NCBI GenBank assembly: GCA_022827885.1
Contig: JAJEIP010000004.1
Span: 1 to 56,116, forward strand
Direction: 5' to 3'
DNA length: 56,116 nucleotides
Origin: Candidatus Poribacteria bacterium
Lineage (GTDB): Bacteria > Poribacteria > WGA-4E > WGA-3G
Every line of letters starts with the position of its first letter. Position 1 is the stretch's first letter. Below the pieces are notes generated by a model. That model did not search any database, had not been told where the DNA came from, and worked only from the letters and a program-made list of their open reading frames with translations. The position numbers and the translations under genes were made by a program. Of this stretch, positions 1 to 56,116 are shown piece by piece.

Positions 1-247
1 CGTAGTGCCAACTCCCGTTCTCATACCCACCGGTACCGACATCGACGATGTCCAAGTCGGGTTCGCCATCAATCATATCGGCTAAGTTATAGTATGCCTT
101 TACACCGAGACGTTCTGCTGCGGTGTCCGCACGCTCTTTCACAATATCACACACCGCAACGAGTTCCGCCAAGTCGTCATTCGCGTGGCAATTCGCATGG
201 TTATTACCAATCCCACTCATGCCGACAACGCCAACTTTTAATGCCAT
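1..247 (-). CDS. Gfo/Idh/MocA family oxidoreductase, N-terminal part (3' end outside window)
   Basis: The reverse strand encodes about 82 residues beginning MALKVGVVGMSGIGNNHA and reading off the left edge. The start is a beta strand followed by a glycine-rich turn (GVVGMSGIG), the dinucleotide-binding Rossmann motif of NAD(P)-dependent sugar or inositol dehydrogenases. A later segment, AELVAVCDIVKERAD, fits the second strand and helix of that fold. The ATG lies behind a GGAAGGAA-like ribosome binding site. It is divergent from the oxidoreductase at 500, with about 250 bases between them. The substrate cannot be told because the C-terminal domain is missing from the window. Confidence 0.85.
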   Translation of the reverse strand, partial: MALKVGVVGMSGIGNNHANCHANDDLAELVAVCDIVKERADTAAERLGVKAYYNLADMIDGEPDLDIVDVGTGGYENGSWHY

Positions 248-402
248 TTTTTGTTAATTCCTTCCAATGATGAAGTTTAATCTTGCGCATAGACGCGGTC
301 TTGCAGCCCAAATTTGCTTTCGCAAGCAACGTCCTGCAGCAGCCTTTGCACTTCATTATAAGACTGTTCGCGGTTTTGTCAACAAATATCTTTGAAATGC
401 AC

Positions 403-431
403 TTGACAGCAATTCCGTTACGTGCTATCTT
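403..431 (+). promoter_or_regulatory. sigma70-like promoter for the oxidoreductase at 500
   Basis: TTGACA at 403-408 and TATCTT at 426-431 are separated by 17 bases. This predicts a transcript starting near 438 and a leader of about 60 bases before the ATG at 500. Seen in sequence; activity is inferred. Confidence 0.6.
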
Positions 432-499
432 CTCATAAGAGAATCAACGCACCTCAATCTCCGTAGGAACACGCTATCGCTCGAAGGAGGAAACGACAG

Positions 500-1594
500 A
501 TGAGTATCAGTGTTGGGATGGTAGGCTTAGGGATGTTCGGACCCGCGTTTATCCAATCGTATCAGTCGCATCCAGATGTACACCGTCTCGCGCTCTGCGA
601 TTTACGCGAAGACCGGTTGACGAAGTATGCAAAGCAGTTTGGAATTTCTGAAACCTACGCAAGCCTTGACGACATCTGCAAATCGGATTTAGATGCCCTT
701 GTGATTATCACACAGCACTGGATGCACGCACCGCAGGCGATTCAAGCGATGGAATCAGGAAAGCACGTCTATACAGCTGTCCCCGCCGCTGCATCGTTAG
801 ATGAATGCGAGGCACTTGTCAGAACCGTTGCGCGAACCGGAATGATATACATGAACGGGGAGACGAGTTATTTCCGTCCAGAAACCGCCTTCTGTCGTCA
901 GAAAGCAGCGGAAGGTGCGTTCGGGGAGTTCGTTCATTGCCGTGCCGAGTATTTCCATGACATGGACCACGGACTCTACGATGTAGCGAAAAATCGGTGG
1001 GGGGCGCAGTGGGGACGCGATAAGATGGGCGGTATCCCGATGTATTATCCAACCCACTCAACCTGTTTTCCGATCTCCGTAATGAAGGCGCACGCAACAT
1101 CGGTTTCCGCGCAGGGATATATCTATCCAAACGACGATTGGTTTCGAACCGACACCATTCACAAAAATCCCTACTCCAACGAAGTCGGACTTTTCACGAT
1201 GAGCAACGGAGCAACGATGCAAATCTGTGAGTTCCGACGCGTTGGGCACCCCGGATCTGAACGCGTCAGTGGTATTTATGGGACAGAGGGCAGTTACGAA
1301 CAAAGTCTCGCAGGATGCGTTTGGGCAGACAAACACGGGAGAGAAATCGTCGAGCCTTCAAGATCGCACGAGGAGCTTCCAGATGCACTTGCCGCGGATC
1401 TCGGCGGACATGGGGGTTCACACGCCTATATCGTACACGAATTCGTGGATTCCGTCAATCGTCAACGATTGCCACGCGTCAACGTTTGGGAGGCGGTTCG
1501 GTATTGTGCACCCGGGTTCGTCGCACATGAATCTGCTTTGCGAGACGGAGAATTACTCCCAATTCCGGATTGGGGAGACGCACCAGAAACTTAG
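500..1594 (+). CDS. Gfo/Idh/MocA family oxidoreductase with altered EKP motif
   Basis: This 364-residue protein starts with a Rossmann motif (VGMVGLGMFG) followed by the C-terminal alpha/beta domain usual for NAD(P)-dependent Gfo/Idh/MocA dehydrogenases acting on sugars, inositols or their derivatives. The ATG follows a strong GGAGGA site at 486-491. In the family the strand after the Rossmann core normally ends in EKP, whose lysine is catalytic. Here the matching stretch is GKHVYTAVPAA, so the Glu-Lys pair is absent. A later segment, GGIPMYYPTHSTC, sits where the family has its GGG...D..H substrate motif. It may be an atypical dehydrogenase or a non-catalytic homologue. It is transcribed alone from the promoter just upstream and is divergent from the oxidoreductase at the left edge. 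Confidence 0.88.
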   Translation: MSISVGMVGLGMFGPAFIQSYQSHPDVHRLALCDLREDRLTKYAKQFGISETYASLDDICKSDLDALVIITQHWMHAPQAIQAMESGKHVYTAVPAAASLDECEALVRTVARTGMIYMNGETSYFRPETAFCRQKAAEGAFGEFVHCRAEYFHDMDHGLYDVAKNRWGAQWGRDKMGGIPMYYPTHSTCFPISVMKAHATSVSAQGYIYPNDDWFRTDTIHKNPYSNEVGLFTMSNGATMQICEFRRVGHPGSERVSGIYGTEGSYEQSLAGCVWADKHGREIVEPSRSHEELPDALAADLGGHGGSHAYIVHEFVDSVNRQRLPRVNVWEAVRYCAPGFVAHESALRDGELLPIPDWGDAPET

Positions 1595-1609
1595 AACAGA
1601 AGATTATCC

Positions 1610-1638
1610 TTGATTTTTATTGCATTTTACGGTATACT
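1610..1638 (+). promoter_or_regulatory. sigma70-like promoter for the siroheme reductase gene
   Basis: TTGATT at 1610-1615 and TATACT at 1633-1638 are 17 bases apart. They lie about 125 bases before the ATG at 1765, leaving a leader of roughly 120 bases that contains an AAGGAG site at 1753. Confidence 0.55.
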
Positions 1639-1764
1639 ATACTCTTTAAAGGATTTCTAATGGCTGGATACCATGCAAATCGGCGCGTAACCTTCGGCTA
1701 AATAGAAAGCAATCGGACATTAATCAACGCACATTAAGAATCTGAGGTCAATAAGGAGTTTAGA

Positions 1765-4209
1765 ATGGCTACTGAATACGCGGGAGCCTATGATACGTCG
1801 GCAATCCCGTCTGATGTTGCCCGCGAAATTGAAATTTATGAAATTCAGCTCGGTCGGGTTCAAGCCGGCCAAGTCGAAGAGACGCTCTTTACCGAATTTA
1901 GACTTCGGCATGGAGTTTACGGGCAACGCGATGATAGATCGCAGATGATCCGTGTTAAAATTCCGTTCGGGGGACTCACGGCAGTACAACTTGAAATGTT
2001 AGCAGATGTAGCCGAAGAATTCTCGGACAACATCATTCACATTACGACACGTCAAGATGTTCAATACCACTATGTAGACATCAACAACACCCCCGAGTTG
2101 ATGCGCCGCCTCGCGAGCGTAGACATCACAACAAAGGAGGCGTGTGGAAATGTTGTGCGAAACGTTACAGCATGCCCCCTCAGCGGAGTCTGCCAAGATG
2201 AGACGTTTGACGTAACACCTTATTCTAAGGCGTTGTCTGCATTCCTTCTGGGACACCCGGATGCCCAAGATTTTGGTCGTAAGTTCAAAATCGCGTTTTC
2301 TGGATGTGAAGAACACGCCTGTGGTTTGGCAAACATGCACGACATCGGTGCAGTTGCCGCCGTTAAAGAGATAGATGGTGAGGTCAAACGCGGCTTTAAA
2401 CTTTATGTTGGCGGTGGACTCGGTGCAGTACCGCATCAAGCGAAAGTGTTTGATGATTTCGTCTCCGCAGAAGAACTGCTCCCGATTTCACAATCGATTT
2501 GCAGAGTCTTCACCCGTTTAGGGGAACGCCGGAATCGGAATAAGGCGCGCTTAAAGTTTGTGATCGCCAAGTACGGCATTGAGGAATTCCGTAGACAGGT
2601 ACTTGAAGATCGGGCTACACTACGCCACGATCCGGAATGGACAGCGTATCTGGACGATCTCGACGCTTACAACGAAAGTCCTCTCAAGGCACCGACGCAG
2701 CTCAATGGTGCTTCAAGGCCTGAAGGGTTTGAACAGTGGTATCAATCCAACGTGCGGTTACAGAGTCAACCCGGCTATGCTTTTGTGACGATTACGTTGC
2801 CGCTTGGCGATATTACTGCAGATCAGACGCGTGCTTTGGCAGATATTTCTCGGAAATATGTGAAAGACACCATCCGCGCTACAGTCGAACAGAACATCGT
2901 TCTCCGATGGGTGACAATGACGGATCTCCCGGCGCTCTATCGCGAACTGACAGCGATCGGTCTCGGTGACCCAGGTGCAGAATCCATGGTTGATATTACC
3001 GCGTGCCCGGGTACTGACTCCTGTAAACTCGGTGTTTCTTCTTCACGGGGTCTGGCAGCGCACCTGCGAAATTATTTCATTGAAGCCGGTGTTCAGAATG
3101 AAATCAAAGACTTTCGGATTAAGATTAGCGGATGCCCCAACTCCTGTGGACAGCATCATATCGCGAATATTGGTTTCTTCGGTTCCTCGCGCCGGATGGG
3201 CGCGCATATTGCGCCTTACTATCAGGTGCTCCTCGGTGGACACATGGTGGAAAATGCCAGTTCTTATGGACTTGCCACTGGAAAAATCCACGGCAAATAT
3301 ATTCCGACGTTCATTGAGGAGTTGACCGGTAAGTATACGGCGGAACGGAATGAGGAAGAATCCTTTACCGATTACGTCGCACGACTCGGTAAGGCGGAGA
3401 TCAAGCAAATCTTATCCAAGTACGATAAGATCCCGTCTTATGAGGAAGCGCCAGAGTTCTATGTAGACACCGGCGACACGAAAGATTACCAACTCAAAAC
3501 AGGGGTTGGTGAATGTGCAGGAGAGGTCGTCGCACTCGTCTCCATGAAGTTGGAAGAGGCAGATCGGCTTATCTATGAATCCGGTTTGGACTTGGAAAAG
3601 GGTGTATATCAAGATTCCGCAGAATTGGCTTTTAACGCGATGATCAGAGCCGCAGACGGACTCTTGACGACGGTAGGCTTGCAATATATTGATGACGCGA
3701 CCACCGTCAACGAATTCCGCACCCACTTCTTTGAATCCGGTAACTTCTTCCCCGGTTACGGCGCGCATATCTTCAAAGCGACAGAGGAAGATGCGTCTAC
3801 GTTTGACCACGAATTGTCACACCGCCGCGTTGAAGAAGCGACACTCTTCGTTGAAGAATCGCATAACGTCTATAATCGTATGCGCATCAAGCAGGAAGAA
3901 GAGGAAGAGAGCCGTCGTAAACGCCGTCGTAAACGACCTGCGCGGAAACCGCGGGTTGTCAAGGAAACGAAGCCGGTTGAGGAAATCGTGGATAGCCTCG
4001 ATCTTAAAGGTGTTGCCTGCCCGTTCAACTACGTCCAAGCGAAGATTCGGTTGGAAACGATGGACCTCGGTCAGCTTCTCGAAGTCACCATCGACGATGG
4101 CGAACCGATTGAGAACGTCCCGAAGAGCCTCACCAACGATGGGCATGAGATTGTTGACACCAAGAAGGTCGGACAGCACTACCGCCTTACCGTTCGGAAA
4201 GGTGAGTAG
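1765..4209 (+). CDS. nitrite/sulfite reductase (siroheme, 4Fe-4S) fused to a C-terminal TusA-like domain
   Basis: The 814-residue protein has the double nitrite/sulfite-reductase layout: two ferredoxin-like half domains, each followed by a metal-binding half. The second half has the classic siroheme/4Fe-4S cysteines, Cys414 and Cys420 (CX5C) and Cys457 and Cys461 (CX3C). The first half also has pairs, Cys137/Cys143 (CX5C) and Cys181/Cys186 (CX4C), where ferredoxin-type enzymes usually have none. From about 570 a helical region follows, then a very charged Glu/Arg/Lys linker near 708-735. The last 75 residues look like TusA/SirA, with the sulfur-carrier cysteine at Cys752 (GVACPFN; the family usually has CPxP). 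The likely job is six-electron reduction of sulfite or nitrite in the cytoplasm, possibly with sulfur handed to the TusA domain. A MoeB/ThiF-type enzyme downstream supports a sulfur-transfer setting. The choice between sulfite and nitrite cannot be settled from sequence. Confidence 0.9.
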   Translation: MATEYAGAYDTSAIPSDVAREIEIYEIQLGRVQAGQVEETLFTEFRLRHGVYGQRDDRSQMIRVKIPFGGLTAVQLEMLADVAEEFSDNIIHITTRQDVQYHYVDINNTPELMRRLASVDITTKEACGNVVRNVTACPLSGVCQDETFDVTPYSKALSAFLLGHPDAQDFGRKFKIAFSGCEEHACGLANMHDIGAVAAVKEIDGEVKRGFKLYVGGGLGAVPHQAKVFDDFVSAEELLPISQSICRVFTRLGERRNRNKARLKFVIAKYGIEEFRRQVLEDRATLRHDPEWTAYLDDLDAYNESPLKAPTQLNGASRPEGFEQWYQSNVRLQSQPGYAFVTITLPLGDITADQTRALADISRKYVKDTIRATVEQNIVLRWVTMTDLPALYRELTAIGLGDPGAESMVDITACPGTDSCKLGVSSSRGLAAHLRNYFIEAGVQNEIKDFRIKISGCPNSCGQHHIANIGFFGSSRRMGAHIAPYYQVLLGGHMVENASSYGLATGKIHGKYIPTFIEELTGKYTAERNEEESFTDYVARLGKAEIKQILSKYDKIPSYEEAPEFYVDTGDTKDYQLKTGVGECAGEVVALVSMKLEEADRLIYESGLDLEKGVYQDSAELAFNAMIRAADGLLTTVGLQYIDDATTVNEFRTHFFESGNFFPGYGAHIFKATEEDASTFDHELSHRRVEEATLFVEESHNVYNRMRIKQEEEEESRRKRRRKRPARKPRVVKETKPVEEIVDSLDLKGVACPFNYVQAKIRLETMDLGQLLEVTIDDGEPIENVPKSLTNDGHEIVDTKKVGQHYRLTVRKGE

Positions 4210-4346
4210 ATTTTAAGATCGCTGTTTATCGTAGGACGAATCTTGTGGATGTCTGTTATTGAACTTTACAGCACTGGCGATTGTCGTTTGTACCCAAAAT
4301 AGGTATAGGCGACCAATCGCCTTTTTACAATGAGGGGTTCTACATC

Positions 4347-4583
4347 ATGGATGCCGAACAGATTTATGAAATTCTGAAACGCGTACGAACCTGGGATGCC
4401 AAGATGCGGATAGATCTCGCTCGTCAGATTTTGGAAACTGTTGTACCGCCACAACCTCCTTTTCCTGCTCAGACCATGACGTTGGAAGAAGTCCAGGCGA
4501 TTATGAAAACAGATAAGCGTCCCCCTACTGACGAGGAATGCGAAGAAATCCTTGAAGAGGAACGCCTGAAAAAATACGGATGA
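4347..4583 (+). CDS. small acidic protein, probable VapB-type antitoxin remnant
   Basis: This 78-residue protein begins MDAEQIYEILKRVRTWD and ends PPTDEECEEILEEERLKKYG. The start at 4347 is preferred over an upstream ATG at 4281 because a GAGGGG site precedes it. A helical N-terminus with an acidic Glu-rich tail is common in small antitoxins, but no DNA-binding fold is certain. Directly after its stop lies a PIN-domain-like fragment in another frame, the usual position of a VapC toxin. I infer that it is the antitoxin left over from a broken VapBC pair; it could instead be an unrelated small protein. Confidence 0.6.
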   Translation: MDAEQIYEILKRVRTWDAKMRIDLARQILETVVPPQPPFPAQTMTLEEVQAIMKTDKRPPTDEECEEILEEERLKKYG

Positions 4584-4716
4584 TTCACGCTTCGCCTCTG
4601 CAATGCTCATGCAACTTGATGTAATAGTTACCCGAAATCTTTCAGGGTTTTCGGTTGATGATGTCCAAATTCTTACACCACAACAGATGTTGTTGAGATT
4701 GTCCGAGGACAATTAA
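4579..4716 (+). pseudogene. PIN-domain (VapC-like) toxin, C-terminal fragment only
   Basis: In the frame starting at 4579 there are 45 codons ending in TAA. The translation begins DDSRFASAMLMQLDVIVTRN and ends in TPQQMLLRLSEDN. This matches the end of a PIN-domain ribonuclease: an acidic residue, a helix, D-x-I-V-T-R-N, then a terminal TP..ML..L helix. The N-terminal ~90 residues with the first catalytic aspartates are missing. An ATG at 4580 overlaps the antitoxin stop as in intact VapBC operons but is out of frame with the fragment. The toxin has therefore been removed by deletion and should be inactive. Confidence 0.6.
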
Positions 4717-4808
4717 GCAAATATAGATGAGTAGTAATGCTTACCTTGTATTTCCTAACGAATGTAATACTTGTATATCGGTACACTGGATTGAATAAAA
4801 ATTAAGAA

Positions 4809-4838
4809 TTGACTTTCCTACCGACTTAACAGTATAAT
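4809..4838 (+). promoter_or_regulatory. sigma70-like promoter for the unknown protein and MoeB/ThiF operon
   Basis: TTGACT at 4809-4814 and TATAAT at 4833-4838 are separated by 18 bases. They lie about 55 bases before the ATG at 4893, so this two-gene unit has its own promoter independent of the siroheme reductase. Confidence 0.65.
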
Positions 4839-4892
4839 AAAAAGCAGATTGTGGTGAATTCAGTTTACCCACGAAAGGAAATTTTTACCAGA

Positions 4893-5471
4893 ATGGATCT
4901 ACAACAGATTAACATTAAGGTTTTTACAACCGAAGATAGCAAAGTCAACTATACCAACTTCATCAAGGTCTTCAACCGTTGGATGGAGGAGGCGGATTCG
5001 GAAGATTATTTGAACTACGCCGATTATTCGCACGTTGATGCAGGACCGGGTGTACTGTTGATTTTGAAGCAAGCCAACTATAGCATTGACAATGCTTACC
5101 ATGAGGACGGGTTCCTCTATAACCGGAAACATGCAGTCGAAGGCGACAATGCTGACAAGATTCGCCAAGCACTCGCAGAAGTGCTCTCCAAATGTGAACA
5201 ACTTGAAGCAGCGGCGGAGTTAGAAGACGCAGTGCATTTCAACGGCGCAAATCTCCTGTTCATGATAAACAATCGGCATATCGCACCGAATACATCGGAA
5301 ACAGCAGCGTCCGTTGAGGCAGACCTAACACCTGTCCTACAGCAGATGTACGGCGGTGACGATTTCACGATGGAACGTACCTCCGAAGACGCACGCGAAC
5401 GGTTCGCTTTGCGAGTCTCAGCGAATTCGGATAAGCCGATTTCAGAACTCCTCTCTAATCTGGGAGCCTAA
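4893..5471 (+). CDS. conserved-looking protein of unknown function next to MoeB/ThiF
   Basis: A 192-residue soluble protein starting MDLQQINIKVFTTEDSKV. The ATG at 4893 is chosen over a GTG at 4851 because an AAAGGA stretch precedes it. There is no signal peptide or membrane segment. Readable features include a compact N-terminal alpha/beta segment, the phrase DAGPGVLLILKQANYSIDNA, and LYNRKHAVEGDNADKIRQAL, a likely helix with a basic patch. I do not recognise the family. Its stop is one base before the ATG of the MoeB/ThiF-type gene, so the two are very likely cotranslated. Together with the siroheme reductase upstream this suggests a role in sulfur or nitrogen assimilation or cofactor sulfuration, which is inference from position only. 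Confidence 0.75.
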   Translation: MDLQQINIKVFTTEDSKVNYTNFIKVFNRWMEEADSEDYLNYADYSHVDAGPGVLLILKQANYSIDNAYHEDGFLYNRKHAVEGDNADKIRQALAEVLSKCEQLEAAAELEDAVHFNGANLLFMINNRHIAPNTSETAASVEADLTPVLQQMYGGDDFTMERTSEDARERFALRVSANSDKPISELLSNLGA

Positions 5472-5472
5472 G

Positions 5473-6279
5473 ATGTTTAACTTCAGCAACGAACAGATTG
5501 AACGCTACAGCCGACATATTATTCTCAAAGAGGTCGGTGGGATGGGGCAGACGCGGTTGCTTGAATCGAAAGTGCTACTCATCGGGGCAGGCGGACTCGG
5601 TTCCCCTATTGGAATGTACCTTGCAGCGGCAGGGGTCGGCACGCTCGGTATCGTTGACGACGATGCCGTCGATCTCAGTAATTTACAACGTCAAATATTG
5701 CACGGCGTCAACGACATCGGCGTTCTGAAGACAAAGTCCGCAGAGGCCACTATTGCAGAGATGAACCCAGATGTCAAGGTGGTCCCCTACAACGAGCGTA
5801 TCACTTCGGAAAACGCTTTTGAGATATTAGAGCAGTATGACCTCATTGTTGATGGGTGCGACAACTTTCCGACGCGTTATCTTCTCAACGACGCATCTGT
5901 TATGCTTGGCAAGCCGATTGTGCACGGCAGCATTTCCCAGTTTGAAGGACAGGTCACCGTCCTTTACCCGGGCAAAGGACCGTGTTATCGGTGTATCTTT
6001 TCCGAACCGCCACCCCCAGGGATGGCACCGAGTTGCCAAGAAGCCGGGGTCTTTGGTGTGTTACCCGGCATTATCGGCACAATCCAAGCCGTTGAAGCCC
6101 TTAAAGTCCTGCTGGACATCGGTGAATCCCTCATCGGGAGCCTTCTGCTTTTCGACGCGTTATCCATGGACTTCAACAAACTAAAACTCCGCCAAAATAG
6201 CGATTGCCCGATGTGTGGTGAAAATCCCACCATCCATGAATTGATTGATTACGAGGAATTCTGTGAGGTGCGTTGGTAG
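5473..6279 (+). CDS. MoeB/ThiF family sulfur-carrier adenylyltransferase
   Basis: The 268-residue protein starts MFNFSNEQIERYSRHIILKE, the family opening. It has the ATP-binding loop GAGGLGSP, the adenylate-forming D-L-S-N-L-Q-R-Q region, and DGCDNFPTRYL. The four zinc-ligand cysteines are visible as CYRC and CPMC. The SCQEAGVFGVLPG segment matches the region of the family's conserved cysteine. Such enzymes activate the C-terminal glycine of a ubiquitin-like sulfur carrier (MoaD, ThiS) as an acyl-adenylate. No rhodanese domain follows, so this is the short MoeB/ThiF form; MoeB and ThiF cannot be separated by sequence alone. Longer upstream reading frames exist, but the 5473 start follows the previous stop by one base. 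Its 3' end overlaps the convergent aminotransferase by 31 bases. Confidence 0.9.
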   Translation: MFNFSNEQIERYSRHIILKEVGGMGQTRLLESKVLLIGAGGLGSPIGMYLAAAGVGTLGIVDDDAVDLSNLQRQILHGVNDIGVLKTKSAEATIAEMNPDVKVVPYNERITSENAFEILEQYDLIVDGCDNFPTRYLLNDASVMLGKPIVHGSISQFEGQVTVLYPGKGPCYRCIFSEPPPPGMAPSCQEAGVFGVLPGIIGTIQAVEALKVLLDIGESLIGSLLLFDALSMDFNKLKLRQNSDCPMCGENPTIHELIDYEEFCEVRW

Positions 6280-7619
6280 TCCAACGAATTTTCATGGCTA
6301 TAGGCTATCGCGGATTTCATGTGTTTCAACGCCGCGTGAATCTGCGGGAGTTCCTCAAATCCATAGGATATACGGAACTGTCGCTTCCCAACCTCGACCA
6401 TGTCGCCATCTGGATGGACGCAATGTTCACCCGGAATATAGATCACCTTCGGATGCTGAGAACCCGGCGGTCCATCGACCTCTTTCCGTCCAGTTGTTCG
6501 CGTCAAAAACTTGAAAAAATCAGAGGTCATATCTGTTGTGACACTCGACAGCGTCAAGTAGTAGTAGAAGCCAGCACTCCCACCCCGGCACTCCTGAACG
6601 TTATCACCCAGTAATTCTGCTATCCACGCTTTGACCTGTTTTGCCTTCTGGTGATACCCGTTATTAACTTTTTGGATCTGTGCTTCAATACCGTGGTCGA
6701 GCAGGTAGCTGGCGATTTCTTGATTGATGAGCGGAGCACTGAACCCAATGTCACTCGTGCGTTGGATAACACTGTCGAGCAACAGACCTTTCGGACCGAT
6801 GAGGTAACCGATACGTAACCCAGGCGCAAGGATTTTTGAAAGCGTGCCAATTTCATAGACAATGCCGAGTGTATCGTAGCAGAGCGCAGACACCAAAGGT
6901 TCGACGGTCCTGTCATGCGCGAGGTCGCTATAGGCGTTGTCAAAAAAAATAGGGATTTTTCGTCCGACTTCGTATGAAAGTCGAGTAACAATATCAACGA
7001 GTTCTCGTTTACGGTTGTTGGATAGAATTGTGCAGGTCGGATTGTTAACCGTTACAACATAGAAAAATCGGATAGCCTCTTTTTCATCGCCGAGCCCAGT
7101 GAGTTTGGTCCGCAAACGTTCAGCATCAAGTCCTTCGTCATCTTCAGGTATCGGGAGAACGCGAAAACCCTTCCTCCCCAAATCGTTGCAGTAGATATAA
7201 TACATCGGGTCCGCGGTCAGCACAATACCGGCAGGAAGTAGGTGGGTGATGCTCTCTAACAAACTCGTCGCCCCGTTCGCACCGATAACAATGTCCCGGC
7301 TGTTTAAGGTCTGTTCAGTGATGCCACCGATCCGATTCTCGATGTGAAACCTCCTAAGTGACGCAATCAGGTTCGGCGAACCTTGTGCCCCGCCGTAATT
7401 GAGGGAGGCGCGGTATTTTTTAGGGTGCGCGAGAACTGCTTCGCAGGCGTGTTGAATCTGCTGATGCGGAATCGTCCGTTCATTGACGTATCCGACACCG
7501 AGATTGATGTCGCGTCCGTCTCGAAAACCGACAGCAAAATCGGTCATCAGTTGATTAACGGGAGAGGGTATACTTGAGGCTTTTCCGTAATCAGAAAGTA
7601 GAACGTCTTGGATCTTCAT
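6249..7619 (-). CDS. PLP-dependent aminotransferase, class I/II
   Basis: A 456-residue fold-type I aminotransferase. Family features are INLGVGYVNE near the N-terminus, the cofactor-stacking segment GANGATSLLESIT, the Asn of NNPTCTILS, the aspartate and tyrosine of FDNAYSDLA, and the Schiff-base lysine in GTLSKILAPGLRIGY. The arginine of QFRISYGFEE near the end should bind the substrate carboxylate. It resembles the 2-aminoadipate or aromatic aminotransferase-like group, but the amino donor is unknown. A tail of about 20 polar residues after the last helix overlaps the end of the MoeB/ThiF gene on the other strand. It is followed on the same strand by nothing and preceded by the epimerase gene 22 bases upstream, so it is probably the last gene of a three-gene unit. 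Confidence 0.9.
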   Translation of the reverse strand: MKIQDVLLSDYGKASSIPSPVNQLMTDFAVGFRDGRDINLGVGYVNERTIPHQQIQHACEAVLAHPKKYRASLNYGGAQGSPNLIASLRRFHIENRIGGITEQTLNSRDIVIGANGATSLLESITHLLPAGIVLTADPMYYIYCNDLGRKGFRVLPIPEDDEGLDAERLRTKLTGLGDEKEAIRFFYVVTVNNPTCTILSNNRKRELVDIVTRLSYEVGRKIPIFFDNAYSDLAHDRTVEPLVSALCYDTLGIVYEIGTLSKILAPGLRIGYLIGPKGLLLDSVIQRTSDIGFSAPLINQEIASYLLDHGIEAQIQKVNNGYHQKAKQVKAWIAELLGDNVQECRGGSAGFYYYLTLSSVTTDMTSDFFKFLTRTTGRKEVDGPPGSQHPKVIYIPGEHCVHPDGDMVEVGKRQFRISYGFEELPQIHAALKHMKSAIAYSHENSLDYQRTSQNSS

Positions 7620-7641
7620 ATTTCGTTGGAATTCTACGCGT

Positions 7642-8550
7642 TTATAGCAAATCTCTCAATGCGGATTCAAGCGTTCGGTGGTGAAATTCGTAGCCGCTGA
7701 CTTCCGTTTTCTCTGGAAGGACATTCTGGCTCAATACAACGAAATCCGCAAATTCTCCCATCAGGAACCGCAAGCCGAACGTCGGGACAGGAAACAGGGT
7801 GGGTCGCCGTAGCACACTACCGAGCGTCTTCGTGAATTCCACATTTCTGACAGGGAAAGGTGCCGTCGCGTTCAGAGGCCCACGAATCTCTTCATTCTCT
7901 AAAGCGTGTATCACAATACCAACCACATCGTCGACATGAATCCAAGACATCCATTGCCGACCGCTGCCAAGTATGCCACCGATGCCCATTTTAAAAGGTG
8001 GGAGAACCTGTGTTAACAACCCACCGCCTAATCCAAGCACAAGCCCAATCCGGACCATGACCACCCGAATCCCAAACGCATCCGCTTTCTGTGCCTCTGT
8101 TTCCCATTCTTGACAGACTTTGGCGAGAAAGTCTGTCCCCGGGGGCGACCCCTCCGTAAAATGCTCATCGCCACTATCACCATAGTACCCGATTGCGGAG
8201 GCACAGACAAGCACATCGGGTTTTGTGGGCAACTCGGCAAACGACGCAACGAGGTTTCGTGTCGAGTGAATTCGGCTCTCCCGGATCCGCCGTTTTTTTT
8301 CGGCGTTCCATCTACCAGCGATGGTTTCACCAGCCAGATGAACAACCGCTTTCACATCTGATGTGGCTTCTGAAGGGAGTTTTTCGGTTTCAGGATTCCA
8401 ACTGTAAACCGCTCTTGCGGACTTCAATTTCGTTTCTGCGCGTGTCGGATTCCGAGATAATACATGCACGGTATCCCCGCGTTCGTGGAGCGTAGTGCAG
8501 ACTCGACTTCCAATGAATCCGGTACCACCGGAGACCAATACATTTGCCAT
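7642..8550 (-). CDS. TIGR01777 family epimerase/oxidoreductase (SDR fold)
   Basis: The 302-residue protein starts MANVLVSGGTGFIGSRV, with the NAD(P)-binding GxxGxxG loop of atypical short-chain dehydrogenases. The following segments VVHLAGETIAGRWN and SAIGYYGDSGDE match the YfcH/TIGR01777 group, including the Tyr of the active site. WMSWIHVDDVVG is also typical. The C-terminal part (ALRDLL) is a short domain seen in the group. The ATG follows a good AAGGAG site. The biochemical role of this family is poorly defined; an NAD(P)-dependent epimerase or reductase activity is assumed from the fold. It lies between the HAD hydrolase and the aminotransferase on the same strand with short gaps (18 and 22 bases). 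Confidence 0.92.
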   Translation of the reverse strand: MANVLVSGGTGFIGSRVCTTLHERGDTVHVLSRNPTRAETKLKSARAVYSWNPETEKLPSEATSDVKAVVHLAGETIAGRWNAEKKRRIRESRIHSTRNLVASFAELPTKPDVLVCASAIGYYGDSGDEHFTEGSPPGTDFLAKVCQEWETEAQKADAFGIRVVMVRIGLVLGLGGGLLTQVLPPFKMGIGGILGSGRQWMSWIHVDDVVGIVIHALENEEIRGPLNATAPFPVRNVEFTKTLGSVLRRPTLFPVPTFGLRFLMGEFADFVVLSQNVLPEKTEVSGYEFHHRTLESALRDLL

Positions 8551-8568
8551 TTTTTCTCCTTGGGTTCC

Positions 8569-9297
8569 CTATTTTGACAACTCAGTGATGGTGATCTCTA
8601 ATTTCCGATAGTCGTCGACAACAGCATCACTCAGCGTGTCGTCTTCTTCTCCTTTATTGAAGCCTGCGAAACGAATCGCTTTCATCCCCGCATTTTTCGC
8701 GCCGACAATATCCGTTCGGAAAATATCGCCGACGTGCACCGCCGTCGCGGGTTCAGCGTTCAGTTGTGCTAACGTTGAATGGAATTGCACCACTTGAGGT
8801 TTTGTATAGTCGGTTTCGTCGGAGAATGTGAAAGCTGTAAAGTATTGTAAGATGCCGTCCCGTGCCATCAGTTTTCGAGCAAAACTGCCGGGCGTTAGTG
8901 CCGAATCTGATATGATTCCAAGTGGATAACTTTCACTCAACCGAGAAATGACCGGTTTGACGTGTGGCATCATAATCGGTGGGGCTTCCAAGAAAGCTGC
9001 GCCAAGACACGCAATTAACTCGTCAAAGTCTGCCTCTTCCAGTTGAAGGTGAAGTACCTCAGCAAATCGATGCATACACCGCTTCACTGAGATCCCTTTA
9101 TGTTGATGCCATAGAGATGCCACCAAATTGTATGCCTCTTCAAGTCCGAATTCCACGTCATCCAATGTGCAAATATAGTCACGGCTGCCAAGATATGTAT
9201 GACAGTGCTTGACACGTATCGCCTGACGCTTTTGCCAGTTGATATCGGAATCTGCATAAAGGGTTTGCCAAAAATCGAATGTAATAGCCTTAAGCAT
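8569..9297 (-). CDS. HAD family hydrolase
   Basis: A 242-residue HAD-superfamily protein starting MLKAITFDFWQTLY. The nucleophile aspartate of motif I is present, but the second aspartate (general acid) is replaced by tryptophan (D-F-W-Q-T), a known variant in some subfamilies. Motif II lies in GIISDSALTPG, motif III around TKPQ, and motif IV in HVGDIFRTDIVGAKNAGM. The helical insert between motifs I and II is a type I cap. The start at 9297 (ATG) is preferred to a TTG one codon upstream. The likely activity is phosphatase or dehalogenase-like chemistry on an unknown small substrate. It leads the minus-strand unit with the epimerase and aminotransferase. Confidence 0.88.
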   Translation of the reverse strand: MLKAITFDFWQTLYADSDINWQKRQAIRVKHCHTYLGSRDYICTLDDVEFGLEEAYNLVASLWHQHKGISVKRCMHRFAEVLHLQLEEADFDELIACLGAAFLEAPPIMMPHVKPVISRLSESYPLGIISDSALTPGSFARKLMARDGILQYFTAFTFSDETDYTKPQVVQFHSTLAQLNAEPATAVHVGDIFRTDIVGAKNAGMKAIRFAGFNKGEEDDTLSDAVVDDYRKLEITITELSK

Positions 9298-9662
9298 CAA
9301 TTGTTTCCATTTCTAATTTGTGTTTCCAGTTCACGGTAGAAGCGACTCATATTACAAAGCATAATTCCATTTTACCCGATTTAGTCGAAAAAATCAAGCC
9401 AAAGTGTGTGGTCCGTAGCGTAGTGGAGGGTTTTTGCTTGGGGTTTTTGCCTGGGCGTTTCTGCGTATTTCTGCGTATTTCTGTGGATTTCTTCAGGTAT
9501 AAGAAAACCACATTGAACCCCAAACGCCTGTTGTGTAACCGCAAGGAATAATGAAAGAATCAAAATAGACTTGCAATTTCCTTTCAAAAGTGATACCATA
9601 ATTATAGGTAGACAATCAATAGGCAAATAGGTTGTGTCCGATGTGTAGGGAGGAATACGAAG
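9298..9662. other. intergenic region with a short tandem repeat
   Basis: These 365 bases between divergent genes hold no convincing ORF. They contain a T/G-rich stretch and a period-10 tandem repeat listed separately. A GGGAGGAA ribosome binding site at 9648-9655 serves the histidine kinase. I saw no clear consensus promoter pair for either flanking gene. Confidence 0.6.
9457..9494. repeat. period-10 tandem repeat
   Basis: The unit CTGCGTATTT occurs twice in a row (9461-9480), preceded by a partial unit and followed by the variant CTGTGGATTT. It is short and lies in the gap between divergent genes. It is probably an intergenic repeat relic; a regulatory role is unproven. Confidence 0.6.
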
Positions 9663-11153
9663 TTGCGGTTGAATCGTCGAATTATCCCTGGGTATACGAC
9701 CACCCGTTTAATACTCGTTTACTTCATCGTCGGATTGGGCACACTAATATTTGGGTTCTTCCATTATACCCAACAGATTTCTCGACTGAACACGGATATA
9801 GAAGCCCAAATAGACCTTTTCGCGGATCTCGCAGCGGAACTCCCCGGCGTAGAAAACCGAGGGTTGCAACAGAAGTTAATTACGATCGTCAAAAAGTCAT
9901 TCGCTGAAGACAGAGCACGCACATTTTCGTTTATCATTACCGATGCACAGGAAAACGTCTTAATTACGCGAGGCGTTGACCTACAATTAGACGCAAAGAT
10001 CGACAGTTTGGATATCAAGGTAAACCAAAGTGAGGATATCTCGTTAACACAAGATGAGCGCGCTTTACTACAATCAACATTAGCGCGCATGAAAAAAAAG
10101 CATCTACCGCGTGAAATACACATGCTCCTTGAAGACAGGAAGTTAAAGGGGTATATTTACTATGGCGATGCCGCACCCAGTGAAATGGTACATCTGCCTT
10201 TTGTGATAACTGATACCACTGGCACACCTCAGAAATGGCAGATATGGGGCGATGTTATTACTGCGGATCAGGCAACTGCGGAAGAACAGGAACGAGCGAA
10301 AATTTTTATTCAGAATGCACCAGCATCCTCTGTGATTGAAACGACCCCTCAATGGCACAAGGGCTACTTTTATTACGAGAGTAAGCCATACTATGGATTA
10401 GTCGTGCCTCTCATTGCACCGGTAGTCCTGTTAGCATTTGGAACTGTTTGTTTCCTCGTGTATCAACGGATAAAGTCTTATGAACACTCGGCAATTTGGG
10501 GAGGCTTAGCCAAAGAGACGGCACATCAACTCGGAACACCTATCTCGTCGCTGTTGGCGTGGACAGAACTGCTGCATGAACGCGGTAAGGAGAAAGAGGA
10601 TCCAACACTCGCTGAACTCTCCGAAAGCATGAGGAACGATCTGGAGCGTTTGCAGAAAACAACAGCGCGCTTCGGTATGATTGGCACGCAGCCCCCTCTT
10701 ACCGAAGTGAATATGGATGAAGTATTTGAAGAAGTCCGAGCATATTTTGAAAAACGGCTGCCACATATTAGTCGACGCGTTGAAATCCGATTGAAATTGC
10801 ATAAAATACCGTCTATACTCGCAAATGCGCAATTACTGCACTGGGTATTTGAAAACTTAATTCGTAATTCGTTGGATGCAATGGACAAGGCGGATGGGTG
10901 GATCCAGATTGAACCAAGGCATGACAAACGACGCGGCGATATTGTTATCCGATATGCGGACAATGGAAGCGGAATCACCCGCGAAAATCAGCAAAAGATC
11001 TTTGAACCCGGGATGTCTACTAAGGCACACGGGTGGGGACTCGGGTTAACAGTCGTTCAACGGATCATCCGTGAGTACCATCACGGAAGCATCCGCATGG
11101 TGAAAACGAGTCCTGACGGAACAACTTTTGAAATTCGACTGCCAGTCGCGTAA
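9663..11153 (+). CDS. membrane sensor histidine kinase, PorY-like
   Basis: A 496-residue kinase beginning at a TTG codon, supported by a GGGAGGAA site eight bases upstream. A transmembrane helix is near residues 15-33 (LILVYFIVGLGTLIFGFF) and a second near 240-262. Between them lies an extracytoplasmic sensor region of about 200 residues with no domain I recognise. The phospho-accepting His288 lies in ETAHQLGTPISSLLAW, followed by the N box (ENLIRNSLDAM), G1 (DNGSGI), F (IFEPG) and G2 (GWGLGL) boxes of the ATPase domain. The HQLGTP form of the H-box is what I associate with kinases found beside PorX-like regulators. The next gene, 128 bases downstream, is such a regulator, so the two should form a two-component pair. 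Confidence 0.9.
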   Translation: MRLNRRIIPGYTTTRLILVYFIVGLGTLIFGFFHYTQQISRLNTDIEAQIDLFADLAAELPGVENRGLQQKLITIVKKSFAEDRARTFSFIITDAQENVLITRGVDLQLDAKIDSLDIKVNQSEDISLTQDERALLQSTLARMKKKHLPREIHMLLEDRKLKGYIYYGDAAPSEMVHLPFVITDTTGTPQKWQIWGDVITADQATAEEQERAKIFIQNAPASSVIETTPQWHKGYFYYESKPYYGLVVPLIAPVVLLAFGTVCFLVYQRIKSYEHSAIWGGLAKETAHQLGTPISSLLAWTELLHERGKEKEDPTLAELSESMRNDLERLQKTTARFGMIGTQPPLTEVNMDEVFEEVRAYFEKRLPHISRRVEIRLKLHKIPSILANAQLLHWVFENLIRNSLDAMDKADGWIQIEPRHDKRRGDIVIRYADNGSGITRENQQKIFEPGMSTKAHGWGLGLTVVQRIIREYHHGSIRMVKTSPDGTTFEIRLPVA

Positions 11154-11281
11154 CCCACATTAACGGACGGTATAGGTAAAATGGTTGCCTGGGCATTTTC
11201 CCTACTGCCGCCGCAGTGAAGACGTTCACTCTCATTAATTGGGCACCGTACCGCACCTGAGCAGATTTTGAAAACTTACGT

Positions 11282-12850
11282 ATGTCACAAACACACCAAA
11301 TCTTATGGATTGATGATGAAATAGAAGCGTTGCAACCGCATATTCTTGTGCTACGCGACCGAGGCTACGCAGTCACACCCGTGACAAATGGCGAAGACGG
11401 CATCGCGCTTTTAGCGCGCGGTGATACGCAGTACAGTGCTATCCTACTTGACCAGGTTATGCCCGGTAAGGATGGAATGGCAACGCTCGATGCAATTCGC
11501 ACCATCAATACACAAATCCCTGTTATCCTTGTCACCCAGTCCAGCGATGAACAATTTGTTGAGGTCGCTCTCGGCAAGCAGGTAACCGATTTCTTGGTAA
11601 AACCGATCGGTGTAGCCCAGATCGTCTCAACACTGAAGCGCGTCCTCGATCAGCCGCAGATAGTCATAGATCAGATTCCGAGTCGCTACACCACTGATTT
11701 CAATGCTATTCGAGCAATGAAGGATGCGTCTCCGAATTGGCAAGACTGGATCAATATCTATGTAAAATTGTTACAATGGGATCTGGTGTCTGAGAAGTTA
11801 GCCGAGGGGGGGTTAGAGGAAACACATCTCGCACAGAAGAAAGAGTGCAATACCGAATTCTCTGACTTCGTCGCAACACATTATCCTGATTGGGTCGCAG
11901 GAAGTTCTGACGCACCGCCCTTATCGGTCAACGTTCTTGATCAGCATGTTATCCCGCAACTTCAAGCTGGAAAATCTGTTTATTTTATTGTGGTTGACTG
12001 CTTCCGCTTAGACCATTGGTTGGCGGTTGAATCACTTTTGTACCCTTATTTCTCTATCGAACGTCAATATAGTTTTTCAATCCTACCGAGTGCGACAATG
12101 TACGCACGAAATGCCCTCTTCAGCGGCTTGTTTCCAATAGAGATTGCCGAACGCTATCCACAATACTGGCAGGAAGAATCTGATGGGGACACAAGTACAA
12201 ACCGCTACGAACGCCAGCTCCTCGAAGCACATCTGAAGCGCAGAGGTATCAAACTGAAGCCTGGAGTCCAGTACTTCAAAATTTTTGATACTCGAGGGGG
12301 CAACACCTACAAAAAACGGGTTGCCGCGAACACGCGCGTGAGCCTCTCAGCACTGGTCGTCAATTTCATTGATATCTTGACCCATCAGCGCTCACAGTCC
12401 GATGTCCTACAACAGCTCGCACCTGATGAATCCGCTTTTCGGGCTTTGGCACGCTCATGGTTCTCGCATTCGGTATTTTTCGATATTTTACGCATTATTG
12501 CAGCACAAAACGCAACTGTAGTCCTCACCAGCGATCACGGCTCTGTCTTCTGTAACAGAGCAACCCGCGCTTACGGTAATCGTGATACGACCACCAGCCT
12601 CCGATTTAAAATTGGCTCTAACTTGGGATGCGAAGAACGTGAGGCGGTGTATCTCCGAAATCCAAAGGAGTATCGATTACCGGCGGAAAATGCAAGCAAG
12701 GACTACATTCTCGCGAAAGACGATTATTATTTCGTCTATCCAAACGATTTTTATAAGTATAAACGGCAGTTTCAAGGAGGGTTCCAGCACGGCGGTATCT
12801 CGATGGGCGAACTCATAACGCCTGTCGTAACACTAACACCCCGGCTGTAA
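11282..12850 (+). CDS. PorX-like response regulator with PglZ/alkaline-phosphatase effector domain
   Basis: The 522-residue protein has an N-terminal receiver domain (acidic residues at IDDE, phospho-acceptor Asp57 in LLDQVMPG, switch region VTQSSD, lysine in FLVKPIG). A helical linker follows, then a large C-terminal domain of the alkaline phosphatase superfamily (PglZ type). Metal and catalytic features are VVDCFRLDHW, the presumed nucleophile Thr272 in PSATMYARNALFSG, LTSDHGS, and a histidine in FQHGGISMGE. This is the architecture of PorX, which with the kinase PorY regulates type 9 secretion in Bacteroidota and has been described as hydrolysing oligonucleotides. It is directly downstream of a PorY-like kinase. 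What it regulates here is unknown, since no secretion-system gene lies in the window. The ATG has only a weak ribosome binding site. Confidence 0.9.
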   Translation: MSQTHQILWIDDEIEALQPHILVLRDRGYAVTPVTNGEDGIALLARGDTQYSAILLDQVMPGKDGMATLDAIRTINTQIPVILVTQSSDEQFVEVALGKQVTDFLVKPIGVAQIVSTLKRVLDQPQIVIDQIPSRYTTDFNAIRAMKDASPNWQDWINIYVKLLQWDLVSEKLAEGGLEETHLAQKKECNTEFSDFVATHYPDWVAGSSDAPPLSVNVLDQHVIPQLQAGKSVYFIVVDCFRLDHWLAVESLLYPYFSIERQYSFSILPSATMYARNALFSGLFPIEIAERYPQYWQEESDGDTSTNRYERQLLEAHLKRRGIKLKPGVQYFKIFDTRGGNTYKKRVAANTRVSLSALVVNFIDILTHQRSQSDVLQQLAPDESAFRALARSWFSHSVFFDILRIIAAQNATVVLTSDHGSVFCNRATRAYGNRDTTTSLRFKIGSNLGCEEREAVYLRNPKEYRLPAENASKDYILAKDDYYFVYPNDFYKYKRQFQGGFQHGGISMGELITPVVTLTPRL

Positions 12851-13021
12851 GGCGCAGCTTGCAAGTCCAGATGAAATAGATAGTACACCACACGCTATAG
12901 TTTATATCAAGTTAACCGCACCAGTTTTCAGAACCATTTGGTCGAAACGTGGAACACATTTTTACAAAACCCTCGCTGCTTTTTGCAATGCTGCCGATTT
13001 TTGACACGACAATTAACCGAG

Positions 13022-13042
13022 GTGCCTCTTGAAAAAAGGCAC
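13022..13042 (+). promoter_or_regulatory. small hairpin before the RNase G start
   Basis: GTGCC at 13022-13026 pairs with GGCAC at 13038-13042, just before the GGAGG site (13047) of the RNase G gene. RNase E/G mRNAs can be autoregulated through their leaders, so this hairpin is a weak candidate. It may equally be chance. Confidence 0.3.
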
Positions 13043-13056
13043 GATAGGAGGTAATA

Positions 13057-14637
13057 ATGGAAAAGGAGATACTTATTTCTGATGATGAGTATGAAACGCG
13101 CTGTGCGGTACTTGAGGAGGGAGTGCTGAATGAAATTTACATTGAACGGAAAGCAGCAACGCAAACATTGGGGAATCTTTACAAAGGACGCGTTGAGAAT
13201 GTACTACCCGGAATGCAAGTAGCATTCGTTGATATTGGATTGGACCGGCATGCCTTTCTACATATTTCTGACCTCAAATATGAGCATGCTGACGAAGATG
13301 AAGACGAAAATGGGAAACGCAACGGAGACCGAAAATCCAGCAAAAACACCGCAGTATTGGACCTGAAGGGAAAGCAAACCAAACAGACACGCGGTGGGCG
13401 CGGGTTCCCATTTCTCATAAGTGACCTCATTTCAAAGAAACAGGAACTCCTCGTTCAGGTCGGCAAGGAGCCTATCGGCACAAAGGGAGCACGAGTTACC
13501 AGTAACATCACGCTCCCTGGACGTTATGTCGTCTACATGCCCAATTCCTCGAATATCGGGGTATCGCGACGCATTGAGTCTGCCTCTGAAAGGGACAGAC
13601 TTCGTAGTATGGCCAAGGCAGTGAAAGCCGACGTTGAAGGCGGATTTATCATCCGTACTGCTGCTGAAGGTTTGAACGAAACCGAGTTCGCAGCCGAAAT
13701 CCGATACCTTATTGACCAATGGAAACAGGTGTGCGCCCGCGCAGACAAAAAATCCGCACCCAGTCTCGTCAGTAGAGATCTCAGTTTTACCAACAGGATC
13801 GTCCGGGATATGCTCACGAAGGAGGTCAAGCAACTCCTGATCGATTCAGACGCAGGGTACCAGGAGACGATGGAATACGTCTCCTCTGTCATGCCCGATC
13901 TGAAAGCACGCGTCTCGCTCTATCGGGAAGATTCGACACTCTTTGACGCTTACGGTGTTGAACGCGCACTCAAGGAAGCACTCAGCGAGAAAATTTGGCT
14001 CAAGTGTGGCGGCCATATTATCATCCAACAGACTGAAGCCATGGTCTCGATTGATGTCAACACGGGTCGATTCGTTGGAAAGTCTGACCCAGATAACACG
14101 ATTCTCAGTGCTAACCTTGAGGCTGTTGAGGAGGTCGTCCGCCAAATTCAATTGCGGGATTTAGGGGGGATTATCGTCGTTGATTTTATTGATATGGAAG
14201 AAGCTGCGCACCGCAAACGTGTCTTTAAAATGCTACAGGAAGCACTTCGAAAGGACCGTGCCCGCACAAATATCCTTCATTTCTCGGATTTAGGACTCGT
14301 TGAGATGACACGCCAGCGCACCCGTCCAAGCCTCTCTACCCTACTGATGGAAGAGTGTCCTTACTGCGATGGACATGGCACGATTCTATCCGTCGAAACC
14401 GTTGTCATTCAGCTGCTACGTGCCATAAAAATGGCGCATAAACAAACACAGCAGCCCCAATTACGGGTTATCGCGAATGACTATGTCGTCTCGCATATAA
14501 AGTCGAAGATGTCGAATAAATTGCGAGAACTCAGGAAGTCATTAAAGTTAGATCTCATCTTGGAACCTGATGCTGACTTGCACCTCGAAGATTACCGAAT
14601 CTTTGTCGGAAAAGGTGAAGAGGTGTTTCTCAATTAA
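13057..14637 (+). CDS. rng: ribonuclease G (RNase E/G family)
   Basis: This 526-residue endoribonuclease starts MEKEILISDDEYETRCAVLE behind an ideal GGAGG site. The N-terminal S1-type RNA-binding domain (GNLYKGRVENVLPGMQVAFVD) is interrupted near residues 80-120 by an unusually charged insert rich in Asp, Glu, Lys and Arg. The catalytic DNase I-like region includes SIDVNTG and VVDFIDM with the magnesium-binding aspartates. CPYCDGHG is the zinc-link that holds the dimer. There is no long C-terminal scaffold, so it is the RNase G-like short form. It would process rRNA and decay mRNA in the cytoplasm. It lies just upstream of rplU-rpmA, a neighbourhood seen in many bacteria. Confidence 0.93.
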   Translation: MEKEILISDDEYETRCAVLEEGVLNEIYIERKAATQTLGNLYKGRVENVLPGMQVAFVDIGLDRHAFLHISDLKYEHADEDEDENGKRNGDRKSSKNTAVLDLKGKQTKQTRGGRGFPFLISDLISKKQELLVQVGKEPIGTKGARVTSNITLPGRYVVYMPNSSNIGVSRRIESASERDRLRSMAKAVKADVEGGFIIRTAAEGLNETEFAAEIRYLIDQWKQVCARADKKSAPSLVSRDLSFTNRIVRDMLTKEVKQLLIDSDAGYQETMEYVSSVMPDLKARVSLYREDSTLFDAYGVERALKEALSEKIWLKCGGHIIIQQTEAMVSIDVNTGRFVGKSDPDNTILSANLEAVEEVVRQIQLRDLGGIIVVDFIDMEEAAHRKRVFKMLQEALRKDRARTNILHFSDLGLVEMTRQRTRPSLSTLLMEECPYCDGHGTILSVETVVIQLLRAIKMAHKQTQQPQLRVIANDYVVSHIKSKMSNKLRELRKSLKLDLILEPDADLHLEDYRIFVGKGEEVFLN

Positions 14638-14690
14638 CGCAATCGAATGCCCCTTCTAAGGTATGCGTTATAACGAATTGCAGATCTGAA

Positions 14691-14719
14691 TTGACATTGA
14701 CACGTTTTTAGGGTATAAT
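14691..14719 (+). promoter_or_regulatory. consensus sigma70 promoter for rplU-rpmA
   Basis: TTGACA at 14691-14696 and TATAAT at 14714-14719 are exactly 17 bases apart, a perfect match. The transcript should start near 14726, giving a leader of about 23 bases that contains AAGGAG at 14735-14740. This makes the ribosomal protein pair independent of the RNase gene. Confidence 0.8.
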
Positions 14720-14748
14720 TTAATCAGAATTAAAAAGGAGTTATAAAA

Positions 14749-15087
14749 ATGTATGCAGTCTTTGCGAGCGGAGGGAAACAGCATCGGGTGGAGGTAGGCA
14801 GCCTAATTGATGTTGAAAAACTTGATGCAGCGGTCGGTGACAGGGTCACCTTCTCATCCGTTCTGGCTGTCGCCGACGATGAGGGACAGCTACAAGCCGG
14901 CTCGCCCTATCTTGACAATACTTCAGTTACAGCCGAAGTGGTTCAACAGGCACGCGGGAAGAAGATGGTTGTATTCAAATCGAAACGCCGTAAAGGATAC
15001 AAACGCAAGTTAGGGCATCGTCAATCATTTACACGCGTGAAAATTACCGCTATTGGCGCGGTGGAGGAACAATCTGATGGCTCATAA
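14749..15087 (+). CDS. rplU: 50S ribosomal protein L21
   Basis: The 112-residue protein starts [19 protein letters not shown], the L21 signature, and continues with a basic segment ([22 protein letters not shown]) that binds 23S rRNA. Length is as usual for the family, with a short acidic tail. It sits behind a consensus promoter and AAGGAG site. Its last 11 bases overlap the start of rpmA in another frame, so the two are translationally coupled. Confidence 0.97.
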
Positions 15088-15343
15088 GAAAGGCGGCGGA
15101 AGCACCCGGAACGGACGCGACAGTATCGGAAAGCGACTCGGTGTCAAAAGATTTTCCGGAAATTATGTCACCGCGGGGAGCATTCTCACCCGACAGCGTG
15201 GAACGCACATCCACCCCGGAAACAACGTTGGGGTCGGAAGAGACTATACGCTCTTCTCAAAAATTGATGGATATGTATGGTTTGAGCGGAAAGACAAATA
15301 TCGCCGAAAGGTGAGCGTCTATACAGAGCGTCCTGAATTTTAG
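15077..15343 (+). CDS. rpmA: 50S ribosomal protein L27
   Basis: The 88-residue protein starts [19 protein letters not shown], the flexible N-terminus that reaches the peptidyl transferase centre. It continues with [19 protein letters not shown], typical for L27. The GTG-rich upstream extension of the frame is not used; the ATG at 15077 gives the standard start. No N-terminal cleavable extension of the Firmicutes type is present. It overlaps the end of rplU and is followed by a strong terminator. Confidence 0.97.
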
Positions 15344-15375
15344 CGGATTTATCCGTCTCAGGAATCAACGACCAG

Positions 15376-15427
15376 AAGCCTCGCCTTAGGGTGTTGCAGT
15401 CCGCACCACCCCAAGCGAGGCTTTTTT
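15376..15427 (+). terminator. rho-independent terminator of rplU-rpmA
   Basis: GCCTCGC (15378-15384) pairs with GCGAGGC (15415-15421), with further partial pairing inside, and is followed by six T bases at 15422-15427. It lies 33 bases after the L27 stop. Confidence 0.85.
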
Positions 15428-15509
15428 ACTCCAAAGCGTCGGTGGTGTTTTTTGTGTTGCGGATTTAAATTCAAACCCACGATGTTTAACCGCAAGGGAA
15501 ATTTAAAAA

Positions 15510-15914
15510 ATGAAACGGGCAATCTGGTTCATAATGCTGATAGTAGTATGCGGGTGTGGTGGACAATTACAGCAACTCGCCCTCGAAACGATGGAAAACG
15601 CTCAGGTCGCTCTAACTTCTGCCAACGCGATGGGAGCACAGGAGGCTGCCAATACACCCTTACGCACCGCTCAAGAGATGCTTGTCACGGCTGAAAACGC
15701 AATGAATGCTGGTGATGTAGAGCAGGCGTATCGACTCGCACTCCGCTCATATCTTCACGCGCGAATCGCAACTGAGATCGCCATCGCAATTCGCGAGGAA
15801 GCAAACGTTCAAGAGGTACAAGCGCAACTCACGCTTACCCAGCAGAACGTCGACGAAGTGCTCCAGAGACTTGAGGCGATGAAAGTTGAACTTGAAGCCT
15901 TAAAGAAATTCTAA
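15510..15914 (+). CDS. DUF4398-like lipoprotein
   Basis: The 134-residue product starts MKRAIWFIMLIVVCGCGG, a lipoprotein signal peptide with the lipobox V-C-G-C. The mature part is nearly all helical and rich in Ala, Gln and Glu: MENAQVALTSANAMGAQEAA, followed by a segment of alternating AL..A..A and a coiled-coil tail. The A..A...GA..A spacing resembles DUF4398 periplasmic lipoproteins. A similar helical region begins the next gene, which adds an OmpA domain, so the two are probably partners or paralogues. The function is not known; a structural role in the cell envelope is inferred. A potential AAGGGA site precedes the ATG. Confidence 0.8.
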   Translation: MKRAIWFIMLIVVCGCGGQLQQLALETMENAQVALTSANAMGAQEAANTPLRTAQEMLVTAENAMNAGDVEQAYRLALRSYLHARIATEIAIAIREEANVQEVQAQLTLTQQNVDEVLQRLEAMKVELEALKKF

Positions 15915-15996
15915 GAGAATCAAGTATTGTAACTGTAGAACGACTCGATGGATATGCCATCAGGAATCTTAGGTGTGCGCGACACGAGGGAAACCG

Positions 15997-17640
15997 ATGA
16001 AATATTACGGATTGCTACTTTTGGTTACATGCTTTATCGCATCTGGATGTCCTGCACCAGAGATCGATGAAGTCATACTTGCGACACAATTCCAAGACGC
16101 GCAGCAGGCGATCAATGATGCAGCCGCATTGGATGCTGAACCTTTGGTGCCAGAGGAATTCGGACGGGCAGTGAAACTCCTGAATTTCGCTCGGAACTCG
16201 CGAGAAGAGGGAGACATCCCCCAAAGTGCTGAATTTGCGTATCAGGCGGAATTGGTTGCACAGATCGCCAGCGCAAAGGCACGACAGCATCACGCTCGAC
16301 AAAAAGTCGTTGCCATCCGAGAACAGATATACCAACAAATTATAAAGGCACACGAGCACGAACTCGAAATCGCCCGTATCGGTGAGGCGATCCTTGAAGA
16401 ACAACTCGCCCGTGCGTTGAGCGATCGCGACAAAGGGCAACTGCAAACAGAGCGACTTTCGACGGAACTCGCGCATTTAAAAACATCGCTACGTCAGACG
16501 GAACTTCGCCTGTCGCTCGCGGGCGTAGAATCACTCGTTAATGTTTCAAAATACACCTATCCAGCGATCGAAACAACTGCAGGCTACGAACGTGTCCAAG
16601 CATCAATCGCTTCGATAATGAACCTTATTGAGCAAGAGGCGTTCGTTGAAGCAGCGGATGCTATCTCGGATGCACAGAAACTCGCCGATAACCTTTACCA
16701 GTTAGCGCAGGAAAAACAGGAGGGAGACGCAGTGGCGAGGACAGGTGCGCACATCGCAATCACGAAGGCGGAAGTAATCATTCAGCGTGCGCAATATCTC
16801 AATGCCAACCAACACGCAACAGAGCAATTCCAAAAGGCAACAGCACAATTGAAACGTGCAAAGCAGGAATTAGCCACCCATCGCTACGAGCAAGCACAAC
16901 AATTTGCGCAACAGGCACAACAAAACGCCGATGAAACAGTCGTAATCGCGGAAGCGGCGGAATTTAGACAACGCGCACAGAGAGAGTTAGATCGGCGGGC
17001 AGCGGAAGCACAACAAGCGGTTGATACACTGAAACGAAATCTCGCAGCACAAGCAAAGACACAGGTCCCACAGTTAGAAGCACGCCTCTATGAACTTGCC
17101 AATACGGCGTATACAAAGGCAAGAACCGCATTAGCAGGCGAGGAATATGAGACGGCTGTCGCAGCCTCCGCGGAGGGTGGTGATTATCTGGAACGCGCCG
17201 TTGCGAACGCACAACGAATAACATCGGCGAAGTCAGATTTACTAAACGCAGCAAGGCAGATCCCTAAAGCGACCGTTATAGAACAGAGCGATAGTGTCCT
17301 CATTCGTATCAGAGGAAACGTATTTGCCCACGGCAGCATCCAACTTCAAAAAGAATTTTTCGCAACGTTTGAGCAACTCGCAAAAGTCTTACGTCGGGAG
17401 AGTTTCAGCAGTTATCCGATTCGAATCGAGGTACACACAAGTGCCTTGGGAAATGCGAACGTCAATCGAAATGTAAGTATGGGGCGGGCAGACGCAATCA
17501 AGAGGTCCCTCGTTGAAGAACGAGTCAACCCAGAACGCCTCACCGCTGTAGGCTTGGGAGAAACCGTACCTCTTATCGAAGCCGGTCCCAATAAAGAGGA
17601 ACAGAACCGTAGAATTGATATAATTGTCAAGACAAATTAA
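15997..17640 (+). CDS. OmpA-family lipoprotein with long helical (DUF4398-like) stalk
   Basis: A 547-residue lipoprotein. The start at 15997 is preferred to a GTG 24 bases upstream because of the GAGGGAAA site. The signal peptide ends in the lipobox I-A-S-G-C. About 400 residues of Ala/Gln/Glu-rich helix follow, with the DUF4398-like pattern A..L.FA....EGDIPQSAEFAYQAE, suggesting a long stalk or coiled coil. The last ~110 residues form an OmpA-type peptidoglycan-binding domain, with RADAIKRSLVEERV, LTAVGLGETVP and the end motif NRRIDIIV. The usual aspartate of the TD.xG segment is replaced (VHTSALG), so binding of peptidoglycan may be altered. It likely tethers the outer membrane to the wall. 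Confidence 0.88.
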   Translation: MKYYGLLLLVTCFIASGCPAPEIDEVILATQFQDAQQAINDAAALDAEPLVPEEFGRAVKLLNFARNSREEGDIPQSAEFAYQAELVAQIASAKARQHHARQKVVAIREQIYQQIIKAHEHELEIARIGEAILEEQLARALSDRDKGQLQTERLSTELAHLKTSLRQTELRLSLAGVESLVNVSKYTYPAIETTAGYERVQASIASIMNLIEQEAFVEAADAISDAQKLADNLYQLAQEKQEGDAVARTGAHIAITKAEVIIQRAQYLNANQHATEQFQKATAQLKRAKQELATHRYEQAQQFAQQAQQNADETVVIAEAAEFRQRAQRELDRRAAEAQQAVDTLKRNLAAQAKTQVPQLEARLYELANTAYTKARTALAGEEYETAVAASAEGGDYLERAVANAQRITSAKSDLLNAARQIPKATVIEQSDSVLIRIRGNVFAHGSIQLQKEFFATFEQLAKVLRRESFSSYPIRIEVHTSALGNANVNRNVSMGRADAIKRSLVEERVNPERLTAVGLGETVPLIEAGPNKEEQNRRIDIIVKTN

Positions 17641-17646
17641 AAACCC

Positions 17647-17937
17647 GTGCAACACAAAGACCCTTATCTCGTCAATCAGGTCGCGATGAGCCTGTTTGGA
17701 GATAGATATATTATCATTTATGGGAATACGATTCAGTTCCACAACCACTGTTACCATCTGCGGTCCATCAATACGCCGGGACATCCGCACTGCGGGTGCT
17801 ACTACTTAGAAGACGCGAACACCGGGTTGGCTATGTCAACCGATGTTGATTTCGCGCCCCCTGGCGCATACGGCGCGATTTTCGAGCCGCAGACAGGGGA
17901 CATTATTGATTGCGAAACCGTCCCTTATTTTCAGTGA
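17647..17937 (+). CDS. small protein of unknown function, His/Cys-rich
   Basis: The frame opens with GTG at 17647, six bases after the OmpA-family stop; an ATG at 17686 is an alternative. Neither has a strong ribosome binding site. The product has a centre rich in His and Cys: HNHCYHL, then [12 protein letters not shown], and ends [14 protein letters not shown]. These residues could bind a metal. The protein-like composition and the tight fit between the OmpA-family gene and guaA favour a real gene, but I recognise no family. Confidence 0.5.
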
Positions 17938-17950
17938 AAGTCGCAAGTCT

Positions 17951-19528
17951 ATGACGAACACCAACGACACAAACACAGCATCCACACAGCAAGAGACTAT
18001 CCTCATTTTGGATTTCGGGTCGCAGTACACGCAGCTTATTGCCCGACGCATCCGTGAGCAAAACATCTACTGCGAAATTTATCCACATACGCTACCCCTT
18101 TCGCAGATAGAAGCCATTGCCCCAAAGGGAATTATTCTCAGCGGGGGACCCGCAAGCGTCTACGAGGCTGATGCCCCAAAAATTGATCCAAAACTCTTTG
18201 AGTTGGAAACACCTATATTGGGTATCTGTTATGGTATGCAACTCATGGCGGCCCTGTTAGCAGGTGGAAAGGTCCATCCAGCGACACAACGAGAATACGG
18301 ACACGCGCCCCTCCAAGTGCTTGACGCCACCGATCCACTCTTCGCCGGACTTTCCTCACGGTTTTCTGCTTGGATGAGCCACGGCGATCGTATCGAGGCA
18401 CCCCCGGTTGGATTCCAGACAATCGCACAAACACAGAACGCTCCGATCGCTGCTATGGCGGATCCCGCACGCGCGTTTTACGGGTTGCAATTCCATCCTG
18501 AGGTTGAACATACTGAGGATGCCGATCAGATTTTGGGGAATTTCACACGGCGCATCTGTGGATGTCGTAACGCTTGGACAATGCGTGCCTTCATCGCCCG
18601 TGCCACAACACAAATACAGGAGCGGGTCGGAAATGAGCGCGTCCTATGTGCTGTTAGCGGGGGTATTGATTCAATGGTGCTGGCGACGCTTTTACATCAG
18701 GCGATCGGAGACGCGCTTGTACCTGTATTTGTTGACAATGGTCTCCTCCGGAAAAACGAAGTCGCTGAAGTGCTCAAAACCTGTGAGCAACTCGGAATCC
18801 CTCTCGTCACTGTTGATGCGGTGGAGCCGTTTCTTAACGGTTTGGCGGGAGTGACGGATCCAGAAAAGAAGCGAAAGGTGATTGGGGCACAGTTCATCGA
18901 AACTTTCAAAGCAACGGTGCAAGAATTAGGACACAGCTTCCGATTTCTCGCGCAAGGCACTCTCTATCCCGATGTTATAGAGAGTGTCTCCGTGAAGGGA
19001 CCCTCCGCTACGATTAAAACCCACCATAATGTCGGCGGGCTTCCATCCGACATGCCGTTTGAATTGCTTGAACCTTTCAGGGAGCTTTTCAAGGACGAGG
19101 TGCGGGCGGTTGGAGCAGAACTAAACGTGCCAGCGCACGTCCTTGGGCGACACCCATTTCCCGGACCAGGACTTGCTGTCCGCATTCTGGGCGAGGTTAC
19201 GCACGAACGTTTAGAAGTGCTCCGTTCAGCAGATGCTATCTTTATCGCTGAAATCAAGAAAGCGGGATTGTACGACGAAATTTGGCAGGCTTTGGTTGTT
19301 CTGCTGCCCGTCAAAAGTGTTGGCGTGATGGGGGACGCGCGGACGTATGAAAACGCAGTCGCACTCCGCGCCGTCACGAGTAGCGATGCGATGACAGCGG
19401 ATTGGGCACGCATACCGACCGATGTGCTCGCCACAATTTCCAACCGTATCATCAATGAAGTGCAGGGCATCAACCGTGTCGTCTACGATATTAGTTCAAA
19501 ACCACCGAGCACGATTGAATGGGAATAG
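17951..19528 (+). CDS. guaA: GMP synthase (glutamine-hydrolysing)
   Basis: The 525-residue enzyme converts XMP to GMP using glutamine and ATP. Class I glutamine amidotransferase features are [17 protein letters not shown], the nucleophile cysteine in [10 protein letters not shown], and QFHPEVEHT with the catalytic His and Glu. The ATP-pyrophosphatase loop is [15 protein letters not shown]. The C-terminal dimerisation domain ends [14 protein letters not shown], the expected ending. The length equals that of the E. coli protein. The ATG at 17951 is chosen over a longer frame that starts at 17843 because it gives the standard N-terminus. The stop directly abuts the stop of a convergent aminotransferase. 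Confidence 0.96.
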
Positions 19529-20728
19529 TTATCCTGAATAGATTTGCGACGCGGCGTGAACAGCTGCACCACGCTCTACGTTATGTCCCCACTCAATGAG
19601 AAGTTTCTCTAACGCACTCAGGACGAGCATAACATTCCGTTCGTTTGAAGATTCACCCATCAGCCCAATTCGCCACGCCTTTCCAGCAAAGACACCCAAG
19701 CCCGCACCGATTTCTATGCCGTAGTCCGAGATGAGGCGTTTCCGAATCGTCACATCGTCAATACCGTCAGGAATGCTTAAGGTAGTGAGCATCGGGGCGC
19801 GGTAGCCCTCTTCGGCTGCGGGTTGCAGACCGATCGCTTTTGCCCCCGCGAGAAGTGCACGGGCATTGTACACATGCCGTTTATAGCGGACATCCAACCC
19901 TTCTTCCAAGACAACGCGCAATGCTTCCCGCAAGGCATAGATAAGGGATATCGAAACAGTGTGATGATAACTCCGCTGCTTGCCGTGCCAATAGTTTTCG
20001 AGGAGCGTCATATCGAGATAGAAACTCTGGATAGGTGTTTTTCGGTTCCGAATGACCTCAACGGCACGATCACTGAAACTGATAGGTGAGAGTCCGGGCG
20101 GACCGGCGAGACATTTTTGGGTACAACTATACGCAATGTCAATACCGAGCGCATCTATATCTACGGGTTGTCCTCCGAGACTGGTCACGCAGTCTGCGAG
20201 GAAAAGGGCACCGCTTTGGTGAGCAATCTCAACGGCATCTTTCAGGGGTTGCAGGATACCGGTAGAGGTCTCCCCGTGTACCAACGCAACCAGTTTTGGG
20301 GTAGACCCTTTCGCAACGGCTTCAGCGATTTTTTCGGCAGGGATGTGTGTGCCCCATTCCGATTCTACTCTTGTCACCACGCCGCCGCACCGAGCGGCGA
20401 TATCGGCGATTCGCTCGCCGAAATACCCTTTGACACCAACAACGACCCTATCACCGGGTTCAACAACGTTAGCAAGTGCGGCTTCCATTCCGGCGGTACC
20501 CGTGCCGGAGACCGGGAGTGTCAACCTATTTTCAGTTCCAAAGACTCGGCGGAGTAATCCTACCGTGTCATCCATCACTTGGACAAATTCGGCATCTAAA
20601 TACCCCAACATCGGGGTTGTCATCGCTTTAAGAACCCGCGCATTGGCTTCACTCGGTCCCGGACCGAGCAGCACGCGCGGCGACACTATTAATTCATCAT
20701 ACACTGTTTTCGCAGGCTCCTTAGACAT
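19529..20728 (-). CDS. class V aminotransferase (alanine-glyoxylate / serine-pyruvate type)
   Basis: The 399-residue PLP enzyme has the class V layout: LLGPGPSEANARVLKAM near the N-terminus, GTGTAGMEAALANVVEPGD for cofactor phosphate binding, HGETSTGILQPL, the aspartate of ADCVTSLGG, and the Schiff-base lysine in CTQKCLAGPPGL. The C-terminal part contains WRIGLMGESS, whose arginine binds the substrate carboxylate. These match alanine-glyoxylate, serine-glyoxylate or serine-pyruvate aminotransferases; the exact donor cannot be read. It may serve glyoxylate detoxification or a serine cycle. It ends base-to-base against guaA. No strong ribosome binding site is seen. Confidence 0.9.
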   Translation of the reverse strand: MSKEPAKTVYDELIVSPRVLLGPGPSEANARVLKAMTTPMLGYLDAEFVQVMDDTVGLLRRVFGTENRLTLPVSGTGTAGMEAALANVVEPGDRVVVGVKGYFGERIADIAARCGGVVTRVESEWGTHIPAEKIAEAVAKGSTPKLVALVHGETSTGILQPLKDAVEIAHQSGALFLADCVTSLGGQPVDIDALGIDIAYSCTQKCLAGPPGLSPISFSDRAVEVIRNRKTPIQSFYLDMTLLENYWHGKQRSYHHTVSISLIYALREALRVVLEEGLDVRYKRHVYNARALLAGAKAIGLQPAAEEGYRAPMLTTLSIPDGIDDVTIRKRLISDYGIEIGAGLGVFAGKAWRIGLMGESSNERNVMLVLSALEKLLIEWGHNVERGAAVHAASQIYSG

Positions 20729-20770
20729 CGTCTAAATCGCAATTTCTCAGAGTTAGGGGAATAAGTCATG

Positions 20771-20803
20771 AAAAGGGGAGGGTGCTATACCGCACCCTCC
20801 TTT
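20771..20803 (-). terminator. terminator downstream of the TPR gene
   Basis: GGAGGGTGC (20777-20785) and GCACCCTCC (20792-20800) form a perfect 9-bp stem with a 6-base loop. On the minus strand it is followed by CCTTTT (from 20776 down to 20771), fitting termination of the TPR transcript 54 bases after its stop. Confidence 0.75.
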
Positions 20804-20853
20804 CAGGGAAGCCCCGCTCAGGCGAACAAGGCTATAGGAACAGGATGTAGTGA

Positions 20854-23800
20854 TTACTCACCACCACCACCGCCAGCACCAGCACCAGCACCACCACGAA
20901 TTTCCAGATTATTCGACTGCATGTAGCTTATAATCGTCTGGACTTGGCTGATTGCATACGTGAGTGCCTGGTTGACCTTCGTGTCCACAGGCGGGGTTGT
21001 TTCATATTTTGCCCACAACCGGTTGAAGTAATCCAACGCATCGTTGAAATACGCATCGTCGCTATCGGCTAACACCATGTATGCCTCACCAATCTGCACG
21101 AGACCGAGGTCCGCATACTTGGTTCCCGGATATGCTTCAATGATCTTCTGATACTCAGCAATGGCGGCTTCGACAGCAGGTTTCTGCTCCTCACCCCTTG
21201 CGAGTTTCGATTCATTCAGCAGATCCGTTGCGACTTCATACTCGTAGAAAGCAAGCGCGTTCGCAGTGTCGTTGAGATAACCTTGGGCAGTCGATTTTGA
21301 CTCCCCGCCGATACCGGGCGTATTGATCGCTTTCTGATAGTTCTCTATCGCCATCTGATAGAGACGGATCCGTTCCGCTTGCTCCAGCTCAGATTCGGAG
21401 CCTGCGTTGTAGTACTTATTGCCGATATTAATAAGCGCATCAGCAGTGTACTGACTGTTCGGATACTCAGCGGCGAGAACTTCGTTCGCCTCAAAGAGTC
21501 GATCATACCAGCGCTGTTTCGCATCCTCATCGCCAGACTTTTCAGCGGCTTCACTGAGAAGCTGCGCACATGTCGAGATAGCATACAACGATTCAGGAGC
21601 ACTCTTGTGGGTCTTATTCACAGTGCGCACCTTCTCGTATTCGGTAATCGCTTTCTCAAACTGTTGCGCGGCGTAGTAGGATTCACCGACGTGATACTGC
21701 CAGAAGGCGGCATCGTTAGCACTCGGATAACGACGCACCATATCACGGAAGACATCACCAGCGGCAGTGAAGTAGCTTACCGCTTTTTCAGACATCTCGC
21801 CGTCCATGCCTACTTGCATCCGTCCGAGTTCAAAGTTCGAAGCGGCTGTATAATTCAGTGCGGTTTCCGTGTTCTTACGGAGTGCATCCGATTTCGGGAA
21901 GAGTCCCTTATCGACGTAACTCACGAACGTCGTGAGCGGGCTCAGCGCACTGACGAGGTCTTGCGGAAGTTTCACACCAATACCGACAGAATAGTAAATC
22001 TGACCGGATTGGAACAGTGAATTCTGAACATACGGGATGACCGTCTGCTTATCCGCCTTTTCAACCGGAGCTGCAATCGAAGCGACTTCGAAAAATGTAC
22101 TTGCCGCGTTGCGACTGGCATCAATGTAGGGTTTCAGGTCTGTGCCTGCCTCTGTGGAGAAGAGAGAACGCGCTTTGTCGGAGTAGAGGAAACCGAGGTT
22201 GTATTGCGCAGCGGCTTTCTCTGCCACACTCGCGTTCGGATTCCCTTTCGTCCGATCAAGGGCTTCAACCGCTTCGGTGATTGCTTCATCTAAGCGTCCT
22301 AATTCAACGTAGAGGGTTGAACGGCGAATACCAGCGTCTGCTACCATTGAGGCGACATTCGTGTTGGCTGAACCGCTATATTCTCCGATAAGGGTTTGGA
22401 AGGTGTCCAACGCCTTAGACGGTTGTTTCAACTGGTCTTGGTAAATCAGGCCAATCCGATAGTAGGATTGCGCTTTGACGAGATCGTCTTCTACTAACTC
22501 AATGGCGTTCTGGTAACTCATCAATGCGTCCTGATAAGTTTTCAGTTGCTCCTCTTGTGCAAATGCCATTGCGAAGTAGGAACGTCCCTTCATGTCTGCC
22601 TCTTCGGTGTTCTCAATAATGTATTGATACTCTTGCACCGCGCCGGCGTGGTCGCCGAGGGTTCCGTTGAGTTCAGCAAGACGGGAGTGTGCTTGGAAGA
22701 TAAGCGACTTGCGCGCCTCGTCTTCGGTCTGTCCCTCTAATGCTGTAACCGCTTTAAATGCGTCTGCAGCACCTTTGTTGTCCTCGAGGCCGAGCAACGC
22801 TAAACCCGCAGTGTAGTTAGCACTGATGAGGTTGTTCGCATCCTCTGTCAGCGTTGATACTTTTTCCGCGGCACTTACAGCATTCTGCAGGCTCAACTGC
22901 TTGCTGCCTGCATCCGTCGCAGATTGCGCGATCTGATAATGACAGACTGCTGCTTGATACTGCGCGTTCGGTGCGAGTTCACTGTTCGGGAAAGTTTGCA
23001 CAAAGAGGAGATACTCCGCCAGTGCTTCATCATAGCGTTTCGCACTATAGTAAGTATGCCCGATCTTCAGTTGCGAACGGCTGCGTGCCTCTTCTGGTGC
23101 ACCTGTGTTATCAACAATTCGCTTCAGCGAAGCCACGAGCGCATCGACATCGACCTCTTCACCGGTGTTTTCAATAGCGGTGGCTTTAATCAAGTCGATA
23201 TGTCCGAGTGTCTTGAGAACGAGCTCATTGTCACTGGAGGCATATTTATCGTTTGCTTCGTCGGCGAGTTGCAGGATAAGGGGCCATTTTTCCGTATCGT
23301 CCTGCTTCTGTGCCGCATCGCGATAGGCGAGTGCCAAGCCGTAATACGCCTCAACAGCGTTGGGGCTATCGGCATAATCGGCGATTACCCGTTTGAACGC
23401 CGCTTCGGAGGATTCCAAGAGTGCCGGATTTTCAGAAGCAGCTTGGTAATAGCAAAGTCCGACGAGGTAGAGCGCATCGTCTGCGTATTCACCAGTCGGA
23501 TTCCCATCAACCACAGCTTGATACTGAACGGCGGCTTCTTCAAACCGCTCCTCTGCCCGGAGCAGATCAGCGAGTTTAATCTCTGCCAACGAACGGTTAT
23601 CAGCGTCGGCAAGCTTGTCTAAAATACTGTTGTAGTAGCTAATCGCACCCTCTTTATCGCCTTCCTTGACATGACTGTTTGCAACGAGAAGGAGTGCGCG
23701 TTCGTAGTATTCACTCGTTTCAGGGATAGATGCGTAGCGGTCGCGTGCTTGCGTCCAGTCACCAAGCATTTCATGGGAAAGTGCTTCGTTCATGATACAC

Positions 23801-25563
23801 GCTTCCACCTGAGCAATACGCTCACCGAAGTCATCGTAACGTTCCTGGGCAACCCCTGGGAGGAAGGCATCGTCATTAAACATGGCGATCGCTTCCTGAT
23901 ACGCCGAAACAGACTTTCCGAGGTAATCCGCATTGAAGTTCGCGCCCGCATCGCCTTCTTGATAGCCTTCGGGTTTGGCAGCTTCGTAGTAGGAGCGTCC
24001 TTCAAAGAATTTACCCATCAACTTGACGAGATGGAACTTCGGTAGTGGACGGTAATCCCACAATTTCGCATATTCTTCCGCCGCTTCAACGTACTGTTTA
24101 AATTCAGTCCGCTTGATATCGGCGAAACGGAGTTGAACCTCAGCTGCGAGGATGTCGAACTCGTTATCGTTTTTGTTCTTTTCGATAAACTCGCGGGCGA
24201 TTGTTTCCAACTCATCTTTGCGTCCAAGATCGTTGAGTGCCCAAATTGCGCCGTAGAGCGCGTGCGGAGCAACTGGATCCTGCGGATAGTCGTCAACCGT
24301 TTTTTGATACCATTGGAGCGCGAGTTCAAGCGTTGCCATTCCGGTTTCAGCGTCCCCAGCCTTTACTTGATCGCTGCCGAGTTTGTAGTAGGCTTCCCCA
24401 ATCTGATAGGAGCAGTAGGGAATAAAATCGGTGGCTTCTTCGTGTTCATTAATGACACGTTGATACGCTAAGGTTGCCTCACTCCAATTCTCTAAGCGGA
24501 AATGGCTATCGGCAATACCAAGTTTCGCTTCCGCGATGAAGTCGCTCTCCGGGTATTCTTCAAGGAGTGTCTGATAGGAAACGATGGCGTTTTCATAGTC
24601 TCCTTGATCGAAGTAGGTACGTCCGATGGCAGACTGAATTTCCGATTGAAGTGTGCGGTCTGCAGTGTTTTGGAGTGCCAACTCATAGTTCACACGCGCG
24701 TTGTCATAGTCCTTCTGACGGGCGTAAATCGCACCTTGGTCGAAGTATGCCGCCGTGACGTACTGGCTTTCCGGGAACTGCGTGATGAAGTTCGTATATC
24801 GACCGATCGATTCATCATCTCTACCGAGTTGGTTCAAGCTATAAGCCGCTTTATACATCGCTTCGGCTTGCAGATCCGGGTAGTTCTTGAATTCCTCTGT
24901 AGCAATTTTATCGAATTCCTGATACGCCTGCTCGTAGTTGGATTCGTTAAGGAACGATTGTGCGATCAGGTGCTGTGCGTCATCTTTAAAATCGGAATTT
25001 GGGAAACCATCAAGAACCGCTTTAAATGCCTGTCGGGAGTCCTCGTAGTTCTGCAGTTTATAGTTCAACTGCCCGATAGCGTACCAAGCGTTTTCGACGA
25101 AAAGGCTGTTCGGGAAGTTCTCAATGAGTTGTGTGAACTTCGGTTCCGCCAACTCAAATTGCTCTGTCCGATAGAGGATGTGTCCCCAGAGGTAGGTTAA
25201 CCCCTCTTGATGTTTCGGAATGGTTGCCGTCGGAGCAACCTTTTCAATGTATTCGATCGCAGTGTCGTAGTGATTTACATCGCCTGATTGTTCGGCGAGA
25301 CGCGAGTAGCTAACCGCGATCTTATAATTGGCGAGGGTGGGGAAATCCTTGTCAATGACTTCGGTTTTCACACCCCGCTTTGTTGATTCTTCGAGTGCCT
25401 CGGTATACTTTCCAATTGCGCCTTCATAATCCGCCTGTCCATACAGATCTTCAGCGGATTGGAAGAGTTGCTCCACCTTTTTGGAACTCCCCATCATAAA
25501 AGGTGAAAGGAGCGCAACTATTAAGGCGAGACCACCAATAATGCCCAAAATCCTTGGGTTCAT
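20854..25563 (-). CDS. very large membrane-anchored tetratricopeptide repeat protein
   Basis: The 1569-residue protein begins MNPRILGIIGGLALIVALL, an uncleaved signal anchor or signal peptide, and then consists almost wholly of TPR-type helix pairs. Characteristic units are LYGQADYEGAIGKYTEAL, AWYAIGQLNYKLQNYEDSRQ and YRIGLIYQDQLKQPSKAL; dozens can be counted by eye. Spacing is often 36-40 residues, as in BamD/YbgF-like outer-membrane repeat proteins. The last residues are a Gly/Ala run ending GGGGE. It should form a long superhelical scaffold in the periplasm. It lies 128 bases downstream of the anti-sigma factor gene on the same strand, so it could belong to that regulated unit. No enzymatic domain is visible. 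Confidence 0.9.
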   Translation of the reverse strand: MNPRILGIIGGLALIVALLSPFMMGSSKKVEQLFQSAEDLYGQADYEGAIGKYTEALEESTKRGVKTEVIDKDFPTLANYKIAVSYSRLAEQSGDVNHYDTAIEYIEKVAPTATIPKHQEGLTYLWGHILYRTEQFELAEPKFTQLIENFPNSLFVENAWYAIGQLNYKLQNYEDSRQAFKAVLDGFPNSDFKDDAQHLIAQSFLNESNYEQAYQEFDKIATEEFKNYPDLQAEAMYKAAYSLNQLGRDDESIGRYTNFITQFPESQYVTAAYFDQGAIYARQKDYDNARVNYELALQNTADRTLQSEIQSAIGRTYFDQGDYENAIVSYQTLLEEYPESDFIAEAKLGIADSHFRLENWSEATLAYQRVINEHEEATDFIPYCSYQIGEAYYKLGSDQVKAGDAETGMATLELALQWYQKTVDDYPQDPVAPHALYGAIWALNDLGRKDELETIAREFIEKNKNDNEFDILAAEVQLRFADIKRTEFKQYVEAAEEYAKLWDYRPLPKFHLVKLMGKFFEGRSYYEAAKPEGYQEGDAGANFNADYLGKSVSAYQEAIAMFNDDAFLPGVAQERYDDFGERIAQVEACIMNEALSHEMLGDWTQARDRYASIPETSEYYERALLLVANSHVKEGDKEGAISYYNSILDKLADADNRSLAEIKLADLLRAEERFEEAAVQYQAVVDGNPTGEYADDALYLVGLCYYQAASENPALLESSEAAFKRVIADYADSPNAVEAYYGLALAYRDAAQKQDDTEKWPLILQLADEANDKYASSDNELVLKTLGHIDLIKATAIENTGEEVDVDALVASLKRIVDNTGAPEEARSRSQLKIGHTYYSAKRYDEALAEYLLFVQTFPNSELAPNAQYQAAVCHYQIAQSATDAGSKQLSLQNAVSAAEKVSTLTEDANNLISANYTAGLALLGLEDNKGAADAFKAVTALEGQTEDEARKSLIFQAHSRLAELNGTLGDHAGAVQEYQYIIENTEEADMKGRSYFAMAFAQEEQLKTYQDALMSYQNAIELVEDDLVKAQSYYRIGLIYQDQLKQPSKALDTFQTLIGEYSGSANTNVASMVADAGIRRSTLYVELGRLDEAITEAVEALDRTKGNPNASVAEKAAAQYNLGFLYSDKARSLFSTEAGTDLKPYIDASRNAASTFFEVASIAAPVEKADKQTVIPYVQNSLFQSGQIYYSVGIGVKLPQDLVSALSPLTTFVSYVDKGLFPKSDALRKNTETALNYTAASNFELGRMQVGMDGEMSEKAVSYFTAAGDVFRDMVRRYPSANDAAFWQYHVGESYYAAQQFEKAITEYEKVRTVNKTHKSAPESLYAISTCAQLLSEAAEKSGDEDAKQRWYDRLFEANEVLAAEYPNSQYTADALINIGNKYYNAGSESELEQAERIRLYQMAIENYQKAINTPGIGGESKSTAQGYLNDTANALAFYEYEVATDLLNESKLARGEEQKPAVEAAIAEYQKIIEAYPGTKYADLGLVQIGEAYMVLADSDDAYFNDALDYFNRLWAKYETTPPVDTKVNQALTYAISQVQTIISYMQSNNLEIRGGAGAGAGGGGGE

Positions 25564-25691
25564 TCGTATTCTCCTTGTTTACATCGTGCACGCTCGGGAC
25601 GCGCCCACGAGATTAAATGCTAAACTAACTTCAAACGCTTTCGATAAGATATTTAATTATCGACTTTAAACTATACTATAATAACGCCTAT

Positions 25692-26684
25692 CTACAACTC
25701 TCTGGAATCGTAGACTTCTGAAATAGACAATGTTTCCAACGGCACATCCAACAATTTCTGTGAAAAACCTTTGGATCCGTTCCACTTCCGTTCATACTGT
25801 TGGAGGGCGTGCTGTTCATCCATACCTTGTAATAAGAGCAGGGCATACCTACTTTCAGTTAATACATCGCGACTCGTGAGACGTGCCCAGAACGCACCCT
25901 GCGCCGGAATTTCGGCATAAGCAAGCAATTCCGAGTCAATGTCTAACGCGACACTCGGTATAGTATCAGAATCATCTTCTTGAAGTGTAGTGAAGATGTA
26001 TCCTTCTGTCATCGGTTCATCGGTGAATACCCAGACATCGGAACCTGAATCGATAGCAGGGGGTTCTGTCGGACGCCCGCTGCTGACGTTGCGACGAATG
26101 CCAGTCGGTTGAGTACCAGTCGTATCCTGTTTGATAGCAAGTGCTGCGGTAGGTTGGACGGAGATAGGTGAATCCCCAGAGAAGAACCGAATTTTCGCCC
26201 CCGCATATAGGCGGCTAAGCACATGGCTACCGTCATCGTGTGTTGATACTTGGATAAGCAGAAGCGGCGCAACAACTAACATCGTCAGTGTTAACCCGAA
26301 AATGTAATACGGAAAAACGTGTTGCTTTATGGAGAAAAGCCCACCTAAACGCGAATGATCAATACCACGATGAAGTTGGGTGAGTAGATGCCACCCCAGC
26401 CGCGTAGCAACTGCGAAGATACGTTGATGGAAAGCAGTTGGCGCGCTCTGTTCAATACGATGCTGGAGTTGCGTTGTAAACCGGGCGTAATAGGCATCGG
26501 ATGCCTCCGGTTCAACGTAAAAGTTTTCGAGGAGGTGGTTCGTTTTCTTCAGAGCTACGACTTCTCGTTTACACGATCCGCAGGCGCGGAGATGCAATGC
26601 AACGCTGCTGTTCTGCCGTTCGGAAAGCGTTCCATCTATATAGTCGGATAAAAGGCGTCCTATTTTTTCACACTTCGATCTCAT
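25692..26684 (-). CDS. zinc-finger anti-sigma factor, membrane-bound
   Basis: A 330-residue protein starting MRSKCEKIGRLLSDYIDGTL, chosen because GAGGAGA precedes this ATG (a longer frame begins 10 codons upstream). The N-terminus has the zf-HC2 pattern HLRACGSCKRE (HxxxCxxC) of ZAS-type anti-sigma factors, which bind and hold an ECF sigma factor. One transmembrane helix is near residues 125-145 (YIFGLTLTMLVVAPLLLIQ). The extracytoplasmic part of about 180 residues is rich in polar residues and matches no family that I recognise; it may sense the signal. The partner sigma factor is encoded just upstream. Release probably depends on regulated proteolysis, which is family knowledge. Confidence 0.85.
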   Translation of the reverse strand: MRSKCEKIGRLLSDYIDGTLSERQNSSVALHLRACGSCKREVVALKKTNHLLENFYVEPEASDAYYARFTTQLQHRIEQSAPTAFHQRIFAVATRLGWHLLTQLHRGIDHSRLGGLFSIKQHVFPYYIFGLTLTMLVVAPLLLIQVSTHDDGSHVLSRLYAGAKIRFFSGDSPISVQPTAALAIKQDTTGTQPTGIRRNVSSGRPTEPPAIDSGSDVWVFTDEPMTEGYIFTTLQEDDSDTIPSVALDIDSELLAYAEIPAQGAFWARLTSRDVLTESRYALLLLQGMDEQHALQQYERKWNGSKGFSQKLLDVPLETLSISEVYDSREL

Positions 26685-26741
26685 TGATATTCTCCTCGAG
26701 AGAGTGTGTTTCACACGTCTATAAACCCACGACGCTCAACT

Positions 26742-26760
26742 AATTTCGGTTACCGAAATT
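26742..26760. repeat. 9-bp inverted repeat between ECF sigma and anti-sigma genes
   Basis: AATTTCGGT (26742-26750) and ACCGAAATT (26752-26760) are perfect inverted copies one base apart. A second small hairpin, GTGTG TTT CACAC, lies at 26704-26716. Their place in the sigma/anti-sigma gap suggests an operator, a weak internal terminator or an mRNA structure that lowers anti-sigma expression. None of these can be distinguished here. Confidence 0.5.
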
Positions 26761-26777
26761 TTCCTTTAAATCGAAAC

Positions 26778-27362
26778 CTAAATATTGCTTGCATCTACGT
26801 AGGGTTTGAGCAAGGTTCGGAGCTTTTTGCGCGCATAATGCAAGCGGGAGCGGACTGTGCCTTCGGAGCAATTGAGGATCGCAGCGATCTCCGCGTGCGT
26901 TAACCCTTCAAATTCATGAAGAATAACAACTGTCCGATGCTTCAGTGAGAGACTATTGACTGCCTTTGTGACGTGATGTCGCAGTTCAGCTTTTTCAGCA
27001 TGGGCATGCGGGTCATTGGCGACCTGGGCACGGTATCGCGTGACCGCCTCATATTCCGATTCCGATGCTGTCTCAAGTGTAGACACTCGCTGCCGCTCTC
27101 TACGTTTGACAAAGTTCAGTGCTTCATTGACCGTTATTCGGTAGAGCCACGTCTCAAAAGCTGCATCTTTCCGAAATGTCCGAATTGAACGGTACACCTT
27201 AATAAAGGTCTCTTGCATAACATCATCGGCATCCGCGTGGTTCTTGGTGATCTGCATCGCGAGACGGTAGACCATCCGCTTATATTTTTCCACCAGCGGT
27301 GCCAATGCTGTCTCGTCGCCTTCACAAAGATCGGCAATGAGCAAGGCTTCAGTTCTTTCCAC
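26778..27362 (-). CDS. ECF-type RNA polymerase sigma factor
   Basis: The 194-residue protein starts at GTG behind AAGGAGAAAG. Region 2 is readable in KRMVYRLAMQITKNHADADD followed by MQETFIKVYRSI and a W-Y segment (FETWLYRITVNEALN) that opens the promoter. Region 4 is SLSLKHRTVVILHEFEGLTH with the helix-turn-helix LNCSEGTVRSRLHYARKKL that reads the -35 element. The connecting linker is of RpoE-like (SigW) length. It is followed on the same strand by its zinc-finger anti-sigma partner. Targets are unknown; the TPR gene after the anti-sigma gene is a candidate. Confidence 0.93.
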   Translation of the reverse strand: MERTEALLIADLCEGDETALAPLVEKYKRMVYRLAMQITKNHADADDVMQETFIKVYRSIRTFRKDAAFETWLYRITVNEALNFVKRRERQRVSTLETASESEYEAVTRYRAQVANDPHAHAEKAELRHHVTKAVNSLSLKHRTVVILHEFEGLTHAEIAAILNCSEGTVRSRLHYARKKLRTLLKPYVDASNI

Positions 27363-27460
27363 TGAACTTTCTCCTTCAGGTTTCTAACGGATTAATGGGT
27401 TAGACAGCGCCTTTTTGAAAACCGTTCAAAAAAATGTGTTATCAGTTTTCTTCCAGATGT

Positions 27461-27490
27461 ATTATAGCATTATTCCAAAAATTGTGTAAA
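27461..27490 (-). promoter_or_regulatory. sigma70-like promoter for the ECF sigma operon
   Basis: On the minus strand, TTTACA (27490-27485) and TATAAT (27466-27461) are 18 bases apart, about 100 bases before the GTG at 27362. This suggests basal expression by the housekeeping sigma factor. Confidence 0.5.
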
Positions 27491-27516
27491 TAAAAAAATA
27501 TTTAGCAGTCAGCCAT

Positions 27517-27552
27517 TAAAAAAAGGGCAACGTATTGAAAATACGCCGCCCT
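27517..27552 (-). terminator. terminator of the Ig-like lipoprotein gene
   Basis: On the minus strand, AGGGC...CGTATT pairs with AATACG...GCCCT around a short loop, followed by seven T bases (27523-27517). It lies about 25 bases after the stop at 27575. Confidence 0.8.
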
Positions 27553-27574
27553 CTTTGTCGAAATAGCCTCAAAT

Positions 27575-28228
27575 TTACTCTTTACCCTTGGTTACAAAGG
27601 TTACGCTGACATCAGTCTCGTTGCCAGCAGCGTCTGAGACTTTACCTGCGATAACATAAGTCGTCTCGTTGCCAATCTCTTTACCTTTGACAAGTTCGAG
27701 CGTCGCTTTGTTGCCTTCGACTTTGCCAAGCCAACCGACATCATCGCCACCTTCGGTCTGAAGTGCGACGTTACCAGAGACATCTTCGCTGAACTCGATT
27801 TCAATCGCTGCGGCGGTGTTGATGGCTTCGGGATCAACATCTTTGTCGCCATCTGAGACGGTGCCACCCGTGACTGTCGGCGCATCGGTATCCGGTGCGG
27901 TGACCGTATAGTTGAGTGCCTGGGTTCCATCAGCCCAAGTGATCGTCAATGCGAGTGGACCAGGGGTGAAAGGACCCGCGATAGTCGCTGTTTTACCTGC
28001 GACTGTGACAGTACCGGCACTTACTGTGACATCCGCGGGTGCGTTGTCAAAGGTAACCGTAATACTTCCATTCGCGGCAATCTCACCACCCGGAGGGGCT
28101 GCGCTTACGAAGGCAGCTGGTGCAGCTGTATCATCGCCACCATCATCATCGCCACCACAGCCGACTATCAGCGAAAGGGCGAACAAGCCTGCCAGCAATA
28201 AAGCGAAGGTTCTAAACTGTTTTGTCAT
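27575..28228 (-). CDS. lipoprotein with bacterial Ig-like domains
   Basis: The 217-residue product starts MTKQFRTFALLLAGLFALSL and ends its signal peptide with the lipobox I-V-G-C. An Asp/Gly-rich spacer (GDDDGGDD) follows, as often seen before exported domains. Two beta-rich repeats come next: a domain containing ITVTFDNAPADVTVSAG, and after DTDAPTVTGGTVSDGDKDVDP a second with IEIEFSEDVSGNV and VIAGKVSDAAGNETDVSVTF. The second matches the SbsA-type bacterial Ig-like pattern. It is probably a surface or periplasmic adhesion or scaffold protein. The start follows AAGGAG. The gene sits behind a long leader (see 28229-28652). Confidence 0.85.
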   Translation of the reverse strand: MTKQFRTFALLLAGLFALSLIVGCGGDDDGGDDTAAPAAFVSAAPPGGEIAANGSITVTFDNAPADVTVSAGTVTVAGKTATIAGPFTPGPLALTITWADGTQALNYTVTAPDTDAPTVTGGTVSDGDKDVDPEAINTAAAIEIEFSEDVSGNVALQTEGGDDVGWLGKVEGNKATLELVKGKEIGNETTYVIAGKVSDAAGNETDVSVTFVTKGKE

Positions 28229-28265
28229 TAGAGTTAACTCCTTAAATTGTAAAGTTTATCAAAAT

Positions 28266-28285
28266 ACACCCTTCGGATAGGGTGT
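28266..28285 (-). promoter_or_regulatory. hairpin just before the lipoprotein RBS
   Basis: ACACCCT and AGGGTGT form a 7-bp stem with a 6-base loop, followed on the minus strand by ATTTTG, about 40 bases before the ATG at 28228. A second stem, CTTTCCC with GGGAAAG, lies at 28303-28338. They could form an attenuator or a stabilising 5' structure. Confidence 0.4.
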
Positions 28286-28623
28286 CCTAACAACTTTCGG
28301 TCCTTTCCCATAGACACTCGCGAAAGCGTCGGGGAAAGTCGGTTTCGATGTCGCTGCTGCTTGTACAATTCAGCAACGCTTCAAAACCTATGATCATATT
28401 CTCGTTAAGTCAAGTAACGTAAGGCTATTTCGTTTGTTGCCCTCTCCGCAGTGCGTAAAGAACAAACCGACACGTTGAGAACAGAATTCCGCGAGGACAG
28501 TTAACAAAGTAAAACACCATTGGATTGTTGCACCCCTCGCCCGAAAGTCAATATCTAAACGAGTACCTTAAAGTTTAGCAAAAATTGCAAACTTTGTAAA
28601 GGTAAATTACGGATTTTCTCAAA

Positions 28624-28652
28624 ATTATATGAAAATTAGTCTCTTTTGTCAA
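28624..28652 (-). promoter_or_regulatory. consensus sigma70 promoter for the Ig-like lipoprotein
   Basis: On the minus strand TTGACA (28652-28647) and TATAAT (28629-28624) are exactly 17 bases apart. No ORF lies between it and the lipoprotein gene at 28228, which implies a leader of roughly 390 bases. Confidence 0.65.
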
Positions 28653-28820
28653 GAGAAAACTTCATTTTTTCGTAAATTTACCATAAATTTTAACGGTGTC
28701 AAGAAAAAATTGATACATGTACTCGCATCATCAAGTTTAAGGACATTATATAGTATATCACACATTGAAAAAAAAAGCAATTTTTTTCTTCACGGAACTC
28801 CGGTTCCCAACTTCTGACCG

Positions 28821-29786
28821 CTACTCTTCAAACAATCCCATCTGTTCGCTGGTTGTTCCACTCACATATGTTTCAAGCCGTTCTGGATGCGTTAGCACAT
28901 CAATCACCTTGTCAACCTCGGTCGGTGCGAAAGGAAACGCGCCTGTCCCTATCAACTCTTGGGGACCTTCCCGTTGCGCGTGCCCTGTGTCCCAGCGACA
29001 TGCGAGAACCGATCTGTCCTGACGCTGGGCATATCGTGCTGTATGCATCGCGCCTCCGGTCTTTCGCGCTTCAATTACAATGGTTGCTATAGAAAGTCCG
29101 CTGATAATACGGTTTCTCTGCACAAGATTGCCCGGTGACGGGGCAGTCGGGAATGGATGCTCTGAAAACAGACAACCATGCTCATAAATCTTCATTGCGA
29201 GTGGATTGTTCCTTCCGGGATAGATAGAAGACAGATCCGTTCCGACAACGCCAATCGTCTTTCCCATACCCGCGAGTGCACCCGAGTGGGCATACGTATC
29301 GATACCCATTGCTAATCCACTGGCAACCGTGAATCCGGCAAGCGCGAGTTGTGTCGCCAGCGAAAGCGTCAGTTCAATTCCTTCTATGCTCGGTTTCTGA
29401 CTCCCCACAATCGAAACACATCGATCACCGATGTCTGTTAACGTCCCGACCCTACAGAGAATTCCTGGGGCATCAGGCAGATTTTTGAGCGGGGCTGGAT
29501 AGTCTGGATCTTCAAGGCACATGACCCTGACATCCTGATTTTCGAGAGCATCGAGTCTCTCACGAAAGGTCGGAAAGTTACCGGATACTGTGAGTATCCG
29601 AGAGGCGAGAACGGGATTGAAGGAGGGCAATCGCGCAATTTCGGGGAGTTCCGCTTCAAAAATTGCCTGCACACTACCGAAGCGTGCTATCAGCCGTCTA
29701 ATCCGCACGCTACCGAGTCCCTCAACGGAGGCAAGTGCTAACCAGTATTCAAGAGCGGTGTTCTTTTTTGAATGCGTCATATCCAT
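28821..29786 (-). CDS. dprA: DNA-processing protein DprA/Smf
   Basis: The 321-residue protein has an N-terminal helix-hairpin-helix/SAM-like part (YWLALASVEGLGSVRIRRLI) and then the Rossmann-like DprA core: CVSIVGSQKPSIEG, VASGLAMGIDTYAHSGAL, TIGVVGTDLSSIYP, and VQRNRIISGLS. These bind single-stranded DNA and load RecA in natural transformation. The C-terminal winged-helix domain of longer homologues appears to be missing; the protein ends soon after the core with EQMGLFEE. The ATG at 29786 or the one at 29780 could be used; neither has a good ribosome binding site. It is divergent from the livGF operon. Confidence 0.93.
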   Translation of the reverse strand: MDMTHSKKNTALEYWLALASVEGLGSVRIRRLIARFGSVQAIFEAELPEIARLPSFNPVLASRILTVSGNFPTFRERLDALENQDVRVMCLEDPDYPAPLKNLPDAPGILCRVGTLTDIGDRCVSIVGSQKPSIEGIELTLSLATQLALAGFTVASGLAMGIDTYAHSGALAGMGKTIGVVGTDLSSIYPGRNNPLAMKIYEHGCLFSEHPFPTAPSPGNLVQRNRIISGLSIATIVIEARKTGGAMHTARYAQRQDRSVLACRWDTGHAQREGPQELIGTGAFPFAPTEVDKVIDVLTHPERLETYVSGTTSEQMGLFEE

Positions 29787-29905
29787 TTATAGTTCGAGAA
29801 AGTCTTTTCTTTATACCTTAATATATAAGAAAGTATAACATAGTCTGAGGATGGATGTCAAATCTGTGTTGTGCTGCGCCTACAGAAATCAGTCCGAAAA
29901 ACAAA

Positions 29906-29935
29906 TTGACATTTCCTTTCACTTAAAGGTATACT
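29906..29935 (+). promoter_or_regulatory. sigma70-like promoter for livG-livF-lgt
   Basis: TTGACA at 29906-29911 and TATACT at 29930-29935 are 18 bases apart. The -10 box sits inside a palindrome (29922-29940), so a repressor bound there would block transcription. Confidence 0.7.
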
Positions 29936-29940
29936 TTAAG
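29922..29940. promoter_or_regulatory. palindrome over the livG -10 box, possible operator
   Basis: CTTAAAG (29922-29928) and CTTTAAG (29934-29940) are perfect inverted copies around GTATA. Overlap with the -10 region is the classical position for a repressor site. The AAAGGTATA core recurs in the inverted repeat at 32311-32347. Confidence 0.5.
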
Positions 29941-29967
29941 CGCAGACAATCGAACGAGGAGAGAAAA

Positions 29968-30750
29968 ATGCAAAATACCTCCATACGCTTGCTCTCAACA
30001 AATGGACTCAGTCGACATTATGGTGGTGTCATCGCGTTGTCCGAAGTGACAATGGCTGTACACCCCGGACAAATCTTCAGTTTAATTGGGCCGAATGGTG
30101 CAGGAAAAACGACACTCTTCAACTGTGTTACGGGCTTGGATAAACCAACATTTGGCACCGTTGATTTCTTAGGGGAATCCATTACAGCTCTCCGTCCAGA
30201 CCAAGTTACGAAACTCGGTATTGGCAGGACCTTTCAGAACATAAGACTCTTCGCAGAACTCACAGTTCTTGATAATGTTAAAATCGGGAGACATCCCCGC
30301 ACAATCAGCACGTTTGTTGGCGCAGTCTTCCGCACAAATCGGCAGAAAAGTGAGGAGGAGGAGATCGCCGCACGCGCACGCGATATGCTTGAATTTGTCG
30401 GGTTAGAAGACATCAGCGACCAGACAGCAGGAAACCTCTCCTACGGCGATCAACGCCGCGTTGAAATCGCCAGAGCTTTAGCCACTGAACCGAGACTCCT
30501 GCTCCTCGACGAACCCGCCGCCGGAATGAACCCTCAAGAGACGCAGGAACTTATTGACCTGATCTACGCCATACGAGAGCAGGGAATCACTGTGCTTCTC
30601 ATCGAACACGACGTAAAGTTGGTGATGCAAATCTCCGATTGGGTTACCGTATTAGACCATGGAGAAAAAATCAGCGAGGGGATACCCACGGACGTACAAA
30701 ACGACCAACGCGTCATTGAGGCATATTTGGGGGCTTCTGACGATGCTTGA
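29968..30750 (+). CDS. livG: ABC transporter ATP-binding protein, LivG type
   Basis: The 260-residue ATPase begins MQNTSIRLLSTNGLSRHYGG; this ATG at 29968 follows GAGGAGAG, while a longer frame from 29851 lacks such a site. It has Walker A (GPNGAGKTTLF), the Q loop, the LSYGDQRR signature, Walker B (LLLLDEPAAG) and the switch His in IEHDV. RTFQNIRLF and EPAAGMN are typical of LivG, one of the two ATPases of branched-chain amino acid and amide importers. LivF follows with an 8-base overlap. No permease or binding protein gene is in the window, so those parts must come from elsewhere. Confidence 0.92.
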   Translation: MQNTSIRLLSTNGLSRHYGGVIALSEVTMAVHPGQIFSLIGPNGAGKTTLFNCVTGLDKPTFGTVDFLGESITALRPDQVTKLGIGRTFQNIRLFAELTVLDNVKIGRHPRTISTFVGAVFRTNRQKSEEEEIAARARDMLEFVGLEDISDQTAGNLSYGDQRRVEIARALATEPRLLLLDEPAAGMNPQETQELIDLIYAIREQGITVLLIEHDVKLVMQISDWVTVLDHGEKISEGIPTDVQNDQRVIEAYLGASDDA

Positions 30751-31447
30751 ACTTCAAAATATTCATACCTATTACGGAAACATACGCGCCGTTCGAGGCA
30801 TATCTATCACTATCAATGAGGGCGAGATGGTCTGTTTGATCGGTGCCAACGGTGCCGGAAAATCCACAACACTCATGACGACATCCGGGATACATACCCC
30901 TGTTGAAGGCAGTGTACACTTTGATGGCAACGACATCACAACAACATCCGCAGAAGAACGCGTCATCCTCGGTATCTCACAGGTCCCAGAGGGACGACTC
31001 ATCTTTCCGGATATGAGTGTCCTTGAAAACCTCGAACTCGGTGCTTATTCAAGGAACGACAAAAGTGCCATCAAAGACGATTTAGACAGAATCTTTCAGT
31101 TTTTTCCCGTCCTACAGAACCGGCAGAAACAGCGTGGTGGCAGTCTCAGCGGTGGCGAACAACAGATGCTCGCAATCGGACGCGCCCTGATGTCTAGACC
31201 GAAACTTCTCTTATTAGACGAACCCTCCTTAGGACTTGCACCTCTGATCGTAAAACAGATTTTCGAGATCATCCAGCAGATTAACGCCGATGGCACAACT
31301 ATCCTCCTCGTCGAGCAGAACGCACAAATCGCACTGCAAGTAACCGATAGAGGCTACGTCATGGAAACCGGTGAAATTACAATTGAAGGCACCTCTGCCG
31401 ACCTGTTAGCCGACGAACGCGTGCGACAGGCTTATCTCGGAGAATAA
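30743..31447 (+). CDS. livF: ABC transporter ATP-binding protein, LivF type
   Basis: The 234-residue ATPase starts MLELQNIHTYYGNIRAVRGI; a longer frame exists but this start overlaps the livG stop in the usual way. Walker A is GANGAGKSTTL, signature LSGGEQQMLAIGRALM, Walker B LLLLDEPSLGLAP, and the switch His is replaced by Gln in LVEQNAQIAL, which is normal for LivF. QVPEGRLIFPDMSVLENL is a strong family marker. It should pair with LivG as the ATPase heterodimer of a branched-chain amino acid-type importer. The lgt gene follows after six bases. Confidence 0.93.
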   Translation: MLELQNIHTYYGNIRAVRGISITINEGEMVCLIGANGAGKSTTLMTTSGIHTPVEGSVHFDGNDITTTSAEERVILGISQVPEGRLIFPDMSVLENLELGAYSRNDKSAIKDDLDRIFQFFPVLQNRQKQRGGSLSGGEQQMLAIGRALMSRPKLLLLDEPSLGLAPLIVKQIFEIIQQINADGTTILLVEQNAQIALQVTDRGYVMETGEITIEGTSADLLADERVRQAYLGE

Positions 31448-31453
31448 ATATTA

Positions 31454-32287
31454 ATGTATCCAACGATCATTGATTTCGGTCCCGTAGGTATCCATTCTTA
31501 CGGGTTGATGTTGGCCACCGCGTTTATTACTGTCGTCTTTGTTATACAATCCGAGTTGAAGCAAAGGGGTTTTGTCCCAGAACTCGCCTCGACGATCGTC
31601 ATGGCTGCAGCAATTGGCGGCATTGTCGGCGCAAAACTCTATTCTGCATTACTCGACGGTCAGATCTCTTTCGGGGAACTCTTTTCAACGAGTGGATTAG
31701 TCTGGTATGGCGGTTTCATCGGTGGATGTCTCGGCGTTATTATTGTCGTCCTCCGCTCCCCGAACCCATTCCTACCTACAATCGACATCGTTGGTCCGAC
31801 AGTTGTTCTCGGATACGGCATTGGTCGAATCGGATGTCTCCTCGCTGGTGATGGTGACTATGGACCCCCGTCGGATCTACCGTGGGCGATGGCGTTCCCT
31901 AACGGCACTGTTCCAACCGATGTTCCTGTCCATCCAACCCCTATATACGAGACGCTAATGGCATTCGCATTTTTCGGTATTCTCTGGTCGCAACGCCGTA
32001 GACTTGAGGGGACACCTGGTGTTCTGTTCGGGGCGAGTCTTGTCGCACTGGGGGTGGAGCGGTTTATTGCCGAGTTTTGGCGGATCACACCGCGTGTACT
32101 TGGGTGGATGTCCGCAGCGCAACTTTTCAGTATCGCGGCGTTCATTATCGGCATTGGGCTCATTTTTTGGATGCACAACCGTTCTCACATAGCGAAAGTT
32201 GAGGTGAGTGACTTCGCCGGCGAAACAGGAGAAGGCGAAGGTAGGAAGGCGCGTCGGCGAAATAGGCGAGGTAGACACCGCCGTTGA
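31454..32287 (+). CDS. lgt: prolipoprotein diacylglyceryl transferase
   Basis: The 277-residue membrane enzyme transfers a diacylglyceryl group to the lipobox cysteine of prolipoproteins at the inner membrane. Signature segments are the family box GRIGCLLAGDGDYG with its essential arginine, HPTPIYE, and YGLMLATAFI at the start. Six to seven hydrophobic helices are visible. The C-terminus ends in a strongly basic tail rich in Arg. It is six bases after livF and probably cotranscribed with the ABC ATPases. The window itself encodes several lipoproteins that would be its substrates. Confidence 0.93.
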   Translation: MYPTIIDFGPVGIHSYGLMLATAFITVVFVIQSELKQRGFVPELASTIVMAAAIGGIVGAKLYSALLDGQISFGELFSTSGLVWYGGFIGGCLGVIIVVLRSPNPFLPTIDIVGPTVVLGYGIGRIGCLLAGDGDYGPPSDLPWAMAFPNGTVPTDVPVHPTPIYETLMAFAFFGILWSQRRRLEGTPGVLFGASLVALGVERFIAEFWRITPRVLGWMSAAQLFSIAAFIIGIGLIFWMHNRSHIAKVEVSDFAGETGEGEGRKARRRNRRGRHRR

Positions 32288-32310
32288 TGGGTAATTAATC
32301 TAATATACGA

Positions 32311-32347
32311 TATACCTTTATATACTTTCTTTTTATATAAAGGTATA
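32311..32347. repeat. perfect 13-bp inverted repeat between lgt and the sulfotransferase-like gene
   Basis: TATACCTTTATAT (32311-32323) and ATATAAAGGTATA (32335-32347) are exact inverted copies separated by 11 bases rich in T. The right arm ends next to AAAGGAC, the likely ribosome binding site of the next gene. It could act as a terminator or attenuator for lgt, or as an operator or RNA structure controlling the next gene. Confidence 0.65.
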
Positions 32348-32360
32348 AAGGACATACAAC

Positions 32361-33101
32361 TTGGACACAAAACGTATCTGTCTCTGGTCGGGACCGCGGA
32401 ATGTCTCGACCGCACTGATGTACGCCTTTGCACAACGCAGCGATACTCAGGTCATTGACGAACCCCTCTACGCACACTATCTCTACACAAAATACGGCGC
32501 ACAGGCTTTCAAGAGTACGCATCCCGGCACAGCAGAGGTGATGGCATCTATGTCAACAGATGGCGCACAGGTGATCGAACAGGTGATCCTTGGGGCCTGT
32601 GAGAAACCTGTGCTTTTCATGAAACAGATGGCGCACCACCTCCTCAACATTGACTTCAGTTTCCTTCAGCGCACCCACAACGTTCTACTCATCCGCGACC
32701 CACGAGAGATGCTTCCCTCTCTTGCTAAGGTCATCGGGATACCAACACTCGCCGACACCGGACTCAAAACACAGTACGATCTCTTAAACGACCTGCGCGC
32801 CGCGGGACAAACCCTTCCGATTCTCGATGCGCGACTCCTATTAGAAAACCCATCCAATGTTTTATCGCAGCTATGTGAGCGGCTTGAGTTGCAATTTGAG
32901 CGTTCAATGCTGTCTTGGGAGATAGGTGGGAATCCTGCGGATGGCGTATGGGCACCGTATTGGTATCAGAACGTCCATCGGAGCACAGGGTTTGCGCCGT
33001 ACCGTCCGAAATCGGAACCGTTTCCTACAGAATTGGAGGCGGTGTTAGCGGTGTGTGTGGAATATTACAGTGCCCTGCGTAAAGAGGCGATTGGTCATTA
33101 G
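32361..33101 (+). CDS. sulfotransferase-like family protein
   Basis: A 246-residue protein read from a TTG start at 32361, which follows AAAGGAC. The N-terminus RICLWSGPRNVSTALMYAF has the phosphate-binding loop of the PAPS-dependent sulfotransferase fold (5'-phosphosulfate loop). The segment NVLLIRDPREMLPSL matches the 3'-phosphate binding region. Proteins of this type are often annotated as sulfotransferases or, wrongly, as branched-chain aminotransferase-like. The sulfate acceptor is unknown. It is 74 bases after lgt, with a 13-bp inverted repeat between them. Confidence 0.75.
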   Translation: MDTKRICLWSGPRNVSTALMYAFAQRSDTQVIDEPLYAHYLYTKYGAQAFKSTHPGTAEVMASMSTDGAQVIEQVILGACEKPVLFMKQMAHHLLNIDFSFLQRTHNVLLIRDPREMLPSLAKVIGIPTLADTGLKTQYDLLNDLRAAGQTLPILDARLLLENPSNVLSQLCERLELQFERSMLSWEIGGNPADGVWAPYWYQNVHRSTGFAPYRPKSEPFPTELEAVLAVCVEYYSALRKEAIGH

Positions 33102-33128
33102 CAATTGCTGATTGTTGACGGCTAATTG

Positions 33129-36038
33129 TTATTCCACCATCTTCTCAAGGATCTGCTCAAGAAGCTGATCGCTATCGGCTTCCCGCTCCCGATATTGTTG
33201 GACCAACTCCGCTAACGTTGACGGTTTCTCACCTTTTGTGAGTGTTTCACCATTCGCTGGGATTCCCAACAGCAGCATATTCAGTGCCTCATCAAATGTC
33301 TGCGCCTGCACCGCCTCAAGTTCATTTGATCCTGCCTTCAGTACCACCATCTCTAACTTCGGACGTCGCGGCTTGTCGTCATCTTCACCCTCCGGCTTTT
33401 TCGCTTGCAGGTAAATCGCCTCAAGATAGAACAGCGCGTCCTCAATCGGAATAATCAGTAGATTGCCCCGAATCACATCGTTTGCCGCTTGCCAACCGCG
33501 TTGTTGATCACCGGTTTTCTTGTTAATATCGTCTTCCACCTGGGTCGGTCCGGCGATCCCTGCGTTCTCAGGGAGCACGTAAACGATCCGCTCACCGTAA
33601 TGCGGTTGATCGCAGCGTGCCACCATCCATGCCTTCAACTGTTTCTCGCGATCTCGCGGCGCGAATGGAATCACATTCACAAACTCAACTTTTTCCTCAC
33701 CCGGCAACTTCAACATAGCGTAATAGGGCATCATTTCCTGATCCGCTTGTGAGGAGTAGTATGCCTCTTTCGGTATCGACCAAGGGTTCGTATTATCATA
33801 AAACCCGCTCGCTTGCCGGTAATAATCGCCGTAAAGTCTCGCTTGAATCCGGGTTAGATAATCCGGGTACCGCAAGTGCGCCGCCAACCCGTCCGGCATC
33901 TCCGAGAGTGATTTAAAGAGATTCGGGAACGCTTTCTGATAAGTCCGCATCACGGTTTCGTCTTCTTCATCTTTCTTGATGGCATAGAAATCCACCGCAC
34001 CGGTATAAGCGTTAACGACAGCGACACCGGCATTTCGGATGTAGTTGAACGTATCAAAATCCGGCTCCTCATATAGTTCACTGTCTGTGAGTTGCGTCTT
34101 ATCGTCCACATACATCTGTGCGTTCGGATAATACCGGCTCGTCACATAGAAGTCGATGATCCAATATAACTGTTTATTGTGAATCACAATATACGGATCG
34201 GGGTCGTAATTCAGGAAGGGTGCTATGTATGAAACCCGGTCTTTGACGAGGCGGTCATTTCGACGGGTGCCGATCCTTCTCCGGAACATGATTCGGCTCT
34301 CCGGTGTCAGTTTCTCTGAGATGAGGATGGGGATGAAATCGAAGCGAAGCGCGAAACAGAGTCGACGGAACCAACCGCCTAAAGACACACCTCCATCCCC
34401 GGCGTATGTATGCTGCATCCATTCAGGTATTTCTGGGGTTTCCGTAACACCCGCGTCACTTTCGGGGTCCAGTCTGCGTTCAGCACTATTTGCATCGCGA
34501 TCGGTGTTCACAATCATGTAGTTGCGGATCATCTCACCGTAGTAAATCTGCGGATATTCTACTGTCAGTTCCTTGTAAGCACTATCGATCGGTGTATCCT
34601 TGACCCAGAGTTTCGGTAAACCCTCGCCAACGAACTCGTTCACCGGGGCGACACACACGCCGTAGCCGTGCGTAAAAGAACGTAGATCCGTTTTCAGGCG
34701 ATCCCACCCCGTAATCTCGGTACCGGGATCAATTTCACGGGCGGCTATTAGGACCTGCCGATATTCACCATCTACTGTATATCTGTCGACATCAGTATAC
34801 GGATGGAAGTTGTAATGCGGTTTAATCTGTGTCTCTCGGAGAGCCTCATACAGGACCCGTCGATCCCAAATCTGGATATTCTTCTTGACCTCGGCGTTTT
34901 CCGTTATCATTTCCAGTGTTGCGGTCCCAGGCTCGCGGTCAACCCTCACGATCTCATCGAGATCAAAGGCGCGGCGTGTCTCTTCGATGTGCCTCTGCAA
35001 GTACCGCCCCTCCTTGAGAAAAGGTTCCACACGCATACGTGCTACGTGGAGACCCAACGGGTATGCTTGAATCAACAGTACGTAACTCAATCCCCATATC
35101 GCCCCAGACACATACCACAACAGTCGTTTCCGCCAGAAGATGTTAATTACGATAACGATTGCGATGCTGATCAGCGCGCCGCAATAAATGTTCGTGGCAC
35201 CTGCAAGGTGAAAGTCCACGTAAAATAACCCGTGGAGGGTCTGCAGCCCGTTCGTCAGGGGCTTTGTATATACCTTGTCCCAGAGGTTCACATAGCTTCG
35301 CCACCCGCTGACGATCAGTAGCAATATCCATAAAGCCGAGCCGTGAAAGATAATATGTCGTTTCACACGTGCCATTGTGTGGGCGTCCCGCCGGTAATAG
35401 AAATTATATAACAACCCAACAACAATACACGTTACCCATAGGGTTATCTCTACCCAGAGACTCACCCATCGGTGGAGCGGGAAACTAAAGAGGTAGAAAT
35501 TCCGATCCATTCCGAAATGGAGAGAACTCTCTACCGCTACCACATCCGATTGATTCAGGTACCGAAGCATTATATCGTCCAATAGAAGCATCGGTCCTGC
35601 GAGCAGAAGTGCCGCGATCAACGTGATGTAGATGACCATCCGATGGAAAGAGAAGGTCTGCGTATGTGTCCAGCGCCGAAACTCGCGGGATTCTGGACAC
35701 AATATGTTAGCGATTGCCGTGTTGGCATTCATAAATCCAGCAGCGACAATGAAACAGACACCGAAAATGCCCCACCGGACCTTCTGGAGCCCCCAGAAGA
35801 CAGCAGCGTATCCAACGTGTTCAAACCAGAGGTGTTCTGTATAGAGATGTGCCAAGGGGAAGAAGCAGCTCATCGTAATCAGCACGCTCAACGTCCAGAG
35901 CAGATACGCCTGCAATTTATTATGAACGCCGCGCCGCCAGTAACCGCTCCGTCGATACCGAAGGATACCCCATATTAAGGTAACACCGACAAGGAGTATG
36001 CTTAAAAGTAACTGTGCGATAGCAAGATCTGCTGTCAT
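33129..36038 (-). CDS. UPF0182 family membrane protein
   Basis: The 969-residue protein starts MTADLAIAQLLLSILLVG; this ATG has an ideal AGGAGG site, and a TTG six codons upstream is not needed. The N-terminal third contains about seven hydrophobic helices, with WFEHVGYAAVFW and the following segments typical of UPF0182 (COG1615). The rest is a large soluble, probably extracytoplasmic region that includes the family phrases TPIDSAYKELTVEYPQIYYG, YVTSRYYPNAQ and IVYVLPENAG. The final ~150 residues are acidic and likely disordered. The function of the family is not known. It stands alone on its strand. Confidence 0.93.
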   Translation of the reverse strand: MTADLAIAQLLLSILLVGVTLIWGILRYRRSGYWRRGVHNKLQAYLLWTLSVLITMSCFFPLAHLYTEHLWFEHVGYAAVFWGLQKVRWGIFGVCFIVAAGFMNANTAIANILCPESREFRRWTHTQTFSFHRMVIYITLIAALLLAGPMLLLDDIMLRYLNQSDVVAVESSLHFGMDRNFYLFSFPLHRWVSLWVEITLWVTCIVVGLLYNFYYRRDAHTMARVKRHIIFHGSALWILLLIVSGWRSYVNLWDKVYTKPLTNGLQTLHGLFYVDFHLAGATNIYCGALISIAIVIVINIFWRKRLLWYVSGAIWGLSYVLLIQAYPLGLHVARMRVEPFLKEGRYLQRHIEETRRAFDLDEIVRVDREPGTATLEMITENAEVKKNIQIWDRRVLYEALRETQIKPHYNFHPYTDVDRYTVDGEYRQVLIAAREIDPGTEITGWDRLKTDLRSFTHGYGVCVAPVNEFVGEGLPKLWVKDTPIDSAYKELTVEYPQIYYGEMIRNYMIVNTDRDANSAERRLDPESDAGVTETPEIPEWMQHTYAGDGGVSLGGWFRRLCFALRFDFIPILISEKLTPESRIMFRRRIGTRRNDRLVKDRVSYIAPFLNYDPDPYIVIHNKQLYWIIDFYVTSRYYPNAQMYVDDKTQLTDSELYEEPDFDTFNYIRNAGVAVVNAYTGAVDFYAIKKDEEDETVMRTYQKAFPNLFKSLSEMPDGLAAHLRYPDYLTRIQARLYGDYYRQASGFYDNTNPWSIPKEAYYSSQADQEMMPYYAMLKLPGEEKVEFVNVIPFAPRDREKQLKAWMVARCDQPHYGERIVYVLPENAGIAGPTQVEDDINKKTGDQQRGWQAANDVIRGNLLIIPIEDALFYLEAIYLQAKKPEGEDDDKPRRPKLEMVVLKAGSNELEAVQAQTFDEALNMLLLGIPANGETLTKGEKPSTLAELVQQYREREADSDQLLEQILEKMVE

Positions 36039-36170
36039 GATGAATGCCTCCTGCAAGACATTATAGCATAGGTGTAGAGACTTCGCAAATTCTGCCGTCA
36101 GCGAATTCGTCAGAATCAGGATTTTCAGGACAGGAGATTGCTGACGGCTGCCTGCTGATTGCTAACTTGT

Positions 36171-36192
36171 GGCAACGAACTGTGCTCACGAT
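36171..36192. repeat. intergenic repeat copy (AACGAACTGTGCTC type)
   Basis: GGCAACGAACTGTGCTCACGA closely resembles 42932-42956 (TGTAGGAACGAGC then TGTGCTCGCGA) and more distantly 461-485. All copies lie between genes. Such short elements are common intergenic repeats in some genomes; the family assignment is by eye. Confidence 0.5.
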
Positions 36193-36224
36193 CATCCGCG
36201 TAATCCACGATTCAGACAAAAAAT

Positions 36225-36253
36225 TTGACAAAAAACATCCATTACGCTATAAT
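36225..36253 (+). promoter_or_regulatory. promoter-like unit P1 of tandem array
   Basis: TTGACA at 36225-36230 and TATAAT at 36248-36253, 17 bases apart: a perfect consensus. Its surroundings match those of P4 closely. No gene follows directly. Confidence 0.65.
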
Positions 36254-36317
36254 TAATATCAATTCAACCCTAAAAGCACCGAAATACGCGTTTTTCGCAC
36301 CCTGTTGAAAAAAATAC

Positions 36318-36346
36318 TTGACAAAAACACCCAATTTCTGTAGAAT
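36318..36346 (+). promoter_or_regulatory. promoter-like unit P2 of tandem array
   Basis: TTGACA at 36318-36323 and TAGAAT at 36341-36346, 17 bases apart, preceded by an A-rich stretch as in P1 and P4. Confidence 0.6.
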
Positions 36347-36368
36347 TTCAAATGTACGAAAAATAGTG

Positions 36369-36397
36369 TTGACTTTTTTTCGTAACTATTTTATAAT
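36369..36397 (+). promoter_or_regulatory. promoter-like unit P3 of tandem array
   Basis: TTGACT at 36369-36374 and TATAAT at 36392-36397, 17 bases apart. The spacer (TTTTTTCGTAACT...) is shared with P6, so these two units are copies of one another. Confidence 0.6.
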
Positions 36398-36497
36398 TAT
36401 GGGTGTTAATAGAGGACATAGGAGGCATGGAGACCGAATCCTCGCCAAAACCGAGAATCGGGACGCTCCACCTCTGAAAACATTTTTTCAAAAAAAT

Positions 36498-36526
36498 TTG
36501 ACAAAAAATACAGCCTACGGTATAAT
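36498..36526 (+). promoter_or_regulatory. promoter-like unit P4 of tandem array
   Basis: TTGACA at 36498-36503 and TATAAT at 36521-36526, 17 bases apart: a perfect consensus, similar to P1 in its flanks (AAATTTGACAAAAAA). Confidence 0.65.
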
Positions 36527-36536
36527 TAACGTATAA

Positions 36537-36570
36537 CGTAGGTTGGGTAGGGCGTCAGCGAAACCCGACA
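36537..36570. repeat. TAGGTTGGGT intergenic repeat
   Basis: GTAGGTTGGGTAGGGCGTC followed by AGCGAAACCCGACA, with GGGT and ACCC arms, resembles a widely occurring bacterial intergenic repeat pattern (TAGGTTGGGT...AACCCAACA). Found once here, between P4 and P5. Confidence 0.4.
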
Positions 36571-36602
36571 AAAACCCACTACACATTTTTTTGAAGAAAA
36601 AT

Positions 36603-36631
36603 TTGACACTGCATTACAAATGTAGTATAAT
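36603..36631 (+). promoter_or_regulatory. promoter-like unit P5 of tandem array
   Basis: TTGACA at 36603-36608 and TATAAT at 36626-36631, 17 bases apart: a third perfect consensus in this region. Confidence 0.65.
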
Positions 36632-36703
36632 AATTACATAACTGCGGTAGAACGGATTTCCTGAATTCTAATTTGAGCGATTTCCGATCCCGCTAAAAAA
36701 GGC

Positions 36704-36731
36704 TTGACTTTTTTCGTAACTCGTTTACAAT
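36704..36731 (+). promoter_or_regulatory. promoter-like unit P6 of tandem array
   Basis: TTGACT at 36704-36709 and TACAAT at 36726-36731, 16 bases apart. It is a near copy of P3. Confidence 0.55.
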
Positions 36732-36797
36732 TAACAACGTTTATACAAGTGGTTTGGCATAATCTATAAAGGATACTCCAAACCCAAATTTTCAAGC

Positions 36798-36972
36798 GTG
36801 TTCCGAAGACACCTACCTTTACTGGTAGACGAGGCTCCCTAACCTCACAGCCTTCAATAACGCGCACCAAAGGTTAGTTCAGAATAGATTTCATCCCTGA
36901 AAATCTGTTCTTGCTGTTTGACAAGAAAGCACACGATGTGAAGTGTGCAGGGGCACATATCCCTACTGCCCC
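36798..36972 (+). ncRNA. candidate structured leader RNA, unidentified
   Basis: Five hairpins follow one another: GTGT/ACAC (36798-36812), directly abutting CTACC/GGTAG (36813-36828), AGGCT/AGCCT (36832-36853), GCACAC/GTGTGC (36929-36948) and GGGGCA/TGCCCC (36950-36972). They lie downstream of the promoter array and upstream of the ribosome binding site at 37012. I do not recognise a known riboswitch class. The stems are short, so this is a suggestion only. Confidence 0.3.
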
Positions 36973-37026
36973 ACGGTGTTTGATACGAACGTTTTTTAGT
37001 TTGATTTAAATGGAGGAAAATTAGTA

Positions 37027-37260
37027 ATGTTGTCTAATAAGTGGACATTTTCCTGACCAAGTTCGATTGTAATCTTGGCACTCGCTTGTGCCGCCCCTTA
37101 ATTACCGCTCCTGCTGATGCTACCGCTCCTGAAATAGCAAGAGTTTTGATTCTTATACCGATGCCGACATCATCGAGATTACGGCTCCGGGTGGCTTTGC
37201 TTAAGACACTGGGTTATTTGCCACTTTTGGAAGGTCCTCCCAATTCTGCTTCAGACAATT
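37027..37260 (+). pseudogene. decayed gene for a small secreted protein
   Basis: GGAGGA at 37012-37017 precedes ATG at 37027, which reads MLSNKWTFS and then a stop. If that stop is ignored, the same frame continues SSIVILALACAAP, which has the shape of a signal peptide core, before another stop. Protein-like phrases then appear in other frames, such as TAPADATAPEIA and TDADIIEITAPGGFA. This pattern fits a gene broken by frameshifts or stops. It may instead be a 9-codon leader ORF. Confidence 0.4.
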
Positions 37261-37266
37261 ATCCGA

Positions 37267-37295
37267 TTGACCGTATCTCCGAAACGTGTTATATT
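37267..37295 (+). promoter_or_regulatory. sigma70-like promoter for the copper monooxygenase-like gene
   Basis: TTGACC at 37267-37272 and TATATT at 37290-37295, 17 bases apart, about 33 bases before the ATG at 37328. Confidence 0.6.
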
Positions 37296-37327
37296 AAAAA
37301 CCAGAAAAACAACAATCGGAGGTCTGT

Positions 37328-39178
37328 ATGAAGCCGTATCTACTAACGCTTTTTCTTATCCTTGTACTTCCCTTCTCAGGACACGCCGCGTCCGAATACA
37401 AAATCGCAAAAAAACATCGCGTTATCCAAGAGGCATCCTTACAACCGAGCAATGTTCCCATCGGCACAAAAATTTCGCGTCTCACCTTCACGACACTCCA
37501 CAGCGAGACACATAATTTAGAGACTCTCACCGCACAGGGACCCGTTGTCTTCGCGTTCCTCGCAACCGAATGCCCAGTTGCACAACGCTATACGATGCGT
37601 CTGAAACGGTTACATGCTGAATTCGCACCTCGAAATACCACTTTCGTTGCAGTCTATGCCAATGAAAACGATTCCGAAGACGATGTAAAGAACTACATCA
37701 CCAAAGCAGATTATCCCTTTTTTGTTGTGAAGGACACAACTGGCAAAATCACACGGGCTCTCGGTGCAACCATGACACCGCAGGCTGTTCTCGTTGATAC
37801 AACCCGTAGGATCACCTACCGCGGTGCCATTGATGATAACCGCTACGAGCCACGCGTCAAGCACCACTACCTACAAGATGCCCTTCTCGCGACGCACACC
37901 GATACGCTTATCCTCGTGCAAGAGACACCGGCGTTCGGATGCACGATCCATCTCCGTGAAGCCGATCTCCCCCCAGAGATTACCTATAGTCAGCACATCG
38001 CACCGATCCTCCAGAAGGATTGCCAGACGTGCCATCGGCACGGCGAAGTCGCTCCCTTCACACTCACCGATTACAGCGATGCAAAGGCGTGGGCAACCGA
38101 AATCGCTGAATACACACAGGCACGTCTCATGCCACCGTGGAAACCCGCACCCGGCTACGGCGACTTCAAAAACGAACGGCAACTCACAGACACCGAGATC
38201 CAGATGATCGCACACTGGGTGGAAGCCGGGGCACCCGCAGGCGATCTTGATTCTGTCCCACCGGCACCGGAGTTCCCTGACAGTTGGGCACTCGGTGAAC
38301 CCGATTGGATCGCTGAAATGCCGGTCGAATATGAAATTGAACCCGAAGGCGAAGACGAATATCGGCAGTTCATTATACCCACTAACTTCGAGACGGACAT
38401 GTACGTCCAAGCCGTTGATGTCCAACCCGGCAACCGCAAAACCGTCCATCACGTCATCGCCTACTTAGACGTGAACGGCGAAGCGCGTAAACTCGACGCG
38501 CAGGACCCCAAACCGGGCTATGTTACAGAGGGAACGGGACCTGGATTTGATAGTGCAGGGACAGTCGGCGGTTGGGCACCGGGTGTTACACCGTTGGTCT
38601 TACCGGAGGGGGTCGGTTATCTCCTACCGAAAGGAGCCGACATCGTCATGCAAGTGCATTACTATCGCACGGGGCATCTTGAACGCGATCGTTCGCGGTT
38701 GGGGTTATACTTCTCCAAAACCCCAGAAACCACCAAATTGCATATCGGAGACGCAATTAACAGCGATTTCGTGATCCCTGCCGGTGAAAATTGGTATGAG
38801 GTTTTGGCATCGGAAACGTTTAAAAGAGACGTTTACCTCTTAGCAACGATGCCGCATATGCACCTCCTCGGACGCGACATGCGGCTTGTTGCCGTAACGC
38901 CATCCGGAGATAAACATGACCTCATCTGGATCCAGGATTGGGATTTCAATTGGCAGGATGTCTACCACTATCGCGAGCCGATTTTCTTACCTGCTGGCAC
39001 CCGTGTTGATCTCGTCGCACATTTCGATAATTCCGCAGAGAACCCAGTCAATCCCCATGATCCACCGATCCCTGTTGGTTGGGGTGAAAAAACGACAGAC
39101 GAGATGTGTATCGGATTTCTATATTACGTCAAAGCCAGCGAATTTTCACCGGATCTCACAACAACGACGCTACCGTAA
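37328..39178 (+). CDS. exported redoxin / cytochrome c / copper type II monooxygenase-like fusion
   Basis: The 616-residue protein starts with a signal peptide (MKPYLLTLFLILVLPFSGHAA) behind GGAGG. Residues about 45-190 look like an AhpC/TSA-type redoxin (VVFAFLATECPVAQRY, then TPQAVLVDTTRRITYRG) with one conserved cysteine. A c-type heme site CQTCH is at Cys232-His236, with LMPPWKP downstream in a DUF1588/cytochrome-like pattern. The C-terminal half resembles the copper type II ascorbate-dependent monooxygenase fold: His374-His375 (KTVHHVIAYL), MQVHYYRTG with His444, and MPHMHLLGRDM with His510 and His512. It should act outside the cytoplasm in an oxidative reaction with electrons passing through the heme. 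The substrate is unknown. The 3' end overlaps the convergent yihY gene by 23 bases. Confidence 0.88.
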   Translation: MKPYLLTLFLILVLPFSGHAASEYKIAKKHRVIQEASLQPSNVPIGTKISRLTFTTLHSETHNLETLTAQGPVVFAFLATECPVAQRYTMRLKRLHAEFAPRNTTFVAVYANENDSEDDVKNYITKADYPFFVVKDTTGKITRALGATMTPQAVLVDTTRRITYRGAIDDNRYEPRVKHHYLQDALLATHTDTLILVQETPAFGCTIHLREADLPPEITYSQHIAPILQKDCQTCHRHGEVAPFTLTDYSDAKAWATEIAEYTQARLMPPWKPAPGYGDFKNERQLTDTEIQMIAHWVEAGAPAGDLDSVPPAPEFPDSWALGEPDWIAEMPVEYEIEPEGEDEYRQFIIPTNFETDMYVQAVDVQPGNRKTVHHVIAYLDVNGEARKLDAQDPKPGYVTEGTGPGFDSAGTVGGWAPGVTPLVLPEGVGYLLPKGADIVMQVHYYRTGHLERDRSRLGLYFSKTPETTKLHIGDAINSDFVIPAGENWYEVLASETFKRDVYLLATMPHMHLLGRDMRLVAVTPSGDKHDLIWIQDWDFNWQDVYHYREPIFLPAGTRVDLVAHFDNSAENPVNPHDPPIPVGWGEKTTDEMCIGFLYYVKASEFSPDLTTTTLP

Positions 39179-40388
39179 CCTGATCCAAACACTCACGCTG
39201 AGACTCCTGAAGCCGCCCCAACACACGGGCACCCGACTCAGACGACATTCCGCGCACAAAATGCGTCGTCATCTCACCTTCAACTGCCTCCACAAGTGTT
39301 GCCACCGTAATACTCTCTAACGCACGCGCTGGGAGATACCCGTTCGTGTCCCCTTCAATCTCATAGATTAACCCCGCTGCCTTAAACCGTTCAAAACTCT
39401 GGTGCACAACCTCCTCGGAAACACCCGAACGCGCAACAATCTCTTCTGCCAAACACGCTCCCCCACCTTTAGCAAAACGCTCCGCTACAATCAGAAACAA
39501 CGTAATAACACCCGAAGCGTTCAAATAACCGTTGGCCGCATAGCGAAACTGACCGCTCTTGGTGTCCTGCTGACGGAAATGCTGAACAGAATTCGAGACC
39601 TCCGCACCAAGCAAAATCACCACCCACGCCACGTATGTCCAGATAGCAAAGGTAATCAACATCGCCATCGCGCCATAGATGTCGCTATAATTCTGCCACA
39701 GCAACTCAAGATAACGCCCAAAGGCGATCCGGGCGATCTGGAAAAACGTTCCAGCAACAAGTGTACCCAGCAGTGCCGCACTCCACTTCACAAACGTATT
39801 CGGCATGGCAATATACATCAGGAAAAACAGACAGTAGACCAACACCCATGGGAACACATGACCAAACACCCAGTTGGTAGCTGTCGAAAAGAAGAGCCAA
39901 ATCAACAGCGGTCCCACGGAGAGCAGTGTATAGAAAACGGCGTATTTCTGGAACGCTTGCACCACCGGCAACCGCCGCCGCGCCCCCCAAATATCGTTAA
40001 AATGCTGCTCCACCGACATGAATAGCATCGTCGAGACCAGTAGGAACAGGAGAAACCCGCCAACACTCAGTCCACCAAGATTTCTATTGGCAAATCCTGA
40101 AAGTTCTGATACAATTTCCTCAGCACTATAGCGCGGCAGGAAGTTATCACGGATCACCGCAATTAACGGCGAATTGCCGTCTTCCACAACACCAAATGTT
40201 TTCAGTAAAAACAGCGCAACCGCCGACAACGGCACAAGACATAACAACGTATTAAACGCCAACGACGATGCCTGCTGGAGACATTTATGCGCCATGAATT
40301 GATGCCAGACGTTCACGCCGAGACGCAAAGCAGACACCCGAGCATCGCGGAAATATCCCTTGTATGTTTCGGAAAGGTTATGTATCAT
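39156..40388 (-). CDS. YihY/BrkB family inner membrane protein
   Basis: The 410-residue protein has the YihY layout: an N-terminal HQFMAHKCLQQASSLAFNTLL segment that matches the family's A.ALAFYtllSlvPLl motif, with PLSAVALFLLKTFG after it. Six hydrophobic helices lie between residues 50 and 270, including LLGTLVAGTFFQIARIAFGRY, and the C-terminal ~130 residues form a winged-helix-like soluble part (GACLAEEIVARSGVSEEVVHQSFERF). The protein was once called ribonuclease BN by mistake. It may be a transporter, but its function is uncertain. It is divergent from the methyltransferase gene, whose start lies 9 bases away. No good ribosome binding site is seen. Confidence 0.9.
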   Translation of the reverse strand: MIHNLSETYKGYFRDARVSALRLGVNVWHQFMAHKCLQQASSLAFNTLLCLVPLSAVALFLLKTFGVVEDGNSPLIAVIRDNFLPRYSAEEIVSELSGFANRNLGGLSVGGFLLFLLVSTMLFMSVEQHFNDIWGARRRLPVVQAFQKYAVFYTLLSVGPLLIWLFFSTATNWVFGHVFPWVLVYCLFFLMYIAMPNTFVKWSAALLGTLVAGTFFQIARIAFGRYLELLWQNYSDIYGAMAMLITFAIWTYVAWVVILLGAEVSNSVQHFRQQDTKSGQFRYAANGYLNASGVITLFLIVAERFAKGGGACLAEEIVARSGVSEEVVHQSFERFKAAGLIYEIEGDTNGYLPARALESITVATLVEAVEGEMTTHFVRGMSSESGARVLGRLQESQRECLDQVTVASLL

Positions 40389-40396
40389 CGTATCTT

Positions 40397-41098
40397 ATGC
40401 CAGACTCGAAACCGGATTTGATTTCACGCATAAAACGCAAACTTAGACAAAATCCGTTCTTATCTTACCTCATCGGATGCCCGTATCCCGCCCCACGCTG
40501 GAATCGATGTGTCAAAAAACAACTCCAGCGACTCGGTCCCGACGCGAAAATCTTGGATCTCGGTGCCGGGAACCGCCGCCGCGCTCCGAACGTCATCAAT
40601 CTCGAAATCGAAGTAACGCCTGAAGTCGATATTGTCGCAGATGGACACTTTTTACCGTTCAGCGACCGGACCTTCGACGCCGTGGTCTCTGAAGCCGTCC
40701 TTGAACACGTCCAATCGCCGAATCTCGTTGTTGAGGAGATCTATCGTGTTCTGAAACCCGGTGGTTATATTTGCCTCGCTGTCCCGTTCCTACAAGGCTA
40801 CCACGCCTCTCCTCATGATTATCAACGATGGACAGTTCCGGGCGTTGTTCAACTGTGTGCCGCCTTCTCCGAACTTGAGAGTGGTCCCTGCGCAGGTCCA
40901 ACGACCTCTTTGCACTGGATCTTCCGAGAATATATCGGGCTGGTTTGTTCGTTCGGCAGTCTGCTCCTCGCGAAAACAATCTCTCTTGTTGTCGGGTGGC
41001 TGACATTTCCAATCCTGCTCTTAGATGTGCCCCTCTCCCTACATAAAGATGCCCATATTTTGGCATCAGCCGTCTATTTCGTCGGGAGGAAACCGTGA
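40397..41098 (+). CDS. class I SAM-dependent methyltransferase
   Basis: A 233-residue methyltransferase starting MPDSKPDLISRIKRKLRQ; an ATG 33 bases upstream is an alternative start. The SAM-binding motif I is KILDLGAGNRRRAPN, motif II-like ADGHFLPFSDRTFDAV, motif III VEEIYRVLKPGGYICLAVP, as in Methyltransf_11 enzymes. EAVLEHVQSPNLV contains the conserved E-H. The C-terminus has a hydrophobic stretch (LVVGWLTFPILLLDVPLSL), suggesting membrane association. These enzymes often modify glycans, lipids or quinones; no substrate can be assigned. It is divergent from yihY and ends before a convergent dsRNA-binding gene. Confidence 0.85.
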   Translation: MPDSKPDLISRIKRKLRQNPFLSYLIGCPYPAPRWNRCVKKQLQRLGPDAKILDLGAGNRRRAPNVINLEIEVTPEVDIVADGHFLPFSDRTFDAVVSEAVLEHVQSPNLVVEEIYRVLKPGGYICLAVPFLQGYHASPHDYQRWTVPGVVQLCAAFSELESGPCAGPTTSLHWIFREYIGLVCSFGSLLLAKTISLVVGWLTFPILLLDVPLSLHKDAHILASAVYFVGRKP

Positions 41099-41165
41099 GC
41101 CTATATGTTTTTCGTATTGTGATAGACCCCCGAATGAATTCGGCGGTTTTACACCGAATACTGAT

Positions 41166-41194
41166 AAAAAAAGGCGAGGTTAAGAAACCTCGCC
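41166..41194 (-). terminator. rho-independent terminator of rpsU-dsRBD operon
   Basis: GGCGAGGTT (41173-41181) and AACCTCGCC (41186-41194) form a perfect 9-bp stem with a 4-base loop. On the minus strand it is followed by seven T bases (41172-41166), about 30 bases after the dsRBD stop. Confidence 0.88.
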
Positions 41195-41223
41195 AGCGAA
41201 AAAGGTACAATCGGAGTCTTGCT

Positions 41224-41742
41224 CTATTGGAACGTAATCTTATCCGCTTTCGCTTTCTCAAACAAACTCCGAACAATCTCTAACGTCAATTTGGAGAGTT
41301 TTTGCGAAAATTCGGCATCTGTAAGCGTCCGGTACCGTGAAGGTTGCGATGCGGTAAGCCGTTCGTTGGCGATCGTCAGTGCGCTTGACACGAGAGGTAC
41401 CGGTACTTCAAGAGGGATAGATGTATCTGGAACAGGTTCCGAAATTGGCGCGGGGGGTGTATCTACTGTATCACCTGCTAAAAAACTTTCGCGCCGCGAA
41501 TTAATTTCGTCTAACACTTGTTGTGCGGCTACTTGGTGCGCAAATCTTTTTGAACCAGGAATCGGCTCCGGTGTCTCATGGACCCAATCTCCGTAAGACA
41601 CAGTTACCTGCCATTGTGGAGAATCCGCCGGTCCGTGCTGCGCCTCAGTGTAAGTCGGGTGGCGTAGCCCGCGTTCCTGGCAATATTGAATCAAAAGCCC
41701 TTTATAATTTTCCACAGCCTCGCCAGTCGCCAAATCTGTCAT
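41224..41742 (-). CDS. stand-alone double-stranded RNA-binding domain protein
   Basis: The 172-residue protein starts MTDLATGEAVENYKGLLIQY; this ATG has an ideal GAGGAGGG site, while upstream extensions do not. Residues about 12-80 match a dsRBD: NYKGLLIQYCQERGL, then a three-strand segment (PQWQVTVSYGDWV), and the RNA-binding helix start SKRFAHQVAAQQVLDEI. The conserved helix-2 pattern KxxAxxxAA is present. After a Pro-rich linker (TPPAPISEPVPDTSIPL) a second helical segment (LTDAEFSQKLSKLTLEI) ends the protein. In bacteria the dsRBD is usually attached to RNase III, which is absent here. It follows rpsU by 19 bases in one operon, pointing to ribosomal RNA, ribosome assembly or hairpin mRNA binding. 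Confidence 0.82.
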   Translation of the reverse strand: MTDLATGEAVENYKGLLIQYCQERGLRHPTYTEAQHGPADSPQWQVTVSYGDWVHETPEPIPGSKRFAHQVAAQQVLDEINSRRESFLAGDTVDTPPAPISEPVPDTSIPLEVPVPLVSSALTIANERLTASQPSRYRTLTDAEFSQKLSKLTLEIVRSLFEKAKADKITFQ

Positions 41743-41761
41743 GTATCCCTCCTCAAGCGAT

Positions 41762-42001
41762 TTACCGAGTATTACCACCGCCGCCATTGTAAAACTGTGG
41801 ACGTTCACCGCCCATTCTACGAGGTTTCACCTTCCGCTGCCGCTTCATCTCAATTCTGCGCCGTTTTTCGCTCGGCTTCTCGTAGAAACTCCGTTTTTTT
41901 ATTTCTGTGACGATACCGGCTTTTCCACACATCTTCTTAAAACGTGCCAGGGCGCGGTCAAACGCCTCACCTGAATCGACACTCACTTCTACTTGAACCA
42001 T
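41762..42001 (-). CDS. rpsU: 30S ribosomal protein S21
   Basis: The 79-residue protein starts [20 protein letters not shown], the S21 signature, followed by [20 protein letters not shown] and a basic helix ([12 protein letters not shown]). The ATG is chosen at 42001 because TGGAGG lies just upstream (an earlier ATG at 42016 is part of that site). After the usual end it has an extra Gly/Asn tail ([16 protein letters not shown]) not typical of the family. It helps form the platform of the 30S subunit and supports initiation. It heads an operon with the dsRNA-binding protein gene. Confidence 0.95.
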
Positions 42002-42050
42002 TTTTTTAGCCTCCATTGGAATAATTTAAAGTTACAAAAACACTTCATAA

Positions 42051-42079
42051 ATTATATCATATCTCGCACTGGATGTCAA
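42051..42079 (-). promoter_or_regulatory. consensus promoter for rpsU-dsRBD operon
   Basis: On the minus strand TTGACA (42079-42074) and TATAAT (42056-42051) are exactly 17 bases apart. The transcript should start near 42044, about 43 bases before the rpsU ATG. Confidence 0.8.
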
Positions 42080-42106
42080 GTATTTCTTGCCAATCCCAAT
42101 AACCCT

Positions 42107-42135
42107 TTGACAATTTGCTGACAACCTGCTATACT
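42107..42135 (+). promoter_or_regulatory. sigma70-like promoter for the TauE/SafE permease
   Basis: TTGACA at 42107-42112 and TATACT at 42130-42135 are 17 bases apart. The predicted start near 42142 leaves only about 20 bases before the AUC codon at 42162, with AAGGAGG at 42148-42154. This short leader supports the unusual start of the next gene. Confidence 0.7.
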
Positions 42136-42161
42136 TACTTCACCAAGAAGGAGGCCGCACC

Positions 42162-42917
42162 ATCTACGAAATCATCATCCTCTGCTTTGGGGCATGGCTC
42201 ACTGGGGTCAGCAAAGCCGGTTTCGGCGGTGGCATTGGGATGATCGTCGTCCCTATGTTCACGCATTTCCGTAGCGCTCGAAACGTCATCGGATTGATGC
42301 TTCCGCTCCTGTTTTCAACAGACATTTTCTCGCTTTTTCACTACTGGAAGCAGTGGCATCGCCAAAGTGTCACACGACTGATCCTCGGCTCTCTGCTCGG
42401 TATTACCGTCGCCAGCCTGATTTTGAAAGACATCTCTGATGTCCATCTAAAAAAGGTCATCGGTGGTATCGCCTGTCTATTTGCGATATTAGAATTTCTG
42501 CGTCCGTATTGGCAGCCCCTCCTCGGAAATTCTGGGCAATCCGTCCAAACAGCACTCCAATTCAAAACGTGGCATGGGCTCCTTGCCGGAATATTCGCTG
42601 GGGCATTCTCAACCCTCGCTCACATGGGCGGACTTGTTGTCGTCATGTACTTACTCCCACAACGTTTGGGTAACAACGCCTTTGTCGCAACCACAACCGC
42701 CACCTATTTCCTGCTCAACTTCATCAAAATTCCGTTCTATTTCCAGTTGCAACTTTTCTCTTTCGAGATTCTGATTGAAGCCCTCGCGCTGCTTCCGTTC
42801 ATCGGATTAGGTGTGCTAATAGGTATCTCGCTCAACAATCGCGTGCCGGAACTCCTCTTTTCAAGGATCGTCCTTTTCTTCCTGTTCGCGACCGGTGTGC
42901 ATCTCTTGTTCAGTTGA
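42162..42917 (+). CDS. TauE/SafE (TSUP) family permease with a probable AUC start
   Basis: The 251-residue membrane protein is a member of the sulfite exporter TauE/SafE family. If read from ATC at 42162 it begins with YEIIILCFGAWLTGVSKAGF, the typical first TSUP helix ending in a G.sKaGfGgG motif. About eight hydrophobic helices follow. The nearest ATG is at 42240 and would remove this conserved helix. No ATG, GTG or TTG lies between the promoter and the conserved segment, yet an ideal AAGGAGG sits seven bases before the ATC. It may export sulfite, sulfonates or other organic anions. The gene is divergent from rpsU. Confidence 0.75.
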   Translation: MYEIIILCFGAWLTGVSKAGFGGGIGMIVVPMFTHFRSARNVIGLMLPLLFSTDIFSLFHYWKQWHRQSVTRLILGSLLGITVASLILKDISDVHLKKVIGGIACLFAILEFLRPYWQPLLGNSGQSVQTALQFKTWHGLLAGIFAGAFSTLAHMGGLVVVMYLLPQRLGNNAFVATTTATYFLLNFIKIPFYFQLQLFSFEILIEALALLPFIGLGVLIGISLNNRVPELLFSRIVLFFLFATGVHLLFS

Positions 42918-42931
42918 CATATCCTTCCCTC

Positions 42932-42956
42932 TGTAGGAACGAGCTGTGCTCGCGAT
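42932..42956. repeat. intergenic repeat copy (TGTAGGAACGAGC type)
   Basis: TGTAGGAACGAGC followed by TGTGCTCGCGA, with an internal inverted GAGC/GCTC. It matches 36171-36192 and less exactly 461-485 and 51910-51934 (TGTAGGAGGGATC...ATCCCGA). All copies lie between genes. Confidence 0.55.
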
Positions 42957-42977
42957 ACGCTAAAGCTGAAAGCCAAC

Positions 42978-43006
42978 TTGAAATATGTCCAAATATCCCC
43001 TATAAT
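42978..43006 (+). promoter_or_regulatory. sigma70-like promoter for the oxidoreductase at 43125
   Basis: TTGAAA at 42978-42983 and TATAAT at 43001-43006 are 17 bases apart, giving a leader of about 110 bases that contains the hairpin at 43064-43084. Confidence 0.65.
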
Positions 43007-43063
43007 ATACAGGGCAACAAAACAAACGAGGTCTAAAAACAAAGGGACCAGTTTCCCACCGTT

Positions 43064-43084
43064 GGCGAGGTGTGTAACCTCGTC
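43064..43084 (+). terminator. hairpin of the GGCGAGGT family in the leader, possible attenuator
   Basis: GGCGAGGT pairs with ACCTCGTC (one G:U or mismatch) around GTGTA. It lies 40 bases before the ATG and lacks a long T-run, but is followed by TATCTT. It resembles the hairpins at 41173-41194 and 46331-46360. An attenuator or repeat-derived relic is possible. Confidence 0.4.
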
Positions 43085-43124
43085 TATCTTCTAAATAACA
43101 AAAAACAGATGAGGTTTTAATACA

Positions 43125-44117
43125 ATGAGTTTAAAATGGGGGGTATTAGGCGCAGGCAGCGTCGCACAACGCAGAGCAATGCCAGCTATTAACAAAGCAG
43201 AAGGGGCAGAGCTCCATGCTCTACTCTCACGCGACGCGACGCGAGCAGAACGATTGGCTCGAGAATACGGCGCAACCCATGCCTACACGACCGTCGAGGC
43301 ACTCCTTGCGGATGATACACTTAACGCAATCTACGTCTCAACGCCCGTTCACCTACACTGTCGGCAGGTAATCGCCGCCGCAGAACGCGGCTTGCATGTG
43401 CTTTGCGACAAACCGATGGCGCTCACACCACAAGAATGTACAGAAATGATCGCAGCCTGCAAAGCAAACGGCGTCCATCTGCAAGTCTGCTTCCTCTTCC
43501 GATTTCACTCCTGTTTCCAACGGATCCGAATGTGGGTAGAGGAAGGACGTTTCGGGACCATCGTCCATGGACGTATGCCATTTCTCAAACAGTATCAACT
43601 CACGCCAAACGAATGGCGCGCCCAACCCGAAAAGGGGGGCGGCGGATGCTTCATGGACCTCGGTCCGCATAGTGTAGATCTACTTCGCTACCTCATCGGC
43701 GAGGTGAGTGCCGTCAGCGCGTTTTACAACACCACTCCGGAAGACACCACTGTTGAAGAAACCGGGGGCATCCTCATGCGCTTTGAGAACGGGGCACAAG
43801 CTTTCACTGACCTCAGTTTTTCAGTGCCCAGCTGCGATATCGTTTTGGAACTCTACGGCACAGAGGGCACAGTTTGGGTCTACAACGACGAGGGTTGGAA
43901 AATCAAAACCTACTTTGATGGCGAACAGCAATTGATCCCCTCACAGTACGAGGACCTGTATCAATATCAATTTGAGCATTTCGCAGCATGTGTACACGAA
44001 GGTGTCACACCCATCACAATCGGAAATGATGGATTAAGAGCAAACGAGATTCTTGCCGCCGCATATCGCGCAGGGGAAACAGGACAGTTGATTCCGTGTC
44101 CCGCTAACATAGGATGA
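43125..44117 (+). CDS. Gfo/Idh/MocA family oxidoreductase
   Basis: A 330-residue NAD(P)-dependent oxidoreductase starting MSLKWGVLGAGSVAQRRAMP, with the GxGxxA Rossmann loop. The catalytic lysine motif reads LCDKPMAL (the EKP form is CDKP here), and the C-terminal domain has GGGGCFMDLGPHSVDLLRYL, the substrate-binding G(G)G...D.G.H.iD motif. Overall it is a canonical member, unlike the homologue at 500. It probably oxidises a sugar, inositol or related sugar-acid; no substrate is fixed by sequence. It has its own promoter. A sigma54-driven groESL operon follows. Confidence 0.93.
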   Translation: MSLKWGVLGAGSVAQRRAMPAINKAEGAELHALLSRDATRAERLAREYGATHAYTTVEALLADDTLNAIYVSTPVHLHCRQVIAAAERGLHVLCDKPMALTPQECTEMIAACKANGVHLQVCFLFRFHSCFQRIRMWVEEGRFGTIVHGRMPFLKQYQLTPNEWRAQPEKGGGGCFMDLGPHSVDLLRYLIGEVSAVSAFYNTTPEDTTVEETGGILMRFENGAQAFTDLSFSVPSCDIVLELYGTEGTVWVYNDEGWKIKTYFDGEQQLIPSQYEDLYQYQFEHFAACVHEGVTPITIGNDGLRANEILAAAYRAGETGQLIPCPANIG

Positions 44118-44123
44118 CTAATG

Positions 44124-44140
44124 TGTGCCAAAATGGCACA
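44124..44140. promoter_or_regulatory. inverted repeat, candidate activator site for groESL
   Basis: TGTGCCA (44124-44130) and TGGCACA (44134-44140) are perfect inverted copies around AAA. A looser relative (CTGTCAAAATGTCA) lies at 44192-44206. The distance of about 110 bases from the sigma54-type promoter fits an enhancer-binding protein site. Confidence 0.55.
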
Positions 44141-44245
44141 GTATCCCCCGTGTCTGTTTTTCTATATGACAAATTGTTACGACAAAAAGCCTGTCAAAAT
44201 GTCACGTTCTTCCGTCCAACCCTGATAATATGGCAGTTTTAGGGA

Positions 44246-44261
44246 TTGGCACGAAAATTGC
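44246..44261 (+). promoter_or_regulatory. sigma54 (RpoN) promoter upstream of groES
   Basis: TTGGCACG at 44246-44253 and TTGCT at 44258-44262 give GG and GC ten bases apart, the invariant -24/-12 geometry. The predicted transcript starts near 44273, about 110 bases before the groES ATG. No CIRCE element (TTAGCACTC...GAGTGCTAA) is seen. There is no good sigma70 pair between it and groES. Confidence 0.75.
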
Positions 44262-44382
44262 TAAACATATTCTGAAAACACGATGGCGTTTCCACGCCGT
44301 CTGATGATATAGAGGAACTGAGTGAAGGCATAGAACCCTTCCCTCACAATTTTCACGCCATACTCAGGAGGAATTCAGCGAC

Positions 44383-46316
<1,934 letters not shown>

Positions 46317-46330
46317 ACCGTCAGTACGGC

Positions 46331-46360
46331 AGAAGGCGAGGTTTCTATACCTCGCCTTCT
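46331..46360. terminator. perfect 12-bp hairpin after groEL
   Basis: AGAAGGCGAGGT and ACCTCGCCTTCT pair exactly around a 6-base loop, 15 bases after the groEL stop. It lacks a clear T-run on either strand, so termination may rely on the stem alone, or it is a repeat of the GGCGAGGT family. It lies between convergent genes. Confidence 0.65.
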
Positions 46361-46386
46361 GACAACCCATAGCCGGCGACTGACAA

Positions 46387-47565
46387 CTATTCCCCCAACA
46401 ACCGTTCACACTCCCGAAGCACAGCTACAACCGAAACCGTATGCATGCACGGCGAGGTCCCATCGGCAAGTGCTTGACACCCATATTCAAACCCCAAATT
46501 GAGACAGGGACTACACGGTATCCGCGCACGCACGATACTCGAATTACGATTCCAAGGACCCCATTGTGCAAAATTTGTAGGACCATGCAACCCTATAACC
46601 GGCGTTCCGGTTGCCGCCGCGAGGTGCATCGGACCACAATTGCCGCTCACCACCAACGTCGCATCCGCGAAAAGCGCCGCGAGTTGGTTGACATCTGTCC
46701 GTCCTGCGAGTACGACGGCTCGATGTTTCGTCCGATCTGCGATCTCTTTAGAGACCGCCGCCTCACCGGGTGTTCCTGTCAAAAGGATCTGAGCACCATA
46801 TTTTGCGGTGAGAGCATTTGCCAGTGCCACATAGCGTCCCTGTGGCCACCGCCTGCGAGGTTCGCCGCGTCTACCCGCCTCCGGATGTAGTACAATAAGT
46901 GGTTTCTCCAGCGAGATGTTTTCTTTTGCCAAAACTTCGCGCACCCACGTGCGTTCCTTTTCACGCCACCAAACCTCAAGCCCAAATTCTTGGACTGAAC
47001 AGTTCAGTTGCGCCGCAAGGCTCAAAAAATTGCGGATCTCATGCCGTCCTTGAATGTGTGGCACCGTCTCCGTGAAAAGGAAATGACGATATTGTCCCTT
47101 CGTCGAAAACCCGACTCGCATCGGGGCACCCGTTGCGTAAGCGAGCAGCGCGCTCAATCGGGGCCAATGCTCTAAGTCGATTGCCCAATCAAATTTCTCG
47201 CGACGCAGCAGCGAAATCAATCGACCTCTTGGTTTATGGAAGGAAATACGTCTGTCAATATAAGGACACGCCGCTAAATAATTGAGATTTGTTGGGGACG
47301 CTAACATTGAGACTTCGGCATCTGGAAAGGCATATCGGATCGCCCGAATGGTAGGGATCGCCAAAATTGTGTCACCCAAGGCAGAGAGTTGGATGAAGAT
47401 AATCTTTTTTGGGATGGGTTTTGTCGGTGCCCGCTTAGAAAATAGACGCAGCAGCACACAAAGCGGGATACCCAAGTATCGGTCTAAGTGCTGTTGAAGC
47501 CGAGTCGACTGCATGAATCTCAAATCAAGAAGTGTTGCTAATCTTGTAAATCCTGCCTCAGACAA
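46387..47565 (-). CDS. glycosyltransferase family 9 (heptosyltransferase-like)
   Basis: A 392-residue GT-B enzyme read from a TTG at 47565 (an ATG at 47514 is an alternative; neither has a strong ribosome binding site). The N-terminus IIFIQLSALGDTILAIPTIRAI is the heptosyltransferase start, and VLHPEAGRRGEPRRRWP and LTGTPGEAAVSKEIAD belong to the donor-binding half. The motif NCGPMHLAAATGTPVIGLHGPTN is diagnostic for family 9. GRPCSPCLN-like cysteines near PCSPCLNLGFEYGCQ are typical. It should transfer a heptose or similar sugar to lipopolysaccharide core or another envelope glycan. It ends the minus-strand operon that begins at 51804, and the gap to the next gene upstream is 10 bases. Confidence 0.9.
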   Translation of the reverse strand: MSEAGFTRLATLLDLRFMQSTRLQQHLDRYLGIPLCVLLRLFSKRAPTKPIPKKIIFIQLSALGDTILAIPTIRAIRYAFPDAEVSMLASPTNLNYLAACPYIDRRISFHKPRGRLISLLRREKFDWAIDLEHWPRLSALLAYATGAPMRVGFSTKGQYRHFLFTETVPHIQGRHEIRNFLSLAAQLNCSVQEFGLEVWWREKERTWVREVLAKENISLEKPLIVLHPEAGRRGEPRRRWPQGRYVALANALTAKYGAQILLTGTPGEAAVSKEIADRTKHRAVVLAGRTDVNQLAALFADATLVVSGNCGPMHLAAATGTPVIGLHGPTNFAQWGPWNRNSSIVRARIPCSPCLNLGFEYGCQALADGTSPCMHTVSVVAVLRECERLLGE

Positions 47566-47575
47566 TTACTGACAA

Positions 47576-48178
47576 CTAATTCGCGTACCCGTACAACTCA
47601 ATCTCCGCAATCTTCGCGAGTGCCGTTGTCGGTCCTGTTATACGATATAATAAACGTCCACGCCGCACCTGTCCCTCTTTGATTTCCACATTCTCGCGTC
47701 GTATCTGAACGTTCTCCCGTCTTCGAGCGGCATCATCCGTCGTCCGATGCACGATCAATTTGATGCCCGTTGTTCTAACCACTTTGTTAAGACGGACATC
47801 GATGATCGGATCCTTGTTACTCCGTTTGTCATAAATTTTGTCCCACTCACCACGCGAGTTATATGCCATCAACTCGAACTCCTCCAAATTCGTTGAGTGA
47901 ATCACAATCCGATAGACGGATTTCTGTTCCGGCAGATAAATGATCGCTTCCGATGGAATATCAAGATCGGTTACAACACTACCCGAACTCTTTTTGCGTT
48001 GGGATTGTCCGATAGTCTCAGGTTTTCCATCAATGATTGCTGGGTCGCTGGCGGTTACACCCGGCAAGAGGGCGTAGTTCTCACTCCACTGCTGTGCGAG
48101 ATTACAACCGTAGTATAGGCACATCAACCCCAATAACACGGCTACATGCCCTCTGCATGATCTGAATTTAACACGCAT
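47576..48178 (-). CDS. small lipoprotein, discoidin-like beta domain
   Basis: The 200-residue protein starts MRVKFRSCRGHVAVLLGLMC behind GGAGG (an upstream ATG is not needed). The signal ends with the lipobox Y-Y-G-C. The mature part contains GVTASDPAIIDGKPETIGQS and EAIIYLPEQKSVYRIVIHSTN, reminiscent of the strand order of F5/8 type C (discoidin) domains that bind sugars or surfaces, then a charged segment and GPTTALAKIAEIELYGYAN, the typical ending of such a domain. Function is not known. It follows the peptidase-like gene by 27 bases. Confidence 0.72.
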   Translation of the reverse strand: MRVKFRSCRGHVAVLLGLMCLYYGCNLAQQWSENYALLPGVTASDPAIIDGKPETIGQSQRKKSSGSVVTDLDIPSEAIIYLPEQKSVYRIVIHSTNLEEFELMAYNSRGEWDKIYDKRSNKDPIIDVRLNKVVRTTGIKLIVHRTTDDAARRRENVQIRRENVEIKEGQVRRGRLLYRITGPTTALAKIAEIELYGYAN

Positions 48179-48205
48179 TATTGCCTCCAACGGACATGAT
48201 TCACC

Positions 48206-49261
48206 TCAATCTGATACACGATTCGCCTCAATCTGATTGAGAATATCCTCTTTCGTCAATTTACGCACCTTGAAATGCAATTTCCTAAAGAACGGCACCA
48301 GATCCTCACCCGCCGCTTCGCTAAAGTAATAAACCAAAAAACTCGTCTTCATGGTCCCCTCCAGTTTTTGGTGCAGACCATCTCGCTCCATCAACCTAAA
48401 AACCCGGATATAAAAGTCTTTGCCGTATCGCTTCCATAACTCAGCAACGAGCGTATACGCATATCTATAGCGCCAATGCGTCAGCGGATTGTTTTCAGTA
48501 TGCCCCGTCCAACTCTCCAATTGATTCACGCCATCGAGATCGACTCGCAGATCCCCCTCAAGACTGTCAAACTTAGGATGTGTGCCACCTTTCGCATATT
48601 CCGTCTGAATCAGGACAGCAATACCCTCTGAGAACCATACCGGTAAAAAATAGATATTCGTAAAGGCATGTGTCAGTTCATGGACGCGCACGCCATGTTT
48701 TTCATACATCCGTATTGGGAAATCCATCTGAATACTGTTAATAAACTTCACATAGCGTCCGTCCAGAACCCCGGAACGGTAATCGGTGCGCGTAACCGCT
48801 GAGAGGTTAGTGCCTCTATAGAGGTGATGCAGCGTCACGTGAATCTTATGCTCCGGCTGGAAACCGAAGAGTCGATTCATCGCGTCGTAAAGACTTTCCA
48901 TATAACCGAGCGCGCTTTCCGTGAATATTTTCCGTTCCGCGACTTCGTCAAAGTCTTCAAGTGCTCGCAGATCGTCAGCAAATTTGAGGGTATAGTGATC
49001 GCTCTCACCCCGTAGCGCGTCCGGTGTAATTTTAATCGTTGCCTTTGAGGGGCTGAGCATGAGCGATGTGGCATTGCGTTCTTCGAGTATCCGTTTCTCG
49101 CGTCGTTGCTGTGCTTCTTCTAACGCAGTTAAAGCACGACAACCGTTAAAAACAAACATCAACGCAAGCAGTACAAACACCGCTTGCATTCGTATCAGGC
49201 TTTTATAGACGGAGCGACTGAATACAGCATGAATAAGATACAATTTACCTCTATATTTCAC
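48206..49261 (-). CDS. membrane lipoprotein with gluzincin (peptidase MA-like) domain
   Basis: The 351-residue protein starts at GTG behind GAGGGG. The unusually long N-terminal region ends in a lipobox F-N-G-C at residues near 40. The zinc-peptidase motif HELTH lies in VRVHELTHAFTNIYF, and the third ligand glutamate is in PVWFSEGIAVLI, 20 residues later, as in gluzincins such as peptidase family MA. The preceding segment HVTLHHLYRGTNLSAVT is a likely beta ribbon. It should cleave or bind a periplasmic or outer membrane protein. It lies in an operon with a sulfatase-fold protein and a discoidin-like lipoprotein. Confidence 0.85.
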   Translation of the reverse strand: MKYRGKLYLIHAVFSRSVYKSLIRMQAVFVLLALMFVFNGCRALTALEEAQQRREKRILEERNATSLMLSPSKATIKITPDALRGESDHYTLKFADDLRALEDFDEVAERKIFTESALGYMESLYDAMNRLFGFQPEHKIHVTLHHLYRGTNLSAVTRTDYRSGVLDGRYVKFINSIQMDFPIRMYEKHGVRVHELTHAFTNIYFLPVWFSEGIAVLIQTEYAKGGTHPKFDSLEGDLRVDLDGVNQLESWTGHTENNPLTHWRYRYAYTLVAELWKRYGKDFYIRVFRLMERDGLHQKLEGTMKTSFLVYYFSEAAGEDLVPFFRKLHFKVRKLTKEDILNQIEANRVSD

Positions 49262-49272
49262 GATATTCCCCT

Positions 49273-50640
49273 CTAAAGCGGCACTGCCTTAGACGTATCA
49301 CCGATGCGTCGCATGGTAATCTCCTGTTCAATCGTTGGATCGGGCAGTCCTGTTTCGGCAAGTCGACGTTGCAAAAAAGCCTCCATATCTGCTTTCAGAC
49401 GTGCAACGACATCGTCTGCCTCTTCAGCCAGATTATAAACCTCGTCGGGATCCTCTTCAAGATCGTAGAGTTCCAAATCCGGAGTCTTGTAAACGGCAGG
49501 CGTGCCACCGGTTTCAACAATCAATTTCCATTTCCGGGTTTGCCACCCACGCTTTTTCATCCACCCGCACTCGGTAAGATAGACCGCTTCCGTCGTCCCA
49601 TCGTGCGAGTTGTTTTCCATCAAGGCTCGTAGACTGGTGCCTTCCATCTTTTCACGCGCCGCCACAGCTGTCAATCCGGCATAATCAAGGAGTGTCGGGG
49701 CAATGTCAGTAAGACGGACAAGACCCTCAAGCCGTTGTCCTTCAGGAATGAGTGCCGGACAATGAACGATTAACGGAACGTGGCAATTAGTTTCGTAGAG
49801 GCCATGATGATCATACCAGAGTTCGTGTTCGTCAAGTTCCTCACCGTGATCGGCGGTAATAATCAGGAGCGTCTCCTCGAATTGCCCGCAATCCTTCAAA
49901 TATTGGAACAATTGTGCCAGGCACGCATCCATGTAAGCGATTGAGGCATCGTATTGCGCGTTCACATACTGTCTATCCGTCCAAAGTCGCTTCTTTGCAA
50001 TGTTGTCCGGATCCGATGGGTCTGGCGTACACATCCACTGCCGAAAATAGTCGGTAAAAGGTTCGCATGCGTAGACAGCATCCATGCTTCGATTGTTCGG
50101 ATCACACTCGTCCCCACTATAAAACATCCGTTCAAATGGCAACGGCGGAAGATACGGGGTATGTGGATCCCAATAGTGAAGAAAGGCGAACCAGGGTTTA
50201 TCTTGTGCCTGCGCGAGGTCCAAAAGTTCAATCGCCGTTTCGTTAACCGCCTCCGCCTTCCGAGCCTTGCGGTAACCCGTTTCCCATTGGTAGCCGCGAT
50301 AGTGCGCTTCAGGGAAACCACGCTGAAACCAGCGTCCCAAATTGTCCGCAGCAACGGTAAAGTAGTCCGCCTCACTTAACAGTTCCGGAGTCGTCTTTAT
50401 GTCCGTTGCTAAGTTTAACGTTCCGCCCTGCGTAATAATTTGGTGAGATAAGACATCCTTGCCCGTAAACATCGTCGTATGGGCGGGATGTGTCGGAATA
50501 TGCGGGCTGATACACTTCTCAAAAAGCGTCGCCTTCTCTGTGAGAGCATCGAGGTGTGGCGTTGTCAGGTTACGATGTCCGTAACAACTCATACTCGATG
50601 CCCGTAGCGTATCTAACGAGATAAGGATAATATTACGCAA
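49273..50640 (-). CDS. sulfatase-fold (alkaline phosphatase superfamily) protein lacking the formylglycine cysteine
   Basis: A 455-residue protein read from TTG behind AAAGGAG. MRNIILISLDTLRASSMSCY is the sulfatase start with the metal-binding aspartate. In sulfatases the next key motif is C/S-x-P-S/A-R. Here the matching segment is PTHPAHTTMFTG, with Thr at the Cys position and His at the Arg position. The metal residues in LLIITADHGEELDEHELW and HHGLYETNCHVPLIVHCP are kept. It therefore cannot use a formylglycine; a threonine nucleophile, as in phosphatases and phosphoethanolamine transferases, is possible. No signal peptide is seen, so it may be cytoplasmic. The substrate is unknown; phosphate or sulfate esters are possible. 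Confidence 0.82.
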   Translation of the reverse strand: MRNIILISLDTLRASSMSCYGHRNLTTPHLDALTEKATLFEKCISPHIPTHPAHTTMFTGKDVLSHQIITQGGTLNLATDIKTTPELLSEADYFTVAADNLGRWFQRGFPEAHYRGYQWETGYRKARKAEAVNETAIELLDLAQAQDKPWFAFLHYWDPHTPYLPPLPFERMFYSGDECDPNNRSMDAVYACEPFTDYFRQWMCTPDPSDPDNIAKKRLWTDRQYVNAQYDASIAYMDACLAQLFQYLKDCGQFEETLLIITADHGEELDEHELWYDHHGLYETNCHVPLIVHCPALIPEGQRLEGLVRLTDIAPTLLDYAGLTAVAAREKMEGTSLRALMENNSHDGTTEAVYLTECGWMKKRGWQTRKWKLIVETGGTPAVYKTPDLELYDLEEDPDEVYNLAEEADDVVARLKADMEAFLQRRLAETGLPDPTIEQEITMRRIGDTSKAVPL

Positions 50641-50658
50641 AAATTCGACTCCTTTCCG

Positions 50659-51804
50659 CTAATCCCCTGCTGCAACATCCGCTGAGGTCACCTGTGCTGC
50701 GCGAATCGCCTCACACAGATAGGTAATCCCTTCGGGAATATCATCCACATGGCAGTAAGCATACGCCAATCGGATTGCTTTTACCGACTCGCTCGCGTAA
50801 TGGAAAGCACTTCCGTTACTATATCCCACCCCTTTTGTCGAGGCAAGTTCCTGCAATTTGTTGAGATCCGTAGTCTCCGGTAGATCTATCCACAGAAAGA
50901 GTCCACCACGGGGGCGTGTCCATGTACAGAGGTCACTGACGTGCTGCTCAAGCGTCTCCACCACTGCGCGACATTTCGCTCCCACCGCCGCATTCGTTTT
51001 CACGAGGTGTGCTTCCAAGTGCTCCATGAAAAATTCAGCAACGATTGCACTCGCCAACGCACTCGTCCCACCGTCCCAGCGGTTCTGGTGAATTTGTCCC
51101 CAATAGGGTTCTCTCGCAACAAAATATCCTTGACGAACACCCGCCCCTAAAATCTTAGAGAAAGTCGCAATAAAGATCACCCGATTGGAGGTATCTAACT
51201 TAAAAAGCGAAGCCGGTGTCGGCGTCGATGTAAAATCAATATCGCCGTAGCAATCATCTTCGACGATGAGTGTGTCGTATTCTTCCGCTAAGGCTAACAT
51301 CCGATGACGACGCTCAAGTGAAAGAATCGCACCTGTTGGGTTCTGGTGGTTCGATGTCGTATAGATGAACGATGGACGGATATTCTGGCGTTTGAGTTCC
51401 GCGAGTTTCGCTTCCAAGGCATCCATATTCATGCCGTCGATATAGTCCATCGGCACACCGACGATATTCGCTTTGAAGTGCCGCATAATACCCAAGGTGC
51501 CACTATAAGTATATTCTTCTGTTAATACCGTGTCACCAGGATTAATCAACGTCCCTAATACTAATTCCAATGCCTGCATGGAGCCTGAGGTAATTGAGAT
51601 ATTATCTATCGGCAGTGGGATACCTTCACGTCTCTCAAATCGCATTGATGCCAGTTCTCGCAATCCCTGATAGCCTGATTCGCCCGGATAGTTGACCAGA
51701 TCGCCGCCCAACTTACGGAGAGCCTTTTCACTCGCGGCAATTAATCCTTCCGTCGGGAATGTATATGGATCCGGACGCCCGCCTGTAAAACCAAAATCTT
51801 TCAT
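50659..51804 (-). CDS. PLP-dependent aminotransferase (2-aminoadipate / class I-II)
   Basis: The 381-residue enzyme starts MKDFGFTGGRPDPYTFPTEG behind AAGGAG. Fold-type I features are YPGESGYQGLRELA, ITSGSMQALELVLGTLINPGD, the Asn of NHQNPTGAIL, the Asp of VEDDCYGDI, the Schiff-base lysine in ATFSKILGAGVRQGYF, and the C-terminal arginine of KAIRLAYAYC. The sequence resembles LysN-type 2-aminoadipate or MocR-like aminotransferase domains, but no DNA-binding domain is attached. The substrate is not known. It leads the five-gene minus-strand run that ends with the heptosyltransferase; the next gene follows by 18 bases. Confidence 0.9.
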   Translation of the reverse strand: MKDFGFTGGRPDPYTFPTEGLIAASEKALRKLGGDLVNYPGESGYQGLRELASMRFERREGIPLPIDNISITSGSMQALELVLGTLINPGDTVLTEEYTYSGTLGIMRHFKANIVGVPMDYIDGMNMDALEAKLAELKRQNIRPSFIYTTSNHQNPTGAILSLERRHRMLALAEEYDTLIVEDDCYGDIDFTSTPTPASLFKLDTSNRVIFIATFSKILGAGVRQGYFVAREPYWGQIHQNRWDGGTSALASAIVAEFFMEHLEAHLVKTNAAVGAKCRAVVETLEQHVSDLCTWTRPRGGLFLWIDLPETTDLNKLQELASTKGVGYSNGSAFHYASESVKAIRLAYAYCHVDDIPEGITYLCEAIRAAQVTSADVAAGD

Positions 51805-51842
51805 GATACGCTCCTTGTTCTTAGCAGATTCCATATAAATGA

Positions 51843-51871
51843 ATTATAACAGACTCCGTGAAAAAAGGCAA
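51843..51871 (-). promoter_or_regulatory. sigma70-like promoter for the five-gene minus-strand run
   Basis: On the minus strand TTGCCT (51871-51866) and TATAAT (51848-51843) are 17 bases apart, about 40 bases before the ATG at 51804. Confidence 0.6.
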
Positions 51872-51909
51872 CACCCAAAAACGCACAAGTGAGAACCATT
51901 CAATTCGCC

Positions 51910-51934
51910 TGTAGGAGGGATCTCCGAATCCCGA
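51910..51934. repeat. intergenic repeat copy (TGTAGGAGGGATC type)
   Basis: CTGTAGGAGGGATCTCCGA followed by ATCCCGA, a variant of the repeat at 42932. It is followed by GACTGCTAATCGTTAACC and GATTGCTGAAGGCTGA, like the GCTGA-rich stretches at 33105 and 36135. Confidence 0.45.
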
Positions 51935-51987
51935 CCCTGACTGCTAATCGTTAACCGCCGATTGCTGAAGGCTGAAAACCATCTCAA

Positions 51988-52017
51988 TTGACATCACATT
52001 CCACATCGTGCTATACT
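51988..52017 (+). promoter_or_regulatory. sigma70-like promoter for rimI
   Basis: TTGACA at 51988-51993 and TATACT at 52012-52017 are 18 bases apart. A small overlapping ORF starts at ATG 52048 and ends after the rimI ATG at 52084; it might couple translation, but evidence is thin. Confidence 0.6.
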
Positions 52018-52083
52018 TTGGTATCTTGATAAGGGTGACACAAACTATGATAATCTTCCGTTTTCCTACACGCATTAGCACAG

Positions 52084-52563
52084 ATGAGAACCCAAAACCC
52101 GCTTTCAAACCTCACCTTTGAACCAATGCGCTCGTGCGATCTACAGGAGGTCCTAAAAATCGAAAACGAGTGCTTTGAGAATCCGTGGAGTGAAACCTAC
52201 TACACGCTATCTCTGAAGCGACCTCGGTCGTATGAACACTTTTACGTGGCTCGTCACGAGAACATCATCGTCGGTTACATCGTGTTCAGTATCCTTCATG
52301 AAGAGGCACATATCCTGAACCTTGCAGTGCCAATTGTCTATCGGCGACAGGGCATCGCCAAATACTTGCTCACTTCAGCCCTAAAAATGATACAGGCACA
52401 AGATGGGCACGAAGTCTTTCTGGAGGTCGCTGTTAGCAATCTACCCGCTCAGTATCTCTACCGGCAGTTCGGGTTCCGCATCTGTGGCATCCGAAAAAAC
52501 TACTACGGACGCTATAAAGACGCTTATGTTTTCCGAAAAGGAGTAGAAATTCATGTTGTTTAA
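52084..52563 (+). CDS. rimI: ribosomal-protein-alanine N-acetyltransferase RimI-like
   Basis: The 159-residue GNAT protein starts MRTQNPLSNLTFEPMRSCDL; an in-frame stop lies just upstream, so 52084 is the earliest start, although the ribosome binding site is weak. The motif ENECFENPWSETYY matches the RimI substrate side, and LNLAVPIVYRRQGIAKYLLTS holds the acetyl-CoA pyrophosphate loop (R/Q-x-x-G-x-A). EVAVSNLPAQYLYRQFGF ends the fold. It is expected to acetylate the N-terminus of ribosomal protein S18 or similar targets. It overlaps the next gene by 11 bases. Confidence 0.87.
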   Translation: MRTQNPLSNLTFEPMRSCDLQEVLKIENECFENPWSETYYTLSLKRPRSYEHFYVARHENIIVGYIVFSILHEEAHILNLAVPIVYRRQGIAKYLLTSALKMIQAQDGHEVFLEVAVSNLPAQYLYRQFGFRICGIRKNYYGRYKDAYVFRKGVEIHVV

Positions 52564-53332
52564 TGTATTAAGCCAAACCTTTTCAGCAACGACAAACCTA
52601 TCGCTCTCAACCCGCCGACAGGAAGCACGGACAGTCGGCAGAAACGGTTGGCGTGTCATTGAAGAAGAGGTCAACTGGAATACCGCTGAAACCTCTATTG
52701 TTGTCGTTGATATGTGGAACGAACACTGGTCATGGGGCGCGACAGAACGGGTGAACGTGATGGCACCGCGGATGAACATCGTTCTGGGTCGAGCGCGAGA
52801 ACGCGGCATACAAATTATTCATGCGCCGTCTGACACAATGGACTTCTACGAGGCACATCCAGCACGCCGTGCCGTTTTAGAACTACCGCACGCTGATACA
52901 CCCGCCGAACGTGAACTCCCCGATCCACCCTTACCCGTTGATGCCTCGGATGGCGGCTCAGATACCGGCGAAACCGATGGCTACAAAGCGTGGCACCGTC
53001 AGCATCCAGCCATTGAAATCTCTGATATAGATGCCATCAGTGACGACGGGCAGGAGGTCTACAACCTACTGGATCACAAGGGTATTAAAAATATTATCTT
53101 CATGGGCGTTCACACCAATATGTGCGTTCTCGGACGTTCCTTCGCTATTAAACAGATGGTCCGTTGGGGCTGTAACGCCGTTCTGGCACGCGACCTCACC
53201 GATGCGATGTACAACCCGTTCAAGCCGCCTTACGTCAGCCATGAAGCGGGCACGCAGCTCATTATTGAATATATTGAGAAATTCTGGTGTCCCACAATCC
53301 TGAGCGGCGATTTGACGACTCCTAAGGCTTGA
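52553..53332 (+). CDS. isochorismatase-like cysteine hydrolase
   Basis: The 259-residue protein starts MLFNVLSQTFSATTNLSLST behind AAAAGGAG, overlapping the end of rimI by 11 bases. The family core is TSIVVVDMWNEHW with the catalytic aspartate, and MGVHTNMCVLGRSFAIKQM with the nucleophile cysteine. The helix after it and ARDLTDAMYNP are typical. A disordered acidic insert (PLPVDASDGGSDTGETDG) splits the domain. Such enzymes hydrolyse isochorismate, nicotinamide, carbamoyl compounds or other amides; no specific substrate can be read. A bidirectional terminator follows. Confidence 0.87.
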   Translation: MLFNVLSQTFSATTNLSLSTRRQEARTVGRNGWRVIEEEVNWNTAETSIVVVDMWNEHWSWGATERVNVMAPRMNIVLGRARERGIQIIHAPSDTMDFYEAHPARRAVLELPHADTPAERELPDPPLPVDASDGGSDTGETDGYKAWHRQHPAIEISDIDAISDDGQEVYNLLDHKGIKNIIFMGVHTNMCVLGRSFAIKQMVRWGCNAVLARDLTDAMYNPFKPPYVSHEAGTQLIIEYIEKFWCPTILSGDLTTPKA

Positions 53333-53348
53333 TATACCCTACGCACAA

Positions 53349-53385
53349 AAAATGCCCACGGTAACAAGAGTACCGCGGGCATTTT
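53349..53385. terminator. bidirectional rho-independent terminator
   Basis: AAAATGCCCACGGTA (53349-53363) and TACCGCGGGCATTTT (53371-53385) pair with one mismatch around ACAAGAG; T-runs lie at both ends. It can stop the rimI-hydrolase transcript and the convergent malectin-like gene. Confidence 0.85.
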
Positions 53386-53401
53386 AATTTCCCTATGTTC
53401 T

Positions 53402-54049
53402 TTACTGACGGTTGCCTTTCAGCGCCCCCCACGTTGTCGTCAGTTTCGCCTTCGGATCTACAGCAGTGCTCGCGGCAGGCACAACCTCCAAAGCACTGAA
53501 CATCGCATTCAGATCGCCTGCCCCCGTCTCCGCGTTTCCTGCAAAATGGAGATCCAGCGTGCCGTCACTGACTTCAATCCCCGAGTACGTTTTAATGTCA
53601 ATCTCATCTTTACCCGGTGTCACGTAAAGCGGTTCAACGTTGTCCTCTTCAATAAAAATATCGAAACCGCGGTTGTTCGGAGACCAGTGTTCACCGACAA
53701 GATAGGTAACATCGAAAACACCATCGCCGGTCTTAAACTGATATTTAACGGTGTCGGGGAATTGCGCCCAACTCACAGCGTAGAAGAGTTCCACATCGTA
53801 GCCAGCGGCTTCCGCCTGCGCTTGCGCATCTGCTGTCAAGGTCGCGACTTCAGCCGTGCGGGGAAGTTTTTCAATCCATCCACCCCAGGGTTGGTTCTCC
53901 AGCTGCGCACCGTGCCAAACCCGTCCTTGTGAATCCGTGAAGTCATCTGTCTTGCCACCCCACACCCGAAATTCTTCAGCCGGTAGCAACGCCGGGACTG
54001 CGAGAACTCCGAGAAAAATAACAACCATCGAAACACTTAGTGATCTCAT
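53402..54049 (-). CDS. secreted malectin-like protein, copy 2 of a tandem pair
   Basis: The 215-residue protein has a signal peptide (MRSLSVSMVVIFLGVLAVPALLPA). The mature part EEFRVWGGKTDDFTDSQG is followed by WAQFPDTVKYQF, TYLVGEHWSPNNRGFDIF and IDIKTYSGIEVSDGTLDLHF, the malectin-like pattern of a beta-sandwich that binds carbohydrate. It ends AGDLNAMFSALEVVPA and then a tail VDPKAKLTTTWGALK. The neighbour at 54071 is a close paralogue with the same order of motifs. It is probably exported, and may bind sugars at the cell surface. Confidence 0.75.
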   Translation of the reverse strand: MRSLSVSMVVIFLGVLAVPALLPAEEFRVWGGKTDDFTDSQGRVWHGAQLENQPWGGWIEKLPRTAEVATLTADAQAQAEAAGYDVELFYAVSWAQFPDTVKYQFKTGDGVFDVTYLVGEHWSPNNRGFDIFIEEDNVEPLYVTPGKDEIDIKTYSGIEVSDGTLDLHFAGNAETGAGDLNAMFSALEVVPAASTAVDPKAKLTTTWGALKGNRQ

Positions 54050-54070
54050 TAAGATACCTCCATTTGTTCG

Positions 54071-54718
54071 TTAATCCCGCTCCGCTTTCAAAGTTCCCCA
54101 GGTCGTAGCGAGTTTCTGTTTCGGGTCAACGGCTAATGCAGGAATCACTTCTATCCCACTAAACATAGCATTGAGGTCTCCAGCACCAGTTTTCGGGTTA
54201 CCAGCAAATTCAAAGCTCATCACCTTATCTTTAACTTCAATGCCTTCGTATCGTATAATATCTATCTCATTCTGCCCCGGTGTCACATACTCCTCTTCAA
54301 CAATCTCGTCTTCAATGATAATATCGAAACCGCGATTGTTCGGAGACCAGTGTTCGCCGACGAGATAGGTAACGGTGAACATGCCCTTGCCGGTGTTCAG
54401 TTCCATCTTAACCGTATCAGGGAACTGTGCCCAACTCACAGCATAGAAGAGTTCCTTATCGTACCCTTCTGCCTTCGCCAATTTTTCTGCGTCCTTCGTA
54501 AGTGCTACGACTTCAGCGGTGCGTGGCAACTTTTCAATCCAACCGCCCCATGCTTCCTTCTCGTTCTGTCCACCGTGCCAGATACGGCCCTCGGAATCTT
54601 TAAAATCTTCCAATTTGCCGCCCCATACCCGAATCTCTTCGGCTGAACCCGCATCGTGGACGATCGTTACCGCAAGGTATGCGGCAATCAAAGCAACAAA
54701 AAATAAACTGTATCGCAT
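54071..54718 (-). CDS. secreted malectin-like protein, copy 1 of a tandem pair
   Basis: The 215-residue paralogue of the preceding protein has a signal peptide (MRYSLFFVALIAAYLAVTIV), EEIRVWGGKLEDFKDSEG, the same WAQFPDTVKMEL and TYLVGEHWSPNNRGFDII, and ends AGDLNAMFSGIEVIPA with the tail VDPKQKLATTWGTLK. The two genes are separated by 21 bases and have equal length, so they arose by tandem duplication. The domain is read as malectin-like by the GEHWSPNNRGFDI segment. GGAGG sits before the ATG. The ligand is unknown. Confidence 0.75.
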   Translation of the reverse strand: MRYSLFFVALIAAYLAVTIVHDAGSAEEIRVWGGKLEDFKDSEGRIWHGGQNEKEAWGGWIEKLPRTAEVVALTKDAEKLAKAEGYDKELFYAVSWAQFPDTVKMELNTGKGMFTVTYLVGEHWSPNNRGFDIIIEDEIVEEEYVTPGQNEIDIIRYEGIEVKDKVMSFEFAGNPKTGAGDLNAMFSGIEVIPALAVDPKQKLATTWGTLKAERD

Positions 54719-54802
54719 GTTTTCCTCCTTATTTTAATTGAGAAACGTGAAGATACTGAATTAAGAATAACACATCGGTGTCGCAATTGCAAAATTTTCG
54801 TA

Positions 54803-56116
54803 TTACTCCGTGCTTTCAACCACGACAATTCGCTGATTCGCTTGCACATCGGTCAAGGTTTGCACAATGCCGCTCGGCCACTGAATAACAATGCGATCCA
54901 CTGTTTCGTAATGCCCAAGTCCAAACTCGACATCAATACTGCTCTGAGAAAGGTAGCTGTCGCCCGCTGTCACCTGCTGAATCTGATGAAGGTCGCCAGC
55001 ACTCACCTTCACAAGTGCCCCAACACCGTCCCAGTTGCTCACTGTGCCGACCGTGCGAATCTGAAGCCACTGCTGTTGGTTTCCCCCATCGTTTCGGAGC
55101 AACATCGGCTTCCCACCACTATTGACGATAAATAGATCTAAATCGCCATCGGCATCGTAATCCGCAACGGCGACCCCTCTACCAACCCCGTATGCGTTGA
55201 ATTCCCGAAGTCCGACAGCGTCAGAGATGTCAGTGAAGGTGCCGTCCCCATTGTTCTGGAGAAAAACATCCGCTTGCCCGTGTGCCTCCCACGAAGCTGG
55301 ATCGATGTGTCCCGCCGAGAAGAAGATATCCAGATCCCCATCGTTATCCGCGTCGAACAACGCAGTCCCCCAACATGTTTTACCGAGCCCTGACTCAAAA
55401 ACACCACTCTTCGCCGAAACATCGGTAAAGGTGCCGTCCCCCTTATTTTTATAGAGGACATTGTTTTCATCCAACCAGTTCGTAACAAAGAGATCCAAAT
55501 CACCATCAACATCGTAATCGCCCCAACTGATGCCCATTCCACTCCGTATATCACCGGTGCGACTTCTGGCATCTGGACGGTTCGTGTTCGTGAACGTTAA
55601 CTCACCATCGTTGCGATAGAGGATATTCTGGTCGGTATCATTGGCGAGATACAGATCCAGATCGCCATCAGCATCGTAATCCGCCGCGGCAACACCAAGC
55701 GTCAAGTGAAATCCGCCATTTACTTTGGCGGCATCCGTAATGTTGATGAAACCGCCGTCACCCTTATTTAGATAAAGAACGTTTGCCTGTCCGAAGAAAT
55801 CATACGGGAAGAAGACCTCATCGCCTTGCGGAACTTTGGTATATTCAATATAGTTGCCGATATAAAGGTCGAGGTAACCATCGCTATCGTAATCCCCCCA
55901 AGCGATTCCCGCTCCAAAACCATCGTGACCAATACCACCAGCACCAGACGAGAAGCGTTTGAAAGTCCCGTCGCCGTTGTTCCGATAGAACAGGTTGGTC
56001 TTATAGTTTGTAACATAGAGATCAGCATCACCATCATTGTCATAATCTGCGAAGGCACACCCCATCCCCCAACCGGTGTCGCCGACGCCAGCAGTATCCG
56101 TTACATCGCTGAAAGT
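54803..56116 (-). CDS. VCBS/FG-GAP repeat protein with ASPIC/UnbV C-terminus (5' end outside window)
   Basis: The frame is open to the right edge, where it reads TFSDVTDTAGVGDTGWG before MGCAFADYDNDGDADLYVTNY, so at least 438 residues are in the window. Seven or more calcium-binding D-x-D-x-D-x-D loops (DYDNDGDADLYV, DYDSDGYLDLYI, DYDADGDLDLYL, DYDVDGDLDLFV, DADNDGDLDIFF, DYDADGDLDLFI) mark a beta-propeller of the VCBS/FG-GAP type. The end has the ASPIC/UnbV domain (RTVGTVSNWDGVGALVKVSAG and VDRIVIQWPSGIVQTLTDV). Such CRTAC1-like proteins are secreted or surface-bound. It is upstream of the malectin-like pair on the same strand, which may bind sugar on the same surface. Confidence 0.9.
   Translation of the reverse strand, partial: TFSDVTDTAGVGDTGWGMGCAFADYDNDGDADLYVTNYKTNLFYRNNGDGTFKRFSSGAGGIGHDGFGAGIAWGDYDSDGYLDLYIGNYIEYTKVPQGDEVFFPYDFFGQANVLYLNKGDGGFINITDAAKVNGGFHLTLGVAAADYDADGDLDLYLANDTDQNILYRNDGELTFTNTNRPDARSRTGDIRSGMGISWGDYDVDGDLDLFVTNWLDENNVLYKNKGDGTFTDVSAKSGVFESGLGKTCWGTALFDADNDGDLDIFFSAGHIDPASWEAHGQADVFLQNNGDGTFTDISDAVGLREFNAYGVGRGVAVADYDADGDLDLFIVNSGGKPMLLRNDGGNQQQWLQIRTVGTVSNWDGVGALVKVSAGDLHQIQQVTAGDSYLSQSSIDVEFGLGHYETVDRIVIQWPSGIVQTLTDVQANQRIVVVESTE

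Follow-up and report, generated by a model that had tools for sequence, protein, structure and literature searches.

Why should six near-consensus sigma70-type promoters be stacked on one strand where no intact gene follows directly? The window analyzed here is a stretch of 56,116 nt (contig JAJEIP010000004.1) from Candidatus Poribacteria, a sponge symbiont whose genome is a MAG of 5.13 Mb in 148 contigs. The initial annotation had listed six promoters with their sequences between 36225 and 36731, and all six sites were confirmed there, all on the + strand (Table 1). They take up the left-hand portion of the 1.27 kb of intergenic DNA that separates a divergent UPF0182 gene from a redoxin/copper-monooxygenase-like gene. 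The frame nearest downstream is decayed, as had been noted, but the redoxin/monooxygenase gene behind it is intact. Two further features had been overlooked: a conserved hairpin leader lies between the array and the decayed frame, and the frame itself is what remains of the 5' end of a gene for a large secreted protein, which many relatives still have in intact form behind the array.

Table 1. Features of the promoter array locus (window coordinates).
Feature	Position	Strand	Description
Divergent UPF0182 gene	33129..36056	-	Left border of the locus in relatives
Promoter P1	36225..36253	+	TTGACA-17-TATAAT; position and spacer type matched in G008, G017, G018, G001, G010, G046, G047
Promoter P2	36318..36346	+	TTGACA-17-TAGAAT; orthologues with CCCAATT-type spacer
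Promoter P3	36369..36397	+	TTGACT-17-TATAAT; GTAAC within spacer; inverted repeat AAAATAGT/ACTATTTT spans the -35
Promoter P4	36498..36526	+	TTGACA-17-TATAAT; A-tract upstream; most conserved of the six, 12/12 in most relatives
Promoter P5	36603..36631	+	TTGACA-17-TATAAT; ACATC...GATGT dyad in spacer of relatives
Promoter P6	36704..36731	+	TTGACT-16-TACAAT; GTAAC within spacer
Structured 5' leader	36736..37026	+	About 290 nt; would be common to all array transcripts; conserved across the genus
Leader stem 1	36751..36784	+	GGUUUGG...CCAAACC; consensus structure kept in 17-sequence alignment; several one-sided G-U changes
Core leader hairpin	36868..36922	+	AGAAUAGAUU - loop with CAUCCCUG - AAUCUGUUCU; covariance model R1
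Shine-Dalgarno	37012..37017	+	GGAGGA
LTD-protein gene remnant	37027..37266	+	ATG 37027, MLSNKWTFS, TGA at codon 10 (37054-37056); body deleted
Redoxin gene's own promoter	37267..37295	+	TTGACC-17-TATATT; found 60-70 nt before the gene in most relatives, deleted in G008
Redoxin/copper type II monooxygenase-like gene	37328..39178	+	616 aa, intact; AhpC-TSA, Cu2_monoox_C; next intact gene downstream

The claim that such an arrangement is not background noise was borne out. A 550-bp stretch holds six sites scoring at least 10/12, whereas dinucleotide-matched random sequences average 0.23 and never exceed 4 (2,000 draws). Perfect TTGACA-17-TATAAT sites number 88 in the 5.13 Mb (2 for the reversed control), and over the whole genome perfect sites less than 500 bp apart occur only at the array locus (three sites) and as one pair on contig C57. 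The genome-wide statistics come from pattern searches and from 831 kb of related Poribacteria contigs; in the latter, every cluster with four or more promoters in 600 bp (15 of 15) precedes the conserved leader, and clusters lacking the leader have just three sites each, mostly weaker. Elsewhere in the window (42051-42135), two near-perfect promoters stand back to back in divergent orientation (42079 on the - strand and 42107 on the + strand).

Comparison with relatives identified the array as the promoter region of a single gene, conserved among leader-bearing genomes from three genera in one family. These genomes are MAGs, some of them fragmented; wherever a leader-bearing genome offers sufficient upstream sequence (about 40 genomes), 3-7 promoters stand before the leader, with a mean of 4.7-4.9 per array against 0.2 in shuffled sequence and 0.14 on the reverse strand. 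The promoters are co-directional, their classes keep a conserved order, and they correspond to one another as orthologues between species. In many species of the genus, 4-7 such promoters lie upstream of the redoxin-gene orthologue. Some arrays stand apart from the redoxin gene because one or two large genes intervene. In the other genera of the family the order is array, leader, signal peptide and the remainder of the secreted protein, here called the LTD protein after its lamin-tail domain. P1/P4 and P3/P6 had been thought duplicated. Their shared flanks and likeness are real, yet they are distinct promoters whose order is constant across species. These flanks, together with short interspersed repeats just 5' of P1, could also be taken to mark a spreading promoter repeat, as had been proposed, or a mobile one, with copies made both inside the locus and elsewhere in the genome; against this, array copies elsewhere in the genome are short partial fragments of up to about 57 bp only, phages and viral contigs contain no match to the array, and orthologous promoters in a fixed order would have to be accommodated, so that we find this explanation hardly credible. 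The interspersed repeats themselves (GACGGCTGCCTGCTGATTGCTAAC and ATCCGCGTAATCCACGATTCAGACA, window 36136-36222) have many genomic copies at 87-96%.

Promoters of the P3/P6 type (window 36360-36392 and relatives) contain GTAAC within the spacer, and an inverted repeat often surrounds their -35, as in AAAATAGTT...AACTATTTT. Inverted-repeat arms around the -35 average 6.8 in this type versus 4.2 in the other promoters, partly because the flanks are A/T-rich. These repeats and the ACATC...GATGT dyad of P5-type promoters suggest possible operators. Covariation of the P3/P6-type repeat was judged by eye only, and we make no claim from it, as the A/T-rich flanks account for part of the pattern.

A structured RNA had been among the suggested products of the array, and a conserved hairpin leader is indeed present. 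From P6 to the start codon the RNA has a predicted MFE of -85.8 kcal/mol and folds better than its shuffles (z = -3.27). A covariance model of the core hairpin, R1, matches 43 of 85 genomes of the phylum, all of them in the window's family (f1; three genera), and a genome typically has a single strong match; one genome, G041, has two leader copies. Among 25 sequences 97.6% of pair cells are standard and two pairs have changed on both sides, and the covariation score is higher than that of nearly all shuffles and of every slid register. Sequence change in the core hairpin is almost absent even at a synonymous divergence of 22-44%, and 36 nt are identical in ten species. The window has no credible Rfam 15 match at gathering or permissive thresholds (best sub-threshold hit 18.8 bits versus 50), and a search of the + strand after the hairpin found no terminator. 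The window's own genome also has paralogous intact LTD genes on contigs C75 and C57; related hairpins precede them, behind one and two promoters, respectively. Between the tandem promoter and the leader of these paralogous genes lies a small ORF (L124, reverse strand, about 7620-7900; L123 is similar), whose predicted product of about 90-100 aa resembles a helix-turn-helix protein.

In the aligned upstream regions the leader, the Shine-Dalgarno site and the signal-peptide start are all conserved, and the window sequence is broken thereafter. Directly behind the array, at least 14 relatives have an intact ORF of 930-1,360 aa (G018, G020, G009, G021, G010 with two copies, G053, G022, G001, G073, G084, G075, G066, G077 and G081; genes were scored as intact or broken from their reading frames). 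The LTD protein begins with an N-terminal signal peptide, M(L/Q)LSNK-TFSL, and has a conserved C-terminal domain; its body is only 29-55% identical, far below the promoters, the leader and the signal-peptide start. PF00932 (lamin-tail, LTD) was detected in every intact relative scanned at 43.7-82.9 bits (cut-off 34.3), and the members measured are acidic (pI 4.4-5.1) with 0-1 cysteine. Outside the lamin-tail domain there was no match in Pfam, NCBIfam or, by sequence profile, PDB, and an AlphaFold model of an intact relative, built with five aligned sequences, had a mean pLDDT of 36.5, too low to be of use. The window remnant lacks PF00932 and retains merely the signal-peptide start before its stop. 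In several relatives a surface-type protein of 1,300-1,670 aa, absent from the window, is encoded between the LTD and redoxin genes (L070:8013-12593, L073:9511-13806 and L069:9156-13196); the one scanned, in L073, contains Big_1, dockerin, FlgD_ig and Por_Secre_tail domains.

The LTD gene has been lost repeatedly in the genus, with lesions that differ between clades. On a redoxin-gene tree, used as a stand-in for the species tree, the broken/intact state needs five changes, four of them forced by well-supported branches. The promoters have not decayed along with the gene: the 14 loci with an intact gene have a mean of 4.7 promoters with a mean score of 11.3, the 14 broken loci have 4.9 and 11.2, and shuffled sequence gives 0.2 promoters. 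The TGA at codon 10 is common to the window and two sister species, G008 and G017, and the loss is therefore older than their split. In a three-way comparison of these sequences, the sites variable since the shared stop amount to 2 of 173 (1.2%) in the promoter core (-35, -10 and spacer bases), 12/294 in the leader, 23/334 in inter-promoter DNA, 11/93 in the gene remnant and 119/707 (17%) at 4-fold sites. The promoter core differs from 4-fold sites (P = 4e-10), from the remnant (P = 2e-4) and from inter-promoter DNA (P = 0.004); for the remnant there was no significant departure from neutrality (P = 0.29). These rates indicate that in the window's lineage the promoters and leader are under selection since the loss of the LTD gene. 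In other pairs with broken genes the hexamers differ by 0-3%, except for G014/G016 (13%), while 4-fold sites differ by 22-44%; promoter conservation in such distant pairs is weaker evidence, because the losses there may be recent and the conservation may predate them.

Selection that outlasts the protein gene could mean that array and leader form a non-coding RNA gene, in which the hairpin RNA is selected and the protein gene is an optional, often-lost passenger. The slow evolution of leader and promoters after the break, the near-invariance of the core hairpin, and at least four to five intact/broken changes on the tree with promoter number and quality undiminished are all consistent with this. 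However, a Shine-Dalgarno site and signal-peptide start normally follow the leader, in most broken copies as well; the related hairpins on C57 and C75 precede intact genes of the same family, as an mRNA leader would; and the + strand lacks a detectable terminator after the hairpin. We consider it improbable that the promoter stack and hairpin leader are a stand-alone RNA locus of a Poribacteria family with an exchangeable or dispensable surface-protein gene; were this so, the hairpin would represent a new class of regulatory RNA.

Selection on the array might instead come from the gene next in line. The redoxin gene starts about 600 nt after P6 and 300 nt past the LTD gene start, and its protein stays conserved. 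Neither an intact gene nor a terminator was found between array and redoxin gene. In G008 and G017 a deletion has brought the redoxin ATG to about 131 nt after the remnant start and removed the gene's own upstream region; in G008 the promoter-like site nearest to the gene is P6. The array thus appears to be the only evident promoter source of the redoxin gene in G008, and nearly so in G017, and the retained promoters may now serve this gene by read-through. The stronger proposal, that selection on the array in the window genome derives wholly from a new role in driving the redoxin gene, is in our view possible rather than probable. A promoter of its own lies 60-70 nt before the redoxin gene in the window and in most relatives, and service to that gene is not an obvious reason for conservation of the hairpin. 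In G010, G018 and G009, moreover, the array is several kb away from the redoxin gene, with two large genes in between, and the redoxin role is therefore not ancestral.

Repeated loss of the same gene also calls to mind a contingency locus, in which repeated array-leader-signal-peptide units recombine and the body of the surface protein is thereby swapped or lost. The contrast between the conserved promoters, leader and signal-peptide start and the divergent body fits this, as do the tandem units in G010, the two leaders in G041, the broken unit that precedes an intact one in G077 and G081, and recurrent losses by differing lesions. Ordinary duplication and decay would look alike, though, and neither silent donor cassettes nor a recombinase was found; we rate this alternative as rather unlikely. 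The phase-variable arrangement that had been suggested was not upheld, as no invertible layout was found: there are three inverted repeat pairs (13-23 nt, AT-rich or imperfect at 80-92%) and none flanks the array. The G010 units, each with array, leader and LTD gene, are 5 kb apart (L105:5404-8562 and 10439-13489). In another genus (L234 and L237; also L159-L161) a broken leader with a signal-peptide remnant is followed by a second leader and an intact gene.

We concluded that the array very probably represents a stack of sigma70-type promoters belonging to a single transcription unit, which encodes a large secreted protein, and that in the window's lineage the stack was kept after the gene was lost. 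Each promoter would start a nested transcript, and all transcripts would cross one structured leader into the secreted-protein gene. Promoter activity is predicted here from conserved matches to the consensus, and high output and a surface location of the LTD protein from its composition and signal peptide; the protein would be large, secreted and probably surface-coating. Stacked near-consensus promoters and a stable hairpin leader would then make output both strong and robust, in the manner of genes for S-layer and cell-wall proteins. The codon-10 stop and a later deletion would have destroyed the protein gene in the window's lineage, with promoters and leader retained by selection, plausibly because transcripts now reach the redoxin gene.

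To our knowledge, the dominant surface proteins of Poribacteria, which are abundant uncultivated sponge symbionts, are uncharacterized, and our literature search found no paper tying Poribacteria to tandem promoters or lamin-tail proteins. The locus is a candidate for encoding the most strongly driven secreted protein of these bacteria. It also offers a ready-made expression element, strong if its predicted activity holds, and a leader RNA that has no Rfam match. Because the gene has been lost several times and its promoters have stayed, the locus also lends itself as a natural experiment on the retention or re-use of promoters after gene death.

Bacterial rRNA operons have tandem promoters of the P1/P2 type, stacked for high output. 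The Poribacteria array resembles them in its stacking and differs in its product, a secreted protein; no tRNA, tmRNA or rRNA was found at the locus. The intact relatives share the domain of Lamin tail domain proteins (PF00932), which the window copy has lost. Like the mRNA leaders in Rfam, the leader has a hairpin between promoter and Shine-Dalgarno site with compensatory changes, but no Rfam 15 family scores above threshold. With tandem-promoter S-layer and cell-wall genes, a class having at least two same-strand sigma70-type promoters, the locus shares six such promoters in the window and 3-7 in relatives, and a secreted protein with a signal peptide in the intact relatives; the composition of that protein (acidic, 0-1 Cys) would fit an abundant surface-lattice protein. 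The HWP cell-wall/S-layer gene of Brevibacillus choshinensis has five tandem promoters, P1-P5 (PMC7313076). Both loci place several tandem promoters before the gene of a secreted surface protein, the surface location being inferred in our case. They differ in phylum and protein, which are unrelated, and in the conserved hairpin of the Poribacteria leader; and unlike in Brevibacillus, the Poribacteria gene has been lost in the window and several relatives while its array persists.
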